A stretch of 64,000 nt of DNA, taken from Wenzhouxiangella sediminis. GTDB lineage: Bacteria; Pseudomonadota; Gammaproteobacteria; Xanthomonadales; Wenzhouxiangellaceae. Below the pieces are notes generated by a model, which searched no databases, had not been told where the DNA came from, and was given only the letters and a program-made list of their open reading frames with translations. The stretch lies in the NCBI RefSeq assembly GCF_003410055.1, contig NZ_QUZK01000012.1, forward strand, positions 1 through 64,000, read 5' to 3'. This document shows, piece after piece, positions 1 to 64,000 of the stretch. Positions within the stretch are counted from its first letter, which is position 1. Every line of letters starts with the position of its first letter. The position numbers and the translations under genes were made by a program.

Positions 1-62
1 TGATAAACTCCTGATTTACAGTACGTATCAATGGGCAGTTACACAAATCTCAGGACAGTCCC
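1..62 (-). mobile_element. probable terminus of an insertion sequence extending off the left edge
   Basis: This stretch is much more AT-rich than the rest of the window. Read on the minus strand it begins at about position 62 with GGGACTGTCC, continues through a TTTGTGTAA-containing segment and ends at the window edge with AGGAG followed by TTTATCA. That would be a ribosome binding site about 6 bases before a possible ATG lying just outside the window. A GGGACTGTC-type end followed by TGTGTAA and a nearby transposase start resembles IS256-family ends. The resemblance is from memory. No transposase, second end or target duplication can be seen here. Confidence 0.35.
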
Positions 63-75
63 TTTTCTTTTTTTA

Positions 76-105
76 ATCTGTGTTCATCTGTGTTCATCTG
101 TGGAC
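76..105. repeat. three tandem copies of a 10-bp unit
   Basis: ATCTGTGTTC occurs at 76-85 and again at 86-95, with a third variant copy (ATCTGTGGAC) at 96-105. It sits in an AT-rich gap between the probable IS end and the lipoprotein stop codon, after a T-rich run at 63-74. The composition is unlike the flanking genes. I see no reading frame in it. It resembles short dispersed repeats found in many bacterial genomes, but no second locus is visible in this window. Confidence 0.7.
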
Positions 106-133
106 AATTAAATCATTTGGCTCACTGCCCCCG

Positions 134-583
134 TCATCCTCGACCGGCAACGGTTTCCCAGCGCGCAGAGATCAGCATCCACTCGCCGTCGTCCAGGCGC
201 CAGCCGGTTTCGAGCCGGTACCAGCCCCCGGTGTCGGGGATCAGCCCGGTGCCGCCGGTGACCACGGCGTGCATGGTGGCGGTCGCCCGTTCTTCGCCCT
301 GCAGCGCCACTTCGATATCCACCAGTCGCGCCTTGATCTGATCGTGAGCGAGCATCTCCCGGCGCAGCAGGAAGCCGGCGGCGCGGCGGTCCAGGCTGCG
401 CGTGGCTGCGGTGAAATCCTCGGCGATCGGCGCCATGAAGGCCCGTGCGTTGCCTTCCGAAAGGTCGGCCTGCATGCCCTCGATGCGGTTGCGGATCTGT
501 TCCTCGGCCGGGGGACGTTCTCCGCAGGCCGCCAGCATCACCCCGCACAGCAGGGCCAGGCCGGCGTTGCGCAGGCGACTCAC
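134..583 (-). CDS. small NTF2-like lipoprotein of unknown function
   Basis: This 149-residue protein has a short hydrophobic N-terminus ending in a lipobox (LAAC, Cys about 20), so it should be lipidated and held on an envelope membrane. The mature part (GNARAFMAPIAEDF, then alternating strands ending GEWMLISARWE) looks like a SnoaL/NTF2-type alpha+beta fold. Such domains often bind small ligands or act as accessory subunits, and no catalytic residue can be assigned. The start is GTG, in a GTGA overlap with the stop of the upstream GCS2-CBS gene, so the two are probably translationally coupled. The function is unknown. Confidence 0.75.
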   Translation of the reverse strand: MSRLRNAGLALLCGVMLAACGERPPAEEQIRNRIEGMQADLSEGNARAFMAPIAEDFTAATRSLDRRAAGFLLRREMLAHDQIKARLVDIEVALQGEERATATMHAVVTGGTGLIPDTGGWYRLETGWRLDDGEWMLISARWETVAGRG

Positions 584-2502
584 TTGAGCTGGTCCTCGCT
601 GAGATAGGACTCGAGCAACCGACTGGCGACCACGATCAGGTCGTACTCGGTGACCAGCCCGACGAGCTTGCCGTCTTCGACGACCGGCAGGCTGCTGAGG
701 CGGTTGTCGCGCATCAGGCGTATGGCCTCGACCGTGGTCGTCTCCGGCGTGACCGTGATCGGATCGGGGCGCATGATATCCCGCACGGTCACCCCTTCGT
801 CGCTACGATTGCCCCGGGCGATCAGACGCAGGAGCTGGCGGTGGGAAACCAGGCCGAGCAACTGGCCCGAGTCGTCCTCGACCGGCACGTGACGGACGTG
901 GCGCCACTCCATCAGGCTCGCGGCGAAGTCGACAATGTCGTCCGGGCGCACGGTGAACAGGTCGGTGGCCATGAACTGACCGACGTGGCGGTAGCTGTCG
1001 CGCCAGTCCTGCTGATTGCAGAATCCGGCCAGCTCCCACTCCGAGACCGGCTTGCCGCTCTCGGAAAGATCCACCATGGACGACACCAGCGCTCTCAGTC
1101 GTTCGTGCTCGTTGCCCTCCTCGCGCATGCTCTCCAGGGATTCGAGCTGCCAGCGCGCGCCGGTACGACGGTTCTCGACGCGGCCCCGGATCACGCCCAG
1201 GTAACGGTCGATGTCGCGCTCGTCGATCCCCGCCTCGAAAAGGCCTTCCCGCGCCATGGGCAGCAGTTCGTCGAGGATCAGTTCCTGCGCGGTGACCTGG
1301 CGATCGTCGAACCAGACCTGCTGGGCCCGCAGTCCCTCGCGGGCGGCCGCGAGGAAGTTGCTCTTGACGTCGCTGAAGTTGAGGTGCTCCCGGATGTCCT
1401 CAACGGAGTTCGACAGGCGCGACATCATGCCGAAGAAGAACGCCGCATTGGCGACCTCGTCGAGCACGGTCGGCCCGGAGGGAATCACCCGGTTTTCGAT
1501 GCGCAGGTGGGGCTTGCCGTTGTCGGAGATGCCGTAGCAGGCCCTGTTCCAACGGTAGACGGTGCCGTTGTGAAGGCAGAGGGCCCGCAGTCGCGGCACC
1601 TCGCCACGGGCCACCATGCCGATGGGATCCTTCTCGAATTCCGTGGTCAGGACGACACGGAAACGGGCGATATCTTCCTTGAAGATCTCGATGACCGACT
1701 CGTCGATCCAGTGATCGCCGAAGTGCACCCGCGGCTTGTGCCCGCGGGCGGCGTGCGCCTCCGAGCGGGCGTCGATGGAGTGCTCGAACACGGCGATGCG
1801 CGTTTCGTGCCACAGCCGCTTTCCGAGCAGGATGGGCGAGTTGACGCAACTGGCGAGCAAGGGGCCGGTAACCGCCTGGGCGATATTGTAGAGGTGGGCG
1901 AACTCCTCGGCCCCGACCTGGAAATGCACCTGGAAACTCGTGTTGCAGGCTTCCAGCATGAGGTTGTCGTGATTGATGCTGAGCTGGTCGATGCCCTTGA
2001 TGGCGAAATTGAAATTGCTGCCCCTCAATCTGAGCAAGGCTTCGTTGAGTGCAAAGTACCGGGCGGTCGGAACCATCGCCTCCAGCGACATGTGCTCACG
2101 CGTGAGCGTGGGCAGGATGCCAACCAGGGCGATGCGGCTACCCACTGCCGAGGCCTTTTCGCGAGCAATGCCCAAAACCTCGTCGGCTTCCTTCTCCAGC
2201 TGGCGCAGGCAATCCCCGCCCAACTCCAGCGGCGAGAGGTTGGCCTCCAGGTTGAACAGGCCGAGTTCGTGAGTGAAACGCGGATCATCGATTGTTTCGA
2301 GAATCTGCATGGCGGTCAACGCCGGGCGGGAGGCCTGGTCGACCAGGAACATCTCCTGTTCGGCGCCGATCCGCCGGATGCCCGACTCGATCATGCCGGC
2401 GTCGAGCATGTCCTCGAGCGCACGCACTTCATCGAGCAGCGCCTTCATGAAGGCCCGGCGGGTCTGCTCGTCGGCGGTCTGTTCGACGTTCTGTTCGCCC
2501 AT
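580..2502 (-). CDS. glutamate-cysteine ligase family 2 (GCS2) domain fused to a CBS domain pair
   Basis: The 640-residue protein has two parts. Residues about 30-470 are a GCS2-type ATP-dependent carboxylate-amine ligase domain (IGAEQEMFLVD near the start, NHDNLMLEACNTSFQVHFQ, IENRVIPSGPTVLDE). Residues about 503-632 are two CBS motifs (FMATDLFTVRPDD... and IMRPDPITVTPETT...). GCS2 enzymes join glutamate to cysteine or to other amines. CBS pairs bind adenosyl nucleotides and usually regulate. The expected reading is a cytoplasmic ligase gated by AMP/ATP or SAM. Whether the product is gamma-glutamylcysteine cannot be told from sequence, because classical GshA is a different family. It is first of a two-gene unit with the downstream lipoprotein (GTGA overlap) and is divergent from fadD. 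Confidence 0.85.
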   Translation of the reverse strand: MGEQNVEQTADEQTRRAFMKALLDEVRALEDMLDAGMIESGIRRIGAEQEMFLVDQASRPALTAMQILETIDDPRFTHELGLFNLEANLSPLELGGDCLRQLEKEADEVLGIAREKASAVGSRIALVGILPTLTREHMSLEAMVPTARYFALNEALLRLRGSNFNFAIKGIDQLSINHDNLMLEACNTSFQVHFQVGAEEFAHLYNIAQAVTGPLLASCVNSPILLGKRLWHETRIAVFEHSIDARSEAHAARGHKPRVHFGDHWIDESVIEIFKEDIARFRVVLTTEFEKDPIGMVARGEVPRLRALCLHNGTVYRWNRACYGISDNGKPHLRIENRVIPSGPTVLDEVANAAFFFGMMSRLSNSVEDIREHLNFSDVKSNFLAAAREGLRAQQVWFDDRQVTAQELILDELLPMAREGLFEAGIDERDIDRYLGVIRGRVENRRTGARWQLESLESMREEGNEHERLRALVSSMVDLSESGKPVSEWELAGFCNQQDWRDSYRHVGQFMATDLFTVRPDDIVDFAASLMEWRHVRHVPVEDDSGQLLGLVSHRQLLRLIARGNRSDEGVTVRDIMRPDPITVTPETTTVEAIRLMRDNRLSSLPVVEDGKLVGLVTEYDLIVVASRLLESYLSEDQLK

Positions 2503-2585
2503 GGGACGCTCGCCCGAGGTAACTTCCCGGCGATAATAAACGCCCCTCGTGAAAGGGGCAAATGGCGGCTCTCACGGCCGCTGGT

Positions 2586-2623
2586 TAAAGCTTGTCTCGC
2601 GCTGCGACCTGTGCCAAGCTTTA
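2586..2623. promoter_or_regulatory. 9-bp perfect inverted repeat, possible operator between the GCS2 gene and fadD
   Basis: TAAAGCTTG at 2586-2594 is matched by its exact reverse complement CAAGCTTTA at 2615-2623, separated by 20 bases. It lies in the 165-base divergent intergenic region, about 45 bases before the fadD start. fadD genes are commonly controlled by fatty-acyl-CoA-responsive repressors, so an operator role is plausible. The sequence is not one I recognise for a named regulator. Confidence 0.35.
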
Positions 2624-2667
2624 GCCCTTGATGATATTGCAACGGAACGGATCGGAAGGGAGAATCC

Positions 2668-4356
2668 ATGAGCGACAAGCCCTGGCTCAATGAGTATCCG
2701 GAAGGGGTGCAGGCCGAGATCGATATGGACGAGTTCGACTCGGTCGTCGACGTCATCGACAAGAGCTGCAACGAGTTCCGCGACAAGGTCGCCTACGTCA
2801 ATTTCGGCGCAGAATTGACCTTCGGCCAGGTGGATCGGCACAGCGCAGCCTTCGCCGCCCGCCTGCAGGCCATGGGCCTGGAGAAGGGCGATCGCATCGC
2901 GATCATGATGCCCAACGTGCTGCAGTATCCGATCGCCGTTTTCGGCGCATTGCGCGCCGGCCTCGTGGTGGTCAACACCAACCCGCTCTACACGGCGCGG
3001 GAGCTCAAGCACCAGCTCAACGACTCGGGCGCCAAGGCGATCGTCATCATGGACAATTTCGCCTCCGTCCTCGAGGCCGTCATCGACGACGTGCCCATCG
3101 AGCACGTGATTCTCACGCGCATGGGCGACATGCTCGGCGGCCTCAAGGGCGCGTTTACCAACTTCGCGGTGCGCTATGTCAAGAAGATGGTGCCCGCTTA
3201 CAACCTGCCCAACGCGCGTCCGTTCAACGCGGTTCTTCGCGAGGGCGCCGACGAACGCTTCCTGCCGGTCGAGCTCGGCCACGAGGATATCGCCTTCCTG
3301 CAGTACACCGGCGGCACGACCGGAGTGTCCAAGGGCGCCGTGCTCACCCACGGCAACATGGTTGCGAACATGCAGCAGGCCTCGGCCTGGCTGGGCGGTC
3401 GCCTGGATGTCGGCAAGGAAACCATCATTACCGCCCTGCCCCTCTACCACATCTTCGCGCTGACGGCGAACTGCCTGGTCTTCGTCAAGCTCGGCGGTCG
3501 CAACGTGCTGATCACCAACCCGCGCGACATGAACGGCTTCGTCAAGGAACTGGGCAAGGAGAAGTTCACCGCCATCACAGGCGTGAACACGCTGTTCAAC
3601 GGCCTGCTCAACACGCCGGGTTTCGTAGACCTGGACTTCTCGAGTCTCAAGATGACCCTGGGCGGCGGCATGGCCGTACAGCGATCGGTGGCGGAGCGCT
3701 GGAAGAAAGCGACCGGTGTGACCCTGGTCGAGGCCTACGGCCTGACCGAAACCTCGCCGGCTGCCTGCATCAATCCCATGGATCTCGAAGAGTACAACGG
3801 TGCCATCGGCCTGCCCATTTCCTCGACCGAGTGCCGGGTCATCGACCCGGACGGCAATCCGCTTCCCGTGGGGGAAACCGGCGAGTTGTGTGTGCGCGGG
3901 CCCCAGGTCATGAGGGGCTACTGGAATCGGCCCGAAGAAACCGCCAAGGTGCTCGGCGACGACGGCTGGCTGCGCACCGGCGACATGGCGAAGATGGACG
4001 AAAAGGGCTACTTCTACATCGTCGACCGCAAGAAGGACATGATCCTCGTATCCGGTTTCAACGTTTACCCCAACGAGGTCGAGGATGTCGTGGCCGATCA
4101 CCCGAAGGTGCTCGAAGTCGGCGCGATCGGCGCGCCGGACGAGAAGTCCGGCGAGGTGGTCAAGGTGGTCGTCGTCCGCAAGGACGACTCGCTGACCGTC
4201 AAGGAACTGCGTGAGTTCTGCCGCGAACAGCTGACCGGCTACAAGGTGCCCAAGTACGTCGAGTTCGTCGACGAGCTGCCCAAGACCAACGTAGGCAAGA
4301 TCCTCCGTCGTGAATTGCGGGATCTCTACGGCGAGGCGCGAAGCTCCGAGGACTGA
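2668..4356 (+). CDS. fadD: long-chain fatty acid-CoA ligase
   Basis: This is a 562-residue member of the ANL adenylate-forming superfamily, the usual length for FadD. It activates long-chain fatty acids to acyl-CoA through an acyl-AMP intermediate at the inner face of the cytoplasmic membrane. The AMP-binding P-loop [12 protein letters not shown] is at about residues 211-222, the adenylate motif AYGLTETSP follows, and the hinge/A8 segment [18 protein letters not shown] and the C-terminal catalytic Lys in [10 protein letters not shown] (about 543) are intact. The start has a good ribosome binding site (AAGGGAGA, 4 bases upstream). It stands alone, divergent from the GCS2 gene and convergent with dinB. 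It supplies substrate for the fadJ/fadI-like pair further along. Confidence 0.95.
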
Positions 4357-4377
4357 TCGCGCGCCTCTCGGCCCGAA

Positions 4378-5463
4378 TCAACCGAGCAGGTCGGTTTCGT
4401 CCGGCCGCTCGGCCAGCCCGGAGACGCCGACACCGATCAGGCGCACGGCGAATTGCCTTCGCCACCCTGCCCAGCCCTCGAGCAATTCCCGAGCGCCTGC
4501 GAGTATCTTGCGGGCGCTTCGGGTGTGCCCGCCCAGCGACTGGCTGCGCGTGATGGTCGAGAATCCGCTCGAGCGCAGCTTGATGGTGACGGTCCTGGCG
4601 TAGAGCCCGCGGTCGGCCAACCGGGAGGCCACCTTCTCGGCCTGCCGGGCCATCACCTCGACGAGCGCCTCGATCGAGTGAACGTCTTCGGAGAATGTGG
4701 TCTCCTGGCTGATCGAGCGGCGCACGCGTTCGACCTTGACTTCTCGCTCATCGATGCCGGCCGCGCGCTCGACAAGCTCCAGCGCGTGGTCCCCGAACAG
4801 CCCTGACAGCACGTCGAGACTCGTCCGGCGCAATTGCCCCACGGTAAAGACCCCGACATCGTGGAGGCGTTCGGCCGTGCGCGGCCCGATTCCCCACAGC
4901 CGTCGGATCGGCAATGGATCGAGAAAGCGCTGGACCCGGTCGGCCGGGATTTGCACCAGGCCGTCGGGCTTGTCGTAGTCGGAAGCGATCTTGGCCAGGA
5001 GCTTGTTGTGCGCCATGCCCACCGAGGCCGTCAGGCCGGTGGTCTCGGCGATGCGGCGCTTGAGCTGGCGGCCGAGTTCGGGCAGGGATTCGCCCCGATC
5101 GTGGACGCGCTCGCTGACGTCGAGAAAGGCCTCGTCGAGGCTCAGACCCTCGATCCGGTCGCTGAATTCGGCAAAGATCTCGAAGACCTGACCCGAGACC
5201 TCCCGGTAGCGCTCGAAGCGGGCGGCCACGAAAACGCCCGACGGACACAGGCGCCTGGCCCGCGCACCGGGCATGGCCGAGCGAACGCCGTATTGCCGGG
5301 CTTCATAGCTGGCCGCCGCCACCACACCGCGGCTGCTGCCGCCGCCGACCATGACGGGGCGTCCGCGCAGTTCGGGATGATCGCGCTGCTCGACACTGGC
5401 GTAGAAGGCATCCATGTCGACATGGATGATCGCCCGGCGGGAACGGGAAGGTGCCTGGCTCAG
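4378..5463 (-). CDS. dinB: DNA polymerase IV (Y-family translesion polymerase)
   Basis: The protein is about 361 residues (E. coli DinB 351). It extends primers past lesions and mismatches. The palm signature SLDEAFLDVS carries the second catalytic Asp-Glu pair, followed by thumb (PIRRLWGIGPRTAERL) and little-finger regions. The first ATG in frame (5415) begins at MDAFYASVE and would delete the first catalytic Asp of the conserved IIHVDMDAFY motif. That motif is encoded intact upstream of the ATG. No ATG, GTG or TTG exists upstream in this frame for a long way into pilZ. I therefore place the start at CTG (5461-5463), which overlaps the pilZ stop as CTGA. It is last in the fab-holB-pilZ operon. 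No LexA box is visible in front of it. Confidence 0.9.
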   Translation of the reverse strand: MSQAPSRSRRAIIHVDMDAFYASVEQRDHPELRGRPVMVGGGSSRGVVAAASYEARQYGVRSAMPGARARRLCPSGVFVAARFERYREVSGQVFEIFAEFSDRIEGLSLDEAFLDVSERVHDRGESLPELGRQLKRRIAETTGLTASVGMAHNKLLAKIASDYDKPDGLVQIPADRVQRFLDPLPIRRLWGIGPRTAERLHDVGVFTVGQLRRTSLDVLSGLFGDHALELVERAAGIDEREVKVERVRRSISQETTFSEDVHSIEALVEVMARQAEKVASRLADRGLYARTVTIKLRSSGFSTITRSQSLGGHTRSARKILAGARELLEGWAGWRRQFAVRLIGVGVSGLAERPDETDLLG

Positions 5464-5798
5464 ATGGTGCGCGTCGGCTTGTCGCTGTCGAGCATGCCCG
5501 CCAGCAGCGAGACGATGGTGCTCTGGGCCTGCTGGCCTTCGGCGCTGTCGGAGAACTGGACCCCGACGCCGCTGTTGGCGGTGTGGCGCCCGCCCGCCGG
5601 CGTCAGCCAGGCCACCTTGCCGGGAACGGCGATGCGCTCCTCGCCCATCAGTCCGAGCAGGATGAGCACTTCGTCGCCGAGTTGGAACTGCTTTTTAGTG
5701 GGGACGAACAACCCGCCGTTGATCAGAAACGGCATATAGGCGCCGTAGAGCTCCTGCTTGTTCTCGATGTTGTAGGAGAGAATGCCTTTCTGGGCCAT
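5460..5798 (-). CDS. pilZ: PilZ domain protein of the type IV pilus system
   Basis: This is a 112-residue single-domain PilZ protein, the same size as Pseudomonas PilZ and in the same genomic place, directly after holB. Type IV pilus PilZ proteins are needed for pilus assembly and generally do not bind c-di-GMP. This one fits, since it lacks an N-terminal RxxxR motif (it begins MAQKGILSYNIENK). Conserved features are the central ...YMPFLINGGLFVPT and the strand VAWLTPAGG...GVGVQF. The ribosome binding site is weak. It lies 4 bases after holB and its stop overlaps the inferred dinB start. Confidence 0.92.
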   Translation of the reverse strand: MAQKGILSYNIENKQELYGAYMPFLINGGLFVPTKKQFQLGDEVLILLGLMGEERIAVPGKVAWLTPAGGRHTANSGVGVQFSDSAEGQQAQSTIVSLLAGMLDSDKPTRTI

Positions 5799-5802
5799 GG
5801 AC

Positions 5803-6753
5803 TCACTTCCGCGCCGTTTGGGACGCTTCCCATTCTAGCAGCCAACGCCCCAGAAGCAGGTCCTGTCGGACGACGCCGCGCTCGGCTTCGCGATGCCCGT
5901 CGAGCGCCATCTGCCAGAGGCGCGCCAGCGTCCGGCGATCGACCGCCTCGGACAGGCGCCGACCGGTGGGTTGCCAACTGCCGGCGCCGCTGGCGCGCGC
6001 CATGATGACCGCCAGCCAGCGCGCCAGCCACAGCCAGGTGGCGACCGGGTCGGCCTGCCAGCGCTCCAGCACCTCACCGTGGGGGCGCCCTTCGACCAGA
6101 TCGTCGAGGATCGACATTCCGGACTCCAGGCCGCCGGAGACGAGCATGTCGCGCGCGGCCAGCGGGGCGCCCGCGCTCAGTTCCAGCGCCGCCTCGCGAT
6201 CGGCCGGTGCGGCATCGGGGCAGGCCTCGGCCAGCCAGGGCGCGGTCGTTTCGGGGTCGGGCGCGCGCAGGGGCAATTGCTGGCAGCGCGAGCGGATGGT
6301 GGCGGGCAGTCGGGCCGGTTGCTCGCTGAGCAGGATCAGCCAGGCGCCCGGGGGCGGCTCCTCGAGCGTCTTCAGCAGGGCGTTGGCCGCATTGCGGTTC
6401 ATGGCGTCGGCCTGCGGAATCATGCCGACCCGGTTGCTGCCCAGCGAGGCGGTCAGCTGCAGGCGCTCGATCAAGCCGCGCACCTGGTCGACGCCGATGC
6501 CCTGCTTGTCTTCGGGGATCTCGACGACGAACAGGTCGGGATGGGTTCCCCCGTCGAAAAGGCGACAGCTCTGGCAAGCGCCGCAGGCGCCCTGCTCGTC
6601 CGGCTGGCTGCACAGCAGCAACCGCGCCAGCCAGTCGCCCAGCTCGCGCTTGCCGATCCCGCGCGGGCCGTGGATCAGCGGCGCGTGCCCGAGGCGCTGG
6701 CCTTCGATTCGATCACGAAGCGTTCGACAATGAGTCTCGAGCCAGGGCAGCAT
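5803..6753 (-). CDS. holB: DNA polymerase III subunit delta prime
   Basis: The protein has 316 residues. It is the stator subunit of the clamp loader, which opens the beta clamp and loads it on primed DNA. An AAA+ Walker A (GPRGIGKREL, about residues 24-33) is followed by the zinc-binding four-Cys cluster (CSQPDEQGACGACQSC) and the DNALLKTLEEP-type segment NALLKTLEEPPPG. The SRC motif (IRSRCQQ) is present. The start ATG at 6751-6753 overlaps the tmk stop as TGATG. An in-frame GTG three codons upstream is a possible alternative. The C-terminal collar region is present and the length is normal. Confidence 0.94.
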   Translation of the reverse strand: MLPWLETHCRTLRDRIEGQRLGHAPLIHGPRGIGKRELGDWLARLLLCSQPDEQGACGACQSCRLFDGGTHPDLFVVEIPEDKQGIGVDQVRGLIERLQLTASLGSNRVGMIPQADAMNRNAANALLKTLEEPPPGAWLILLSEQPARLPATIRSRCQQLPLRAPDPETTAPWLAEACPDAAPADREAALELSAGAPLAARDMLVSGGLESGMSILDDLVEGRPHGEVLERWQADPVATWLWLARWLAVIMARASGAGSWQPTGRRLSEAVDRRTLARLWQMALDGHREAERGVVRQDLLLGRWLLEWEASQTARK

Positions 6754-7379
6754 CAACTCCACTTTGCCTCCAATGCAGTTTCGATGGCGGCCGACACGTC
6801 CGGCAGGGGCCGGGAGGCGTCGATGACGACGAATCGGTCGGGTTCGCGCTCGGCCTGGCGCAGGTAAGCCTGCCGGACCCGTTCGAGGAAATCCGGCCGG
6901 CTCTGCTCCATCCGGTCCGGCCCCCCTTCCCGGCCGCGTATGCGTTCCATGCCGAGCGCCACGGGAACGTCGAGCAGCAGGGTCAGGTCGGGCCGCAGAT
7001 CGGGGTGGACCAGGTCGGCAAGGGCTTCGACCGCTGCGTCTCCCAGCTGGCGGCCGGCGCCCTGGTAGGCGCGGCTGGCGTCGGTGAAGCGGTCGCAGAC
7101 GACATCGGTTCCGGCCGACAGCGCCGGCCGGATGACGCCGGCCAGGTTCTCCTGCCGCGCGGCGAACATCAGCAGCAGTTCGCTCATCGGCGTCAGCGTA
7201 CCCGTCTCCGGATCGAGCAGGAGCTCCCGGATACGCTCGGCCGCGGCGGTCCCGCCGGGTTCGCGCGTGATGACAACCTCGCGGCCCTTTCGTGACAGCC
7301 ATTCGGAGATGGTCCGCATGGCCGTCGTCTTGCCCGCGCCTTCGCCGCCTTCGAGCGTGATGAATCGTCCCCGCGTCAA
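6753..7379 (-). CDS. tmk: thymidylate kinase
   Basis: It phosphorylates dTMP to dTDP in the cytoplasm. With the start at TTG (7377-7379, overlapping the mltG stop as TTGA) the protein is 208 residues, the normal family length. A start further upstream would add a non-homologous Arg/Pro-rich tail. The P-loop GGEGAGKTT is at about residues 9-17, followed by the DR(F/Y) motif in VCDRFTDASRAYQGAGR, which binds dTMP. The LID region GREGGPDRME follows. Its place between mltG and holB is standard for gammaproteobacteria. Confidence 0.94.
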   Translation of the reverse strand: MTRGRFITLEGGEGAGKTTAMRTISEWLSRKGREVVITREPGGTAAAERIRELLLDPETGTLTPMSELLLMFAARQENLAGVIRPALSAGTDVVCDRFTDASRAYQGAGRQLGDAAVEALADLVHPDLRPDLTLLLDVPVALGMERIRGREGGPDRMEQSRPDFLERVRQAYLRQAEREPDRFVVIDASRPLPDVSAAIETALEAKWS

Positions 7380-8374
7380 GGCCGCCCCCTTATGTAGCGA
7401 TCCACGGCGGCATTGTGCTCGGCGAGGGTGTCGGAAAACTGGTGGCTGCCGTCGCCCCGCGAGACGAAATACAGCGCCGTTCCCTCGGCGGGGTGGGCCG
7501 CCGCCAGCAGCGAGGCGCGGCCGGGCAGCGCGATCGGGGTCGGCGGCAGGCCATGGCGGGTATAGGTGTTCCATGGATGGTCGGTGCGCAGGTGAACCCG
7601 GCGCAGCCGGCCGTCGAAGTCCTCACCCAGGCCGTACATGACCGTCGGATCGGTCTGCAGCCGCATGCCGCGCTCGAGCCGTCTCACGAACACCCCCGCG
7701 ATCCGGTCACGCTCCGCCGGCTTCCCGGTTTCGCGCTCGATCAGGGAAGCGAGCACCAGCAGCTCGTAGGCGTCGTCGAGGGGCAGCCCGACATCGCGAT
7801 CCGACCAGGCTTCTTCCAGCGCCGCCTCCATCGCCGTGTACGCGCGTTCCAGCAGTGCCAGGTCACTCGAGCCGCGCACGAAGAAATACGTCTCCGGGAG
7901 AAACCGGCCCTCGGGCTCGCAGCCCGGGCAACCGAGCTGCTGCATGAGCCGTTCCGGGCTGTAGTCCGCCGCGACCTTGCGCAGTCGCGTATCCATCGTG
8001 AGCGCGGCGCGCATCTCGCTCACGGTCCAGCCCTCGACGATCGTGAAGCGATGTTTGCGGACCCGGCCGGCCTCGATGGTCTCGATCAGGCCCATGACGG
8101 AAGTGCCGGGCTCGATGCGGTACTCGCCGGCCTGAAGGACGGGAGATTCGAGGCGACCCAGGAGGCGCCAGCGCCAGTCCAGCCGCGTGACACCGAGCGA
8201 CTCGAGCTGACGGACCATGCCCTGGAAACTCGTTCCGCTGTCGAGCCAGAGATTGACCTCACCGGCCCGGGTAAGCGGCCGCTGACGGAACTGCTGCCAG
8301 TCGAGCAGCAACCAGCCCGCCACGCCAGCGCCCAACACCATGGCCAGGCCGATGCCGATGATCAGTCTTCGCAT
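7376..8374 (-). CDS. mltG: endolytic peptidoglycan transglycosylase (YceG family)
   Basis: The 332-residue protein has one N-terminal membrane helix (about residues 5-26) and a periplasmic YceG domain. It cuts nascent glycan strands in the middle and is thought to set strand length. The catalytic Glu lies in LASLIERETGKPAERDRIAGVF, and the diagnostic RLQTDPTVMYGLG and substrate-binding WNTY(T)RHGLPPTPI segments are intact. The ATG at 8372-8374 lies 13 bases inside the pabC gene, so the two are coupled. It precedes tmk with a 4-base overlap. Confidence 0.93.
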   Translation of the reverse strand: MRRLIIGIGLAMVLGAGVAGWLLLDWQQFRQRPLTRAGEVNLWLDSGTSFQGMVRQLESLGVTRLDWRWRLLGRLESPVLQAGEYRIEPGTSVMGLIETIEAGRVRKHRFTIVEGWTVSEMRAALTMDTRLRKVAADYSPERLMQQLGCPGCEPEGRFLPETYFFVRGSSDLALLERAYTAMEAALEEAWSDRDVGLPLDDAYELLVLASLIERETGKPAERDRIAGVFVRRLERGMRLQTDPTVMYGLGEDFDGRLRRVHLRTDHPWNTYTRHGLPPTPIALPGRASLLAAAHPAEGTALYFVSRGDGSHQFSDTLAEHNAAVDRYIRGRP

Positions 8375-9180
8375 TCGAACAGTTCGTCCCAGAGTCGCTG
8401 CCAGCGCCGCAGCTCGCCGGGGATCGCCAGGCGGCGATCGTCGAGGCGTTGCGCGGGCCGGATACCGGCGACCGAGTTTATCACCATGACCGCTTCGGCC
8501 CGGCCCAGGTCTTCGGCCTCCAGTTTCGTTTCCCGAAGGATCACGCCGAGCCGCTCGGTCAGTGCCTGCAAGCCCACGCCCGCCACGCCCGAGCCCGGTC
8601 GGGCCGGCGTGACGGCCAGTCCGTCGACGACGACGATCAGGTTGCCGGCGATGGCCTCGACAAGCCGGCCATCGATGTCGAACAGGATCGCCTCGTCCAC
8701 GCCGGCCCGGCGCGCGTGCTCCGCGGCGAGTACCTGCTCGAGGCGGTTGCCGTGCTTGATTCCCGCCAGCGGCCCGCCGACCGCCAGACGAACAGGGCTG
8801 GAGTGCAGCACGATCCCATCGCGGCGCGCCGAGGCAAGCGCCGCCGGCCAGGGTCGTCGCAGCAGGATGCGGCGCGGCACGGGCCTTGATGGCGGCTCGT
8901 AGGCCCGCCCGCCGCTGCCGCGCGTGATGCTGATGCGGACCACGCACCTGGACCGGCCCTCTGCCAGCATGGCGCACTCGGCCGCGAGAACCCGCTCGTC
9001 GGGCGGCGGGATCAGCAGGCGCTCACAGTCGCGCGCGAGCCGGCGCATGTGCAGCTCCCACAGCGGCGCCCGCCCGCCGACGAAGGCGATGGTCTCGAAC
9101 TGGTGGTCGCCGTAGAGCAGGCCCCGGTCGTCCGGAGGCACGCAGTCGCTCGCCCTTCCGTCGATGAGCGCCTCAACCAT
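8362..9180 (-). CDS. pabC: 4-amino-4-deoxychorismate lyase
   Basis: This is a 272-residue fold-type IV PLP enzyme that converts aminodeoxychorismate to p-aminobenzoate and pyruvate for folate synthesis. The PLP Lys is in GIKHGNRLEQVLA, and the PLP-phosphate/Glu segment DEAILFDIDGRLVEA with the following N (AGNL) matches class IV aminotransferases. The ATG at 9178-9180 overlaps the end of pabB by 8 bases. Gene order and family place it with pabB as the p-aminobenzoate branch inside the lipid operon, as in many gammaproteobacteria. Confidence 0.92.
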   Translation of the reverse strand: MVEALIDGRASDCVPPDDRGLLYGDHQFETIAFVGGRAPLWELHMRRLARDCERLLIPPPDERVLAAECAMLAEGRSRCVVRISITRGSGGRAYEPPSRPVPRRILLRRPWPAALASARRDGIVLHSSPVRLAVGGPLAGIKHGNRLEQVLAAEHARRAGVDEAILFDIDGRLVEAIAGNLIVVVDGLAVTPARPGSGVAGVGLQALTERLGVILRETKLEAEDLGRAEAVMVINSVAGIRPAQRLDDRRLAIPGELRRWQRLWDELFECED

Positions 9181-10510
9181 GACCAATGGCGTTGAGCAGG
9201 CCGCGGGCCTTGTCTTCGGTTTCGGCCAGCTCGGCGGCCGGGTCGGAATCGGCGACGATCCCCGCCCCGGTCCGGAAGCTGATCCGCTCGCCGCCGACGA
9301 CCATGGATCGGATGAGGATATTGAGATCCATGCGCCCGTCCAGGCCGAGGTAGCCCAACGCGCCCGTGTAGCAGCCGCGGCCCTGCCCTTCGAGCTCGGC
9401 GATGATCTCCATGCACCGGACCTTGGGGCAGCCCGTGATGGTGCCGCCCGGGAACACCGCCCGGATGACGTCGGCCGCGCTGGCGCCGTCCCGGAGCTGG
9501 CCACGCACATTCGAAACGATGTGGTGCACGTGGGCGTAGGACTCGACGACCATCAGCTCATCCACTTCGACACTGCCCACGCGGCACACCCGGCCCAGGT
9601 CGTTTCGCTCCAGGTCGATGAGCATGATGTGCTCCGCCCGCTCCTTGGGGTGCGAGACCAGTTCGCTGGTCAGGCGGCTGTCCGCTTCCTCGGAGAGACC
9701 GCGCGGCCGGGTCCCGGCAATCGGCCGCGTCTGGACGACACGCCCGTCGACGCTCACCAGCCTCTCGGGTGACGAAGAGACGACCGTTCCGCCGGGCAGC
9801 CTGGCCAGCGCGGCGAAAGGGGCGGGGTTGGCGCCGGCCAGCGCCCGGTAGATGGCGGCGGGGTCGATCGGCGCTCGACCGACCGCCTCCCAGCCGCGTG
9901 AGAGATTGACCTGGAAGACGTCGCCGGCCCGGATGTACTCGCGAATGCGCTCGACCCCGGACTTGAAACGCTCGCCGGGGTCGGCGCTCAGCGCCAGGTC
10001 GGGCAGCGGGGCCAGCGGCCCGACGGCGCCCTCCCCGGCCGACGCCACTTCCTCCAGCGCCGCGGCCAGCTCCGCCTCGTCCTCGGCCACGACCCAGCAT
10101 CGATCATCGAGATGATCCTGCAGCACGGCCGATCGGCAGCGCTGTGCCAGCGCGACGGGCAAGCCGTCGGTCGCCGGCGGGAGCTTCAGGCCCGGTTCGA
10201 CTTCTCCGGCCAGCTCATAACCGAGATAGACGAACCAGCCGCCGCAGAACGGGAATCGCGAATCGCCCTGGCCCACGCTTGCCCGGCCCTGCCGGTCGGC
10301 CAGTTCGTCCAGGAAGCCGGATCCGGCCTCGAGTTCGGATGGGTCGAGCACCAGCGGCTTCTCGTCGGCGGCGCGAAGCAGCAGCGACCAGCGGCCGAGT
10401 TTCCCGGCCGAGGCCGAGCTTGCGAGCAGGAAACTCCAGCGATCGGGATAGCGGCGATGAACCGTGAGCAGCGACGGAGCAGTCGCCAGCTCACGCGCCA
10501 GGCAGGTCAT
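9173..10510 (-). CDS. pabB: aminodeoxychorismate synthase component I, PIAGT subclass
   Basis: The 445-residue chorismate-binding enzyme has the family signatures GDVFQVNLSR, SSSPERLVS, IDLERNDLGRV and PGGTITGCPKVRCMEII. Paired with the amidotransferase PabA (not in this window) it aminates chorismate at C4. At residues 263-267 it reads PIAGT, with Ala265 where E. coli PabB has the Lys that forms a covalent intermediate (PIKGT). PIAGT is usual in anthranilate synthase. It is also known in a PabB subclass that works through a non-covalent intermediate. Adjacency to pabC favours PabB over TrpE. The start ATG overlaps the fabF stop as ATGA. Confidence 0.88.
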   Translation of the reverse strand: MTCLARELATAPSLLTVHRRYPDRWSFLLASSASAGKLGRWSLLLRAADEKPLVLDPSELEAGSGFLDELADRQGRASVGQGDSRFPFCGGWFVYLGYELAGEVEPGLKLPPATDGLPVALAQRCRSAVLQDHLDDRCWVVAEDEAELAAALEEVASAGEGAVGPLAPLPDLALSADPGERFKSGVERIREYIRAGDVFQVNLSRGWEAVGRAPIDPAAIYRALAGANPAPFAALARLPGGTVVSSSPERLVSVDGRVVQTRPIAGTRPRGLSEEADSRLTSELVSHPKERAEHIMLIDLERNDLGRVCRVGSVEVDELMVVESYAHVHHIVSNVRGQLRDGASAADVIRAVFPGGTITGCPKVRCMEIIAELEGQGRGCYTGALGYLGLDGRMDLNILIRSMVVGGERISFRTGAGIVADSDPAAELAETEDKARGLLNAIGHG

Positions 10511-11754
10511 TCAAACCGTTTCAGCAGCAGCGTACCGTTGGTGCCGCCGAAACCGAAGGAGTTGCTCAAAGCCACGCGGATCGGCTTTTCGCGCGCCTCG
10601 TTGGGGACCAGATCGATGTCCCGGCACTCGGGGTCGACCTCGTCGAGGTTGATGGTCGGCGGAATGATGCCGTCCTTCAGGGCGAGAGCGGTGAAGATCG
10701 CCTCGACGCCGCCGGCCGCGCCGAGCAGGTGCCCGGTCATCGACTTGGTCGAGCTCATCATCAAGTCACCGGCATGATCGCCGAAGCAGGCTCGAACCGC
10801 CGAGCATTCGGCGCGGTCGCCCAGCTGCGTGGACGTGCCGTGGGCGTTGATGTAGTCGACATCGGCCGGATCGAGCCCGGCATCGCGCACGGCGGTTGCC
10901 ATGCAGCGCGCCGCGCCCTCGCCGCCTTCCGACGGTGAGGTGATGTGATAGGCGTCGCCGCTCATGCCGTAGCCGGCGACTTCGGCATAGATCGTCGCGC
11001 CGCGCTTCCTGGCGTGTTCGAGCTCCTCGAGCACGACGATGCCGGCCCCGTTGCTGAGCACGAAGCCGTCGCGGTCCACGTCCCATGGGCGACTGGCCTT
11101 CTCCGGCTCGTCGTTGCGCGTCGACAGCGCCTTGGCGGAGGTGAAACCGCCGTAGGCCGTCGGCGTGGTCCCGAACTCCCCGCCGCCGGCCACCATCACG
11201 TCCGCATCCCCGTAGGCGATGATGCGCGCGGCATCCCCGATATTGTGGGTCGCGGTCGTGCAGGCGGTGACGATGGAGATGTTCGGACCCTTGTAGCCGT
11301 ACTTGATCGACAGGTTGCCCGCGATCATGTTGATGATCACGCCGGGCACGAAGAACGGCGAGATCCGGCGCGGGCCGTTGTCGAGGTAGGTCTTGTAGGT
11401 CTGCTCGATGGTCGAGATGCCGCCGATCCCCGAGCCGATGGCCAGCCCGATTCTCTCGGCGTCATGCTCGCTGTCGGTCAGCCCGGCATCGGTGATGGCC
11501 TGCATCGCCGCGGCCATGCCGTAGTGGATGAAGGTGTCGCACTTCCGCGCTTCCTTGGGCGAAAGATACTCGGTGACGTCGAAGCCCCGAATCTCGCCGG
11601 CGATCTTGGCCGGAAAGCGCTCTGGATCGAACGCTTCCAGCGGGCCGATGCCGCTGCGACCGTTGCAGATGGCATCCCAGGCGCTGGCCACGTCGTTGCC
11701 GACGGGCGACAGGCAGCCCATGCCCGTTATCACGATGCGACGGTCCCCACGCAT
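10507..11754 (-). CDS. fabF: beta-ketoacyl-ACP synthase II
   Basis: The 415-residue condensing enzyme elongates acyl-ACP with malonyl-ACP. The catalytic triad is present: Cys165 in TACTTATHNIG, one His in NAHGTSTQLGD and the other in KSMTGHLLGAAGG. The C-terminal glycine-rich NSFGFGGTNG completes the fold. It follows acpP by 57 bases and precedes pabB with a 4-base overlap, the conserved fab cluster arrangement. Length and motifs are normal for FabF. Confidence 0.96.
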   Translation of the reverse strand: MRGDRRIVITGMGCLSPVGNDVASAWDAICNGRSGIGPLEAFDPERFPAKIAGEIRGFDVTEYLSPKEARKCDTFIHYGMAAAMQAITDAGLTDSEHDAERIGLAIGSGIGGISTIEQTYKTYLDNGPRRISPFFVPGVIINMIAGNLSIKYGYKGPNISIVTACTTATHNIGDAARIIAYGDADVMVAGGGEFGTTPTAYGGFTSAKALSTRNDEPEKASRPWDVDRDGFVLSNGAGIVVLEELEHARKRGATIYAEVAGYGMSGDAYHITSPSEGGEGAARCMATAVRDAGLDPADVDYINAHGTSTQLGDRAECSAVRACFGDHAGDLMMSSTKSMTGHLLGAAGGVEAIFTALALKDGIIPPTINLDEVDPECRDIDLVPNEAREKPIRVALSNSFGFGGTNGTLLLKRFE

Positions 11755-11811
11755 GTGCGACTCCGTTATCCGATTGCCAATGACTGTTCGAGTAGACCCT
11801 GCAGACGTCGA

Positions 11812-12051
11812 TTACTTGTCGACGTTGGCCTTGATGTAGTCGATCGCCTGCTGAACGCTGGTGATCTTCTCGGCCTCTTCGTCGGGAATTTCGCACTCGA
11901 ACTCTTCTTCGAGCGCCATGACCAATTCCACCGTGTCCAGCGAGTCGGCACCCAGGTCATCGACAAAAGAGGCGCTGGGGGTCACTTCCTCTTCCTTGAC
12001 GCCCAGCTGTTCGATCACGATTTTCTTGACGCGTTCTTCAATGCTGCTCAT
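11812..12051 (-). CDS. acpP: acyl carrier protein
   Basis: This is a 79-residue acidic carrier protein. The phosphopantetheine attachment Ser37 lies in the invariant [18 protein letters not shown] motif. It carries growing acyl chains between all the Fab enzymes encoded here and also to PlsX. A GAGG-containing ribosome binding site precedes the ATG. It is preceded by a 162-base gap that contains an AT-rich stretch and a small hairpin, so it very probably has its own promoter in addition to operon read-through, as in E. coli. Confidence 0.97.
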
Positions 12052-12130
12052 TGGTGATTTCCTCGTTGATAAGGGTTGCCCAAAGCGGGCACATTGTAGT
12101 GAACAATTTCGCTCACTGCCAGTTTCCAGG

Positions 12131-12146
12131 CACCGAATCTTCGGTG
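12131..12146. other. short perfect hairpin upstream of acpP
   Basis: CACCGA at 12131-12136 pairs with TCGGTG at 12141-12146, around a 4-base loop (ATCT). On the acpP sense strand it lies about 80 bases before the start codon and is followed by no T-run. It could be a leader structure or an attenuating hairpin between fabG and acpP. Its role is unknown. Confidence 0.3.
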
Positions 12147-12164
12147 AAACCGCCTCGGCCCTGA

Positions 12165-12213
12165 CGAAAGCATTTTATTACAATTCAATAATTTATTAAA
12201 ACTTTTTCAAGTT
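12165..12213 (-). promoter_or_regulatory. AT-rich island after fabG, likely acpP promoter region
   Basis: Immediately after the fabG stop, the minus strand runs through about 50 bases that are nearly all A and T, in a GC-rich chromosome. It contains AAAACTT-GAAA-AAGTTTT, a short dyad, and several TAATAA/TTGAA-like hexamers. A TTGAAA with a suitable downstream AT hexamer can be drawn, but no single -35/-10 pair stands out. Its position matches the acpP promoter between fabG and acpP in other gammaproteobacteria. Confidence 0.4.
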
Positions 12214-12963
12214 TTAGGTCATGTACATGCCGCCATTGACGTGCAGCGTCTGCCCCGTCACGTAGCCGCTGGCGTCCGCGGCGAGGAATCCGACGGCGGC
12301 CGCCACGTCGTCGACGCTGCCCAGACGATTGAGGGGAATCGAGTCGGTCAGGCGCTCGCGCTGTTTATCGTCGAGCTCGGCGGTCATGTCGGTTTCGATG
12401 AACCCGGGCGCCACCACGTTGGCGGTAATACCCCGGCTGCCCAGCTCGTGCGCGATCGAGCGCGAGAACCCGGCCACGCCGGCCTTGGCCGCGGCGTAGT
12501 TGCTCTGACCCGGATTCCCGCTGTAGCCAACCACCGACGAGACGCTGATGATGCGTCCGAACTTCTCCTTGAGCATGCCGCGCAGGCAAGCCCGCGTCAT
12601 TCGCATCACGCCGCGCAGATTGGTGTCGAGCACCGCATCCCAGTCGTCGTCCTTGAGGCGCATCAAAAGCTGGTCGCGCGTGATCGCGGCGTTGTTGACC
12701 AGCACCGTCACGGCGCCGGCCCGTTCCTTGATGGTGGCCACGGTTTCAATGATGGCGTCGGGATCGGTTACGTCGAGGACCAGGCCCCTGCCCTCGCCGA
12801 GCCGCTCCGAGATACCCCGGGCGCCCGATTCGGAGGTGGCGGTGCCGAACACCTCGCCGCCCATCGCCTTGAGCCAGTCGGCCGTCGCCCGGCCGATGCC
12901 GCGGCTGGCGCCGGTGACCAGAACCACGCGTCCGTCGATGCGGTTTGCCGTCTCGGGGGTCAT
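12214..12963 (-). CDS. fabG: 3-oxoacyl-ACP reductase
   Basis: The 249-residue short-chain dehydrogenase reduces beta-ketoacyl-ACP with NADPH. The nucleotide loop GASRGIGR is at about residues 18-25, the NNAA motif at about 90-93, and the catalytic Ser143, Tyr156 and Lys160 lie in VSSVVGYSG...SNYAAAKAG. The C-terminal GYVTGQTLHVNGGMYM is typical. The ATG overlaps the fabD stop as TGATG. It is followed by the AT-rich region before acpP. Confidence 0.96.
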   Translation of the reverse strand: MTPETANRIDGRVVLVTGASRGIGRATADWLKAMGGEVFGTATSESGARGISERLGEGRGLVLDVTDPDAIIETVATIKERAGAVTVLVNNAAITRDQLLMRLKDDDWDAVLDTNLRGVMRMTRACLRGMLKEKFGRIISVSSVVGYSGNPGQSNYAAAKAGVAGFSRSIAHELGSRGITANVVAPGFIETDMTAELDDKQRERLTDSIPLNRLGSVDDVAAAVGFLAADASGYVTGQTLHVNGGMYMT

Positions 12964-13907
12964 CACTGCGACTCCTTGTAAGCGCTGATCGTTTCTTCGA
13001 GGGTGTCGGGGTTTTCCAGGGCGATCCATTTCGCCTGGCGATCGATGCGGCGACCGAGCCCGCAAAGCACCTTTCCGGGCCCGCATTCGGCGAGCTCCAT
13101 GATACCCGCCTCGCAGATCGCCCGCACCGACTCGGTCCAGCGAACCGGGCTGGTCAGCTGGCGCACGAGGGCGTCGCGAATGGCGTCGGCGCCTTCGCGG
13201 ATGGCGACATCGCAATTGTGGATGACGGGGACGCTGGGCGTACCGATGTCGGTGTCGGCCAGGATCTCCCGCATGGCGTCGGCGGCCGGTTCCATCAGCG
13301 GGCTGTGGGAGGGGACGCTGACCGGCAGCTTCACGGCTCTCCGGGCACCCGCCTCGCTGCATTTGTGCAGGGCGCGCTCGACCGCGGCCGCATGCCCGGC
13401 GATCACGATCTGGCCGGGGGAGTTGTGGTTGGCCGGCACGACCACCTGGTCCTCGGCCACCTCGCGACAGATGGCGGCGACCACTTCGTCGTCCAGCCCC
13501 AGGATGGCCGCCATCGCGCCCACGCCTTCAGGCACGGCCGCCTGCATCTGGCGACCGCGCTCGGCCACCAGCGCCACCGCGGTGCGGAACGCCAGTGCCC
13601 CGGACGCGACCAGGGCCGAATACTCGCCCAGGCTGTGGCCGGCCATGCGCGCGGGCGCGGGACCACCGAGATCCCGCCAGACGCGCCAGACCGCAATGGC
13701 CCCGGCGAGCACGGCCGGCTGCGTGATCTCGGTGCGGTTGAGCTGTTCTTCCGGACCGTTGCCCACGAGCTGCCACAGGTCGGTGCCCAGCACCTCGCCA
13801 GCTTCCTCGAAGGTCTCGCGAACTCGAGCATGTCTTTCGGCCAGCGCGGCCAGCATGCCGACCGACTGCGAGCCCTGCCCCGGAAACAGCATTGCAAAAT
13901 CCGTCAT
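12963..13907 (-). CDS. fabD: malonyl-CoA:ACP transacylase
   Basis: The 314-residue enzyme transfers malonyl groups from CoA to ACP. The N-terminal LFPGQGSQ oxyanion motif, nucleophile Ser92 in GHSLGEYSA and catalytic His in VPSHSPLM are present. The start was set at the ATG at 13905-13907 because MTDFAMLFPGQGSQ matches the family N-terminus. GGGGAGA lies 5 bases upstream. It lies between fabH and fabG, with a 1-base overlap with fabG. Confidence 0.96.
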   Translation of the reverse strand: MTDFAMLFPGQGSQSVGMLAALAERHARVRETFEEAGEVLGTDLWQLVGNGPEEQLNRTEITQPAVLAGAIAVWRVWRDLGGPAPARMAGHSLGEYSALVASGALAFRTAVALVAERGRQMQAAVPEGVGAMAAILGLDDEVVAAICREVAEDQVVVPANHNSPGQIVIAGHAAAVERALHKCSEAGARRAVKLPVSVPSHSPLMEPAADAMREILADTDIGTPSVPVIHNCDVAIREGADAIRDALVRQLTSPVRWTESVRAICEAGIMELAECGPGKVLCGLGRRIDRQAKWIALENPDTLEETISAYKESQ

Positions 13908-13968
13908 GCGTTCTCCCCTGGCGATGGAATGCTTGAAAAGGAAATGGAAACGACTGATTGGAGGGCGG

Positions 13969-14934
13969 TCAGTAGGCGACCAGCGCCGCGCCCCAGGTGA
14001 ATCCGCCGCCGAAGGCTTCCAGCAGCAGCTTGTCCCCGCGCTTGATGGCTCCGCTGCGCAACGCCTCGTCGAGCGCCATGGGCACCGAGGCCGCGGAGGT
14101 ATTGCCATGCCGGTCGACCGTCACGACCACCTGGTCCATCGACATCTTGAGCTTGCGGGCGGTGGCCTTGATGATGCGAAGGTTGGCCTGGTGGGGAATC
14201 AGCCAGTCGAGATCCTCCTTTTCCAGGTTGTTGGCCGCCAGGGTCTCGTCGACGATGCGACCCAGGGTGTTGACGGCCACCTTGAAGACCTCGTTGCCCT
14301 TCATCGAAACCGAAACGCCGCCTCGCGCTTCGGCGCGGAAGCCTCGCGAAACGCCCACGTCGACCTTGAGCAGGTCGCTGTAGCCGCCGTTGGCGTGGAT
14401 ATGGGTCGACAGGATGCCGGGATTCTCGTCGGCGGTCAGCACGGCCGCGCCCGCGCCGTCACCGAACAGCACGCAGGTCGATCGATCGTTCCAGTCGAGC
14501 ATGCGCGTGAGGGTTTCGGCCCCGACCACCAGCACGTTGCGCGCGGTGCCGTTGCGGATGTACTGGTCGGCGACCGACAGGGCATAGATGAAGCCGGAGC
14601 AGGCGGCGTTGATGTCGAAAGCGCCGCACTCGGCCATGCCCATACGGTGCTGCAGAAGGCACGCCGTGGACGGAAAGACCAGATCCGGCGTGGTCGTCCC
14701 CACCAACAACAGGTCGATGTCGCCCGGCTTGAGACCGGCGTCTTCCATGGCCTGGCGGGCCGCCTGTTCGGCCAGGTCACAGGTCGTCTGACCTTCGGCC
14801 GCGACATGGCGCTGGCGGATGCCGGTGCGCTCGGTGATCCATTGATCACTGGTGTCGACGAGTTGCTCGAGATCCTTGTTGGTGAGGACCTTCTCGGGCA
14901 GGTAGCGACCGGTTCCGATGATACGCGCGTACAT
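13969..14934 (-). CDS. fabH: beta-ketoacyl-ACP synthase III
   Basis: The 321-residue initiating condensing enzyme joins acetyl-CoA and malonyl-ACP. Cys112 lies in [11 protein letters not shown], the His in [10 protein letters not shown] and the Asn in [10 protein letters not shown], giving a complete Cys-His-Asn set. The N-terminus [14 protein letters not shown] is typical. It sits between plsX and fabD, with a 26-base gap to plsX. Confidence 0.96.
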
Positions 14935-14960
14935 TCTTCGTTATTGTCCCTGCGTTTCGG

Positions 14961-15962
14961 TCAATAGCTGGCCCAGAGCGCTTCCTCGAGCTCCGGAATC
15001 AGGTTTCGCCGTGCTTCCAGCGCGGCAAGGCCGATGGCCGATGCGAAACCGCGCTCGCAGGCGCCGCCGTGACTCTTGATCACGATTCCGTGCACGCCCA
15101 GAAGCGGGGCACCATTATGCCGGGCCGGATCGAGCTTGTCATACATGCGCCTGAGCCCGCCCCGAACGACGGCTCCGCGCCAGCCGCGCATTTCCTCGCG
15201 CAACTGGCCGAAAATCAGCCGAACCATGCCCTCGGCGCTCTTGAGCAGGACGTTTCCGGCGAATCCGTCACAAACGACCAGGTCGACTTCACCGGCGAAC
15301 ACCTGGTCGGCTTCGACGAAGCCAGTGAAATCCAGACCGGCCTCCGCCTCGATGAGCCGCGCGGCCTCGCGCACCACATCGGGGCCCTTGTTGGGCTCGT
15401 GCCCGATATTGAGCAGGCCGATCCGCGGCGACCGATCGCGCAGCACCCGCACGGCGGTGTTGCCGAGTTGGGCGAATTCGCACAGGCGGTGGGCGTTCAC
15501 GCCGACGTTGGCGCCGAGATCCAGCGCCCAGACCGAGCCGCCGGCCGTCGGCAGCGCCGCCATCAGGACCGGCCGCTCGATCCCCGGCAGCATGCCGAGC
15601 ACCTGCCGCGACAGCGCCATCAGGGCGCCCGTATTGCCGGCGCTGACCACCGAAGAACTGCGACCGGCGGCGACGCGCTCGAGCGCCACCTGCATGCTGC
15701 TACCTCGCCCCTGTCGAAGCGCGTGAGCCGGGCCGGCGTCCATGGGCAGAACCTGATCGGCCGCGACCAGCTCGACCCGATCGCCTTCATCGAGCCCGGC
15801 CGCACGCAGCAGCGCACGAAGGCGCGCCACGTCGCCCACCAGGTCGACCCGGAGTCCGGGATCGGACCGAAGCGCCCGGCGGACCGCCGACAGCGTGGTA
15901 TCGAGCCCGCCGTCGCCGCTCATGGCGTCGACGGCGACACTGGCGCGTCCCTGCGCGGCCAT
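14961..15962 (-). CDS. plsX: phosphate acyltransferase
   Basis: The 333-residue enzyme makes acyl-phosphate from acyl-ACP, the first step of glycerolipid synthesis by the PlsX/PlsY route. N-terminal VAVDAMSGDGG, SAGNTGALMA and the C-terminal LLGVHGIVIKSHGG are family motifs. The position between rpmF and fabH is the textbook one. The start codon follows rpmF by 16 bases. Confidence 0.95.
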   Translation of the reverse strand: MAAQGRASVAVDAMSGDGGLDTTLSAVRRALRSDPGLRVDLVGDVARLRALLRAAGLDEGDRVELVAADQVLPMDAGPAHALRQGRGSSMQVALERVAAGRSSSVVSAGNTGALMALSRQVLGMLPGIERPVLMAALPTAGGSVWALDLGANVGVNAHRLCEFAQLGNTAVRVLRDRSPRIGLLNIGHEPNKGPDVVREAARLIEAEAGLDFTGFVEADQVFAGEVDLVVCDGFAGNVLLKSAEGMVRLIFGQLREEMRGWRGAVVRGGLRRMYDKLDPARHNGAPLLGVHGIVIKSHGGACERGFASAIGLAALEARRNLIPELEEALWASY

Positions 15963-15978
15963 GGGTCAGCGCGGCTTG

Positions 15979-16191
15979 TCAGCCCTGCGTTTCTTCGAGG
16001 TCTTCTTCGTCGATCTCGGGAGCCACTTCCACGACCTGGCGGCCGCGATAGAAGCCCTCGGCCGATACGTGGTGGCGGCGATGGATCTCACCGGTGGTCG
16101 ATTCTTCCGACAGCGTCGGACCGCTGAGTCCATCGTGCGAACGACGCATGCCGCGGCGCGACGGGGTCTTGCGACTTTTCTGAACAGCCAT
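15979..16191 (-). CDS. rpmF: 50S ribosomal protein L32
   Basis: This 70-residue ribosomal protein begins [20 protein letters not shown], the invariant L32 N-terminus, followed by [18 protein letters not shown]. It is longer than E. coli L32 (57 residues) because of an acidic C-terminal extension ([15 protein letters not shown]). It has no zinc-binding Cys pairs, so it is the Cys-minus form. It lies between yceD and plsX as in most proteobacteria. Confidence 0.96.
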
Positions 16192-16208
16192 TGCTCAATA
16201 CTCCTGTG

Positions 16209-16721
16209 TCATTTGTCCTTGTCGCGGTTCTTGCGCAGTTCATCGGCCAGTTCCGCGAAGGGCCGGTATGTGTCCGAAGTCGGCGCCTCTTCGCCCACCT
16301 TGGACGAGGCCGGATCGATCGGCACCAGCGGCAATCCAAGCAGGACCTCCTCGCCGATCAGGCGAACCAGCTCCACCTTGTTGTCCGGGCACAAAAGCGG
16401 CTCGTAGTCTTCGGGCAGCGAATCGGCCGCGCGGTCGTCGGGGACGATGCCCACGACCGAACGGCTTTCGATCGGATGCTCGAAGACCTTCAGGGTTCTC
16501 TGGCAGCGCAGCGGCACCCGCCCGCTTACCGAGACCTCGGCCCTGACCTGGCGCTGCTCGTCGTGCCCGAAGACAATGCGGAATTCAATCTCCGCATCAC
16601 CGGGATCGGCTATCATGCCGTCCAGGCGAGTCAAGCGCGCCAGCGGGACCGTGCCGCTGAATTCCCGTCCGGCGGCGGCCGCCTTGTCCGGGTCGATCCA
16701 GTCTGGAAAGTCTCGCGACAT
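16209..16721 (-). CDS. yceD: YceD/DUF177 family protein
   Basis: This 170-residue protein is the one encoded immediately upstream of rpmF in most bacteria. The family is linked to 23S rRNA accumulation and ribosome assembly, but its biochemistry is uncertain. It carries the paired cysteines (PLRCQRTL about 80 residues in, then LLCPDNKVELVRLIGEEVLLGLP). The start was set at the ATG at 16719-16721. Upstream codons in the same frame overlap a perfect -10 element and look non-coding. It is first in the long operon running to dinB. Confidence 0.9.
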   Translation of the reverse strand: MSRDFPDWIDPDKAAAAGREFSGTVPLARLTRLDGMIADPGDAEIEFRIVFGHDEQRQVRAEVSVSGRVPLRCQRTLKVFEHPIESRSVVGIVPDDRAADSLPEDYEPLLCPDNKVELVRLIGEEVLLGLPLVPIDPASSKVGEEAPTSDTYRPFAELADELRKNRDKDK

Positions 16722-16730
16722 AAGCCGATC

Positions 16731-16759
16731 ATTATACCACTCAAACAGCCTGCACAACA
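16731..16759 (-). promoter_or_regulatory. promoter of the yceD-rpmF-plsX-fab operon
   Basis: On the minus strand a consensus TATAAT (16731-16736) is preceded directly by TGG, forming an extended -10 (TGnTATAAT). Candidate -35 hexamers are TTGTGC with a 15-base spacer or TGTTGT with 17. Only nine bases separate the -10 from the yceD ATG, so a normal start site would leave a leader of about 2-4 bases, or none. It sits in the 47-base divergent gap with maf. Confidence 0.65.
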
Positions 16760-16768
16760 CTTTGCGTG

Positions 16769-17359
16769 ATGCCCGAATCGAGCCGCAGCCCCATGATCGT
16801 GCTCGCATCCAGCTCGCCCTACCGCGCCGAGTTGCTCGGACGCCTGCGCCTGGACTTCGAGAAGCTTTCCCCCGCGATCGACGAGTCGCCCGCAGCGGGT
16901 GAATCGGGCGCGGATCTGGCCCGCCGCCTCGCCGCCGCCAAGGCCGCCGCGGTCGTCCGCCAGCGCCCCGGCGCCATCGTGATCGGCTCCGACCAGGTGG
17001 CCGAGTGCCGCGGGCGGCTGATGGGCAAGCCCGGCGCGCGCGATGCCGCCATCGAACAACTTTCGTTCTGCAGCGGCGCGGCCATCGTCTTCCATACCGC
17101 CGTCACCCTGCGTCGCGACGACGAAGAATTCTCCGGGCTGATCCCGACGACCGTGCACATGCGCCGTCTACGGCGCACGCAGATCGAACGATACGTCGAG
17201 GCCGACCGCCCTCTCGACTGCGCGGGCGCAATGAAAAGCGAGGCGCTGGGCATTTCCCTGGCCGAGCGTGTCACGAGCGACGATCCGACCGCCCTGATCG
17301 GCCTTCCCCTGACGCTTGTCGTACGACTCCTCGGTCGGTTCGGTATGGAGCTCCCCTGA
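16769..17359 (+). CDS. Maf-like nucleoside triphosphate pyrophosphatase
   Basis: This protein of about 196 residues hydrolyses non-canonical or modified NTPs (E. coli YceF acts on m7GTP). Motifs present are ASSSPYRAELL near the N-terminus, IVIGSDQVAECRGRLMGKPG and the RYVEADRPLDCAGAMKSEALG segment, which match the YceF rather than the YhdE pattern. Possible starts are GTG 16766, ATG 16769 and ATG 16793 (MIVLASSSP). The last gives the tightest match to the family N-terminus. It is divergent from yceD, as yceF usually is. Confidence 0.88.
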   Translation: MPESSRSPMIVLASSSPYRAELLGRLRLDFEKLSPAIDESPAAGESGADLARRLAAAKAAAVVRQRPGAIVIGSDQVAECRGRLMGKPGARDAAIEQLSFCSGAAIVFHTAVTLRRDDEEFSGLIPTTVHMRRLRRTQIERYVEADRPLDCAGAMKSEALGISLAERVTSDDPTALIGLPLTLVVRLLGRFGMELP

Positions 17360-17433
17360 TCCCGTGACCCGCGACACAACGCAGCGGGCATGGTGATAAG
17401 CTAACCATACGCACCAGAATGGAGTACTTCCGG

Positions 17434-19419
17434 ATGGCATCAACTGCCTCGCAATCCAGCGCCGGCAGGCACTGGCGGCTGGAATACGATCTCGACGGCA
17501 TTGCCTGGCTCTACCTCGACCGCGACGACGAAAAGGTCAACAGCCTGGGCTCGAAGGTTCTAGAAGAACTCGAAGCCATCATCGGCCGGCTCGAAGCCGA
17601 TCATCCCAGGGGGCTGGTGCTGATGTCGGGCAAGCCGAAGTCGTTCATCGTGGGCGCCGACGTGCGTGAGTTCGACGCTACCGACGATGTCGACGAGCTG
17701 CGCAGCAACGTGCGCGACGTGCACAAACTGTTCCAGCGCATCGACGATCTGCCCTTTCCCACGGTGGTCGCCTTCGAAGGCTATTGCCTGGGCGGCGGCC
17801 TGGAACTGTCGCTGTGCTTCGACTACCGCATCGCGCTGGACGCCGATCACACGCGCATCGGCTTCCCGGAAGTCAATCTCGGCATCTACCCGGGATTCGG
17901 CGGATCCGGACGCAGCATTCGCGCCATGGGCGGCCTGCAGGCCATGCAGATCATGCTCACCGGCAAGATGCTGCGAGCGCGCGCCGCGAAAGGCCTGGGC
18001 CTGATCGACCAGACCGTCGACCGGCACGGCTCGCTGCGCTGGGCGGCGCGCAACGCCATCCTCAAGAAACGCAAGTCGCGCCGGCCCGGGCTGACCGCCC
18101 GCGCGACGACCTGGGGGCCGGTTCGCAAGTTCCTGGCCGGCCAGATGCGCAAGCAGACCGCATCCAAGGCGCGCAAGGAACATTACCCGGCGCCCTATGC
18201 ATTGATCGACGCGTTCGAGGCGGCCGGCGACTCCTGCTCGGGGATGATCCGCATCGAGGCCGAGGAGGTCCCGAAGCTGCTCGCCGGAGACACCTCGCGC
18301 AACCTGCGGCGCGTGTTCCGCCTGATGGAAACGCTCAAGGCCCAGGGCAAGCGCAGCGACTTCAAGGCTCGCCGCGTGCACGTCATCGGTGCCGGCGTGA
18401 TGGGCGGCGACATCGCGGCCTGGTGTGCGTCCCGCGGACTGGAGGTCACCCTGCAGGACCGCGAAATGAAGTACATCGAGCCGGCCCTCAAGCGCGCCAA
18501 CGGCCTGTTCAAGCGCAAGCTCAAGACGCCGACGGCCGTTGCGGCCGCGAAAACCCGGCTGATTCCCGATGTCGAGGGCTCGGGCGTGGCCCGGGCCGAC
18601 GTCATCATCGAGGCCATCTTCGAAGACCGCGACGCCAAGCGCGAACTGTTTGCCAAGGTCAACAAGGCCGCCTCGCGCAACGCGGTGATCGCCACCAACA
18701 CCTCGGCGATCCCGCTGTCCGAACTGGCCGATGCGCTCGACGATCCGTCGCGCCTGATCGGACTGCACTTCTTCAACCCGGTCGCCAAGATGCCGCTGGT
18801 CGAGGTGGTCTACGACGCGAAGCTTTCCGACACCGACCGCGTCGACGACGGATCGAGCTTCGCCACCCAGATCGGCAAATACGCCCTGCCCGTGACTTCC
18901 ACGCCGGGTTTCCTGGTCAATCGCGTGTTGGCCCCCTACATGCGCAACGCCATGAAGATGCACCGCGAGGGCGTGCCCAAGGAAGCGCTCGACAAGGCCG
19001 CCGAGAAGTTCGGCATGCCGATGGGGCCGGTGGAACTCGCCGACACCGTCGGCCTGGACGTGGGCCTGGGCGTGATCAAGACCCTGATGGGCGACGACGC
19101 CGGCGAGGACCGCAAGGTGCTCGAGGAAATGGTCGACGCCGGCAAGCTCGGCAAGAAGTCCGGCGAGGGGTTCTACCGCTGGAAGGACGGCAAGCCGCAG
19201 CGCGACTCGGACGCCCACAAGGGACATGATCTCGACAAGCTGGCCGGGCAGCTGATGCAGCCCTACTTCGACGAGTGCCGGTCCTGCCTGGACGACGAGG
19301 TGGTCGGGGACGCCGACCTGCTCGACGCCGGCATGATCTTCGGCACCGGGTTTGCGCCCTTCCGGGGCGGACCGATGCACTATCTGGAATCAACCGAGGC
19401 CGACAAGGAGGCGTCCTGA
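17434..19419 (+). CDS. fadJ: fatty acid oxidation multienzyme: enoyl-CoA hydratase / 3-hydroxyacyl-CoA dehydrogenase
   Basis: The protein has about 661 residues. The N-terminal crotonase domain has both catalytic glutamates (GGGLELSLC and GFPEVNLGIYPGFGG, about residues 124 and 146). From about 315 there is an NAD-binding domain (VHVIGAGVMGGD) with the dehydrogenase His in GLHFFNPVAKMPLVEVV and the C-terminal 3-HCDH repeats. Together they hydrate enoyl-CoA and oxidise 3-hydroxyacyl-CoA. The ATG at 17434 is chosen because GGAG lies upstream. An ATG five codons earlier (17419) has no ribosome binding site. Its stop overlaps the thiolase start as TGATG, forming a two-gene beta-oxidation unit. 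FadB versus FadJ identity is uncertain. Confidence 0.9.
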   Translation: MASTASQSSAGRHWRLEYDLDGIAWLYLDRDDEKVNSLGSKVLEELEAIIGRLEADHPRGLVLMSGKPKSFIVGADVREFDATDDVDELRSNVRDVHKLFQRIDDLPFPTVVAFEGYCLGGGLELSLCFDYRIALDADHTRIGFPEVNLGIYPGFGGSGRSIRAMGGLQAMQIMLTGKMLRARAAKGLGLIDQTVDRHGSLRWAARNAILKKRKSRRPGLTARATTWGPVRKFLAGQMRKQTASKARKEHYPAPYALIDAFEAAGDSCSGMIRIEAEEVPKLLAGDTSRNLRRVFRLMETLKAQGKRSDFKARRVHVIGAGVMGGDIAAWCASRGLEVTLQDREMKYIEPALKRANGLFKRKLKTPTAVAAAKTRLIPDVEGSGVARADVIIEAIFEDRDAKRELFAKVNKAASRNAVIATNTSAIPLSELADALDDPSRLIGLHFFNPVAKMPLVEVVYDAKLSDTDRVDDGSSFATQIGKYALPVTSTPGFLVNRVLAPYMRNAMKMHREGVPKEALDKAAEKFGMPMGPVELADTVGLDVGLGVIKTLMGDDAGEDRKVLEEMVDAGKLGKKSGEGFYRWKDGKPQRDSDAHKGHDLDKLAGQLMQPYFDECRSCLDDEVVGDADLLDAGMIFGTGFAPFRGGPMHYLESTEADKEAS

Positions 19420-20867
19420 TGCCCGACAATAACCTGCGCCGAATCGCCATTGTCGGCGGGAGCCGCATTCCGTTCTGCCGCTCCGGCAGCCTGTATGCCG
19501 ATCAATCCAACCTGGACATGCTCACCGCGGCCTTCCAGGGCGTGGTCGACCGCTACAACCTGTCGGGCAAGAAGCTCGACCAGGTGATCGCGGGTGCCGT
19601 GACCACGCATTCCAAGGACTGGAACCTGGCCCGCGAGGCGGTGCTGTCGACCGACCTGTCGCCGCTCACGCCGGCCGTCACCATGCAACAGGCCTGCGGC
19701 ACGAGCCTGCAGGCCGCGCTGCTCGCCGGCAGCCAGATCGCCTCGGGCGAAATCGAGTGCGCGCTGGTCGGCGGCACCGACACCACGTCCGACGTGCCGA
19801 TCGTGTTCAAGCGCCGTTTCGCCCAGCGCCTGATGAAGCTCAACAAGGCCAAGACCTTCGGCCAGCGCCTCAAGGCCTTCAAGGGCTTCAGTTTCTCCGA
19901 GCTGGCGCCGCAGCCGCCGCGCAACTCCGAGCCGCGCACCGGTCTGTCGATGGGGCAGCACTGCGAACGCATGGCGCAGGAGTGGAACATCACCCGCAAG
20001 GAACAGGACGAGCTGGCGCTGGAGAGCCACCGCAAGGCCGCCGAAGCCTGGGATGCCGGCTTCTTCGACGACCTCGTCCGCCCGCACAACGGCGTGATCC
20101 GCGACAACATCGTGCGACCGGATTCGACGCTGGAAAAGCTTGCCAGCCTCCGGCCGGCGTTCGACCGCTCCGGCAAGGGCAGCCTGACCGCCGGCAACTC
20201 GACGACGCTCAGCGACGGTTCGGCAGCGGTCCTGCTGGCGTCCGAGGACTGGGTTCGCGAGCACGACCTGCCGGTGCTGGCCTGGCTGACCCATTCGCGC
20301 ACGGCCGCTGTCGACTACGTCGACGGCGACGAAGGGCTCCTGATGGCGCCGACCGTGGCGGTCGCCGAGATGCTGCAGCGCGCCGGCCTGGGCCTGCAGG
20401 ATTTCGACTTCTACGAGATTCACGAGGCCTTCGCCGCCCAGGTGCTTTGCACCCTCAAGGCCTGGGAGAGCGAGAGCTACTGCACCGAGCGCCTCGGCCT
20501 GGACGGCCCGCTGGGCAGCATCGATCGCAGCCGCATGAACGTGCACGGCGGATCGGTGGCCATCGGCCATCCCTTCGCGGCGACCGGTGCCCGCATCGTC
20601 GGCACCCTGGCCCACGTTCTCGAGAAGGCCGGCTCCGGGCGCGGGCTGATCTCGATCTGCACCGCCGGCGGCATGGGCGTGGCCGCGATCCTCGAGCGCG
20701 ACAACAACGGCTCGGGCGGCGGTTCCGGAAAGAAGACCGCGAAAAAGGCGGCCGGCAAGAAGTCATCGAAGAAGAAATCTGCCGCCAAGGCCACCAGGAA
20801 AAAGACCGCGCAGAAGTCCGAAACCGCAGCCGGAGGCGGTGAATCGACCGCGAGCGGGGAAAGCTGA
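19419..20867 (+). CDS. fadI: acetyl-CoA acyltransferase (thiolase) with lysine-rich C-terminal tail
   Basis: The thiolase fold spans residues 1 to about 428. Nucleophile Cys93 lies in QQACGTSLQAA, the His in IHEAFAAQ and the second Cys in CTAGGMGVA. It cleaves 3-ketoacyl-CoA and partners the preceding gene, as FadI partners FadJ. After ...AAILERDNN comes a low-complexity tail (about residues 429-482) with KK/KKK/AAK clusters, 13 lysines and one arginine within about 30 residues, flanked by Gly/Ser/Glu. This resembles histone-H1-like tails and is not part of normal thiolases. The start overlaps the upstream stop (TGATG). The downstream CPBP gene begins inside its stop. Confidence 0.92.
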   Translation: MPDNNLRRIAIVGGSRIPFCRSGSLYADQSNLDMLTAAFQGVVDRYNLSGKKLDQVIAGAVTTHSKDWNLAREAVLSTDLSPLTPAVTMQQACGTSLQAALLAGSQIASGEIECALVGGTDTTSDVPIVFKRRFAQRLMKLNKAKTFGQRLKAFKGFSFSELAPQPPRNSEPRTGLSMGQHCERMAQEWNITRKEQDELALESHRKAAEAWDAGFFDDLVRPHNGVIRDNIVRPDSTLEKLASLRPAFDRSGKGSLTAGNSTTLSDGSAAVLLASEDWVREHDLPVLAWLTHSRTAAVDYVDGDEGLLMAPTVAVAEMLQRAGLGLQDFDFYEIHEAFAAQVLCTLKAWESESYCTERLGLDGPLGSIDRSRMNVHGGSVAIGHPFAATGARIVGTLAHVLEKAGSGRGLISICTAGGMGVAAILERDNNGSGGGSGKKTAKKAAGKKSSKKKSAAKATRKKTAQKSETAAGGGESTASGES

Positions 20868-21421
20868 ACGCCCGCACCCGCCCCCTGACGACCGCCCTGC
20901 TCTTCCAGGGCGGTCTCGTCGTCCTGGCGCTGGCGCTGGCCTGGCTGTTCGGCCTTCGTCCCTGGGCGGAAGTCGAGATCTCCGGGTGGTCGCTGCTGCT
21001 GAGCCTGGCGGCCACGGTGCCGCTGGCCGCCGCCCTGGTCGCCGTGCCCGGCGGCAGGTGGCGCTGGCTGGATGAACTGACCCGCCTCGTGCGCGGCTTT
21101 CTCGAACTGCTGTTCCGCAACGCCCGGCCCGGCGCCGTACTCCTCGTCTCGCTCCTGGCCGGCATCGGCGAGGAACTGCTTTTCCGAGGGGTCGTACAGG
21201 CGGGCCTGGCGTCCTGGGCTTCGCCCGCCGCCGCCATCCTGATCGCATCGCTGATGTTCGGCGCCGCGCACGCCGTTTCCCTGCCATACTTCGCAGTGGC
21301 GGCCTTTCTCGGCCTGTACCTGGGCCTTCTGTATCACTGGACCGGCAACCTGCTCGTGCCCATCGTGGTCCACGCGCTGTACGACTGGATCGCGATCCAC
21401 TACTACCTGCGACGGCGCTGA
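20864..21421 (+). CDS. CPBP-family intramembrane metalloprotease
   Basis: A polytopic membrane protein of about 185 residues. The three CPBP/ABI motifs are present: EELLFRG, FGAAHAV and HALYDW, which bind the catalytic zinc. The family includes Rce1-like proteases. Bacterial substrates are mostly unknown. The first canonical start (GTG 21017) would delete the first two hydrophobic segments (residues about 10-26 and 40-60). Upstream the frame is open only to 20843 and contains no ATG, GTG or TTG. A CTG at 20864-20866 overlaps the thiolase stop as CTGA, with GGGGA just before it, and gives a normal-looking N-terminus. I take CTG as the start. Confidence 0.82.
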   Translation: MNARTRPLTTALLFQGGLVVLALALAWLFGLRPWAEVEISGWSLLLSLAATVPLAAALVAVPGGRWRWLDELTRLVRGFLELLFRNARPGAVLLVSLLAGIGEELLFRGVVQAGLASWASPAAAILIASLMFGAAHAVSLPYFAVAAFLGLYLGLLYHWTGNLLVPIVVHALYDWIAIHYYLRRR

Positions 21422-21486
21422 CCGCGGGAAGAGCCCCGCCCCGCGATGGGTTAACATGACCCTCCGGATCAAGGACAGCCAACGCC

Positions 21487-23202
21487 ATGGAGCGCATCGG
21501 CCGCTACAGGATCGAACGTGAACTCGGACGGGGCTCGATGTCGATCGTCTACGAAGCCTTCGATCCGCACATCAATCGCCACCTGGCCGTCAAGGTGCTG
21601 CGCGAACGCTATGCGCGCGATCTGAAAAGCCGCCAGCGCTTCCTGCGCGAGGCCCGCTCGGCCGGCGGGCTCAGCCACGCCAACATCGTCACCGTCTTCG
21701 ACGTCGGCCAGCACGAAGGCTTGCCCTTCCTGGTCATGGAGCGGCTCAAGGGACAGAGCCTGGAGGAGTACCTCGATGAGGGCGGCCGCCTGAGCACCCG
21801 GGAAATCCTGGCCATCGGCATCCAGTTGGCCGGCGCGCTGGAATACGCCCACGAGCGCGGCGTCATCCACCGTGACGTCAAGCCTTCCAACATCTATTTC
21901 GACCCCGAGTCCGGACTGGTGAAGCTGGTGGACTTCGGCATCGCCGCCATCGGCGACCGCAGCCGGGCCGAAAGCGAGGACTTCGAGACCATCGCCGGCA
22001 CCCCGAAGTACATGGCGCCGGAACAGATCCAGGGCGGCGAACTCGACGGCCGCACCGATCTCTACGCACTCGGCGTCGTGCTCTACCGCCTGCTGTCGGG
22101 ATCGATGCCCTTCAAGGCCGAATCGATCGGCGCTCTGATCCACCAGATCGTCCACCGGCCGCCGGCGCGGCTCCAGCCGCTCGACGACCGCACGCCCGTG
22201 GACCTGATCGATCTCGTCCATCGCCTGGTGGCGAAGGATCCCGAGGCCCGCCCGGCCGGCGGCTCCCTGGTGCTGGAGGAGCTACAGGAAATCCGGGCCG
22301 ACCTGGACCGGGGCCTGCTCAACACCGTTCGCGGACGACCGGGCGCGTGGCGCTGGCTGGCCGCACTCTCGCTGGCCCTCATCGTCGTGCTCGGCGGCGG
22401 CCTGACCTGGGTCTATCACAGCCAGACCAGCGCCATGACCGAGTCGACCTACGGCTATGGCGACGCGCTGGCCAGCGTGATCGCCCGCGAAACCGCCGAG
22501 GCACTCATCCTCGGCGACAACACCGGCCTGTCGAACCTGGTCGACGATTTCTCGGTCAACCCCAGGATCACCTACCTGCACATCAGCAACCGCGACGGGC
22601 ACGTTCAGGCCAGCACCGACCCGTTCCTGCAGGGCGAGCCGAGGCCCCAGCCGGCTCGCGCCACGATCGAGCGCGAGCAGGGCGCCGTTCGCCTGCTCTC
22701 GCGAGAGGACGGCAACCTGGAGTTCCAGACCCCGATCCGCTTCCAGACCGAGCGCATCGGGACCGTGCAGCTGGGGATCGACGGCGAGCAGCTCCAAGCG
22801 GCGGCCCGGACGACGCTGACCATGCTCGCGCTGGTGTTTGTCGTGACCCTGATCGTCGTCGGAGTCGGCTTCAGCCTGCTGGTGAGACGCCAGCAGCGAT
22901 CCATCCAGCGCGTCAGCCGCGGCCTGCAGCGCATTGCGCGCGGGCAGTACGACGCGCGCCTGGAATCCGACGGCCAGGACGTCTTCGCCCCGCTATTCCA
23001 GCGATTCAACGACATGGCCAACCGCCTCGAGGAGCGTCACGGCTACCTGCAGCACAAGCCGGCCTACAGTCCGCTGCCCGAGGTCGACGAACGAATCGAC
23101 GCCGACATCGAAGAAACGGTGGAGATGGATCGCCCGAAAGAGGAATCCAATGTCCTCCCCTTGTCGGAGCGCAAGAACTCCGAGGGAGGTCGCGGGGACT
23201 GA
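21487..23202 (+). CDS. receptor-like Ser/Thr protein kinase with periplasmic sensor and HAMP domain
   Basis: The protein has 571 residues. Residues 7-270 are a complete Hanks-type kinase: glycine loop GRGSMSIVYEA, Lys36 (AVKVL), Asp130 (HRDVKPSN), Asp149 (DFG) and APEQ. A first membrane helix (about 289-309) leads to a periplasmic segment of about 130 residues, with a single-Cache-like look (TYLHISNRDGHVQASTDPF, then FQTERIGTVQLGI). A second helix (444-466) is followed by a cytoplasmic HAMP (467-517) and a charged tail. Kinase and HAMP therefore both lie in the cytoplasm, on opposite sides of the sensor. It is monocistronic and convergent with the LysM lipoprotein, only 4 bases apart. Targets are unknown. 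Confidence 0.9.
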   Translation: MERIGRYRIERELGRGSMSIVYEAFDPHINRHLAVKVLRERYARDLKSRQRFLREARSAGGLSHANIVTVFDVGQHEGLPFLVMERLKGQSLEEYLDEGGRLSTREILAIGIQLAGALEYAHERGVIHRDVKPSNIYFDPESGLVKLVDFGIAAIGDRSRAESEDFETIAGTPKYMAPEQIQGGELDGRTDLYALGVVLYRLLSGSMPFKAESIGALIHQIVHRPPARLQPLDDRTPVDLIDLVHRLVAKDPEARPAGGSLVLEELQEIRADLDRGLLNTVRGRPGAWRWLAALSLALIVVLGGGLTWVYHSQTSAMTESTYGYGDALASVIARETAEALILGDNTGLSNLVDDFSVNPRITYLHISNRDGHVQASTDPFLQGEPRPQPARATIEREQGAVRLLSREDGNLEFQTPIRFQTERIGTVQLGIDGEQLQAAARTTLTMLALVFVVTLIVVGVGFSLLVRRQQRSIQRVSRGLQRIARGQYDARLESDGQDVFAPLFQRFNDMANRLEERHGYLQHKPAYSPLPEVDERIDADIEETVEMDRPKEESNVLPLSERKNSEGGRGD

Positions 23203-23206
23203 AACC

Positions 23207-24373
23207 TCAGCCCTGCCCGAGCGCTTTCAGTTCTTCCTTCGCGCGTCGGGCGCGTTCGAGGTAACGCACGGCCGGTTCGAACGCCGGATCGATCGTCACC
23301 ACCCGCTCCCACAGTTCGATCGACAAATCGACCCGCTGATCGCGCCAGGCCGAAAGGGCGCCGTCGTGGTAGTGCTCGATCAGGGCGGTCTCCACCCGCT
23401 CGAGCTTCCCGCCGTGGGTCTCGGTGAGGTCGGCCGCCAGTTCGCGCGCAGACACGAGCGCGTCGAAGGCCGCGTCGTAACTTCCGCGCGCGAGCTCCTG
23501 CTCCGCCCGACCCAGTGAGAAACGCGCCTCTACATGTTCGCGCTGAAGCGCAAAAGGGCCTTCCTCCGCGTTCGTGCCCAGCCAGGGAGAGGCCTGGTTG
23601 AGGGCTTTCAGAGCCTCGCCGGGGTCGTCGTCCCGGCAGGCGGCCTGCGCCAGCGCCACGGCGGCCCGCGCGAGCAGCGCATCGCCCTCGGCCTGCAGGT
23701 TGCCGGCGCGGGCGGAACTGAGCAGAAGGGCGTAGGCCTGGCGATATTGTTCCCGCTCGATGAGCCGACGCGCCGTGGCAGGCAACTCGGCACCCGCCCG
23801 GACCTCGTCTTGCTCCTGATCGGACGCGCCTGCATCCTGTCGGCCCGATTCCGGCACCGAAGGGGACTCGACCGTCCCGACCGGTTCGACGACCGGCACC
23901 CGGATACGCTGGCCCGGCCGCAGCAGGCGCGGCACCTCGATGCCGTTGAGCCGCGCCAGCGAATAGAACAGCAGTTCGTTGTCGATGGTGCGCCCGGCGA
24001 TGGCCGAGAGGCTGTCGCCGGGCCGGACTTCGATCTCCTCGAAGGACTCGCCGAGCAGTTCCTCCGGGGGCTGGCGGATCTGGGCCAGCAGCAGTTTCGC
24101 CGTGGGACTGCCCGGATTCTGTTCCAGAATCGCCGAAAGCACGGTTTCCGCCCGGGCTTCCTCGCCGTTCTGCAGCAGGGTCATGGCCCGCCCGATCGAG
24201 TCGGCGCCCGGGGCCGATTCGACTTCGGAGCCGGTGTGCGCGCCCGGCTGCCCGGGCGGTTGCTCCCCGGCACTGCCCGGGCGCTTGAATGGCCAGAGTT
24301 GGCAGCCCGCCAGGGCCAGGCAGGTCATCAGGATCACCAGCAGACGGGCCAGCGACAAGGGCGAATTGGGCAT
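23207..24373 (-). CDS. LysM-domain lipoprotein with TPR-like repeats
   Basis: The 388-residue protein has a signal peptide with lipobox LALAGC (Cys24). A linker and helical repeat are followed by a LysM domain at about 113-160 (VRPGDSLSAIAG...LLRPGQRIRVP), which binds peptidoglycan. A C-terminal helical region of TPR type (about 205-388: AYALLLSSARAGN, AAFDALVSARELA, LWERVVTIDPAFEPAVRYLERARRA) suggests protein-protein contacts. The most likely role is an envelope scaffold attached to the cell wall. The ATG at 24373 is preferred over one at 24397 because AGG sits 7-8 bases before it. It follows the TRAP permease gene by 56 bases and may belong to that operon. Confidence 0.85.
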   Translation of the reverse strand: MPNSPLSLARLLVILMTCLALAGCQLWPFKRPGSAGEQPPGQPGAHTGSEVESAPGADSIGRAMTLLQNGEEARAETVLSAILEQNPGSPTAKLLLAQIRQPPEELLGESFEEIEVRPGDSLSAIAGRTIDNELLFYSLARLNGIEVPRLLRPGQRIRVPVVEPVGTVESPSVPESGRQDAGASDQEQDEVRAGAELPATARRLIEREQYRQAYALLLSSARAGNLQAEGDALLARAAVALAQAACRDDDPGEALKALNQASPWLGTNAEEGPFALQREHVEARFSLGRAEQELARGSYDAAFDALVSARELAADLTETHGGKLERVETALIEHYHDGALSAWRDQRVDLSIELWERVVTIDPAFEPAVRYLERARRAKEELKALGQG

Positions 24374-24429
24374 CGAGGAGCCTCGTCGATTCATCATGCG
24401 GCAGTGTAGCGCAGTCTCGTCCCCCCGCC

Positions 24430-25707
24430 TCAGTCGCCGAGCAGGGACGGCAGCGCCAGGCTGAGGGCCGGCCACCAGGTGATGATCAGCAGCGCGACCA
24501 GGAGGATGCCGAGAAACGGCAGCGTGGCGCGGTAGACGGTGAGGATATCTCGCTCGAAGCGGTGACTGGCCAGGAACAGGTTGATGCCCACCGGCGGCGT
24601 GCAGTAGCCAATCTGGAGGTTGGCCAGAAACACGATGCCGAGGTGCACCGGGTCGACGCCAAAAGCCATCGCGACCGGGATGATCAGCGGCGCGAGAATC
24701 ACCAGGGCGGCGAAAATATCGAGAAGCATCCCGGCGACCAGCAGCAGCGCATTGACGGCGAGCAGGAACACCAGGCGGCTGTCGATCAGGGGCTCGATCC
24801 ATTCGAACAGACGCTGCGGCACGCCGGCGTCGATCATCACGTTGGTCGAGGCCAGGGACATGCCCAGGACAACGAGGATGGCGGCCACCAGCACCATGGC
24901 TTCCGTAATCACTTCGGGCAGCCTGGAGAATCGAACCTCTCGGCGGATCAGGACCAGCGTGACGAGCACCCAGGCAGCCGTAACGACCGCCGCCTCCACG
25001 ACCAGCAACCAGCCCGAGTAAATGCCGCCGAGCACCACCAGGGGCAGCGGCAGCTCCCAGGCGTTCTCGCGCAATACCTTGCCGAGCGGCTCTCGCGGGC
25101 GTTCGTCCCTGGGCAGGCCGCGCTGCACCCAGGCGGCGTAGCCGCCCATCAGCACCAGCATGAGCAAGCCCGGCAGCAGACCGGCAAGGAAGAGATCGTC
25201 GACGCTCAAACCGGCGCGCGGGGCGACCTGCTGGGCGACCACCGCGTAGAGAATCAGGGGCAACGAGGGGGCAAAGAGTACGCCCAGGCTGGAGCCGGCC
25301 GTCACCATCCCGAGACTGAAGCGTTCCGGATAGCCGCCCTTCACGAGCGCCGGCAGGAGCAGGCTGCCGAGCGCGACCACGGTGATGCCCGAGGCGCCGG
25401 TAAAGGCCGTCATCAGCGAGCACAGGACCAGCGCGAGGATCGCCAGGCCGCCGGGCATCCAGCCCAGGGCCGAGCGCGTCAGCTCGACCAGGCGTCCGGG
25501 AGCACGGCTGTGCGCCAGCAGCACGCCGGCGAAAGTGAACAAGGGCAAGGCCACGAGCACCGGCAGTTCACCGATGCGCATGAACTCCATGCTGGCCAGC
25601 ACCGGATCGAGCCCGGCCTGCCAGTAGCCTCCCAGGGCGGCCAGCGCGATCACCGCGAACAGCGGCATGCCCAGGAGGGCCAGGAGGACGAGGAGAAAGA
25701 CCATCAT
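24430..25707 (-). CDS. TRAP transporter large permease (DctM type)
   Basis: The 425-residue, strongly hydrophobic protein has about 12 membrane segments. It carries the DctM signatures LPLFTFAGVLL, AFTGASGITVVALGSLLLPALVKGGYP, GSSLGVLFAPSLPLILYAVV and NLQIGYCTPPVGINLFL. It is the membrane core of a sodium-coupled importer that works with the periplasmic binder and the small permease encoded just upstream. The start overlaps the small permease stop (ATGATG around TGA). The substrate cannot be read from the permease. Confidence 0.93.
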   Translation of the reverse strand: MMVFLLVLLALLGMPLFAVIALAALGGYWQAGLDPVLASMEFMRIGELPVLVALPLFTFAGVLLAHSRAPGRLVELTRSALGWMPGGLAILALVLCSLMTAFTGASGITVVALGSLLLPALVKGGYPERFSLGMVTAGSSLGVLFAPSLPLILYAVVAQQVAPRAGLSVDDLFLAGLLPGLLMLVLMGGYAAWVQRGLPRDERPREPLGKVLRENAWELPLPLVVLGGIYSGWLLVVEAAVVTAAWVLVTLVLIRREVRFSRLPEVITEAMVLVAAILVVLGMSLASTNVMIDAGVPQRLFEWIEPLIDSRLVFLLAVNALLLVAGMLLDIFAALVILAPLIIPVAMAFGVDPVHLGIVFLANLQIGYCTPPVGINLFLASHRFERDILTVYRATLPFLGILLVALLIITWWPALSLALPSLLGD

Positions 25708-26231
25708 TCGGACGGCTCCCGCGTCGAGACCGGCAGGACTTCTCCCTTCGGCGGCGCGAAGGCCCAGGCCATGAAGCGGGCCGCCATCATGCCGAATCCG
25801 ATCGGGACGATGACCTGGACCACCCAGTTGGGCACATTCAGGAAGGCAATGGCCTGGAACTCGTATTCGAGCGAGACGATATCGAGGCTCGTCCAGGTCA
25901 GGGCCAGGCAGACCAGCGACGTGGCGCCGAAGACTCCACGCCGGAGCCAGACGACCCCGCCGGGCGGCAGCCAGCGTTCGACCAGGTCGATGCGGATGTG
26001 CCGCAGTCGGCCGGTGGCGACCACGCCGCCCAGCATGGCCAGCCACAGCACGATGGCCCGCATGGCACCGTCGGCCCAGGGCAGCGCCATGCCCGCGAAA
26101 TTCCGGAAGCCGATCTGCGCCAGGCCGATGACGACCAGGGCAAGAAACAGCACGCTCAGCGTGCCGGTCTCGAGGGCGCGGATCGTGCGCTCGGCCCTGT
26201 CGTCTTCGTTCCGGCGATCACTCTCCGCCAC
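25704..26231 (-). CDS. TRAP transporter small permease (DctQ type)
   Basis: About 175 residues with four membrane segments (LSVLFLALVVIGLAQIGF, AIVLWLAMLGGVVATG, GATSLVCLALTW, VVQVIVPIGFGMMAARF) and the conserved RHIRIDLVERWLP loop typical of DctQ. It pairs with the large permease. A GTG at 26229-26231 (14 bases inside the binding-protein gene) gives a normal N-terminus. Longer starts would run through the binding-protein gene in another frame and are unlikely. Confidence 0.88.
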   Translation of the reverse strand: MAESDRRNEDDRAERTIRALETGTLSVLFLALVVIGLAQIGFRNFAGMALPWADGAMRAIVLWLAMLGGVVATGRLRHIRIDLVERWLPPGGVVWLRRGVFGATSLVCLALTWTSLDIVSLEYEFQAIAFLNVPNWVVQVIVPIGFGMMAARFMAWAFAPPKGEVLPVSTREPSE

Positions 26232-27225
26232 GCAGGCGCTCCAGCTCGGCTTCCAGGCGGTCGAGGTGCGGCAGCTCGAAGCGGCCTGCCTCGACGGCGT
26301 CACGGCGGATCCGGTGAGCCAGCTCGTGCCAGTAGCTCACCAGCGACGGCGCCGGCTGCAGGATCTCGACGCCGCCCTCGCGAAGCGCCTCACGGGCCTC
26401 GGCATTGTCTTCGAAGTTGTCGGCCTCGATGCGCTCGAGCGTGGCCCGCAACTCCTCGAGAAGGATGGCTCGATCGGCCTCCGGCAAGCGATCGATCGTC
26501 CGCTGGTCCAGACCGATGGTTCCGGCGGTCATCAGCAGCGGCATGTCGAGCATGCTCTCCGCCCGGGTGTGCCACTGCAGGATGATCGTGGCCGAGGGCG
26601 TGCTCGCGAAGGTGTTGACCGCGCCGGTCTGCAGCGCCGTGTAGACCTCCGCCAGGGGCAGCGGCACCGGCGTGGCGCCGGCCTCTTCCAGGGTCCGCTG
26701 CGAAAGGCGGTCACCGGCGGGCACCCAGATGCGGAATCCGCTATCGATCTCCTCCGGGTCGGCGGTGGGCATTTGGCGATCGCTGAACAGGTAGGCGAAT
26801 CCACCCAGGCTGATCCCCGGCGCGATGATGCCCCCTTCGGCCAGCCCCTCGATGACCAGCGGATCGAAGGTTTCGCGAACCGCCCGCACTTCCTCGACAT
26901 CGCGAAAGACGAAAGGCATCGAATACAGGTTGGCGACCGGTGCAACCGAGGCCAGCTCGCCCACCGTGAAGGCGGCACCGTGCAGCTGCCCCAGGCGCAT
27001 GCGGCGCAGCACGGCTTCGGCGTCGCCCATGACGCCGCCTGGATAGAAGCGCAGGCGCACGCCGCCGTCGGTGCGCTCCTCGATGCGATCGGCCGTGGCG
27101 CGCATGCGCTCCATCCAGCTCGATCCGTCGGGCGCGATGGTCGCCAGCTTGATCTGGGCGGCGTCGGAAGTCGCCGCCAGGCAAAGGGCGGCCAGCGCCA
27201 GCAAGGCCAGGGTCATGTGCTTCAT
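26218..27225 (-). CDS. TRAP transporter periplasmic solute-binding protein (DctP type)
   Basis: The 335-residue secreted protein has an N-terminal signal peptide (about residues 1-22, cleavage near SDA-AQ) followed by a DctP domain. The segments IKLATIAPDGSSW, YPGGVMGDAEAVLRRMRLGQL, DPEEIDSGFRIWVP and QTGAVNTFASTPSATI match the family. The Arg of the GFRIWVP region is the position that normally pairs with a substrate carboxylate, so an organic acid ligand is likely. It is linked to a TatT component, which in some bacteria partners this kind of binder. Confidence 0.92.
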   Translation of the reverse strand: MKHMTLALLALAALCLAATSDAAQIKLATIAPDGSSWMERMRATADRIEERTDGGVRLRFYPGGVMGDAEAVLRRMRLGQLHGAAFTVGELASVAPVANLYSMPFVFRDVEEVRAVRETFDPLVIEGLAEGGIIAPGISLGGFAYLFSDRQMPTADPEEIDSGFRIWVPAGDRLSQRTLEEAGATPVPLPLAEVYTALQTGAVNTFASTPSATIILQWHTRAESMLDMPLLMTAGTIGLDQRTIDRLPEADRAILLEELRATLERIEADNFEDNAEAREALREGGVEILQPAPSLVSYWHELAHRIRRDAVEAGRFELPHLDRLEAELERLRGGE

Positions 27226-28080
27226 CTAGTCGAAAATCCTTTCGGTCTGGGCCAGTAGCTCCCGCGCCCGCTGACGGGCCACGGCATTGACCAGCCGGTA
27301 TTCCGGGGCATCGACCTCGCTGTCGACGACGCCCTCGAGCGTCGACACGAACAGCTCGCGATCGAAAAGCAATCGGGCGTAATGATCGGCCAGCATCACG
27401 TCGACGATGAGATTGTTCCCTTCGGAAACGCGCCGGGCCCGTTCGAAGTACTGACGGGCCAGGTCGGGACGACCGCCCGCCGCCGGCGGGCGCTGGGAAT
27501 GGAGCACGGCCAGGTACAGCCAGGCGGCGCCGTCGTCGTGGCCGGGTGCGGTCTCGACCACCCACTCGAGCAGGGCCTGGGCGCGCGGCAGGTCGGCCAG
27601 TGCACCGTAATCGTCCGAGTGGCTGTCGATCCAACCCACCCAGGTGGTCGCCAGCAGGTAGGCGGCGGGCAGATCGTCGGATTCGAGCTTCCCGATTCGT
27701 GCATCGAGGCGCTCGAAAGTGATCTCGTCAAGACCGCACAGCGGCTGCGCGCGGAGGCACGCTCCGCTGCGGGCATGAGCCAGCGCACGCCTGGTCAGTC
27801 GACGCGTCGAGGCCTCGCCGTTGCCGAACAGGGTCGCGTAAGTGCCGGTCAGCCGCGCGGTGGTCAGGAGGAGCCCGGCATCGTCCGGGTTGGACTGCAG
27901 GCGCGCCTCCAGCAGCAACAGATAGGCCGGCAGGGCATCGGCGATCGTGGCCGGGTCTTCGTACTGGCGGATTGCCGTCTCGAGATCGTCGGCCAGGCGC
28001 TGGGTCTGGCGTTCGACGATGGCCGAGCAGCCGGCCAGCAGGGCCAGCGTGATGAGGACGAGCAGCGGACGGAAGTTCAC
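27226..28080 (-). CDS. TRAP transporter TatT component (TPR lipoprotein)
   Basis: The 284-residue lipoprotein has signal peptide and lipobox LLAGC (Cys18), then an all-helical TPR-like domain ([39 protein letters not shown]). TatT proteins associate with the solute-binding TatP in tripartite TPR-TRAP transporters and are thought to help hand ligand over in the periplasm. The start is GTG, overlapping the folD stop as GTGA. The order folD-tatT-binder-small-large permease makes a compact operon. Confidence 0.87.
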
Positions 28081-28946
28081 GGCGCCCGCACCACCAGCCC
28101 GGCCGCCTCGACCGTGTTCTGCATCAGCGTGGCGACCGTCATCGGTCCGACGCCGCCGGGAACGGGCGTGATCCAGCCGGCACGCTCGGAGGCCGCCTCG
28201 AAGTCGACATCGCCGTGCAGCTTGCCGTCCTCGCCGCGATTGATGCCGATATCGACCACGATCGCGTCCTCGGCGATCCACTCGGGCCGGACGATGCCCG
28301 GCTTGCCGACGGCGACGAACAGCACTTCGGCGCGTTCGACGTGAGCCTGCAGGTCGCGCGTGAAGCGATGCGCGACCGACACCGTCGCACCGGCGAGGAG
28401 GAGTTCGAGCGCCAGCGGCCTGCCGACGATATTGGAAGCACCCACGACCAGCGCGTTCATGCCCTTGGTGTCGATGCCGTGAGCCGCCAGCAGGGTCATC
28501 ACGCCGCGCGGCGTGCACGGCCTCAGCCCGGGATCGCGCAGGGCCAGGCGCCCCATGTTGACGGGATGGAAGCCGTCGACGTCCTTGTCCGGGGCGATCC
28601 GGCGCGTCACCGCCCGTTCGTCGAGATGGGCCGGCAGCGGCAGCTGCACCAGGATGCCGTCGACCGCCTCGTCGCGATTGAGCGCGTCGATGAGGGCCAG
28701 CAGTTCGCCCCGCCCCACCCCGTGCGCGAGACGATGGGTGGTCGAGACCATGCCGGCACGCTCACAGGCGCGGATCTTGTTGTTGACGTAGACCTCCGAG
28801 GCGGGATCGTCGCCGACCAGGATCACGGCAAGACCCGGCGGCCGCCCGCCTTCCCCGACATGATGGGAGACGGCGTCGGCCACGTTGGCGATCAGTCGGT
28901 CGGCGACCGCTCGGCCGTCGAGAATTCGGGCTGGGGACTTCGTCAT
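28077..28946 (-). CDS. folD: bifunctional methylenetetrahydrofolate dehydrogenase / cyclohydrolase
   Basis: The 289-residue enzyme interconverts 5,10-methylene-THF and 10-formyl-THF with NADP. The catalytic Lys lies in [13 protein letters not shown], and the Q-rich [11 protein letters not shown] and the NAD(P)-binding [16 protein letters not shown] are intact, ending with [15 protein letters not shown]. It leads the TRAP/TatT operon by a GTGA overlap and is divergent from the peroxidase-like gene. No functional link to the transporter is evident. Confidence 0.95.
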
Positions 28947-29001
28947 GCGCTACATTGTAAGGTAGGATTCGAACGGAAACCGACTCGGAGCCAGACTTGC
29001 C

Positions 29002-29481
29002 GTGAACCTGTTCAATCATCATTTCATGGACCTTTCGGGCGCGCGCATCTACCTCGAGCGTTACCGCAACCAGCCCTTCTTCATCGTCAACATCGCCACC
29101 GAGAGCCGCTTCGTGCCGCAACTCAAGCGGCTGCAGCAACTGCACACGCAATTCAGCCGGCACGGGCTGGTCATCATCGCCATTCCCTGCAACGACTTCG
29201 ACGAGGAACCGCGCGAGGAAGCGCAGATCGACGAGTTCCTGCGGGAGAACTATCCCAGCAGCTTCATCGTCACCCAGCGCTACGCGGTGACCGGTCCCGA
29301 AGCCCATCCCCTGTTCCGCGAAATGCTGCAGGAAAAAGGTGCTGCCGCCCTGCCCCGCGGCACGTTCAACAAGTACCTGTTCGACCGGCGCGGTGAACTG
29401 GCCGAGCACTTTCCTCCGGAAACCCTGCCCGACGACCCGATGCTGGTGCGATCGATCAATCAGCAGCTCGGCGGTGTATGA
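29002..29481 (+). CDS. glutathione-peroxidase-like protein lacking the catalytic cysteine
   Basis: A 159-residue thioredoxin-fold protein that aligns along the whole GPx family. The active-site motif NVASxCGxTPQ is here NIATESRFVPQ, so the peroxidatic Cys is Ser35 (codon AGC at 29104-29106). The Gln of PCNQFGxQEP is replaced (PCNDFDEEP) and the Trp of the WNF motif is Phe (FNKYLFDRRGEL). Only the Asn of the usual catalytic tetrad remains. Peroxidase activity is not expected by the known mechanism. The frame is intact and codon use is normal, so it looks like a maintained pseudo-enzyme rather than a decayed gene. The start is GTG. It is divergent from folD and convergent with der. Confidence 0.82.
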   Translation: MNLFNHHFMDLSGARIYLERYRNQPFFIVNIATESRFVPQLKRLQQLHTQFSRHGLVIIAIPCNDFDEEPREEAQIDEFLRENYPSSFIVTQRYAVTGPEAHPLFREMLQEKGAAALPRGTFNKYLFDRRGELAEHFPPETLPDDPMLVRSINQQLGGV

Positions 29482-29512
29482 GACTGGCGCGGCGGGCCGC
29501 TGAGCCGGCCGG

Positions 29513-30919
29513 CTAGCGCTTCCGGTTCTTGCGCTGCGTGAACTGCTTGAGCCGGCGACGCTTCTGGATCTGTCGCGGCGTCAGCGGGTTGCGGCGACCG
29601 GCGTAGGGGTTGTCGCCTTCGCGGAACACAAGGCGAACCGGGATGCCGGTCAGTCGGAAATGCTTCCTGAAGCAGTTGACCAGGTAACGCTGGTACTGGT
29701 CCGGAATCCCCTTGGCGCGGTTGCCATGGATGACGATGCGGGTCGGAAAATGCCCGCCACCGTGTGCGTAGCGAAGCTTGGGCGTCTTGCGCTGGACCGA
29801 GGGCGGGGGGTGAGCTTCGACCGCATCCCGCAGCACCCGTGTGAGCGCGCCGGTCGACAATTCCTGCTCCCCGGCCGCCTGGACGTGCTCGATGGCGTCG
29901 GTCAGCTCCCCGAGGCCGCTGCCGTGAAGCGCAGAGATCGTCACGACCGGCGCAAAGCGCGCGAAGTCGAGCCGCTCGGCCACTTCCACCAGCACGGCGC
30001 GACGCCGGTCCTTGTCCAGCGCGTCCCACTTGTTCAGCGCGATGACCAGGCCGCGACCGGCCTCGATGACGTGACCGGCCAGCCTGGCGTCCTGCTCGGT
30101 GATGCCCTCGACCACGTCGCAGACCAGGCAGACGATGCGGGCCTGTTCCATCGACTGCAGGGCCTTGATGGTGCTGAAACGCTCAATGCCCTCCTGGCTT
30201 CCGCGGCGGCGCCGGATGCCCGCCGTGTCGATCAGGTGGTAGCGTACCCCGTCGCGCTCGATCGTCGCGTGGATGGGATCTCGGGTCGTTCCCGCCACCG
30301 GGGTGGCCAGTGCCCTTTCCTCACCCAGCAGGCGATTGAGCAGCGTCGACTTGCCGGCATTGGGTCGACCGATCAGGGCCAGGCGCAGGCCGTCGTCGTC
30401 GGGGACGCTGCTGTCTTCAGGTTCGGGCAGGCGCTCCACGACGGCGTGGCCGAGCTGTTCGAGGCCGCGGCGATGGCTGGCGGCGATGGGAAAGATGTCG
30501 CCCAGTCCGAGTTCCGCCGCCTCGGCCAGGGCCATGTCGGGGTCGAGCCCGTCGGTCTTGTTGACGACCTGGATGACGGCCTTGCCCCGATTGCGCAGGT
30601 CCGAGGCAATCTCGTGCTCGACGGGAACGACGCCCGCGCGGGCGTCGGTGAGGAACAGCACCAGATCCGCTTCGTCAATCGCCAGACGAGTCTGGGCCTG
30701 AGCGCCGAGCTCGACCTCGCCGCCGGCCTCGTCGAGGCCGCCGGTGTCGACGAGGATGACGGTTCGTCCATCGAGCTCCGCCCGGCCGTAGATCCGGTCG
30801 CGGGTCACCCCCGGCGTGTCCGCCACCAGAGCGTCACGAGTCCGCGTCAGCGCATTGAACAGCGTGGATTTTCCGACGTTGGGTCGCCCGACGATGGCGA
30901 CCACCGGCAATGCAGACAC
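29513..30919 (-). CDS. der: ribosome assembly GTPase Der (EngA)
   Basis: The 468-residue protein has two tandem GTPase domains (GRPNVGKSTLFN near residue 10 and GRPNAGKSTLLN near 190) with DTPGVTRD and DTAGIRRR switch II and NKTD/NKWD G4 motifs. A C-terminal KH-like domain is followed by a basic tail. It acts in maturation of the 50S subunit. It ends the ndk-to-der cluster, 12 bases after bamB. Confidence 0.96.
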   Translation of the reverse strand: MSALPVVAIVGRPNVGKSTLFNALTRTRDALVADTPGVTRDRIYGRAELDGRTVILVDTGGLDEAGGEVELGAQAQTRLAIDEADLVLFLTDARAGVVPVEHEIASDLRNRGKAVIQVVNKTDGLDPDMALAEAAELGLGDIFPIAASHRRGLEQLGHAVVERLPEPEDSSVPDDDGLRLALIGRPNAGKSTLLNRLLGEERALATPVAGTTRDPIHATIERDGVRYHLIDTAGIRRRRGSQEGIERFSTIKALQSMEQARIVCLVCDVVEGITEQDARLAGHVIEAGRGLVIALNKWDALDKDRRRAVLVEVAERLDFARFAPVVTISALHGSGLGELTDAIEHVQAAGEQELSTGALTRVLRDAVEAHPPPSVQRKTPKLRYAHGGGHFPTRIVIHGNRAKGIPDQYQRYLVNCFRKHFRLTGIPVRLVFREGDNPYAGRRNPLTPRQIQKRRRLKQFTQRKNRKR

Positions 30920-30931
30920 GCTAGCTCGTCC

Positions 30932-32104
30932 TCAGCCCGAACGGCCGACTCGCCAGGCGCTCAATCTTCCGCCTTCGTCGAGCAGGTAGAGCGTATCGCC
31001 CACGACCAGCGGCGCCGCTGCCGGGGCATCGTCACCTGCCCTCGCCCGGCCGACGATCTGCCCGCTGTCGGCGTCGAAGAAATGCAGGTAGCCTTCGAAA
31101 TCGCCCACGGCCACGAGCCCGCCCAGGAAAACCGGGCGCGTCAGTTCTCGTCGAAGCAGCTGATCGTCGCGCCACAGCGTTGCGCCGTTGCGGCGGTCGA
31201 CCAGCCAGACATTATCCTCGCTGTCGGTGACGGCGAGCTGGGTCCGGCGCAGACTCAGGCCGCTCGAAGATGAAATGTCCTTGACCCACAAGGTGCGCCC
31301 GGACTCCAGCGCCAGACCGGCGAGCCGCCCGTGATAAGTCACCACGTAGAGCTCGGTGCCCACGACCAGCATCGGACCGTCGATGTCCGCCAGGCGATCG
31401 AGTTCGGTGCGGCCCTCGGGTGCGCTCACGCGCTGCTCCCAGAGCACCGATCCGTCGGAGACGCGGATTGCGGTCACCTGGCCGTCGTCGTAGCCGATGT
31501 AGACCTGCCCCGCGCGCGGGAGCGGATCGCCGTTTCCGCGCAGGGTCAGGAGGGGAACGCTGCGGTCGTGCACCCAGATGCGCGCGCCGTCGCTTCGATC
31601 CAGCCCGAAAACACGGCCGTCGATGCAGCGAGCCACGACGATGCCGTCGTGCAGGACCGGCTTGGCCAGGATCTCGGAGGAAAGCTGGGCCCGCCACTGG
31701 ATCCGTCCCGACTCGCGATCGATGACCACCAGCTCCCCGTCGAAGGTGCCGACGATGACCAGGTCGGGCGTCACGGTGGGGCCCGCTGAAATCGGCAGCT
31801 CGATATCGATCTCGCGCTGCACCCGCCCGGTCTCGGCATCGACCGCCGTGATCAGGCCTTCATGGTCGGCCACCCAGACCTGCCCGTCGGTGTAGACGGG
31901 CCGGATGCGGGGCTGGCTGCGATTGGTGCCTTCGCCGGTATCGACGGACCAGACCCGGTCGATCGGCACCGGCTGGCTGATCTCGGTCAGCTCCGCCGGC
32001 TCCGGCTCGTCACTACCGCCGCCGAACCAGCCACCGATGGTCTGGCAGCCGGCCAGGGCCAGCAGCGCGGGAACCAGCAGGAAAAGTCGTCCCTGCCGGG
32101 TCAC
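30932..32104 (-). CDS. bamB: outer membrane assembly lipoprotein BamB
   Basis: The 390-residue lipoprotein has lipobox ALAGC (Cys20) and then PQQ-like beta-propeller repeats (e.g. GLITAVDAETGRV, GELVVIDRESGRIQW, GYLHFFDADSGQIVG). It binds BamA and helps outer membrane beta-barrel insertion. The start is GTG in a GTGA overlap with yfgM. Its position between der and yfgM is the conserved gammaproteobacterial order. Confidence 0.95.
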   Translation of the reverse strand: MTRQGRLFLLVPALLALAGCQTIGGWFGGGSDEPEPAELTEISQPVPIDRVWSVDTGEGTNRSQPRIRPVYTDGQVWVADHEGLITAVDAETGRVQREIDIELPISAGPTVTPDLVIVGTFDGELVVIDRESGRIQWRAQLSSEILAKPVLHDGIVVARCIDGRVFGLDRSDGARIWVHDRSVPLLTLRGNGDPLPRAGQVYIGYDDGQVTAIRVSDGSVLWEQRVSAPEGRTELDRLADIDGPMLVVGTELYVVTYHGRLAGLALESGRTLWVKDISSSSGLSLRRTQLAVTDSEDNVWLVDRRNGATLWRDDQLLRRELTRPVFLGGLVAVGDFEGYLHFFDADSGQIVGRARAGDDAPAAAPLVVGDTLYLLDEGGRLSAWRVGRSG

Positions 32105-32748
32105 GAAGGACCTCCTTCGGTCGTTGCGGCGTCGATCTTGATCTGGAGCAGCCGCGGGTTGCCCCCGTCGGCCGTGCGCCGGGCCAGGGCATCTTCCCAG
32201 GCCGCGCGGGCTTCGTCGACGCGACCGCGTTCGAACAGCAGGTCACCGCGCGTTTCGGCCCAGGACGCCTCGAACCCTTCGGGCGCGGCGCCTTCAAGCA
32301 GCGACAGGGCCTGTTCGTACTCGCCCTGGGCTTCCAGCACTCGCGCCAGACGCAGCTTGGCGACCGGCCAGAGCGATTCGAGGCGACGGTTCTCGAGAAT
32401 GCCCCGGTAGATTTCGGCGGCCGGTGACAGGCGGCCGTCGTCGACCCAGGCAGCGGCCAGCTGCATTCCCGCCAGCCCCGTGTAGGCGGTCTCGCCGACA
32501 GTCTCGAGCATGACCTGGTATTCCGACTCGGCCGATTCGAGGTTGCCCTCGGTCACCTGCTGGCTCACGACCTGGTAGTAGTCCGACCCCATCAGCTGCT
32601 GATCGGCGCGGTAGTCCTGCCAGTAGCGGAACCCGAAAATGCCGCCGAAGGCGAGTATCAGGCCGACGATGATCGCCGGGGTGTATTCCTTGATCCACTT
32701 GCGGACGCGTTCGCCCTGTTCGTGTTCGTCGTAAAGCTCTACGGCCAT
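32101..32748 (-). CDS. yfgM: YfgM-like tetratricopeptide membrane protein
   Basis: A 215-residue protein anchored by one N-terminal helix (about residues 24-42, YTPAIIVGLILAFGGIFGFRYW) with a periplasmic TPR-type domain. In E. coli, YfgM associates with the SecYEG translocon and PpiD and helps hand secreted proteins to chaperones. It lies between hisS and bamB, the conserved location, with GTGA coupling to bamB. Confidence 0.92.
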   Translation of the reverse strand: MAVELYDEHEQGERVRKWIKEYTPAIIVGLILAFGGIFGFRYWQDYRADQQLMGSDYYQVVSQQVTEGNLESAESEYQVMLETVGETAYTGLAGMQLAAAWVDDGRLSPAAEIYRGILENRRLESLWPVAKLRLARVLEAQGEYEQALSLLEGAAPEGFEASWAETRGDLLFERGRVDEARAAWEDALARRTADGGNPRLLQIKIDAATTEGGPS

Positions 32749-32801
32749 GTCGGGTTGATCCTTGCAGTGGGCATGGTGAAAATTCGATCGCCTATGATAA
32801 A

Positions 32802-34079
32802 TCAGTCGCCCGTGTCGGCGGCAAGCAATGCCTGCAGACGCTGCGGCAACCGATCGAGCGCGACCATCTCCTGCCCGGAGTCACCGCGCAGGTCCTTGAT
32901 CGCGGCTTCGCCGCGCGCGAACTCGGCCTCGCCGAGAATCACGCACCAGCGTGCGCCGCTCCGGTCGGCGCGCTTGAACTGGGACTTCATGCTGCCCCCG
33001 CCGAGCGCGGTTGCGAGCGAGAGCCCGGGTGCCGCGTCGCGAACGCGCTCGGCAATGGCCAGCATGTCGGCATCGCCGACCTGGCTGACCACGAACGCGT
33101 CGGCGTGCTGGCTCGCCGCCACGCCGGCAGCCTCGAGCATCGCCAGCAGCCGCTCCACGCCGAGCGCGAAGCCGATACCCGGCGTGTCCTTGCCGCCCTG
33201 CATGGCCACCAGGTCGTTGTAACGACCGCCGGCGCAGACCGTGCCCTGAGCCCCGAGTTCGTCGGTGACCCACTCGAAGACGGTGCGGCAATAGTAGTCG
33301 AGTCCGCGCACGAGGCCGGTGTTGACGGTGTAGTCGATGCCCAGGCGATCGAGCATCGATTTCACCTGTTCGAAATGCGCTCGCGCCTCTTCGCCGAGTT
33401 CGTCGGCCAGTCGCGGCGCATCGGCCATGATGGCCTGTGTCTCCGGGCTCTTGCTGTCGAAGATTCGCAGGGGGTTGGTTTCCATCCGCCGCTGGCTGTC
33501 GGCGTCGAGCCGTTCGCGGAAGGGCTCGAGGTAATCCACGAGCTTTCGGCGATAGCGCTGTCGATCCTCCCGGTCGCCCAGGGTATTGATCTCGAGCCGG
33601 ATCCGGCCTGCAAGGCCGAGTTCGCGCCAGAGCCGCTCGCCCAACGCGATCAGTTCGACGTCGGTCGTGGCCTGCTCGAGCCCGAAGACCTCGGCGCCGA
33701 ACTGGTGGAACTGCCGCTGGCGCCCTTTCTGAGGCCGCTCGTGCCGGAACATCGGACCCTGATACCAGACCTTCAGCCCCGGCACGTGCAGCAGACCGTG
33801 CTGGATGGCCGAACGCACCACGCCCGCCGTGCCTTCCGGCCGCAGGCAGAGCACGTCACCGTTGCGATCCTCGAAGGCGTACATTTCCTTCTCGACGACG
33901 TCCGTCGACTGGCCGATGGCGCGCGTGAACACCTCGACCTTTTCCAGTATGGGCAGGCGGATCTCGTGAAAATCGTAGGCCGCAAAGACCCGGGAAATGC
34001 GAGCCTCCAACCATCGCCACATCGGCGTCTGGTCCGGCAGGATATCGTGCATGCCGCGAATCGACTGGATATTCTTCAT
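32802..34079 (-). CDS. hisS: histidyl-tRNA synthetase
   Basis: The 425-residue class II synthetase begins MKNIQSIRGMHDILPDQ. Motif 2 (MFRHERPQKGRQRQFHQFGAEVFG), the histidine-specific RGLDYYCRTVFEW and motif 3 (GFALGVERLLAML) are present. The ATG at 34077-34079 is preferred over an in-frame GTG at 34097 because GGAAG lies 8 bases before it. In most gammaproteobacteria ispG separates rodZ and hisS. Here an 84-base gap takes its place. Confidence 0.95.
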   Translation of the reverse strand: MKNIQSIRGMHDILPDQTPMWRWLEARISRVFAAYDFHEIRLPILEKVEVFTRAIGQSTDVVEKEMYAFEDRNGDVLCLRPEGTAGVVRSAIQHGLLHVPGLKVWYQGPMFRHERPQKGRQRQFHQFGAEVFGLEQATTDVELIALGERLWRELGLAGRIRLEINTLGDREDRQRYRRKLVDYLEPFRERLDADSQRRMETNPLRIFDSKSPETQAIMADAPRLADELGEEARAHFEQVKSMLDRLGIDYTVNTGLVRGLDYYCRTVFEWVTDELGAQGTVCAGGRYNDLVAMQGGKDTPGIGFALGVERLLAMLEAAGVAASQHADAFVVSQVGDADMLAIAERVRDAAPGLSLATALGGGSMKSQFKRADRSGARWCVILGEAEFARGEAAIKDLRGDSGQEMVALDRLPQRLQALLAADTGD

Positions 34080-34163
34080 CAGTATTGCTTCCGTCACAAA
34101 AGACGAGCCCGCCGGCGGCGGGCTCCAAACGCAATCCTCGCTGGCCGAGCTGTCAGGCCGGGC

Positions 34164-35102
34164 TCAACGCGTCACCTGGCCGTCGGCCGCAACCGCGATT
34201 TCAGCGACGTCGCCGCTTTCGTGCCCTTCCCAGGTGACCTCCCGGCCATTGACCTGGAGACGGACGGCGCTGGAACGGCCGACCAGCAGGCTGAACGGCG
34301 CCTGCCCCTCATAGTTGCGCGTCTGACCGGCGCGCAGAAGATCGTACTCCAGCCGCGTACCCGCCGCGTCGAGAATCTCGATCCAGCTGTCTTCGAGCAA
34401 TTCGAGTTGCAGGGCGCTGGGCCTGGGGCCGGCTTCCTCGACGGCCGTATCCTCCGACGGGCCCGAGGCTTCGTTCATGTCCGGATCCGCTTCCGCCGTC
34501 GCTTCGCGGCTCGGCCGCATCGGATTCAGGGGCAGCGCCGAAGCCGACACGTGCCGCACCGAACTCGAATCCGGCCCTTCGGCAGGGGCACCGTCCGTCG
34601 ATGCCTTCGAACTTCGCCCGGCGGCCTCGTCGGTTTGCGCCAACGACGTCTCCGGGGAGCCCGCGTCGCGATCGAGCATGCGCGAACCACCCGCCAGGAA
34701 AGCGTAGACCAGGGGCACAACAACCGCAACGGTTACAATGGCATACGTTGAAATCTTGAGATAGCGCTCGAGCCGCCATTCACGCCGGGAAGCGGGCAAA
34801 ACTTCCTGCAGCTCGGGAAGCTGGTCCTCGCCCGCCTCGGCCAGGACATCGTCCGGATCGAGATCGAGCAGCCGGGCGTAATTCCTGATGTAGCCGCGGC
34901 GATAGAGACTGGAGAGTTTATCGACTTGCCCGGTCTCGATATCGTTGACGACCATTCCAGGCAGGTGGAGTTGTTGGGCGACATCGCCCTGGTCGAGGGA
35001 AAGGGCTTCCCGGCGGCGCTTGAGTTGAGCGCCGATGCGTTCGTATCGTTCCTTGCTGTCCTGTTGTGTTGCTTCAGTGCTTGCGCTGGTGTTTTCAGTC
35101 AT
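34164..35102 (-). CDS. rodZ: cytoskeletal protein RodZ
   Basis: The 312-residue protein has a cytoplasmic helix-turn-helix domain (about 20-90: LKRRREALSLDQGDVAQQLHL) that binds MreB. One membrane helix (about 117-137) follows, then a disordered Ser/Asp/Pro-rich periplasmic linker and a C-terminal DUF4115 beta domain (about 225-312: EDSWIEILDAAGTRLEYDLLRAG). It supports rod shape and cell elongation. Its start overlaps the pilF stop by 8 bases. Confidence 0.93.
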   Translation of the reverse strand: MTENTSASTEATQQDSKERYERIGAQLKRRREALSLDQGDVAQQLHLPGMVVNDIETGQVDKLSSLYRRGYIRNYARLLDLDPDDVLAEAGEDQLPELQEVLPASRREWRLERYLKISTYAIVTVAVVVPLVYAFLAGGSRMLDRDAGSPETSLAQTDEAAGRSSKASTDGAPAEGPDSSSVRHVSASALPLNPMRPSREATAEADPDMNEASGPSEDTAVEEAGPRPSALQLELLEDSWIEILDAAGTRLEYDLLRAGQTRNYEGQAPFSLLVGRSSAVRLQVNGREVTWEGHESGDVAEIAVAADGQVTR

Positions 35103-35886
35103 CTCGGCTGGTCTGTTGTCTTATATTTCGAGCTTCGGCCGAATCGGGGAACTGATCCTCGAGTCGCCTGAAGTAGCGGGCGGCTTCCCGCTCGTTGCCA
35201 AGCCGTTGTTCGATCCGGTACCCGAGCAGCAACGCTCCCGGATCGGCCCCTGTCACCGCCTCGTAACGCTGCAGGAAGGCGCGCGCCCGGAAGGCGTCGT
35301 CACGCTGCAGGAACAGGCGGGCCAGATTGAATAGTGCGTCAGGATACTCCGGAGCGACCTCGAGTGCCTGGCGGAGGTAGCGCTCGGCTTCGTCGAGCCG
35401 ACCGGCGCGAATCGCGCAGGAGCCCGCGTTGGTATGGACGACTTCCTTCGTGTCGTAGAAGGGATCGTTGATCGAGCGCCGGAAGATCTCGTCGGCCTCA
35501 CGATACTCGCCCTGTCGGCACAGGAAAGCCGCGTAACCGTTCAGGGTGGCGCCGTCCTCGGGCGCAAGACTCACGGCTTCGCGATAGTAACGCCGGGCGC
35601 GGGAGTCGCGGCCGAGCTGTTCTTCGATCAGGGCCAGCGTCACGTAGGCCGGCACGTGCGCGGGGTCGAGCTCGACCGCCCGCTCGAGTTTTTCCAGGGC
35701 CACCTGGTAATCGCCCCGCTCGAAGTAGCCCACGCCGAGCCGCGTGTTGACATCCGCCGCTCGAACCGGACTGACTCGATCCATGCCCGTGCGCCCTGTG
35801 TTTGCGGGTTCGGGCCTGCTGGTACTGGCACAGCCCACCAGCATGGCGACGATGACGGGCAGCATGAACAGGCGCAGCCCGCTCAC
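35095..35886 (-). CDS. pilF: type IV pilus biogenesis lipoprotein PilF/PilW
   Basis: The 263-residue lipoprotein has lipobox MLVGC (Cys19), then about six TPRs (GYFERGDYQVALEKLERAVELDPAHVP and following). It localises the PilQ secretin to the outer membrane. Placement between rlmN and rodZ is conserved. With pilZ elsewhere in the window it supports a functional type IV pilus. Its ATG overlaps the rlmN stop by 4 bases. Confidence 0.93.
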   Translation of the reverse strand: MSGLRLFMLPVIVAMLVGCASTSRPEPANTGRTGMDRVSPVRAADVNTRLGVGYFERGDYQVALEKLERAVELDPAHVPAYVTLALIEEQLGRDSRARRYYREAVSLAPEDGATLNGYAAFLCRQGEYREADEIFRRSINDPFYDTKEVVHTNAGSCAIRAGRLDEAERYLRQALEVAPEYPDALFNLARLFLQRDDAFRARAFLQRYEAVTGADPGALLLGYRIEQRLGNEREAARYFRRLEDQFPDSAEARNIRQQTSRDD

Positions 35887-37001
35887 GACGCCACCGCCTG
35901 CCGCGCCAACTGCTGCTGAACCATCTGCCGCCGCTGGCTCGGGCTGAGCAGCTTGCCGACCAGCTGGCCGCAGGCGGCGTCGATGTCCTCACCGCGGGTC
36001 TTGCGGACGGTGGTGATGAGACCGGCCGCACGCGTGATCTTCTGGAATTCGTAGATCGCTTCGTCCGAGGAACAACGGAACGGCGTGCCGGGAAAGGGAT
36101 TGAAAGGAATCAGGTTGATCTTCGACGGCAGGACGCTGAGCAGCCGGACCAGCGCTCGGGCATGCTCCGGCCGATCGTTGACGCCGTCGATCATGGTGTA
36201 CTCGAAAGTCACCGAGCGCTTGGGCCGCGCCTTGACGAAGCGCTTGCAGGCAGCGATCAGCTCCTCGACCGAGTACTTGCGGTTGAGGGGAACCAGGCGG
36301 CTGCGCAGCTCGTTGTCCGCCGCGTGAAGCGAGACGGCGAGCGCGAACTCGTCGCCGTGGGCCAGATCGTCGATGCCCGGCACCACGCCGGAGGTGGAGA
36401 TGGTCACTCGCCGCGAGGCGAGACCGTAGGCCAGGTCGTCGCGCAGCAACGACAGCGCGGGGCGAACGGCGTTGAGGTTGAGCATGGGTTCGCCCATGCC
36501 CATGAACACCACATTCGTGACGCGGCGCTCGTCGCCGTGGAGCTCTCTCAGGCGCTGCACGGCCTGCCAGACCTGCCCGATGATCTCGGCCGCATCGAGA
36601 TTCCGGTTGAACCCCTGCGTCGCGGTCGAGCAGAACGTGCAGTTGAGCATGCACCCCACCTGCGAGGAAATGCACAGCGTGCCGCGGCTGGTTTCGGGGA
36701 TGTAGACCGTCTCGACGGCGTTGCCGCCTGCGATGGACATCAGCCACTTGACCGTGCCGTCGGAAGAGCGCTGTTCGCGCATGATGGCCGGCGGCGCGAC
36801 GCCGGCCGCGCATTCGAGGCGCTCACGCAGGGACTTGGACAGATCCGTCATCTGTCCGAAATCGGTCACGCCGCGCTGGTGAATCCACTGCAGCAACTGG
36901 CGCGCGCGAAACGGTTTTTCGCCGAGGTCGACGAAAAACCGCTCGAGCCCCGCCCGGTCGAGACCGAGCAGGTTGGTGATTTCTTCAGGCCCTGCGGGCA
37001 T
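35883..37001 (-). CDS. rlmN: dual-specificity 23S rRNA m2A2503 / tRNA m2A37 methyltransferase
   Basis: The 372-residue radical SAM enzyme. The iron-sulfur cysteines are C117, C121 and C124 (CMLNCTFC). The two other mechanistic cysteines are C110 (GTLCISSQ) and C344 (DIDAACGQL), so the full methyl-transfer chemistry should work. It methylates A2503 of 23S rRNA and A37 of some tRNAs. It lies 20 bases after ndk, the normal cluster order. Confidence 0.96.
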   Translation of the reverse strand: MPAGPEEITNLLGLDRAGLERFFVDLGEKPFRARQLLQWIHQRGVTDFGQMTDLSKSLRERLECAAGVAPPAIMREQRSSDGTVKWLMSIAGGNAVETVYIPETSRGTLCISSQVGCMLNCTFCSTATQGFNRNLDAAEIIGQVWQAVQRLRELHGDERRVTNVVFMGMGEPMLNLNAVRPALSLLRDDLAYGLASRRVTISTSGVVPGIDDLAHGDEFALAVSLHAADNELRSRLVPLNRKYSVEELIAACKRFVKARPKRSVTFEYTMIDGVNDRPEHARALVRLLSVLPSKINLIPFNPFPGTPFRCSSDEAIYEFQKITRAAGLITTVRKTRGEDIDAACGQLVGKLLSPSQRRQMVQQQLARQAVAS

Positions 37002-37021
37002 TTGCGAGATTTCTCTGATAA

Positions 37022-37441
37022 TTACCGTGAGTATATCTCATCATCACCGAAAAAGAAGGCGATTTCCTCTTTCGCGGTGTCGGCGCCGTCCGAACCGTGC
37101 ACGGCGTTTGCATCGATGCTGGTCGCAAAGTCGGCGCGAATCGTGCCGGGAGCAGCCTGCTGCGGGTCGGTCGCGCCCATCAGCTCACGATTGCGGGCGA
37201 TGGCATCCTCGCCCTCCAGGACCTGGACCATCACCGGGCCGGACATCATGAAGGCCACAAGGTCCTTGAAGAACGGGCGTTCGCGATGAACGGCGTAGAA
37301 ACCTTCGGCTTCTTCACGGGAGAGGTGCTTCATGCGGGCGGCGACGATCTTGAGGCCGGCGCGCTCGAAGCGGGTGTAGATCTCGCCGATGACGTTCTTG
37401 GCCACGGCATCGGGCTTGATGATGGACAGAGTGCGTTCCAT
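37022..37441 (-). CDS. ndk: nucleoside diphosphate kinase
   Basis: The 139-residue enzyme balances NTP and dNTP pools through a phospho-His intermediate. Catalytic His115 is in ANAVHGSDG, and [12 protein letters not shown] and the [12 protein letters not shown] region are typical. It leads the ndk-rlmN-pilF-rodZ cluster. The sequence upstream carries a possible -10 (TACAAT at 37545-37550 on the minus strand). The ribosome binding site is GGAG before the ATG. Confidence 0.96.
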
Positions 37442-37544
37442 TCCTGCTCCTTCGGACAGATTGCTGGGTCGGTCGTCTGAATTGAGACGCCGTGCGGGTG
37501 ACGCGACCGGAGCGACTCTGGGGCCGCCTCCGGACAAACCGCAA

Positions 37545-37550
37545 ATTGTA
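37545..37550 (-). promoter_or_regulatory. possible -10 element for the ndk operon
   Basis: TACAAT, within GGTATACAAT on the minus strand, is the most promoter-like hexamer in the 297-base divergent gap between ndk and the propeller diguanylate cyclase. It would give a leader of about 100 bases. No clear -35 partner is seen. The remainder of the gap (37442-37738) holds no convincing gene. Confidence 0.3.
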
Positions 37551-37738
37551 TACCTGAACCGCCCTGAATTCATGCCCGAAGGCCACAATCCAGGGCCCCG
37601 CCGTCGGCAAGAGGCTTGTATCCGGCGTGAGGGAGTGCACATAATGGCGGCATAGGGTCCGGGGACTGCACGTTGCGGGAGACGACCCTCGTCATCGCAA
37701 GCCCCGGGAACGTCCGGCCGCATTCTTCGGGAAGGGAA

Positions 37739-40648
37739 ATGCGCCATCTGTCCATTCTTGCAGCGGCCTGTGGGCTGCTGTGTCTCGTTCTGCCCGGCCT
37801 GGCTCATCCCCAGGTCGGCCGCCTGCCGTTCGATGATCTGCATCACCAGGTCTGGACCACCCGGGAGGGGATCCCGCACAACACCATCAACGCCATCGCC
37901 CAGACTCCCGACGGCTATCTCTGGTTCGCCACCTGGGAGGGGATCGCCCGTTTCAACGGTCACCGCTTCCGGCTTTTCGAGCGCGGCCCGGAGACCGGCC
38001 TGCCGGACGCCGGCGTGCTCTCCTTGTCGGTCGACGAGGGGGGTCGGCTCGTGGCTGCCGGGGCCCGCGGCGGCCTGTCGCTGACGGACGGGCACAGCTG
38101 GCAGCCGCTGGCGACCGCACCAACGATGATCACCCATGCCGTCATCGATTCGCACAGGCAGCTGTGGATCGCGACCCAGGGCGCAGGCGTCATCCGCCGT
38201 CAGCTCGACGAATCCGGTCGAATGGTGGCCCAGGAGTCGTTTCTTTCCAGCGCTTCGGCTCATCAGGTCCTCACCGATGACCGCGGTGCCTGGGCGGCCA
38301 CCTCACGCGGCCTGCTGCGAATTCCGCATGTCGGCGAAGCCCGACTCGTCAGCGGAACCGACTTGCCATCGGCGCCGGTACTGAGCCTGCTCGCCGACGA
38401 CGACGGACGGCTGTTTGTCGGAACCGAGCAGGGCCTGTACGTGCGCGACGGTCTCGAGCAGCCATTCCGGTCCGTGCACGCGCGACTCGACGATCTCGCC
38501 GTCAGCGCGCTGCTCGAAGACCGGGGCGGCGCCCTGTGGATCGGCACCATCAACTCCGGCCTCTACCGGCTGAACGGCGGAGGCGTGCGCCACCTGGGAA
38601 CACAGGACGGCCTGCCCAACAATCGCGTCGTTTCCCTCTACCAGGACTTCGAACACAGCCTTTGGGTCGGCACGAACGGGGGACTATTCCGCCTGCGCTC
38701 TGCGCCTTTCGTCACCACGACCCGTGATCAGGGCCTGGTCGGGAACTACGTGCGGGCGGTCATGCCGCACGCCGACGGAAGCTTGTGGGTCGGTACCAGC
38801 GAGGGGGTGAGCCGCATCGACGGCGAGCAGGCGCGAACCGTCGGCGACGGCGACGACCCGATTGCGCTGTCGACGCTCAGCCTGGCCCAGATGCCGGGCG
38901 GAGACGTACTGATCGGCACGCATTCCGACGGCGTCCTCCACTGGCGCGACGGTCAGGTGGTGGCACGTCACGACCGCGCGAGCGGCCTGCCGTCCAACGA
39001 CATTCGCTACATCCTGGTCGACCGCGAGCAGCGCATCTGGATCGCCACGGCCAGCGGCCTGGCGCGGGTCGACCAGGAGGGCACAACGGTTTTCCTGCCG
39101 CGCGACGGCCTGCCGGGCGATTTCGTCATCGCCGTCGAGGAAGACAGCCGGGGGCAGATCTGGGTCGGCACCGGCTTCGGCCTGGCCCGCTACGCCGGGG
39201 GGCACTTCGAGCCGATCTCGCTCTACCATCTCGACGAGGCGATGTACGTCTACGGCATCCACGAGGATCGCACACGCTACAGGCTCTGGCTGGCCACCGA
39301 CCGCGGCCTGGTTCGCTACGACCCGATCTCCGGCGACGCCGAGCTGGTGGGACGCAGCGCGGGCATGCCGGTCGACAAGCTCTTCCACGTCGTCGACGAC
39401 CGCCACGGTGCCTTCTGGCTGACCAGCAACCGCGGCATCATCCGCGTACTCCAGGAACAGGCCGTCGCCGTTGCCGATGGCGAGCGCGAGAAGATCGACT
39501 TCGAACTCTACACCGAGGGCGACGGTCTCCTCAGCGCCCAGGCCAACGGTGGCGCCGGGCCTCCGGCGGCCTGGCACGAGGGCCGGGTCTGGGTGGCGAC
39601 CGCTGTCGGCCTCGCGAGCGTCGATCCGGATCACCTGACGCGCTATGAGGACACCGTCCTGCCGGTCAGCATCGAGCACTTCGCGGCCGACGGCAACGAG
39701 CAGCGTATCGACGGGCCGGTGAAACTGCCGGCCGGCACCGGACGAGTCACGATCCAGTATGCGGGGCTGGGATTCATCATGCCGCAACGGATTCGCTACC
39801 GCACCAAGCTCGAAGGGTTCGACGACGAATGGGTCGATCGGCGGGGCCAGAACGTCGCCGAGTACACCAACCTGGGCCCCGGCGACTACGTTTTTCGGGT
39901 CTCGGCCGCCTACCCGTACGGCGACTGGAACGGCTCGGAGACCAGCCTGCGATTTTCCATCGCTCCCCTGCCCTGGCAACGGGCCTGGTTCTGGGTGGTC
40001 GTCATACTCGCACTGTCGGGCCTGATCGGGCTCGCGACGCAGTGGCGCATGCGGCGCCTGGAGCGGCGCGCCAGGGAGTTGAGCGCCCAGGTGGACGAAA
40101 AGACGCGCGAGCTCAAGCAGCAGGCAGAAAACTTCGAGCGCCAGGCGCGCATCGACCAGCTGACCGGTCTGGCCAACCGGCGCGCATTCGATGAATGGCT
40201 GGCCGAAGAATTCCGCCGCAGCCGCTCCGAGGACCGTCCGCTGAGCCTGGTGATCATGGATCTCGACCACTTCAAGCGGGTCAATGACGAGTACTCCCAC
40301 CTCATCGGCGACGAAGTGATGCGCGTGGTCGCGGATGTGCTGCGCAAACACGTCCGCGCCGGCGACCAGGCCGCGCGCTGGGGCGGCGAGGAGTTCACGC
40401 TGACCTTCCACGACATCGACGGAGAGCAGGCGGCGGGCATCAGCGAGCGAATACGCCGTTCGATCGAGACCACCGACTTCGGGCGACTGGCGCCGGACCT
40501 CACCATAACCGCAAGCTTCGGCGTCAGCGACAATCGCCAGGCGCAGAACTACGAAGATCTCCTGAGACAGGCCGACCAGGCCCTCTTCCGGGCCAAGGAC
40601 GAGGGCCGGAACCGGGTCGTGGTACACGTTTCGGAAACGGATTCGTGA
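37739..40648 (+). CDS. membrane diguanylate cyclase with two-component-regulator propeller sensor
   Basis: The protein has 969 residues. A signal peptide (about 1-24, ending LAHPQ) is followed by about 14 propeller blades ([37 protein letters not shown] and similar) forming a large periplasmic sensor. A Y_Y_Y domain ([18 protein letters not shown]), one membrane helix (about 748-770), a short coiled coil and a cytoplasmic GGDEF domain follow. The active site is GGEEF (882-886), with LDHFKRVND upstream. An inhibitory I-site RAGD lies 5 residues before it. It should make c-di-GMP in response to a periplasmic ligand. The ATG at 37739 has a GAAGGGA site. It is divergent from ndk. Confidence 0.92.
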
Positions 40649-40745
40649 AATATCCCGCGCGGGTGGCCACGCTCGGTGCTGCAGTTCGAATCACCCCCCT
40701 GTCAACTCCGCTAAACTGGCGCGCGATCAAAAAGGGGTACGAGCA

Positions 40746-40847
40746 ATGAACCATGAGCCCGCCCGCCGCGCGCGAGCGTCCGGATTGCGGCAGAACCTTT
40801 CTCCATTCGCTGCCACGCGGGCGAAGCGGGGAATGATCCGCGAATGA
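40746..40847 (+). CDS. possible 33-codon leader ORF translationally coupled to the PDZ-GGDEF gene
   Basis: An ATG at 40746 preceded by AAAAGGGG (8 bases upstream) opens a 33-codon frame (MNHEPARRARASG... ending KRGMIRE). Its TGA overlaps the ATG of the next gene as ATGA. The peptide is basic (8 Arg, 1 Lys) and has no recognised domain. The strong ribosome binding site and the stop/start overlap suggest a leader that couples translation. The gap between the two cyclase genes (40649-40843) holds nothing else that I can identify. Confidence 0.35.
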   Translation: MNHEPARRARASGLRQNLSPFAATRAKRGMIRE

Positions 40848-43117
40848 GCACTGCGCCACAGGCCGCGCCACGCTCCGGCGGGCTTCTCGGCTCGGCAGCC
40901 GTGGTCGTTCTCGTCGCCCTGCTGCTGGCCTGGTCGGTGGTCGACGAATGGCGGTTCGCCAGCCAGCGAATCGGCGTCCTCATCAGCCAGGATGAACAGG
41001 GCGTGCTTATCGAAGACGTCGAGCCGGACTCCCCCGCCGAGCGGGCGGGGCTGCAATCCGGTGATCGCGTCATTTCCCTGGAAGGCCGGGCGTTCTCGAC
41101 GCTGGAAGAGCTCGACGAGCTGTTCGATCGGCACCAGCAGCCCGGCGGCGTCCTGCGCGGCGAGGTCGCCCGGGACGGGAGAACGTTGCCGATCGAGCTC
41201 GAGCCGGGCGTCCCGATCGACCTGGCGGGCCTGCTCGCCAAGTTTGTCCTGGTGGCCGCCTACCTCGGCCTGGCGGCGCTGGCATCGCGCTATCGGCGGC
41301 AGGACCCGAGAGCGAGAATCCTCACTCTCTTCGTCGCGCTCGTCGCCGTCGAGCTCGCCCTGCCGGCGGGCTATACCCTGGGCGAGCTGGCGGTCACCGG
41401 CACCCTGCTGTTCTGGCTGCTCTCGACCGGTGTGCAGTTCGCGATGGAACTGCACCTGGTCAGCCTGATCCCGAAGCGCCTTCCCCTGCTGCAGAAGCGC
41501 CCGCGCCTGGTCTGGGTCTACTATGTCATCGGCTTCGGCTCGGGCTTTCTGCTCGCCTCCGCAGCTGTCTATCAGTGGTACCTGGCGCCGCCCGACGGGC
41601 CGCCCCTGCTCATGTGGACGGAGACGGCCGTGCTTGTAAGCTGGGCCGTATCGGTGGCCGGCATCCTGGCCTGGCAGGCATGGCGCGCGGAATCGGCCCG
41701 GGAGACGAACCAGGCGCTGATGGTGCTGGCCGGCCTGCTGCCCTGGGCCGTCTACATCGTGGTGTCGTCGGTCTGGCCGGGCTGGTCGCGCATCGATCCG
41801 GCCCTGGCCGAGCACATCGAGAACGTCATCCTCCTGATCTTTCCGGCCACGGTCTTCCTGGCCATCTTTCGCTACGGCCTGTTCGACGTCGAGTCCCTGG
41901 TCCGCCGCGGTCTCGTCTACGGGGCCGTCGCGCTGCTCGTCATCATTTTGCTCTATACGCTGCTGACCACGGCGCTGCCGCTGTTCGAACAGGCCTTCGG
42001 TCTGCGAACGAGCCAGTGGATCGTCACCGCCTGCGCGCTGATCATCGGCATCCTGTTCCGCCCCCTGCGCCGGGGAATCGAGCGACTGGTCGAGCGCGGC
42101 CTGTTCCCGAAACGCCGAGCACTGCGCCATCGCCTCATCCAGGTCGCCCGCGCGCTTTCCACGCAGGGCCGCCTGGAAACGCTGGTCCAGCAACTGGCGG
42201 ATGAATCGCGCCAGGCGCTCGACCTGTCCTGGTCGGCAGTCGTGGCGGTCGACGAAGCCCAGGACGGGCTGACCACCGCTTTCAGTCGGGGCATCGAAGC
42301 CGACCGGCGCGAACGCTTGACGTCCCTGCTTCACGAGCGCTCCAGGGCCTTCGGCCATCTCGAGCGCCTGCGTCGCCCCGTCACCGTCAACCGGCTCCGT
42401 CGCCAGGACGAGCAGAGCGCCGAGGAGTTGGCGGCCATCGGAGCCGAGGTTCTCGTCCCCCTGTATTTCCAGCGGCGGATGATCGGCACGCTTTGTCTCG
42501 GACGCAAGCACAACGGCGAGCTGTTCCGGCGCGAGGAGATCGAGCTCCTCGACCTGTTCTCGCACCAGGTGGCCACCAGCCTGGAGAATCTGCGGCTGTT
42601 CCAGGACGCGACCTACGAGGAACTCACCGGCCTGCTGCGGCGCGAAGTGGTGCTACGCCAGCTCGACACCGAAGCCGCCCGCGCCGTTCGCCGCGGCACG
42701 CCGTTGTCGGTCTGCATGATCGACCTCGATCACTTCAAGTCCGTCAACGATGCCCACGGCCACTTGTTCGGCGACCGCATCCTGTCACGGGTGGCCGGGG
42801 TGATGCGAGAACGCGTTCGCGCCGTCGACGCCATCGGGCGTTACGGCGGCGAGGAGTTCCTGCTGGTCCTGCCCGAGACCGACGACGAGGGCGCGCGCCG
42901 GCTTGCCGAGGAACTGCGCCAGGCCGTTGCCGACCTGGCTTTCGAAAAGCCCGACGGCAGCGGCACCCTGGGCGTGACCATTTCCATCGGAACCACCACA
43001 TCGGCCTCAGGCAAAGACGCCCCGGAGCGCCTCGCCGCCCGCCTCCTCCAGCGGGCAGACGAGGCCGTCTACCGCGCCAAGTCCGGCGGCCGCAACCGCA
43101 TCATCGCCCTGCCCTGA
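40844..43117 (+). CDS. membrane diguanylate cyclase with PDZ, multi-helix membrane, GAF and GGDEF domains
   Basis: The protein has 757 residues. A membrane helix (about 17-35) is followed by a periplasmic PDZ domain (about 45-125: VLIEDVEPDSPAERAGLQSGDRVISLEG). About eight membrane helices (about 130-385), a GAF domain (about 430-580) and a C-terminal GGDEF domain follow. The catalytic motif is GGEEF at 668-672 with LDHFKSVNDAHGH. The RAVD I-site is present. It should synthesise c-di-GMP under control of a membrane/PDZ input. It directly follows another diguanylate cyclase in the same orientation, so the two may share regulation. Confidence 0.88.
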   Translation: MSTAPQAAPRSGGLLGSAAVVVLVALLLAWSVVDEWRFASQRIGVLISQDEQGVLIEDVEPDSPAERAGLQSGDRVISLEGRAFSTLEELDELFDRHQQPGGVLRGEVARDGRTLPIELEPGVPIDLAGLLAKFVLVAAYLGLAALASRYRRQDPRARILTLFVALVAVELALPAGYTLGELAVTGTLLFWLLSTGVQFAMELHLVSLIPKRLPLLQKRPRLVWVYYVIGFGSGFLLASAAVYQWYLAPPDGPPLLMWTETAVLVSWAVSVAGILAWQAWRAESARETNQALMVLAGLLPWAVYIVVSSVWPGWSRIDPALAEHIENVILLIFPATVFLAIFRYGLFDVESLVRRGLVYGAVALLVIILLYTLLTTALPLFEQAFGLRTSQWIVTACALIIGILFRPLRRGIERLVERGLFPKRRALRHRLIQVARALSTQGRLETLVQQLADESRQALDLSWSAVVAVDEAQDGLTTAFSRGIEADRRERLTSLLHERSRAFGHLERLRRPVTVNRLRRQDEQSAEELAAIGAEVLVPLYFQRRMIGTLCLGRKHNGELFRREEIELLDLFSHQVATSLENLRLFQDATYEELTGLLRREVVLRQLDTEAARAVRRGTPLSVCMIDLDHFKSVNDAHGHLFGDRILSRVAGVMRERVRAVDAIGRYGGEEFLLVLPETDDEGARRLAEELRQAVADLAFEKPDGSGTLGVTISIGTTTSASGKDAPERLAARLLQRADEAVYRAKSGGRNRIIALP

Positions 43118-43203
43118 AAGCCAGACCGGATTTCGCGGAAAAAGTCGCTCAAAGCGCTTGACGGACCGGGCTGCAATGCGCAAAATATGCGGCTTCACAT
43201 GAT

Positions 43204-43280
43204 TCCCCGGTAGCTCAGCTGGTTAGAGCGGGTGACTGTTAATCACTAGGTCGTTGGTTCGAATCCGACCCGGGGAGCCA
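43204..43280 (+). tRNA. tRNA-Asn (anticodon GTT)
   Basis: A 77-nt cloverleaf with encoded CCA. The acceptor stem TCCCCGG (43204-43210) pairs with CCGGGGA (43270-43276). The D-loop contains AGCTCAGCTGGTTAGAGC, the anticodon loop is CTGTTAA with GTT, and the T-arm is TCGTTGGTTCGAATCCGAC. The discriminator is G, followed by CCA. It is followed directly by a rho-independent terminator. Confidence 0.98.
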
Positions 43281-43288
43281 GATTCGAG

Positions 43289-43330
43289 AAGGCCCTGCAC
43301 GGTATCATCCGTACAGGGCCTTTTCTTTTT
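43289..43330 (+). terminator. rho-independent terminator of tRNA-Asn
   Basis: AAGGCCCTG (43289-43297) pairs with CAGGGCCTT (43314-43322). The stem continues after one mismatch with ACGG/CCGT around a TATCAT loop, followed by a T-rich run (TTTTCTTTTT). The hairpin starts 9 bases after the tRNA 3' end. Confidence 0.9.
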
Positions 43331-43343
43331 CCGGAGCGCGCGA

Positions 43344-44093
43344 ATGTGCGGACGCGGCGGTCACGAGTTTTCCTGGCGGCAGGTCTATGAGTACCTCGAC
43401 CTGTTCGGCACCCCGCCCGACGACGGGCTGCGCCTGCTCAACGTCGCGCCCTCGACGCGCCGGGGGGATTCGGTGCGCTGGACCGTCCTGCCGGCCGTCA
43501 TGCCCGATGAACAGGGCCGTCGTGTTCTCCAGCACATGGTCTGGCCGCTGCTCCCGCCCTGGATGAAGGGTGAGCTGCCCAAATTCTCGACGGCCAACTG
43601 CCGCAGCGAACCGGGCGTGCCCTTCTCGGAAACGGTGGTAAAGAAGCCGACCTTCCGCAATGCCTGGAAGCGCGGACAGCGCTGCCTGGTGCCGTTTTCC
43701 TGGTTCTACGAGTGGGACCAGCGCAGCAAGCCCAAGCAGCCCTGGCGCGTCATGCCGGCCACCGAGCCGATGCTGATCTTCGCCGGCCTCTGGGACGAGT
43801 CGACAACCCGCGAGGGCGAAACCCGCCGCTCCTTCACCCTGATCACCACCGAACCCAACGGCCTGCTGCGCGAAATCGGCCATCACCGCGCGCCGGTGAT
43901 GCTCACCGGGAATCAATGGCAGACCTGGCTGACCGGGTCACCGGAGGCCGCCGAGCAGCTTCTTGCGCCGCCCCCGGAAGACAGCCTGCGCGCCGAGCCC
44001 GTGAGCACGAAGGTCAACAACCCCGAATACCAGGGGGAGGACCTGCTCGAGCCGATTGAACTCCCGCAAGGGCAAGCCGGGCTGGACCTTTAG
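43344..44093 (+). CDS. SOS response-associated peptidase (SRAP/YedK family)
   Basis: The 249-residue protein begins Met-Cys (MCGRGG), and Cys2 is the residue that crosslinks covalently to abasic sites in single-stranded DNA. Other conserved elements are TANCRSE, RCLVPFSWFYEW (active-site Glu) and HHRAPVML (His). It protects abasic sites during replication. The start must be the ATG at 43344, because Cys2 has to be exposed. It starts 14 bases after the tRNA terminator and sits beside the imuAB/dnaE2 genes, forming a DNA-damage block. Confidence 0.93.
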   Translation: MCGRGGHEFSWRQVYEYLDLFGTPPDDGLRLLNVAPSTRRGDSVRWTVLPAVMPDEQGRRVLQHMVWPLLPPWMKGELPKFSTANCRSEPGVPFSETVVKKPTFRNAWKRGQRCLVPFSWFYEWDQRSKPKQPWRVMPATEPMLIFAGLWDESTTREGETRRSFTLITTEPNGLLREIGHHRAPVMLTGNQWQTWLTGSPEAAEQLLAPPPEDSLRAEPVSTKVNNPEYQGEDLLEPIELPQGQAGLDL

Positions 44094-44116
44094 GGCTTCG
44101 AATTTGAAAATTTCGG

Positions 44117-45544
44117 TCAATCGAACAGGCCATGAATGAACCACCCTTCCCTGGGCCGGTGTTCGTGAAACACCCATAGCCGCCGTCCGTGACGGTCGCG
44201 GGCGACGAAATAGTCGCGCCGGCAGTCTTCCTCGTCCCACCAGCCGGCCTCGATGCGCTCGGGGCCGTCTTCCAGCCTGAGGTTCTCGCGTCGGCAGGGA
44301 CAGGGAGCGGGCAACAGCCAGGTCGGTCTCGGCCGTTCGTCCTCGCAATTCGAAGACGTGCCCGGCTCGACCCAGCGCCAGGCCTTCTCCGGGCGGTGAT
44401 CGGGCTGCGGCGCCAGGCCGGACAGTCCCGCCTCCCCGAGGCGCGCCTTGAGGCGATCCAGCAGCGCCGGCCAGGCGTCGCCGCGGTTGTGGCCGCTCCA
44501 CAGGTCCGCCTGCGGCGGGCGGTGTTCGCCGGTGCTCTCGGCGCGCAGTTCGACGGCCTCGACGGGCGCCGGCAACTCGAGGTTCTCGAGCTTGAGCGCG
44601 AGCAGTTCCAGCAGGCGCTCGGCGTCCATGCCCGGACGCGACAGCCCCACTTCCAGCGGAATGCGACCGCCGCCGTCCTCGCGATGCAGCGTCACGTGCA
44701 AACGCGTGAGCGCCTGGTCGCGAACGTCGAGCCAGTGCGCCATGCGCTCGATCGCCCGGCGAAACACGAACAGCAGGGCCGCGCTGTCGCTGCTGGCCGC
44801 CGGCAGCTCCAGGCGCAGACAGAAGACCTCGGGCGGCTGCCAGGCGGCCAGCGGCGTGGGCGCCCTGCCCTCCAGGCACAGGAGATGACGGTTCAGGGCC
44901 GGTCCGAAACGACGCGCCCGCTCGGGCGCCGGCAGGCGCAGCAGCCCGGCTACGGAATCCAGGCCGCAACCCGCCAGGGCCCGGGCCTGCCTGTCGTCGA
45001 GGGCCAGCGCGGTCAGCGGCAGCCCGTGCAGTTTCCGGCGCATGATCTCGCGGTCGGCGGCGTGCAGGCCGTGGCGGGCGAACAGCCGGGCCGTCGCGGG
45101 GACCGGCGCCGAGCCGGCGCGCACCGGCAGGCCGCGGCGTTCGAGATCCGCGCACAGGGCCTCGACCAGCGGCCGCAGCCCGCCGTAGAGACGCCGGCTG
45201 CCGGCGATTTCCAGCAGCACGCCGTCGCTCGGCGCCTGCACCACATGGCTGCTGCCCTGCCAGGCGCCCAGCGCCAGCTGTTCGAGCAGGGCCGCTTCGG
45301 CCCGGGAGTGGCGCGGGCGGCTCTGCAGGGCCGGCGCGATCGCCAGCGCCGTCGCCAGGGGCTGGCCGGGCGTCACCCCGGCGCGACGCGCGGCCGAACT
45401 GGCCTGCAGGATGATATGGCGGCCGCGCTGATGGCCGTGCACGGCGTGCAGCTCCGGCACCTCCGGATCGCACTGCCAGGCCGCCAGCAGCGGCAGCTGC
45501 GGGCAGTGCAGCCCCAGCCACAGTTCATTGCATCGAACGGGCAT
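44117..45544 (-). CDS. imuB: ImuB, catalytically degenerate Y-family polymerase of the mutasome
   Basis: The 475-residue protein has a Y-family core (LWLGLHCPQLPLLAAW, then HIILQASSAARRAGVTPGQPLATA, DGVLLEIAGSRRLYGG). It lacks the catalytic acidic residues of DinB: the first motif reads LGLHCPQL in place of HVDMDAFY, as in ImuB. It acts as a hub binding the beta clamp, ImuA and DnaE2 for SOS mutagenesis. It overlaps the end of imuA by 20 bases and is convergent with SRAP. Confidence 0.92.
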   Translation of the reverse strand: MPVRCNELWLGLHCPQLPLLAAWQCDPEVPELHAVHGHQRGRHIILQASSAARRAGVTPGQPLATALAIAPALQSRPRHSRAEAALLEQLALGAWQGSSHVVQAPSDGVLLEIAGSRRLYGGLRPLVEALCADLERRGLPVRAGSAPVPATARLFARHGLHAADREIMRRKLHGLPLTALALDDRQARALAGCGLDSVAGLLRLPAPERARRFGPALNRHLLCLEGRAPTPLAAWQPPEVFCLRLELPAASSDSAALLFVFRRAIERMAHWLDVRDQALTRLHVTLHREDGGGRIPLEVGLSRPGMDAERLLELLALKLENLELPAPVEAVELRAESTGEHRPPQADLWSGHNRGDAWPALLDRLKARLGEAGLSGLAPQPDHRPEKAWRWVEPGTSSNCEDERPRPTWLLPAPCPCRRENLRLEDGPERIEAGWWDEEDCRRDYFVARDRHGRRLWVFHEHRPREGWFIHGLFD

Positions 45545-46187
45545 GGCGACGATAGCGCTCCAGGTCGACGACGGACTCCGATTCCGGGCTCAGGCACCTG
45601 GACTCGACCAGGCCGGACGGGCTGCGCAGGATCTCGACCTCCGGACCGGGAGACAGGCCCAGGCGCAGGGCCGACACGGAAGGCGGCGGCGACTGGTCCG
45701 GGCGATAGACCACGAAGGTCGGCCCGGGGCTGCGCTCGGCGGCCAGCTGCAGGCGGCGCACGGCGCGCTCCCCCACCGGCCCGGCGGGCGGCCAGACCAC
45801 GACGCTGCCGCACAATCCGCTTTTCAGGCACTGCTCGGCCGCCCACAGCGATTCGCTCGCCTCGCGCACCACGACCAGGTGATCGAGCGCCACGCCGGCG
45901 CTGATCAGCGCCTGCGGCCCCGGCACCAGGGCCGGACCGGCCAGCACCACCGGCTCGGCCCGCTGCGTGCAACGCGCCAGAAGCGGCAGCAACAGGCCCA
46001 GCTCGCCGCAACCGCTCAGGCTCGGCAGAAGCTCGGTCAGGCGACCCAGCGGCCAGCCGCCGCCGGGCAGGCCGCGGTCGAGCCAGCCCAGGCCGGTCGA
46101 TGCGGCCGGAAAGGTCTTGCGCGCCCGGCCCCGCCACAAATCCGGACGGCGATCGAGCAACTGTTCAAGTGAGGCGTCGGCCGACAT
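45525..46187 (-). CDS. imuA: ImuA, RecA-like mutasome accessory protein
   Basis: The 220-residue protein has a degenerate RecA-like fold (STGLGWLDRGLPGGGWPLGRLTELL near residue 30, VVLAGPALVPGPQAL, VVVREASESLWAAEQCL), matching ImuA, often annotated SulA-like. It works with ImuB and DnaE2 in damage-induced mutagenesis. CGGAG precedes the ATG. It is divergent from dnaE2 across an 87-base gap holding a consensus LexA box. Confidence 0.9.
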   Translation of the reverse strand: MSADASLEQLLDRRPDLWRGRARKTFPAASTGLGWLDRGLPGGGWPLGRLTELLPSLSGCGELGLLLPLLARCTQRAEPVVLAGPALVPGPQALISAGVALDHLVVVREASESLWAAEQCLKSGLCGSVVVWPPAGPVGERAVRRLQLAAERSPGPTFVVYRPDQSPPPSVSALRLGLSPGPEVEILRSPSGLVESRCLSPESESVVDLERYRRHARSMQ

Positions 46188-46216
46188 TGCGGACTCCGTA
46201 CGGGTGGACCAGAATA

Positions 46217-46232
46217 CTGTATAAGTTTACAG
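46217..46232. promoter_or_regulatory. LexA (SOS) box shared by imuAB and dnaE2
   Basis: CTGTATAAGTTTACAG fits the gammaproteobacterial LexA consensus CTGT-N8-ACAG exactly, including the flanking TA on the left (TACTGT). It lies 29 bases before the imuA ATG and 42 bases before the dnaE2 TTG, in a divergent promoter. One site can therefore repress both transcripts until SOS induction. Confidence 0.9.
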
Positions 46233-46274
46233 TTTCTCAGAACCCGCGAATTCACGAATTGCCCGGAATCCGTC

Positions 46275-49200
46275 TTGAGCGAGTCAGCCCAATCAACGCC
46301 CGAGTACGCCGAACTGCATGCCCTGAGCGCCTTCAGCTTCCGGCGCTCGGCCGCGCATCCTCAAGCCCTGGTGCGGCGCGCCGCCGAATGCGGCTACTCG
46401 GCGCTGGCGATCACCGACGAATGCTCGATGGCCGGCGTGGTCCGCGCCCACGAGGCCGCCCGGGAACACGGCCTCCACCTGATCGTCGGCAGCGAACTTC
46501 ACCTGGACGATCTTCACCTGGTGCTGCTCGCACCCGACCGGACCGCCTACGCGCAGATCTGCCGCCTGATCACCCGCGCCCGCCGGCGCGCCGGCAAGGG
46601 CGCGTACCGGGTGTTGCCCGAGGACCTGGACGAAGGGCTCGACGACGTGCTGGCGATCTGGAAACCGACACGGCAAGTGGGGAGAAACCCACTTGCGCGT
46701 GTCGTCCCGGCCGAAGAGCCGGGACCTTCCATGCTCGACCGCAACACTGCCTGGCTCAAGGAACGCTTCGGCGGTCGTCTGTGGCTCGGCGCCACCCGCC
46801 TGCTCGCACCCGGCGAACGCGCCTGGTTCCGCGAGCTCGACGCGCTGGGTCGAAGGCACGGCATTCCGCGCCTGGCCTGCGGCGACGTGCGCCTGGGCGT
46901 GCGCGAGGACAAACCCCTGCTCGACGTCTTTACCGCGCTCGAGATGGGCCGCCCCGTCGCCGACTGCGGCCTGGCCCTGGCCGCCAGCGGCGAGCGGCAC
47001 TTACGCGAGCGCAAGGTGCTGGCGAAGCTCTACCCGGCCGAATGGCTGGCCGAGACCCTGCGCCTGGCCGGGCGCTGCGGCTTCTCGCTCGATCAGCTCC
47101 ATTACCACTACCCGCGCGAGCTGGTGCCGGCGCCCCTGAGTCCCGGCCAGCACCTGCGCCGGCTCGCGCTGGCCGGCGCCCGCCGGCGCTATGGCGATCC
47201 GGTGCCGGAAAAGGTGCAGGCCCTGCTCTCGCGCGAACTGGCGCTGATCGAGGACATGGGCGTGGAAGCCTTCTTCCTGACCGTGCACGACCTGGTGGTG
47301 TTCGCCCGCTCGCGCGGCATCCTCTGCCAGGGCCGCGGTTCGGCGGCCAACTCGGCGGTGTGCTACTGCCTGGGCGTGACCGAAGTCGACCCGTCGAAGC
47401 AGCAGCTCCTGTTCGAGCGTTTCCTGTCGAAGGAACGCAACGAACCGCCGGACATCGACGTCGACTTCGAGCACGAGCGCCGCGAAGAGGTGCTGCAGTA
47501 TGTCTACGAAAAATACGGCCGCGAACGCGCCGCGCTGGCCGCCACCGTCATCTGCTACCGACCGCGCAGCGCCATGCAGGACGTCGGCCGGGCGCTGGGC
47601 CTGGAGCCCGAACGCGTCAACCGCCTGACCGCCTCCCTGGCCTGGTGGGACGAGCCCGGGGTCTGGCCCGAGCGCCTGCGCGAATGCGGCCTGGATCCGG
47701 ACGCGGCGCTGACGAAGCGCTTCCTCGAACTGACCGGCCGCCTGATCGGCTTTCCCCGCCACCTCTCCCAGCACGTCGGCGGCATGGTCATCTCCGATAC
47801 GCCCCTGCACGAACTGGTGCCGGTGGAGAACGCCGCCATGGCGGACCGCACCATCATCCAGTGGGACAAGGACGACCTCGAGTCCCTGGGCCTGCTGAAG
47901 GTCGACTGCCTGGCGCTGGGGATGTTGACGGTGATCCGGAAAGCGATGGATTTGATCAATAGTCAGCACCAGGCACCAAGCACCTCCCCCACCAAAAAAC
48001 CAAAAAACGAACACAAGCTCACGCTGGCGACGATCCCCCGCGAAGATTCCCGCACGTATGACATGCTCTGCCGGGGTGACGCAGTCGGCGTCTTCCAGGT
48101 CGAGTCTCGGGCGCAGATGGCGATGTTGCCCAGGCTCAAGCCGCGCTGCTTCTACGACCTGGTCATCGAGGTGGCGATCGTGCGGCCCGGGCCGATCCAG
48201 GGCGACATGGTGCATCCCTACCTCGAGCGCCGGCGTCATCCCGAACAGGTGAGCTACCCCAGCCCCGAACTGAAGAACGTTCTCGAGCGCACCCTGGGCG
48301 TACCCATCTTCCAGGAGCAGGTCATGCAGATCGCCATGGTCGCGGCCGGCTTCAGCCCCGGCGAGGCCGACCAGCTCAGGCGGGCGATGGCGGCCTGGCG
48401 GCGGCGCGGCGGCCTGGAACCGTTTCGCGAGCGGCTCATGTCGGGCATGCGCGAGCGCGGCTATTCAGAAGAATTCGCCGAGCGCATCTACAGGCAGATC
48501 TGCGGTTTCGGCGAATACGGCTTTCCCGAATCGCACGCGGCCAGCTTCGCCCTGCTGACCTACGTTTCCTCCTGGCTGAAATGCCACCACCCCGCCGCCT
48601 TCGCCTGCGCGCTGCTCAACAGCCAGCCGATGGGCTTCTACGCCCCGGCCCAGATCATCAACGACGTCAAACGGCACGGGGTGCGGGTGCTGCCGGTGGA
48701 TGTGCGTTACAGCGAGTGGGATTGCACCCTCACCAAAACACAAAAAAACCAAAACACCAAAACACCAATCCGCCTGGGACTACGCATGATCAAGGGCTTT
48801 CGCGAGGACATCGCTGTAGGCATCGCCGAGGCGCGCCGAACGGCCCCCTTCTACAGCGTCGACGAACTGGCCGAGCGGGCCGGACTGGATCGGGGCTCGA
48901 TGAAGAAACTGGCCGACGCCGGTGCGCTGAAGGGTCTGGCCGGGCATCGTCATCGGGCGCGCTGGGCCGCGCTGGGCGCGCGGCGGCAGGGCGACCTGCT
49001 GGCCGATGCCGAGATCCGCGAACAGCCGGTCCAGTTGTCGCTGCCCGATGCCAGAAGCGAACTGGTCGACGACTACGCCAGCCTGGGGCTGAGCCTGGAG
49101 CGGCATCCGCTGAAGTTGCTGCGGCGTCGGCTGGGCCGTCACGTGCTTCGCGCCAGCGACCTGCCCCGGCAGGCGGACGGTCGCCGAACGGTCGCGGCCG

Positions 49201-49463
49201 GCCTGGTCACGCATCGCCAGCGGCCGGGCACGGCCTCGGGTGTGGTCTTCCTGTCGCTGGAAGACGAGACCGGCATCGTCAACGTGGTGGTCTGGCCGAA
49301 GCTGCTCGAGCGCTATCGCCAAGCGGTGCTCGGCGGCAGCATCCTGCGCGTGGCCGGCAAGCTGCAGAACGTCGAGGGCGTGTGCCACCTCGTGGCCGAA
49401 CGCATCGACAGCCTCGATACCTGGCTGACCGAGCTGGACAGCCGTTCGCGGGATTTTTGTTGA
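46275..49463 (+). CDS. dnaE2: error-prone DNA polymerase DnaE2
   Basis: The 1062-residue C-family polymerase carries out mutagenic lesion bypass with ImuA/ImuB. An N-terminal PHP domain (ELHALSAFSFRRSAAHP) is followed by the palm with GRGSAANSAVCYCLGVTEVDP and catalytic aspartates in PPDIDVDFEHERREEV. Further on are PGPIQGDMVHPYL and a C-terminal OB domain (VVFLSLEDETGIVNVVVWP). The start is TTG; no ATG occurs before the PHP motif. Two in-frame A-rich insertions (residues about 563-581 and 819-832) interrupt otherwise conserved loops. It is regulated by the LexA box upstream. Confidence 0.95.
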   Translation: MSESAQSTPEYAELHALSAFSFRRSAAHPQALVRRAAECGYSALAITDECSMAGVVRAHEAAREHGLHLIVGSELHLDDLHLVLLAPDRTAYAQICRLITRARRRAGKGAYRVLPEDLDEGLDDVLAIWKPTRQVGRNPLARVVPAEEPGPSMLDRNTAWLKERFGGRLWLGATRLLAPGERAWFRELDALGRRHGIPRLACGDVRLGVREDKPLLDVFTALEMGRPVADCGLALAASGERHLRERKVLAKLYPAEWLAETLRLAGRCGFSLDQLHYHYPRELVPAPLSPGQHLRRLALAGARRRYGDPVPEKVQALLSRELALIEDMGVEAFFLTVHDLVVFARSRGILCQGRGSAANSAVCYCLGVTEVDPSKQQLLFERFLSKERNEPPDIDVDFEHERREEVLQYVYEKYGRERAALAATVICYRPRSAMQDVGRALGLEPERVNRLTASLAWWDEPGVWPERLRECGLDPDAALTKRFLELTGRLIGFPRHLSQHVGGMVISDTPLHELVPVENAAMADRTIIQWDKDDLESLGLLKVDCLALGMLTVIRKAMDLINSQHQAPSTSPTKKPKNEHKLTLATIPREDSRTYDMLCRGDAVGVFQVESRAQMAMLPRLKPRCFYDLVIEVAIVRPGPIQGDMVHPYLERRRHPEQVSYPSPELKNVLERTLGVPIFQEQVMQIAMVAAGFSPGEADQLRRAMAAWRRRGGLEPFRERLMSGMRERGYSEEFAERIYRQICGFGEYGFPESHAASFALLTYVSSWLKCHHPAAFACALLNSQPMGFYAPAQIINDVKRHGVRVLPVDVRYSEWDCTLTKTQKNQNTKTPIRLGLRMIKGFREDIAVGIAEARRTAPFYSVDELAERAGLDRGSMKKLADAGALKGLAGHRHRARWAALGARRQGDLLADAEIREQPVQLSLPDARSELVDDYASLGLSLERHPLKLLRRRLGRHVLRASDLPRQADGRRTVAAGLVTHRQRPGTASGVVFLSLEDETGIVNVVVWPKLLERYRQAVLGGSILRVAGKLQNVEGVCHLVAERIDSLDTWLTELDSRSRDFC
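47961..48016 (+). repeat. in-frame low-complexity insert 1 within dnaE2
   Basis: The segment combines CACCAGGCACCAAGCACC with the A-rich CCACCAAAAAACCAAAAAAC and encodes SQHQAPSTSPTKKPKNEHK. The family sequence here is a short linker (KAxDL...HG..LTLATIP), so roughly 14 residues are extra. Base composition differs sharply from the GC-rich gene. Confidence 0.75.
48731..48770 (+). repeat. in-frame low-complexity insert 2 within dnaE2
   Basis: CACCAAAACACAAAAAAACC continues as CAAAACACCAAAACACCAAT, a (CCAAAACA)-type repeat, encoding LTKTQKNQNTKTPI. It replaces the variable loop between WDCTL and IRLGLRMIKG. The same A/C-only composition as insert 1 suggests a shared origin. Confidence 0.75.
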
Positions 49464-49510
49464 GCGGAAGAATAGATGGGCCCGGGGAAAGACCGGTGCG
49501 TCGTCATGCC

Positions 49511-49615
49511 TCACGCAAAGCCGCAGAGACGCAGAGTGCGCAGAGGAAGAAAGAGAAAAGAACATCTCTTCTTTTCTCCGCGAACTCTGCGGCTCCGCGT
49601 CTCTGCGTGATGCCC
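49511..49615. repeat. about 105-bp imperfect inverted repeat between convergent dnaE2 and uspA
   Basis: The left arm starts TCACGCAAAGCCGCAGAGAC at 49511 and the right arm ends GCGTCTCTGCGTGA at about 49610. The reverse complement of the right arm matches the left arm with scattered changes over at least 34 bases. Each arm is itself a run of CGCAGAG units about 8-9 bases apart. The middle is purine-rich (GAAGAAAGAGAAAAG), facing its complement. RNA from either strand would form a long hairpin, so it could terminate both genes. It resembles a sequence type dispersed in many genomes. Confidence 0.8.
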
Positions 49616-49648
49616 TTTTTCTTGCTCGACGCTACGCCTGCGACTTGA

Positions 49649-50089
49649 TCAAGTAATGATCGTGACGGGGCTCTTGGCGTGGCGGCTGACCTTGTCGCTG
49701 ACGCTGCCGAGCACCAGGGACTTCATGCGCGACAGTCCGCGGCGACCCATGATGACCATCACGCCGGGATCGTCCTCGGCGTAGCGCACGATCTCTTCGG
49801 CCGGATCGCCGATGGAGGTTTCTTCCTCGATGTCCTTCGGCGCATCGTCGCCGAGCGCTTCGCGCGTCTTGTCGAAGGCGCGCTGTGCCGCCGCCTGAGC
49901 TGCATGGTCGATGTCGTCGCGGGACATGCCGGCCATGCCGATGACTTCGACCGAGGCGGCCGGAAAGACGTAGAAAAGGCGCATCGGAACACCCAGCGCG
50001 GCAGCCATACCCGCGGCGAACTTCACGGCGCGATTGGCATTGTCGGAGCCGTCGACCGGCACCAGAATTTCCTTGACCGGATGATTCAT
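49649..50089 (-). CDS. universal stress protein (UspA family)
   Basis: The 146-residue protein has the UspA fold. The N-terminus reads KEILVPVDGSDNANRAVKFA and the C-terminal ATP-binding motif is IMGRRGLSRMKSLVLGSVSDKVSRHAKSPV (G-2x-G-9x-G-S type). It probably binds ATP and acts in stress survival. GGAGG lies 6 bases before the ATG at 50087-50089. It is convergent with dnaE2 and 87 bases downstream of ligA, so probably a separate unit. Confidence 0.93.
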   Translation of the reverse strand: MNHPVKEILVPVDGSDNANRAVKFAAGMAAALGVPMRLFYVFPAASVEVIGMAGMSRDDIDHAAQAAAQRAFDKTREALGDDAPKDIEEETSIGDPAEEIVRYAEDDPGVMVIMGRRGLSRMKSLVLGSVSDKVSRHAKSPVTIIT

Positions 50090-50176
50090 GTCTGTCCTCC
50101 TGCTTTGCGTGTCATGGTCGCTACCAGATCGGATTCTGCGGGAGAACGTCAACTCCCGTCTTGACCTGAAACAACT

Positions 50177-52201
<2,025 letters not shown>

Positions 52202-52223
52202 CTATTGCCGGCACCCGCTCCCG

Positions 52224-52952
52224 TCATTGATCGGGGGCGCCCTGGATCATGCCCGTGCGGCGGTCGTATTCGCGCATTTCCTCGCGGATCTGCGCGATGC
52301 GCTGTCGGGTGAGCAGGCATTTGGCATCGTCGAGGACATCGGCCTCGAGGAGTTTGCTGATGCGCTCGGCCGTGGCCAGCATCGCGTCCCAGGCATCCAG
52401 CGCGCTGACCGGCGCCGGCAGGGTCAGGAAGAGCGTCACGCCCGGCGTGTCGAAGACGTTCCACTGCGATGGATCGAAATGCCCCGGCGGCGTCAGGTTG
52501 GCCATGGAGAAGACCGGCTTCTTCGCACCCTCGTGGCGTCGGTGGAAGATGTTCATCTCACCGAAGTTGAGGCCCGCCTTGATCGCCGCGTCCAGCAGCT
52601 CGGAACCGCTGATGCGCTTTTCGCCCCGCCGGCAGATGTAGAGGTAGACGATCTTGTCGGGCGACTCGTGAACCGCGGACTGGCCGGTCGCCACGTGATC
52701 CTTGCCGGCACCGGCCTCTTCGGCTGCGGGCCACAGGGATGCGGTCTCCGGCGCCTTTCGATCGGCGTCCCGATCGCTCGCATCGTCGTCGTCATCCGGG
52801 CCGGCATCGGGTCCGCCGAGCGTCGGTTCCCGCCGGGCGGCGCGCCAGCGCGCGTGGTTGCGCTTGGATTCCCCTTCGGGCTTGTGCAGCAGCACGATGA
52901 GCGCCAGCACGACCAGGCCCAGCAGGATCAGGATGAGGCGCAGATTGTCCAC
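52224..52952 (-). CDS. zipA: cell division protein ZipA
   Basis: The 242-residue protein has an N-terminal membrane helix (about residues 4-22). A charged linker with an Asp run (DAGPDDDDDASD) and a C-terminal FtsZ-binding domain (about 100-225: KIVYLYICRRGEKRISGSELLDAAIKAGL, FSMANLTPPGHFDPS) follow. It tethers FtsZ to the membrane during septation. The linker is shorter than in E. coli (328 residues). It lies between smc and ligA. Confidence 0.92.
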   Translation of the reverse strand: MDNLRLILILLGLVVLALIVLLHKPEGESKRNHARWRAARREPTLGGPDAGPDDDDDASDRDADRKAPETASLWPAAEEAGAGKDHVATGQSAVHESPDKIVYLYICRRGEKRISGSELLDAAIKAGLNFGEMNIFHRRHEGAKKPVFSMANLTPPGHFDPSQWNVFDTPGVTLFLTLPAPVSALDAWDAMLATAERISKLLEADVLDDAKCLLTRQRIAQIREEMREYDRRTGMIQGAPDQ

Positions 52953-53019
52953 GAATCAGAATTCCCGAGCGTTGCGGTGTTCGAAAGTGTAACCGAAGCG
53001 CCGTGGCGCTCCACGTCGA

Positions 53020-56000
53020 TCAGGCCTGGGCCAGCGCGACGGCCCGATCCAGGTCGACCGACACCAGTCGCGACACACCCGGCTCGCGCATGGTAACGCC
53101 GAGCATCTGGTGAGCGACTTCCATGGTGACCTTGTTGTGCGTCACGACCAGGAACTGAACCTGCTCGGACATCTCGCGCACCATGTCGGAGAAGCGACCC
53201 ACGTTGGCGTCGTCGAGCGGCGCGTCGACCTCGTCGAGCAGGCAGAACGGCGCCGGGTTGAGATTGAAGATCGAGAACACGAAGGCCACCGCCGTCAGCG
53301 CCTTTTCTCCGCCCGACAGCAGGTGGATGCGGGCGATGCGCTTGCCCGGCGGGCGCGCCAGGATGGCGACCCCGGCCGACAGCCAGTCCTCACCGACCAT
53401 TTCCAGGTGACCGTGCCCGCCGCCGAACAGGCGGGGGAACAGCGTTTCCATGTTCTTGTTGACCTGCTCGAAGGTCTCGCGGAAACGCGTGCGCGTATCC
53501 CGGTCGATCCGGCTGATCGCCTTCTCGAGCGTCTCGAGGGCCTCGACGAGGTCATCGTGCTGGCGATCCAGGTATTCCTTGCGCTCCGACTCGGTGTCGT
53601 ACTCGTCGATCGCGGCGAGGTTGACCGGCTCGAGCCGGCGGATCTTCTGCTCCAGGGTTTCGAGCTCGCCCTGGTACTTCTGCGCCTCGGCGCCGTCGGG
53701 CAGTTCGCCCAGCAGCGCTTCGAGATCGGCACCCAACTCTTCGATACGCCCGGCGATGGTCTCGGCCTTGAGCTGCGTTTCCTTCAGCGCGAGTTGGCGG
53801 CTGGACTGGTCGGCCCGGATCTGCTCGGCTTCCCCGGCGGCCTTCTGGCGAATCTCGTCCTGTTCGCGCCACTTGGCCTCGAGCGACTCCAGTCGTGACC
53901 GGGCTTCGCGCAGGCGTTCCTCGATCTTGAGGCGCTCGTCGAGCAACTCGTCGCGCTTCTTCTGCTGGGCGGCGACCGGCTCGTCGCCCTGCGCCAGGGC
54001 CTCGCTGAGCTCCAGGTAGCGAGACTGAAGCTGGCCGACCTGGTTGTCCATCCGCTCGATCGACTGGCGCAGCGATTCGAGCCCGGCCCGGCTGGACTCG
54101 ACCTTGAGCGACAGTTCCTCGCGCTGGCGGCGGGCTTCGGCCAGGCGTGATCTGGCCTGCTGCCGAGCCTCGTCCAGCTCGCGCCGCTCGCGCTGCAGCG
54201 GCTCACGGCCGGCCTCGGCTTCTTCCATGCGCTTGAGCGCCGCTTCCATGTCGCGACGGGCCGCGCCCACGGCTTCGCCGTCCTCGGCCTGGCGCGCCTT
54301 CAGCGTCTCGACCTCCTCGAGCGCTTCGCGACGCTGGCGTTCCAGGTTCTCCAGCCGGGATTCCAGGCTGCTGAGCTGACCCTGCAGACGGGCGTGCTCG
54401 CGCTGGCCGGCCTCCAGCTCGGATCCTTCCTTCGAGATCTCGGCTTCGAGGCGCTCGCGCTCGTCGCGCGCCTCGGCCAGCCGGGACTCGATTTCGGCGA
54501 TCCGCTCGCCGTCACTCTCGATCTGCTCGCCGAGTTCGCGAATTTCCTGTTCGCGCTGCAGCAGACCGGCCTCGTCGGCCGCGCCGGCGGGCTGGCGCAG
54601 CCAGCCCGCGCCGAGCCAGACGCCCTCGGGCGTGATCACCGATTCGTGGTCGTCGAGCTCGGCCAGTTTGCTTTGCGCCACGCCGAGGTCAGGCACACAG
54701 TGGACGCGGGCGAGCACATCGCCCAGCGCACCGGCACCGCTCACCTTTTCGGAGAGCGTGCCCGGTCGGGACGGCCTTTCGCCCTCGCCGGCCAGACGCA
54801 GGCCGGCCTCCGGCAGTGCGTCGCCCAGATGGGCATCGATGCCCTCGACGCAGATCGCCTGCAGCCAGTCCTCGAGCACTGTCTCGACGGCGCGGTTCCA
54901 TTCCCGCTCGGAGACCTCGAGCTGGTGGAGCACCCGGGCCTCGGCGTCCAGACCCTGGGACTCGAGCCAGCGGGCAATGGCTTCGTCGTTGTCCTCGCCG
55001 CGGTTGAGCAGGCGCAGCGAATCGACGCGCGCCTGGCGCTCATGGCGCTGGGCGCGAGCGCTTTCGAGATCGTTGCGGAGTTGTTCGATGCGCTGGCGAA
55101 GCTCGCCCACGCGGCTGCGCTTGCCTTCCACTTCCTCGCGCATCCGCTCCAGCCGGCTCTCGCTGCCGGCAATCTGCTCGACAAGCGTTTCCTTTTCGCC
55201 GGCCAGGCGCTCGACGGCGGAATCGCCGCTCTGCTCGTCCAGGCTCTTGAGGCGCTCGGCGGCGCGGTTCATCCGGTCGTCGAGATGCTCGATGCGCTGG
55301 CGCAGCAGCTCGGCCTCGCTGGACGCGGACCCGGCGCCCTCCTGATGGGCCTGCCAGCGCGCCTGCCAGGATTCCAGGCCCTCGTCGACGCGCTCGACTT
55401 CGGACTGCGCCTCCTTTTCGGCCTCGCGCGCCGCCTCGAGCTCGGGATTGAGCCGGGCCAGGAGCTCGGATGTTTCCTTGACCTGCGCCTTGTCGAGCAC
55501 GAGATGCTGCTTGAGCTCGTTGAGCTGGGCCTCGGTTTCGCTGTACTCGGACTGCTGGCGCTTGCGGATCTCGCGCTGGTGCTCGATGGCCTGCTCGATG
55601 CGCGCGATCTCGCCGGCCACCTCGTAGAGCTCGCCCTGAACCTTCGAGACCGCCTCGCGGGCCTCGTGCTGGCCCTGGCGCAGCTCCTCGAGCTCCTTTT
55701 CGGCCGAGCGCTGGGTCGACAGCGCCGACTGCAGCTGGTTTTCCACCTCCCGCAGCGCCTTCTCCTCGCCTTCCGAGCGGGACTTCATCTCGCGCCAGCG
55801 CAGCGCCATCAGCCGGGCCTCGTCGTCGCGATAGCGCGCCTTGAGCTTCTTGTAGCGCTCGGCGGCATTGGCCTGGCGCTTGAGCTTGTCGAGATGCTTG
55901 CTGACCTCTTCGCGCAGATCGCTGAGACGCTCGAGATTCTCCCGGGTGTGGCGGATGCGGTTCTCGGTCTCGCGGCGGCGCTCCTTGTACTTGGAGATGC

Positions 56001-56505
56001 CGGCAGCCTCTTCCAGGAAGGCGCGCAGGTCCTCGGGGCGAGCCTCGACGATCTGCGAGATCATTCCCTGCTCGATGATCGCGTAGCTGCGCGGCCCCAG
56101 GCCGGTGCCGAGGAACAGGTTGGTGATGTCCTTCTTGCGGCACTTGGTGCCGTTGAGCCAGTAGCTGGACTGGCCGTCGCGCGTGACCTGGCGCTTGACC
56201 GAGATTTCGTTGTAATCGGCGTATTCGCCGCCGGCGCGGCCGTCGCTGTTGTCGAAGATCAGCTCGACCGTGGCCGTGGCCACCGGCTTGCGCGCGCTCG
56301 AGCCGGAGAAAATCACGTCGCTCATCGATTCGCCGCGCAGCTGGCGGGCCGAGGTCTCGCCCATCACCCAGCGCACCGCGTCGATGATATTGGACTTGCC
56401 GCAGCCGTTCGGCCCGACAATACCCATCAGATTGGAGGGAAACTTGATCGTGGTCGGCTCCACAAAGGACTTGAAGCCGGACAGTTTCATTGCGGTCAGT
56501 CGCAT
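53020..56505 (-). CDS. smc: chromosome segregation protein SMC
   Basis: The 1161-residue ATPase. Walker A GPNGCGKS is at residues 31-38. Long coiled coils flank a hinge (about 515-640, with [17 protein letters not shown]). The ABC signature [13 protein letters not shown] and Walker [14 protein letters not shown] lie near the C-terminus. It forms the condensin complex with ScpA and ScpB, which are encoded only about 2 kb away. It heads the smc-zipA-ligA unit and is divergent from queF. Confidence 0.97.
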
Positions 56506-56570
56506 CGAGACAGAGTATTGTTCGTAGTTGTTGTAATGTACGCGCTTTTGACGCCAGGAGCCCGACCGAA

Positions 56571-56960
56571 ATGGCCATCGAAGCCAGCCGAAATCTGGAA
56601 ACTTTTCCCAACCCGCAGCCGGCGCGGGATTATACCATTCGCATCCGGATTCCCGAATTTACCTGCCTGTGCCCGAAAACGGGACAGCCGGATTTCGCCG
56701 AACTGCTGATCGAGTACGTGCCCGAGGCCGAATGCGTCGAGCTCAAGGCGCTCAAGGGCTACGTCTGGAGCTACCGCGACGAGGGCGCCTTCCACGAAGC
56801 CGTCACCAACCGCATTCTCGCCGACCTGGTCGAGACCGTCCAGCCGCGCTTCATGCGCCTGAGAGCCGAATTCAACGTCCGCGGCGGCATCTACACCACC
56901 GTGGTGGCCGAACACCGCGCGGAAGGCTGGCAGGCGACGCAGCGCGTCGACCTGCCCTGA
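56571..56960 (+). CDS. queF: NADPH-dependent 7-cyano-7-deazaguanine reductase (short QueF)
   Basis: The 129-residue enzyme reduces preQ0 to preQ1 in queuosine synthesis. The nucleophilic Cys34 lies in [12 protein letters not shown], with the catalytic Asp41 following. The QueF motif [24 protein letters not shown] is intact. It is the short unimodular form (B. subtilis type), not the long E. coli form. The ATG at 56571 was chosen; earlier starts lie in the smc promoter region. It is divergent from smc and convergent with the parvulin gene. Confidence 0.94.
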
Positions 56961-56970
56961 AAACCGGTCA

Positions 56971-57822
56971 TTACTGCTGCCCGGCGTCTGTTTCGGCGTC
57001 GGGCTGGGCCTCTTCGAGCGGCAGCATGGGCGTGATCTCCGCCTGGTCGTAAAGCGATTCGACCAGGGCCCGGCCCTGCTGTTGCCGGAGCGAACGGGCG
57101 ATGCCCTCGCGCACCTGCTCGAATGACGGCACCTGCAGGTCGCGGGTGTCTTCCACCCGGACCAGGAACCAGCCCCGGCTGTCTTTCAACGGCTGGGGCA
57201 CGATTTCGCCCGCTCCCGCCTGAGCAAGCGAGGCGGCGAAGTCCTGCGGAACCTGACTGCGATCGATCCAGCCGGGCTGATTGACCGGAAGGCCGGAAGC
57301 TTCCGCCTCGGCCCGCAGCGCAGCGTAATCGACTTCGCCGTCCTGCAGGCGCTTGATGGCGCGAAGCGCGCGCGCCTGGTCGTCGTAGCCGATGATCTCG
57401 ATGCGGTACTGCGTGTCGCCCGAACGCTGCAGCTGCGCATCGTAGACATCGCGCATGTCCTGCTCGGACACCGTCTGACCCGACTGCGCCCGCTCGAGAT
57501 AATGGCGATAAAGGGTCTGCATTTCCGCCAGGCGCAATTGCGCGCGGATGTTCGGATCTTCGTCCAGCGCCTCTTCGCGGGCCGCATTGGCCACGACCTG
57601 CATCCGGATGAGCTCGTCGAGCACTTCGCGCATGCCCTCGTGGTCGTCTTCGGAAACGCCCCGCCCTTCCATCACCGCTTCGAGCATGGGCAGGGTCACC
57701 GGTGTGCCGTCGACCTCGACGAGAACGACCGTGTCGTCGTCCGGGTCGCCGGACTCGCCTTCCGGTCCGCCACATGCGACGAGCCCAACGGAAGCTAGAA
57801 TAATCAGGTATTTATACGTCAT
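56971..57822 (-). CDS. parvulin-type peptidyl-prolyl isomerase lipoprotein
   Basis: About 283 residues. The N-terminus MTYKYLIILASVGLVACGG is a lipoprotein signal (Cys17). A SurA/PrsA-like helical N-domain (about 35-125) is followed by a PpiC-type rotamase domain (about 130-240: QYRIEIIGYDDQARALRAIKRLQDG... GEIVPQPLKDSRGWFLVRVEDTR) and a C-terminal helix. It likely assists folding of exported proteins at the membrane. The ATG at 57820-57822 overlaps the bolA-like gene by 11 bases. A longer start 11 codons upstream is less likely. Confidence 0.88.
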   Translation of the reverse strand: MTYKYLIILASVGLVACGGPEGESGDPDDDTVVLVEVDGTPVTLPMLEAVMEGRGVSEDDHEGMREVLDELIRMQVVANAAREEALDEDPNIRAQLRLAEMQTLYRHYLERAQSGQTVSEQDMRDVYDAQLQRSGDTQYRIEIIGYDDQARALRAIKRLQDGEVDYAALRAEAEASGLPVNQPGWIDRSQVPQDFAASLAQAGAGEIVPQPLKDSRGWFLVRVEDTRDLQVPSFEQVREGIARSLRQQQGRALVESLYDQAEITPMLPLEEAQPDAETDAGQQ

Positions 57823-58081
57823 TCTTGGCAAGCGCCTCGATGTTGAGTGCATGGATATCGGTCTGCATCAGTTCGCCGACGGCGGCATAGACCCGCCGGT
57901 GCCGGGCCAGTCGCGGCAATCCGGCAAAGACGTCGCTGACGATCCGGACCCGAAAGTGACCGCGACCGTCCTTCGCCCCGGGGTGGCCGACGTGCAGGTG
58001 GGATTCGTCGACGATCTCGAGCTCGTCGGGCTGCAGCTGCGACTCCAGCCTTTCGCGGATCATGGCGACGCGATCGCTCAC
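57812..58081 (-). CDS. BolA family protein
   Basis: The 89-residue single-domain protein (ERLESQLQPDELEIVDESHLHVGHPGA...GHFRVRIVSDVFAGLPRLARHRRVYAAVGELM) matches the BolA fold with its conserved His residues (HLHVGH, ARHRRVY). BolA proteins pair with monothiol glutaredoxins and bind Fe-S clusters or act as regulators. GTG start at 58079-58081, in GTGA overlap with yciI; ATG 58063 is an alternative. The yciI-bolA-ppiC unit is common in gammaproteobacteria. Confidence 0.9.
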   Translation of the reverse strand: MSDRVAMIRERLESQLQPDELEIVDESHLHVGHPGAKDGRGHFRVRIVSDVFAGLPRLARHRRVYAAVGELMQTDIHALNIEALAKNDV

Positions 58082-58377
58082 GGCAGCACCTGCTTGAACG
58101 GATGCACCTCGGTTTCCGTCCAGGCCCCGGCGTTGATGTAGGGATCCGAAGACGCCCATTCGCGGGCCGATTCCAGGCTGTCGAACTCCGCCACGATCAG
58201 GGAACCGGCAAAGCCGGCCGGACCGGGGTCTTCCGCGTCGATCCTCGGCAGCGGACCGGCCAGCACAAGGCGGCCCTCGTCGAGCAGGGCGTTGATGCGC
58301 GCCAGGTGCGCTTCGCGCGCGGCACCGCGCCGTGCCAGGCTGTCCTCGGCGTCGCGGCCGACAATCATGTAGAGCAT
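58078..58377 (-). CDS. yciI: YciI family protein
   Basis: The 99-residue protein has an alpha-beta barrel (ferredoxin-like dimer) fold. It begins MLYMIVGRDAEDSLARRGAAREAHLARI and has the family segment LVLAGPLP...GSLIVAEFDSLESAREWASSDPYINAGAW, with the His-Asp pair that is conserved. Substrate unknown; some members are hydrolases or chloromuconolactone-type enzymes. GGAG precedes the ATG. It is divergent from scpA. Confidence 0.9.
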   Translation of the reverse strand: MLYMIVGRDAEDSLARRGAAREAHLARINALLDEGRLVLAGPLPRIDAEDPGPAGFAGSLIVAEFDSLESAREWASSDPYINAGAWTETEVHPFKQVLP

Positions 58378-58501
58378 TGCGTTCTCCGCAGCGATGATTG
58401 CCCGGCATTGTATCGGCATGAGCAACCCCGCGCTGCGCAGACCGGCCCCGGCGCCACATCGACATCACCTGCCCGGGCGTAAACCGCTACACTTGCACTC
58501 C

Positions 58502-59314
58502 ATGACCGAGACGCCAGAAAACCGGGCCCGACAGGAAGAGATGCCCTTTGCCATCGTGCAGGGCGCTCCCGTGCTCAAGCTGCCCGACGACCTCTACATT
58601 CCGCCCGATGCGCTGGAAGTGTTCCTGGAGGCCTTCGAGGGGCCGCTCGATCTCCTGCTCTACCTGATTCGCCGCCAGAATCTAGACATCCTCGACATCC
58701 CCATCGCCGAGATCACCCGGCAGTACACCGGCTACATCGAGATGATGACCGAGATGCGCCTGGAGCTGGCCGCAGAGTACCTGGTCATGGCCGCCATCCT
58801 CGCCGAGATCAAGTCGCGCATGCTGCTGCCCCGGCCGCAGGCCGAGGACGACGAGGAGGAGGATCCGCGGGCCGAACTGATCCGTCGCCTGCAGGAATAC
58901 GAACGCTTCAAGCAGGCCGCCGAGGATCTCGACGAACTGCCGCGCCTGGAGCGGGACGTGGCCGTGGCCGTCGCGGAGGTCGAGGATCAAGGTCAGGTCA
59001 AACTGCCGCCGGAAGTCGACCTGCGCGAGGTCCTGCTGGCGCTCAAGGACGTCATGGCGCGTGCCGAAATGTTCGCGCATCACCACGTGCAGGCCGAACC
59101 GCTGTCGGTCCGCGAGCGCATGTCGCGCATCATCGACCTGGTCTCCAACAACCAGTTCGTCGAGTTCGACGCCTGCTTCGATCTCGAGGAAGGTCGCATG
59201 GGTGCCGTGGTCACCTTCCTCGCCATGCTCGAGTTGCTGCGCGAACACCTGATCGACCTGGTCCAGCAGGAACTGTTCGGCAGCATCTACGTGCGCACCC
59301 CGACCCACGCCTGA
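58502..59314 (+). CDS. scpA: segregation and condensation protein A (kleisin)
   Basis: The 270-residue kleisin bridges SMC heads and binds ScpB. It has the N-terminal SMC-binding segment (LEAFEGPLDLLLYLIRRQNLDILDIPIAEITRQY), AAEYLVMAAILAEIKSRMLLPRP and a C-terminal winged helix. An N-terminal stretch of about 40 residues precedes the kleisin fold. It begins at ATG 58502 and precedes scpB by 18 bases. It is divergent from yciI. Confidence 0.95.
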   Translation: MTETPENRARQEEMPFAIVQGAPVLKLPDDLYIPPDALEVFLEAFEGPLDLLLYLIRRQNLDILDIPIAEITRQYTGYIEMMTEMRLELAAEYLVMAAILAEIKSRMLLPRPQAEDDEEEDPRAELIRRLQEYERFKQAAEDLDELPRLERDVAVAVAEVEDQGQVKLPPEVDLREVLLALKDVMARAEMFAHHHVQAEPLSVRERMSRIIDLVSNNQFVEFDACFDLEEGRMGAVVTFLAMLELLREHLIDLVQQELFGSIYVRTPTHA

Positions 59315-59332
59315 TTTCGAAGACGACCCCTG

Positions 59333-60238
59333 ATGGATATCGACTACCTCAAACGCATTGTCGAAGGCGCGCTGCTGGCGGCCGGAAACCCGCTGAGCCT
59401 CAACCAGCTCAACAGCCTGTTCCCGGACGGCGAGCAGCCCGGCCACGGGCCTCTGCGCGAGGCGCTGGCCGCGCTGGACGCCGAAATGGAAGGCCGCGCG
59501 GTGGAGCTGCGCGAGGTGGGTAGCGGGTACCGGCTGCAGATCCGCAGCCAGATCATGCCGATCATTTCCCAGCTCTGGGCCGAGAAGCCGCCCCGCTACT
59601 CCCGCGCGCTGCTCGAAACCCTGGCGATCATCGCCTACCGCCAGCCGATCACCCGCGGGGAGATCGAACAGATTCGCGGCGTTTCGGTCAGTTCCAATAT
59701 CCTGCGCACCCTCCAGGAGCGCGACTGGATTCGCGTGGTGGGTCATCGCGACGTGCCCGGCCGTCCGGAATTGATCGGCACGACCAAGGCTTTTCTCGAC
59801 TACTTCAACCTGAAGTCGCTCGACGAGTTGCCGACGTTGGCCGAGATCAAGGACATCGACAACCTCGAGCCGGAGCTCGAACTGCAGAGTCCGGAATCCG
59901 AATCCGACTCGTCCAAAGCGGAGAAGGACGCCAATGCCCAAGTCGACCAGGAACAATCCGACCAGGAACAATCCGACGCAGAAGAAACAGACCCGGAAGC
60001 CGGCGAAGACGACCGAGCGGGCGAAGAAGACGACGAAGCCCGGCAAGCCCACGAGCCGCCGGGACAGCCCGAAGACGACGGGGAAACCGGCGCAAGGGCC
60101 GGCGAAGACGAGTCCGGGGAACGATTCGAAGAACAGCCCGAAGAATCGGAAGAACAATCCGAAGAGCAAGGGTCGCAAGCCGAAAACGAAGCGGACGCGA
60201 CGGGCGAACCAACGGACGACGAGCGTCCGCCCCACTGA
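59333..60238 (+). CDS. scpB: segregation and condensation protein B with long acidic tail
   Basis: The ScpB fold occupies residues 1-172 (two winged helices: PRYSRALLETLAIIAYRQPITRGEIEQIRGV). It is followed by about 110-130 residues rich in Glu, Asp and Gln (e.g. GEEDDEARQ, EEQPEESEEQSEEQ). ScpB forms the SMC-ScpAB condensin. The tail codons from 59934 on are also read, in the +1 frame, by the N-terminus of RluB. A 15-base tandem repeat (59945-59974) gives DQEQS twice. The total of 301 residues is much longer than the usual 180-200. Confidence 0.93.
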   Translation: MDIDYLKRIVEGALLAAGNPLSLNQLNSLFPDGEQPGHGPLREALAALDAEMEGRAVELREVGSGYRLQIRSQIMPIISQLWAEKPPRYSRALLETLAIIAYRQPITRGEIEQIRGVSVSSNILRTLQERDWIRVVGHRDVPGRPELIGTTKAFLDYFNLKSLDELPTLAEIKDIDNLEPELELQSPESESDSSKAEKDANAQVDQEQSDQEQSDAEETDPEAGEDDRAGEEDDEARQAHEPPGQPEDDGETGARAGEDESGERFEEQPEESEEQSEEQGSQAENEADATGEPTDDERPPH

Positions 60239-61013
60239 GACGAACGCCGAGGAGCGCTTGCAGAAGGTCCTGGCCCGCGCGGGCCTGGGCTCCAGGCGCA
60301 AGCTGGAGGCCCGGATCGAGGCCGGCGACATCCGCGTCGACGGGCGCGTCGCCGAACTCGGCACCACCGTGCGCGAAGGCAGCCAGGTGGAAATGGACGG
60401 ACGCCGATGGCGTATCAGCACGCAGCCGGCCGAGCACCGGACCCTGATCTACCACAAGCCCGAAGGCGAAGTGACCACGCGCAGCGACCCCGAAGGCCGG
60501 CGCACGGTCTTCGATCGCCTGCCCCAGCCCAGGCAGGGCCGCTGGATCGCGGTGGGCCGGCTCGACATCAACACCGCCGGACTGCTGGTCCTGACCACCG
60601 ACGGCGAACTGGCCAACCGGATGATGCATCCGGCCGGCCAGGTCGATCGCGAGTACCTTTGCCGGATCCGGGGCGCGGTCAGCGAAGAACAGATCGAGCA
60701 GCTCAGGCACGGCGTGCAGCTCGAAGACGGCCCGGCCCGCTTCACCGACATCGTGCCGGGCGAGGTCACCGGCGGGCACAGCTGGTACACCGTCGCCCTC
60801 ATGGAAGGAAGGCATCGTGAAGTGCGCCGCCTGTGGGAAGCCGTGGGCGCGCAGGTCGCACGGCTCAAGCGCGTGCGCTTCGGGCCGGTCTTCCTGCCCG
60901 CGCGCGTCAAGAGCGGCCATTACGAGGAACTCTCCGCCGACGATCACCGCATCCTGCGCGAGGACGTGGGCCTTTCCTCGGCCAGCGTGGAGCTGACCGC
61001 CGAAGCGCTGTAA
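59934..61013 (+). CDS. rluB: 23S rRNA pseudouridine synthase with basic N-terminal extension
   Basis: The 359-residue protein. From about residue 107 it is a standard RluB: S4 domain (LQKVLARAGLGSRRKLEARIEAGD) and pseudouridine synthase core with catalytic Asp in VGRLDINTAGLLVLTTDGELANR. It modifies U2605 of 23S rRNA in E. coli. The first 101 residues are rich in Lys, Arg, Asn, Thr and Pro (e.g. KKTTKPGKPTSRR) and are encoded entirely inside scpB. The ATG at 59934 has GAGAAGGA 5 bases upstream. A TTG at 60258 would give the core alone but begins inside the S4 motif. Confidence 0.85.
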   Translation: MPKSTRNNPTRNNPTQKKQTRKPAKTTERAKKTTKPGKPTSRRDSPKTTGKPAQGPAKTSPGNDSKNSPKNRKNNPKSKGRKPKTKRTRRANQRTTSVRPTETNAEERLQKVLARAGLGSRRKLEARIEAGDIRVDGRVAELGTTVREGSQVEMDGRRWRISTQPAEHRTLIYHKPEGEVTTRSDPEGRRTVFDRLPQPRQGRWIAVGRLDINTAGLLVLTTDGELANRMMHPAGQVDREYLCRIRGAVSEEQIEQLRHGVQLEDGPARFTDIVPGEVTGGHSWYTVALMEGRHREVRRLWEAVGAQVARLKRVRFGPVFLPARVKSGHYEELSADDHRILREDVGLSSASVELTAEAL

Positions 61014-61022
61014 TGCCCCACT

Positions 61023-61056
61023 GGCCGGTCATGCGGGTCGCGCCGCATGACCGGCC
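61023..61056. terminator. 14-bp perfect hairpin between convergent rluB and OmpA-like gene
   Basis: GGCCGGTCATGCGG (61023-61036) is followed, after a 6-base loop (GTCGCG), by its exact complement CCGCATGACCGGCC (61043-61056). No long T-run follows on either strand. The position between two converging stop codons suggests a bidirectional terminator or a 3' stabilising hairpin. Confidence 0.75.
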
Positions 61057-61067
61057 TTCACCTCAAC

Positions 61068-61742
61068 TCAGTCCGCGGTGACGGGCATCAGCGTCAGTTC
61101 CACGCGTCTGTTGGCCTGGCGGCCTTCCTCGGTTTCGTTGCTCGCGACCGGATGGTCGGGGCCGTAGCCATAGGTGGCCAGGCGAACCGGATCGATGCCC
61201 TGCGCGACCAGGTAGTCGCCGACCGCCTCGGCCCGCCGCTCCGACAGCGCCATGTTGTAGTCGCGGGGACCGGTCGAGTCGGTGTGTCCATCGATGACCA
61301 GCACGGTCTTCTCGTACTCGTCGAGAACGAGAGCGACGGAATTGAGCACCTCGAAGAATTCCGATCGAAGGCTGGCGCTGTCGAGGTCGAAGGTCACATT
61401 GCCCGGCATGTTGAGGATGATCTCGTTGCCGCGGCGCGTCACGCTCACCCCGGACCCCTCAAGCTGGCGACGGAGTTCGGCCTCCTGGCGATCCATGTAG
61501 TTGCCGATGGCCGCCCCGCTCAGCGCGCCGATGCCGGCGCCCAGGGCCGCGCGCTCGAGTCGGTCGCCCCCGGTCACCGCGCCGATGACCGCGCCCACGC
61601 CGGCGCCGATGGCCGCGCCCTGGGAGGTGCGCGTGGCGCGCTCCTCCCCGGTGTACGGATCGGTCGTCGTGGCGCAGGCGGCGAGCAGGACGACGACGGC
61701 GGCGATGAGAATCCGGGCGAAATGTCGTGTCGGCATGTTCAT
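61068..61742 (-). CDS. OmpA-family outer membrane lipoprotein with glycine zipper
   Basis: The 224-residue lipoprotein has lipobox LLAAC (Cys22). A glycine-zipper segment (about 44-82: AAIGAGVGAVIGAV, ALGAGIGALSGAAIGN) is followed by an OmpA C-terminal domain (about 110-218: VLVIDGHTDSTGPRDYNMALSERRAEAV) that binds diaminopimelate in peptidoglycan. It resembles E. coli YiaD. It likely links the outer membrane to the cell wall. It is preceded by the sigma-54 regulator gene 93 bases upstream on the same strand. Confidence 0.93.
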   Translation of the reverse strand: MNMPTRHFARILIAAVVVLLAACATTTDPYTGEERATRTSQGAAIGAGVGAVIGAVTGGDRLERAALGAGIGALSGAAIGNYMDRQEAELRRQLEGSGVSVTRRGNEIILNMPGNVTFDLDSASLRSEFFEVLNSVALVLDEYEKTVLVIDGHTDSTGPRDYNMALSERRAEAVGDYLVAQGIDPVRLATYGYGPDHPVASNETEEGRQANRRVELTLMPVTAD

Positions 61743-61835
61743 GCAGCGTTCTCCTTCAGGGTCGAGTCGAAAACCGTGTCGATCATGACCTCATGATGGA
61801 CACGAGGCACTTCAACCCCCGCTGAACAAAACCGG

Positions 61836-63212
61836 TCAGTCCTCATCCAGCCAGCGGTAGAGCGTGCGCCGGCCGACGCCGAGCAGCGCAGCGGCGCGCC
61901 GTTTGTTGCCGTCGACCTTCTCGAGCACATGGCGGACGTAGCGACGACGCAGCTCTTCCATCGTGGGCAGCATCTCGCCCTCGTCGAGCATCGCCTCGAG
62001 CGGATCGGCCGACGCCATCCGTTCGGCACGGCGGTCGCCCTGTCGGACCCGATCGGGCAGATGCGCAGCCTCGACCTGCTCACCTTCGCAGAAGGTCACC
62101 GCGCGCTCCATGGCGTTGCTCAGCTCTCTCACGTTGCCCGGCCAGGCGTATTCCCGGATCGCGACCAGGGCCTCGTTGCTCAGCGATCGCGCCGGGCGCT
62201 GCCGGGCCGCGGCGAAGCGACCCACGAACTGCATGGCCAGCATCTCGAGGTCCTCCCCGCGATCGCGCAAGGGCGGCACCTCGAGCTGGAAGGCCTCGAG
62301 ACGGAAGTAGAGATCCTCGCGAAACTGCCCGTTGCGGACGCGCTCGTGCAGGTCCTGGTTGGTGGCGGCCACCAGGCGCACATCGACATGGTGTTCGCGC
62401 TCGGCACCCACCGGCCGGACCTGCCCGTCCTGCAGGGCCCGCAGCATCTTCGCCTGCAGCGACATCGGCATCTCGCCGATCTCGTCGAGAAACAGCGTGC
62501 CGCCCTGCGCTTCCCGGAACAGGCCCTTCCTGGCGCGATCGGCGCCGGAAAAGGCGCCCTCGGCGTGACCGAAGAACTCCGATTCCATGAGCTCCGCGGG
62601 TATCCCGGCGCAGTTGACGGCCAGGAAGGGCTCGTCGGCGCGTGGGCTTTCGGCGTGGATCGCGCGGGCGACCAGGTCCTTGCCGGTGCCCGATTCACCG
62701 CCGACCAGCACGGGGCCGTCGGCCCGGGCGACCTGCCGGATGCGGTCGAAGAGCACGCGCATGACCCGGCTGGAACCCTGCATGCCGTGGAATGAAGGCC
62801 CCTCGAGCAGTTCCCGGAACCGCTGCACTTCCTCGTGCAGGCGGCGGTTGGCGATCACGCGCTGGACACTGAGGACGAAGTGGTCCATGTCCAGCGGCTT
62901 GGTCAGGAAGTTGTCCGCCCCCGCCTGCAGCGCCGAAACGGCGCGCTCCACGGTCCCGTAGGCGCTGATCATCAGCACCGCCGGGGGGGCATGCCGCTCG
63001 CGCAGCCGTCCCAGCAGGGCCAGGCCGTCCATGCCCGGCAGCTGCAGGTCGCTGACGACGAGGTCGGGCTCGAATTCGTCGATGATCTCCAGCGCCTGCT
63101 CCGCTGTCTGCTGGGCATCCACGCTCCAGCCCTCGGCCTCGAGCTCTTCGACGAGCAGTTCCGCCAGCGTCCGGTCGTCCTCGACGACGAGAATGCGCGC
63201 TCCCTGACTCAT
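61836..63212 (-). CDS. sigma-54-dependent NtrC-family response regulator
   Basis: The 458-residue regulator. The receiver domain has phospho-acceptor Asp55 (VVSDLQLPGMDG). An AAA+ domain has Walker A GESGTGKD (172-179), the sigma-54-contacting loop as GAFSGA (219-224, normally GAFTGA) and Walker B GGTLFLDEIGEM. A Fis-type HTH (RAAALLGVGRRTLYRWLDED) ends the protein. It activates sigma-54 promoters when phosphorylated. The ATG overlaps the stop of the kinase gene by 4 bases. No sigma-54 promoter is clear in the window. Confidence 0.94.
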   Translation of the reverse strand: MSQGARILVVEDDRTLAELLVEELEAEGWSVDAQQTAEQALEIIDEFEPDLVVSDLQLPGMDGLALLGRLRERHAPPAVLMISAYGTVERAVSALQAGADNFLTKPLDMDHFVLSVQRVIANRRLHEEVQRFRELLEGPSFHGMQGSSRVMRVLFDRIRQVARADGPVLVGGESGTGKDLVARAIHAESPRADEPFLAVNCAGIPAELMESEFFGHAEGAFSGADRARKGLFREAQGGTLFLDEIGEMPMSLQAKMLRALQDGQVRPVGAEREHHVDVRLVAATNQDLHERVRNGQFREDLYFRLEAFQLEVPPLRDRGEDLEMLAMQFVGRFAAARQRPARSLSNEALVAIREYAWPGNVRELSNAMERAVTFCEGEQVEAAHLPDRVRQGDRRAERMASADPLEAMLDEGEMLPTMEELRRRYVRHVLEKVDGNKRRAAALLGVGRRTLYRWLDED

Positions 63213-64000
63213 TCCTTCCTCGCTTGCAGCGTCATGACCATGCGGCTTCCACCGAGCGCCTCGCTGACACCGACCTCGATCGACGCGCCGTGTTCCTCGG
63301 CGACGCCGCGGACAATGGCCAGGCCCAGGCCGGTGCCGCCCTGCCCCTTGCCGGCAGTGTGGAACGGTTCGAAGATGCGCTCGCGCTGATCCGGCGGCAC
63401 GCCGGGTCCGTCGTCCTCGACCGTCACGACCACCCGGCCGTCGCCGTCGTGGCCGAGCGTCACGCACACCCTGCGTTCGGCGGCCTGGACGGCGTTGCGC
63501 ACGAGGTTGAGCAGCGCGTGCTCGAGCCGGGCCGGCCAGCCGCTGACCGTCACGGAAGCGTCGGTGCCGGCCAGCCGCAGTTCGATGCCGCGACTCTCGC
63601 ACTCGGGGCGGACGCCCGCCAGCACGCGCTGCACCAGGCGCTGCAGGTCCACGGGCTCGGGATCGCTGCGGTCGCTTCGTGCGAACTCCATGAGCTGGTT
63701 GATCAACTCCCGGGTGCGGGCCACCTGGCGCCGGATGCGCTCCAGGCGCCGGATCGAATCGTCGGACAGGCCGTCCTCGCGCTGCAGCCGACGGGTGTCG
63801 CCGTCGATGACCGTGAGGGGAGAACCGAGCTCGTGCGCCACCCCCGAGGAAAACTGCCCCAGGCGGGCCAGGTTTTCCTGCTCGAGCATCCGCCGTTCCA
63901 TGCGGCGGCGCTCGCGGCGCTGCCGCGACAGTTCACCGGCCATCCGGTCGAGTCCGTCGAGCATGCGGTTGAGCGCAGCGGCCACCGAAGCGATCTCGAC
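63209..64000 (-). CDS. sensor histidine kinase, C-terminal part (runs off the right edge)
   Basis: The visible 263 residues hold the end of a HAMP-like segment (ASVAAALNRMLDGLDR), the dimerisation/H-box with phospho-acceptor His in SSGVAHELGSPLTVIDGD, and the full ATPase domain. The N box is NLVRNAVQAAE, G1 is VEDDGPGVP, the F box is IFEPFHTAGKG and G2 is GGTGLGLAIV. It is the partner of the downstream NtrC-type regulator (4-base overlap). The sensor and membrane segments lie outside the window. Confidence 0.93.
   Translation of the reverse strand, partial: VEIASVAAALNRMLDGLDRMAGELSRQRRERRRMERRMLEQENLARLGQFSSGVAHELGSPLTVIDGDTRRLQREDGLSDDSIRRLERIRRQVARTRELINQLMEFARSDRSDPEPVDLQRLVQRVLAGVRPECESRGIELRLAGTDASVTVSGWPARLEHALLNLVRNAVQAAERRVCVTLGHDGDGRVVVTVEDDGPGVPPDQRERIFEPFHTAGKGQGGTGLGLAIVRGVAEEHGASIEVGVSEALGGSRMVMTLQARKE

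Follow-up and report, generated by a model that had tools for sequence, protein, structure and literature searches.

Short dispersed repeats translated in three loops of the error-prone polymerase DnaE2 of Wenzhouxiangella

An A/C-rich segment inside a polymerase gene

The window analysed here, a whole stretch of 64,000 nucleotides, contains a GC-rich gene for an error-prone DNA polymerase with an A/C-rich segment that is read as protein, which raises the question of where such a segment comes from and why it is found in this gene. The features concerned are collected in Table 1. The product of the host gene scores 1445.2 bits against NF004225 (error-prone DNA polymerase; cut-off 939), its AlphaFold2 model (mean pLDDT 84.1; model numbering equals the residue number minus 8) exhibits the PolIII-alpha fold, and the gene adjoins imuA-like and imuB-like genes, the mutasome neighbours that mark DnaE2 (the ImuA model score being just below its cut-off). 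Outside the loops described below, dN/dS is 0.12-0.17 in six species pairs, and dnaE2 is therefore under purifying selection there; none of the dnaE2-level matches listed contains an internal stop. Directly downstream of the gene, the intergenic positions 49513-49607 hold an inverted repeat of CGCAGAGA-type octamers, whose general make is like that of the DnaE2 loop arrays.

Table 1. Coordinates of dnaE2, its divergent neighbours and the three insert sites in the window
Feature	Position	Strand	Basis
dnaE2, error-prone DNA polymerase, 1062 aa	46275..49463	+	ORF, NF004225, five Pfam domains, PolIII-alpha fold
imuA-like gene, divergent to dnaE2	45525..46187	-	NF033429 147.3 bits, slightly below cut-off 150
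imuB-like gene, divergent to dnaE2 (context and control)	44117..45544	-	Pfam IMS 37.5 bits, cut-off 23.2
Site 1, REP-like double hairpin inserted in frame, within residues 131-154	46665..46735	+	predicted fold, comparison with relatives
Site 2, AGCACCA heptamer remnant plus degenerate CACCAAAA octamers, residues 563-581	47961..48016	+	sequence, repeat analysis
AGCACCA heptamer remnant inside site 2	47965..47984	+	position equals that of the fuller element in G016 and G024
Degenerate CACCAAAA octamer run inside site 2	47990..48015	+	repeat-family analysis
Site 3, CACCAAAA octamer array, purer than site 2, residues about 819-832	48731..48770	+	repeat analysis, array detector

The sequence-only reading had described the segment at site 2 as a translated, A/C-rich insertion of foreign composition in a surface linker of the palm region. 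The segment is indeed in frame in the 1062-aa ORF, where it encodes about 19 residues (563-581, SQHQAPSTSPTKKPKNEHK), and the foreign composition is borne out by a GC content of 0.50 at site 2 and 0.35 in the second array, vs 0.65 across 464 kb of the genome that carries the window (G000, 3.5 Mb). The location was mistaken, as in the Pfam annotation site 2 falls early in the fingers domain (550-729). The repeat itself is real: two families, AGCACCAGGCACCAAGCACC (period 7) and degenerate (CACCAAAA)n (period 8), are joined at site 2, and dnaE2 of this genome has three insert sites. The pattern CACCAAAAMACCAAAA, with up to three mismatches, has six matches in the window, every one of them in dnaE2, vs 0.10 expected; one further motif scanned across the window gave nothing over chance.

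All three sites are coil in the AlphaFold2 model, where the confidence rises from below 50 at site 1 through about 55 (site 2) to 69 (site 3). For sites 2 and 3 no stable fold is predicted (z 0.73 and 0.39), which leaves a role in RNA structure unsupported for them, and they lack the palindromic structure of a CGTC REP or a Rickettsia palindromic element. Site 1 is predicted to fold strongly (-45.8 kcal/mol, z -6.26) and contains CGTC ahead of a hairpin with an 8-bp stem, with a predicted loop of 6 nt and the tag partly paired; the CGTC REPs are defined by a stem of 8-9 bp, a loop of 4-5 nt and a terminal CGTC tag that is unpaired. G016 shares the site 1 insert, G010 and G024 have diverged forms of it, and G009 has other content there. 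At the same site, the DnaE2 of a member of another family of the order (L077, genome G047) has a very long Ala/Thr/Ser-rich loop.

Repeat families dispersed in the genome and the genus

The octamer family is not confined to dnaE2. The pattern ACCAAAACACCAAAA, with at most one mismatch, has 76 matches in G000 vs 17 for the reversed pattern used as a control, and the 38 octamer clusters examined are intergenic in 29 cases, lie in 5' leaders in four (one of them placed by what we take to be the start of methionyl-tRNA synthetase), at a contig end in one and inside coding sequence in four. The gene dnaE2 accounts for two of the coding clusters; a sugar epimerase/dehydratase and an MmeI-like enzyme have one each. 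Several clusters form inverted pairs, and the family as a whole has the features of dispersed short tandem arrays, i.e. a 7/8-bp unit in tandem at many, mainly intergenic places. The idea that the loop contains a dispersed repeat, translated in frame, is thereby supported, since the octamer of site 2 is found elsewhere in the genome. The epimerase/dehydratase is a third gene-internal target in G000, with an in-frame octamer array inside the protein (L188, 5207-5241); the in-frame array of the MmeI-like enzyme is near the C-terminus, behind the recognition domain (L183, 2097-2123). When the site 2 region was used as the query in a DNA search of G000, only the locus itself was returned, while the pattern searches did find copies. 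The exact 16-mer CACCAAAACACCAAAA occurs in two of the 30 genomes of the genus (G000 and G008), with a near form in dnaE2 of G016. The contigs G007:C284 and G000:C53 start within long pure 7/8-bp arrays, at which the assemblies are therefore interrupted, so that arrays are undercounted.

The heptamer part of site 2 is similar to the terminal part of a different element, AGCACCA...TTCGAATG, which has at least 46 matches in G010, at least 35 in G016, 30 in G021, 23 in G024, 13 in G007 and three each in G000 and G009, and is present at site 2 of G016 and G024. The search for this element did not recover the remnant at site 2 of G000, whose link to the family rests on position and motif and is to be taken as putative. 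We had considered that the AGCACCA family might be private to dnaE2, as exact matches in G000, G010 and G016 are found solely there, and the broader element search refuted this. Since the AGCACCA part is common in place to G000, G016 and G024, it is older, and the sequence-only reading finds less support here.

These data bear on the possibility that site 2 is an old native low-complexity loop with no relation to genomic repeats. The DnaE2 proteins of other bacteria do vary in length here too (median spans of 26, 20 and 26 residues at the three sites in 80 named loci). However, copies of the same octamer are scattered over the genome, for the most part outside genes, and the sequence at this place is unrelated in sister species: an old native loop should be shared by all close relatives, but relatives with 89-93% core identity carry different sequence at site 2. 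We regard a purely native loop as highly implausible.

Array counts in dnaE2 and in control genes

With DnaE2 as the query, 60 of 61 genomes (one per species) gave a match, some merely at the level of DnaE1. Many of the Wenzhouxiangella matches break near residues 142-158, 564-582 and 820-831, i.e. at the three sites. The same three loops are a genus-wide hotspot, which is the main point and one that the sequence-only reading, made without relatives, missed. The loop content differs by species (GGTTTCC, AAGGAAC, GGGGTTC, GGGACCA, GGGACTC, ACGGAAG, GGTGAAA, CACCAAAA and others), and some loops contain repeats as inverted arms, or REP-like hairpins instead.

In the dnaE2 genes of 24 other Wenzhouxiangella genomes (76.9 kb; five genes incomplete), a detector of period-7/8 arrays made 43 calls (arrays inherited by descent counted more than once), and 17 of the 24 have at least one array. 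DnaE2 was chosen because G000 has inserts there, and the 24 other genomes were not picked on that basis; G008, G013, G020 and G029, with DnaE1-level matches only, and G011, with no match, were left out. For the background, ten genomes were sampled unevenly, 464 of 864 kb coming from G000 and the remainder from nine others; here the same detector called three arrays in coding DNA (707.7 kb) and 24 in non-coding DNA (156.3 kb). Each of the three coding arrays is found upstream of the Pfam domain in its ORF and is probably an artefact of the start codon chosen, but we counted them nonetheless; trinucleotide shuffles gave no calls. In the nine genomes sampled both ways there are 16 arrays in 30.2 kb of dnaE2, two in 332 kb of coding and ten in 67.7 kb of non-coding DNA. 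A crude Poisson test of the dnaE2 rate against the non-coding rate gives 2e-12, with arrays common by descent being non-independent. The detector misses degenerate arrays, and the counts are therefore lower bounds: the site 2 array is too degenerate to be called, the sole call in dnaE2 of G000 is 48731-48768, and a stricter version yields eight calls over 464 kb, none of them in this gene, where the looser version used for the counts makes its one call.

No arrays were called in any of the control sets: dnaE1 (66.0 kb; n=20, three of them from genomes outside the genus but in the family; first 180 bases trimmed), imuB (26.6 kb, 20 genomes; 20 of 30 loci), ligA (35.5 kb; 18 of 30 loci), uvrA (68.6 kb, 24 genes of 30 loci) and recB (31.1 kb, nine genes of 30 loci). 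The dropped imuB and ligA loci include one and three of the same genus, respectively, and fragments and weak matches were dropped from uvrA and recB. Two ligA matches, L276 (G018) and L281 (G011), have one TGA each within the frame. Among 80 named DnaE2 loci, five arrays were called in Wenzhouxiangella sp. 15190 and one in the other 79 (L112); long or REP-like loops are seen in a few other DnaE2 proteins, e.g. L129 and G053.

The type of repeat in dnaE2 follows the genome's own pool. AAGG-type arrays are found in dnaE2 of G005, G007, G015, G022 and G028, all five of which have copies elsewhere (these genomes are related and do not constitute independent evidence for the rule), ACGGAAG-type loops are found in G009 and G010, again with copies elsewhere in both genomes, and G025 has AAGG-type copies in the genome and none in dnaE2. 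In 10 of 22 genes, 9-mers are common to loops 2 and 3 (22 of the 25 genus sequences entered this analysis), with 3.2 expected among all genes and 7.5 within clades; within-clade shuffles reach 10 in 235 of 2000 cases, so that copying between the two loops is not distinguished from clade effects. Of the 43 dnaE2 arrays, 27 have no stop codon in any of the six frames, vs 8 of the 24 non-coding arrays, an excess that fits, as expected, better survival of stop-free repeats.

Origin of the inserts and comparison with known repeats

A hotspot that is specific to dnaE2 among the genes tested could reflect selected variability, the loop repeats making dnaE2 a contingency locus in which slippage of 7/8-bp units toggles the frame of a mutagenic polymerase, or in which loop length tunes mutasome contacts. 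The unit lengths are not divisible by three, as such toggling would need, and Di Nocera et al., in the available part of their paper, found repeats in repair genes hard to regard as fortuitous (PMC3733652). However, the dnaE2 arrays are short, degenerate and often missing (seven of 24 genomes have no called array), and the dnaE2-level matches listed are free of internal stops; we consider this explanation quite unlikely. That the loops form a selected, repeat-fed contingency region, which the genome's repeat pool rewrites so as to alter or toggle the mutability of the lineage, we hold to be a decidedly doubtful proposition.

Mobile elements of the MITE or RPE kind, moved by an enzyme of their own and with a preference for dnaE2 DNA or its neighbourhood, would account for the inverted arms that flank a spacer in several loops (one of which folds at z -5.60), for the inverted octamer pairs of G000 and for the copies of one element that G016 and G010 have at dnaE2, both within the locus and near it. 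On the other hand, the same architecture recurs in many unrelated repeat sequences, sites 2 and 3 of G000 have no fold, and no arrays were called in 31.7 kb of dnaE2 flanks (13 loci). Such elements seem to us an unlikely source.

The interpretation we favour, with a probability of roughly two in three, is that the insert represents a fragment of dispersed, mostly intergenic 7/8-bp families that is read as protein, and that such repeats recurrently enter and overwrite tolerant DnaE2 loops. Tolerance alone would not suffice: the loops of other genes should then hold arrays, yet the dnaE1, imuB, ligA, uvrA and recB sets have none, and the density of arrays in dnaE2 exceeds that in non-coding DNA. 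The arrival route and the reason for the preference for dnaE2 we infer as follows. Recombination, template switching and slippage, or some enzyme, might spread copies of the repeats over many places; arrivals inside genes would mostly be purged, and the three DnaE2 loops would accept stop-free inserts of frame-keeping length. A loop that already contains repeats may offer a longer, homologous target and be overwritten again. We expect the inserts to affect the activity of the polymerase little.

Rickettsia palindromic elements are the classic translated selfish DNA, found in frame within functional proteins. Such elements, as they are cited in the available parts of PMC3733652 and PMC6649704, are palindromic and spread over many genes, whereas sites 2 and 3 of G000 are non-palindromic. 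In the marine Beggiatoaceae, TAACTGA repeats are likewise dispersed 7-bp direct repeats, but in what is available of that paper they are intergenic, as its title states, and the unit itself contains stop codons (PMC4679880). The GGGNATC heptamers of Xanthomonas and Nostoc (Rehm et al. 2015, PMC4692102) resemble the present families in being short arrays of 7-bp units that are dispersed and lie mainly between genes; they have another unit, intragenic copies are rare (11% and 7% in two xanthomonads), and the available part of the paper does not mention an in-frame hotspot.

The closest parallel is provided by the GTAG/CGTC REPs, which Di Nocera et al. (2013, PMC3733652) describe, in the available part of the paper, inside repair genes, with DnaE2 named among them. 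Like the repeats analysed here, they are dispersed, in frame inside genes and have DnaE2 as a target; flexible loops were proposed as tolerant sites, and mutator effects were speculated upon as a possible outcome. REP hairpins in DnaE2 and other repair genes are thus already known, and the claim that translated dispersed repeats are rarely described must be narrowed accordingly. The REPs are palindromes of 20-40 bp, whereas sites 2 and 3 are fold-less 7/8-bp arrays (site 1 is REP-like), and, unlike what that part of the paper describes, three fixed DnaE2 loops recur genus-wide here. Simple 7/8-bp arrays in three fixed DnaE2 loops, denser than in sampled non-coding DNA, were not found in the open-licence literature searched. 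The present data provide a counted, replicated case of intergenic-type repeats turned into protein sequence at fixed places of one gene, at an array density above that of sampled intergenic DNA, the gene concerned encoding a polymerase of the induced-mutagenesis pathway. With dnaE1, imuB, ligA, uvrA and recB of the genus as controls, the suggestion made in 2013 that repeats in repair genes are non-fortuitous becomes testable.
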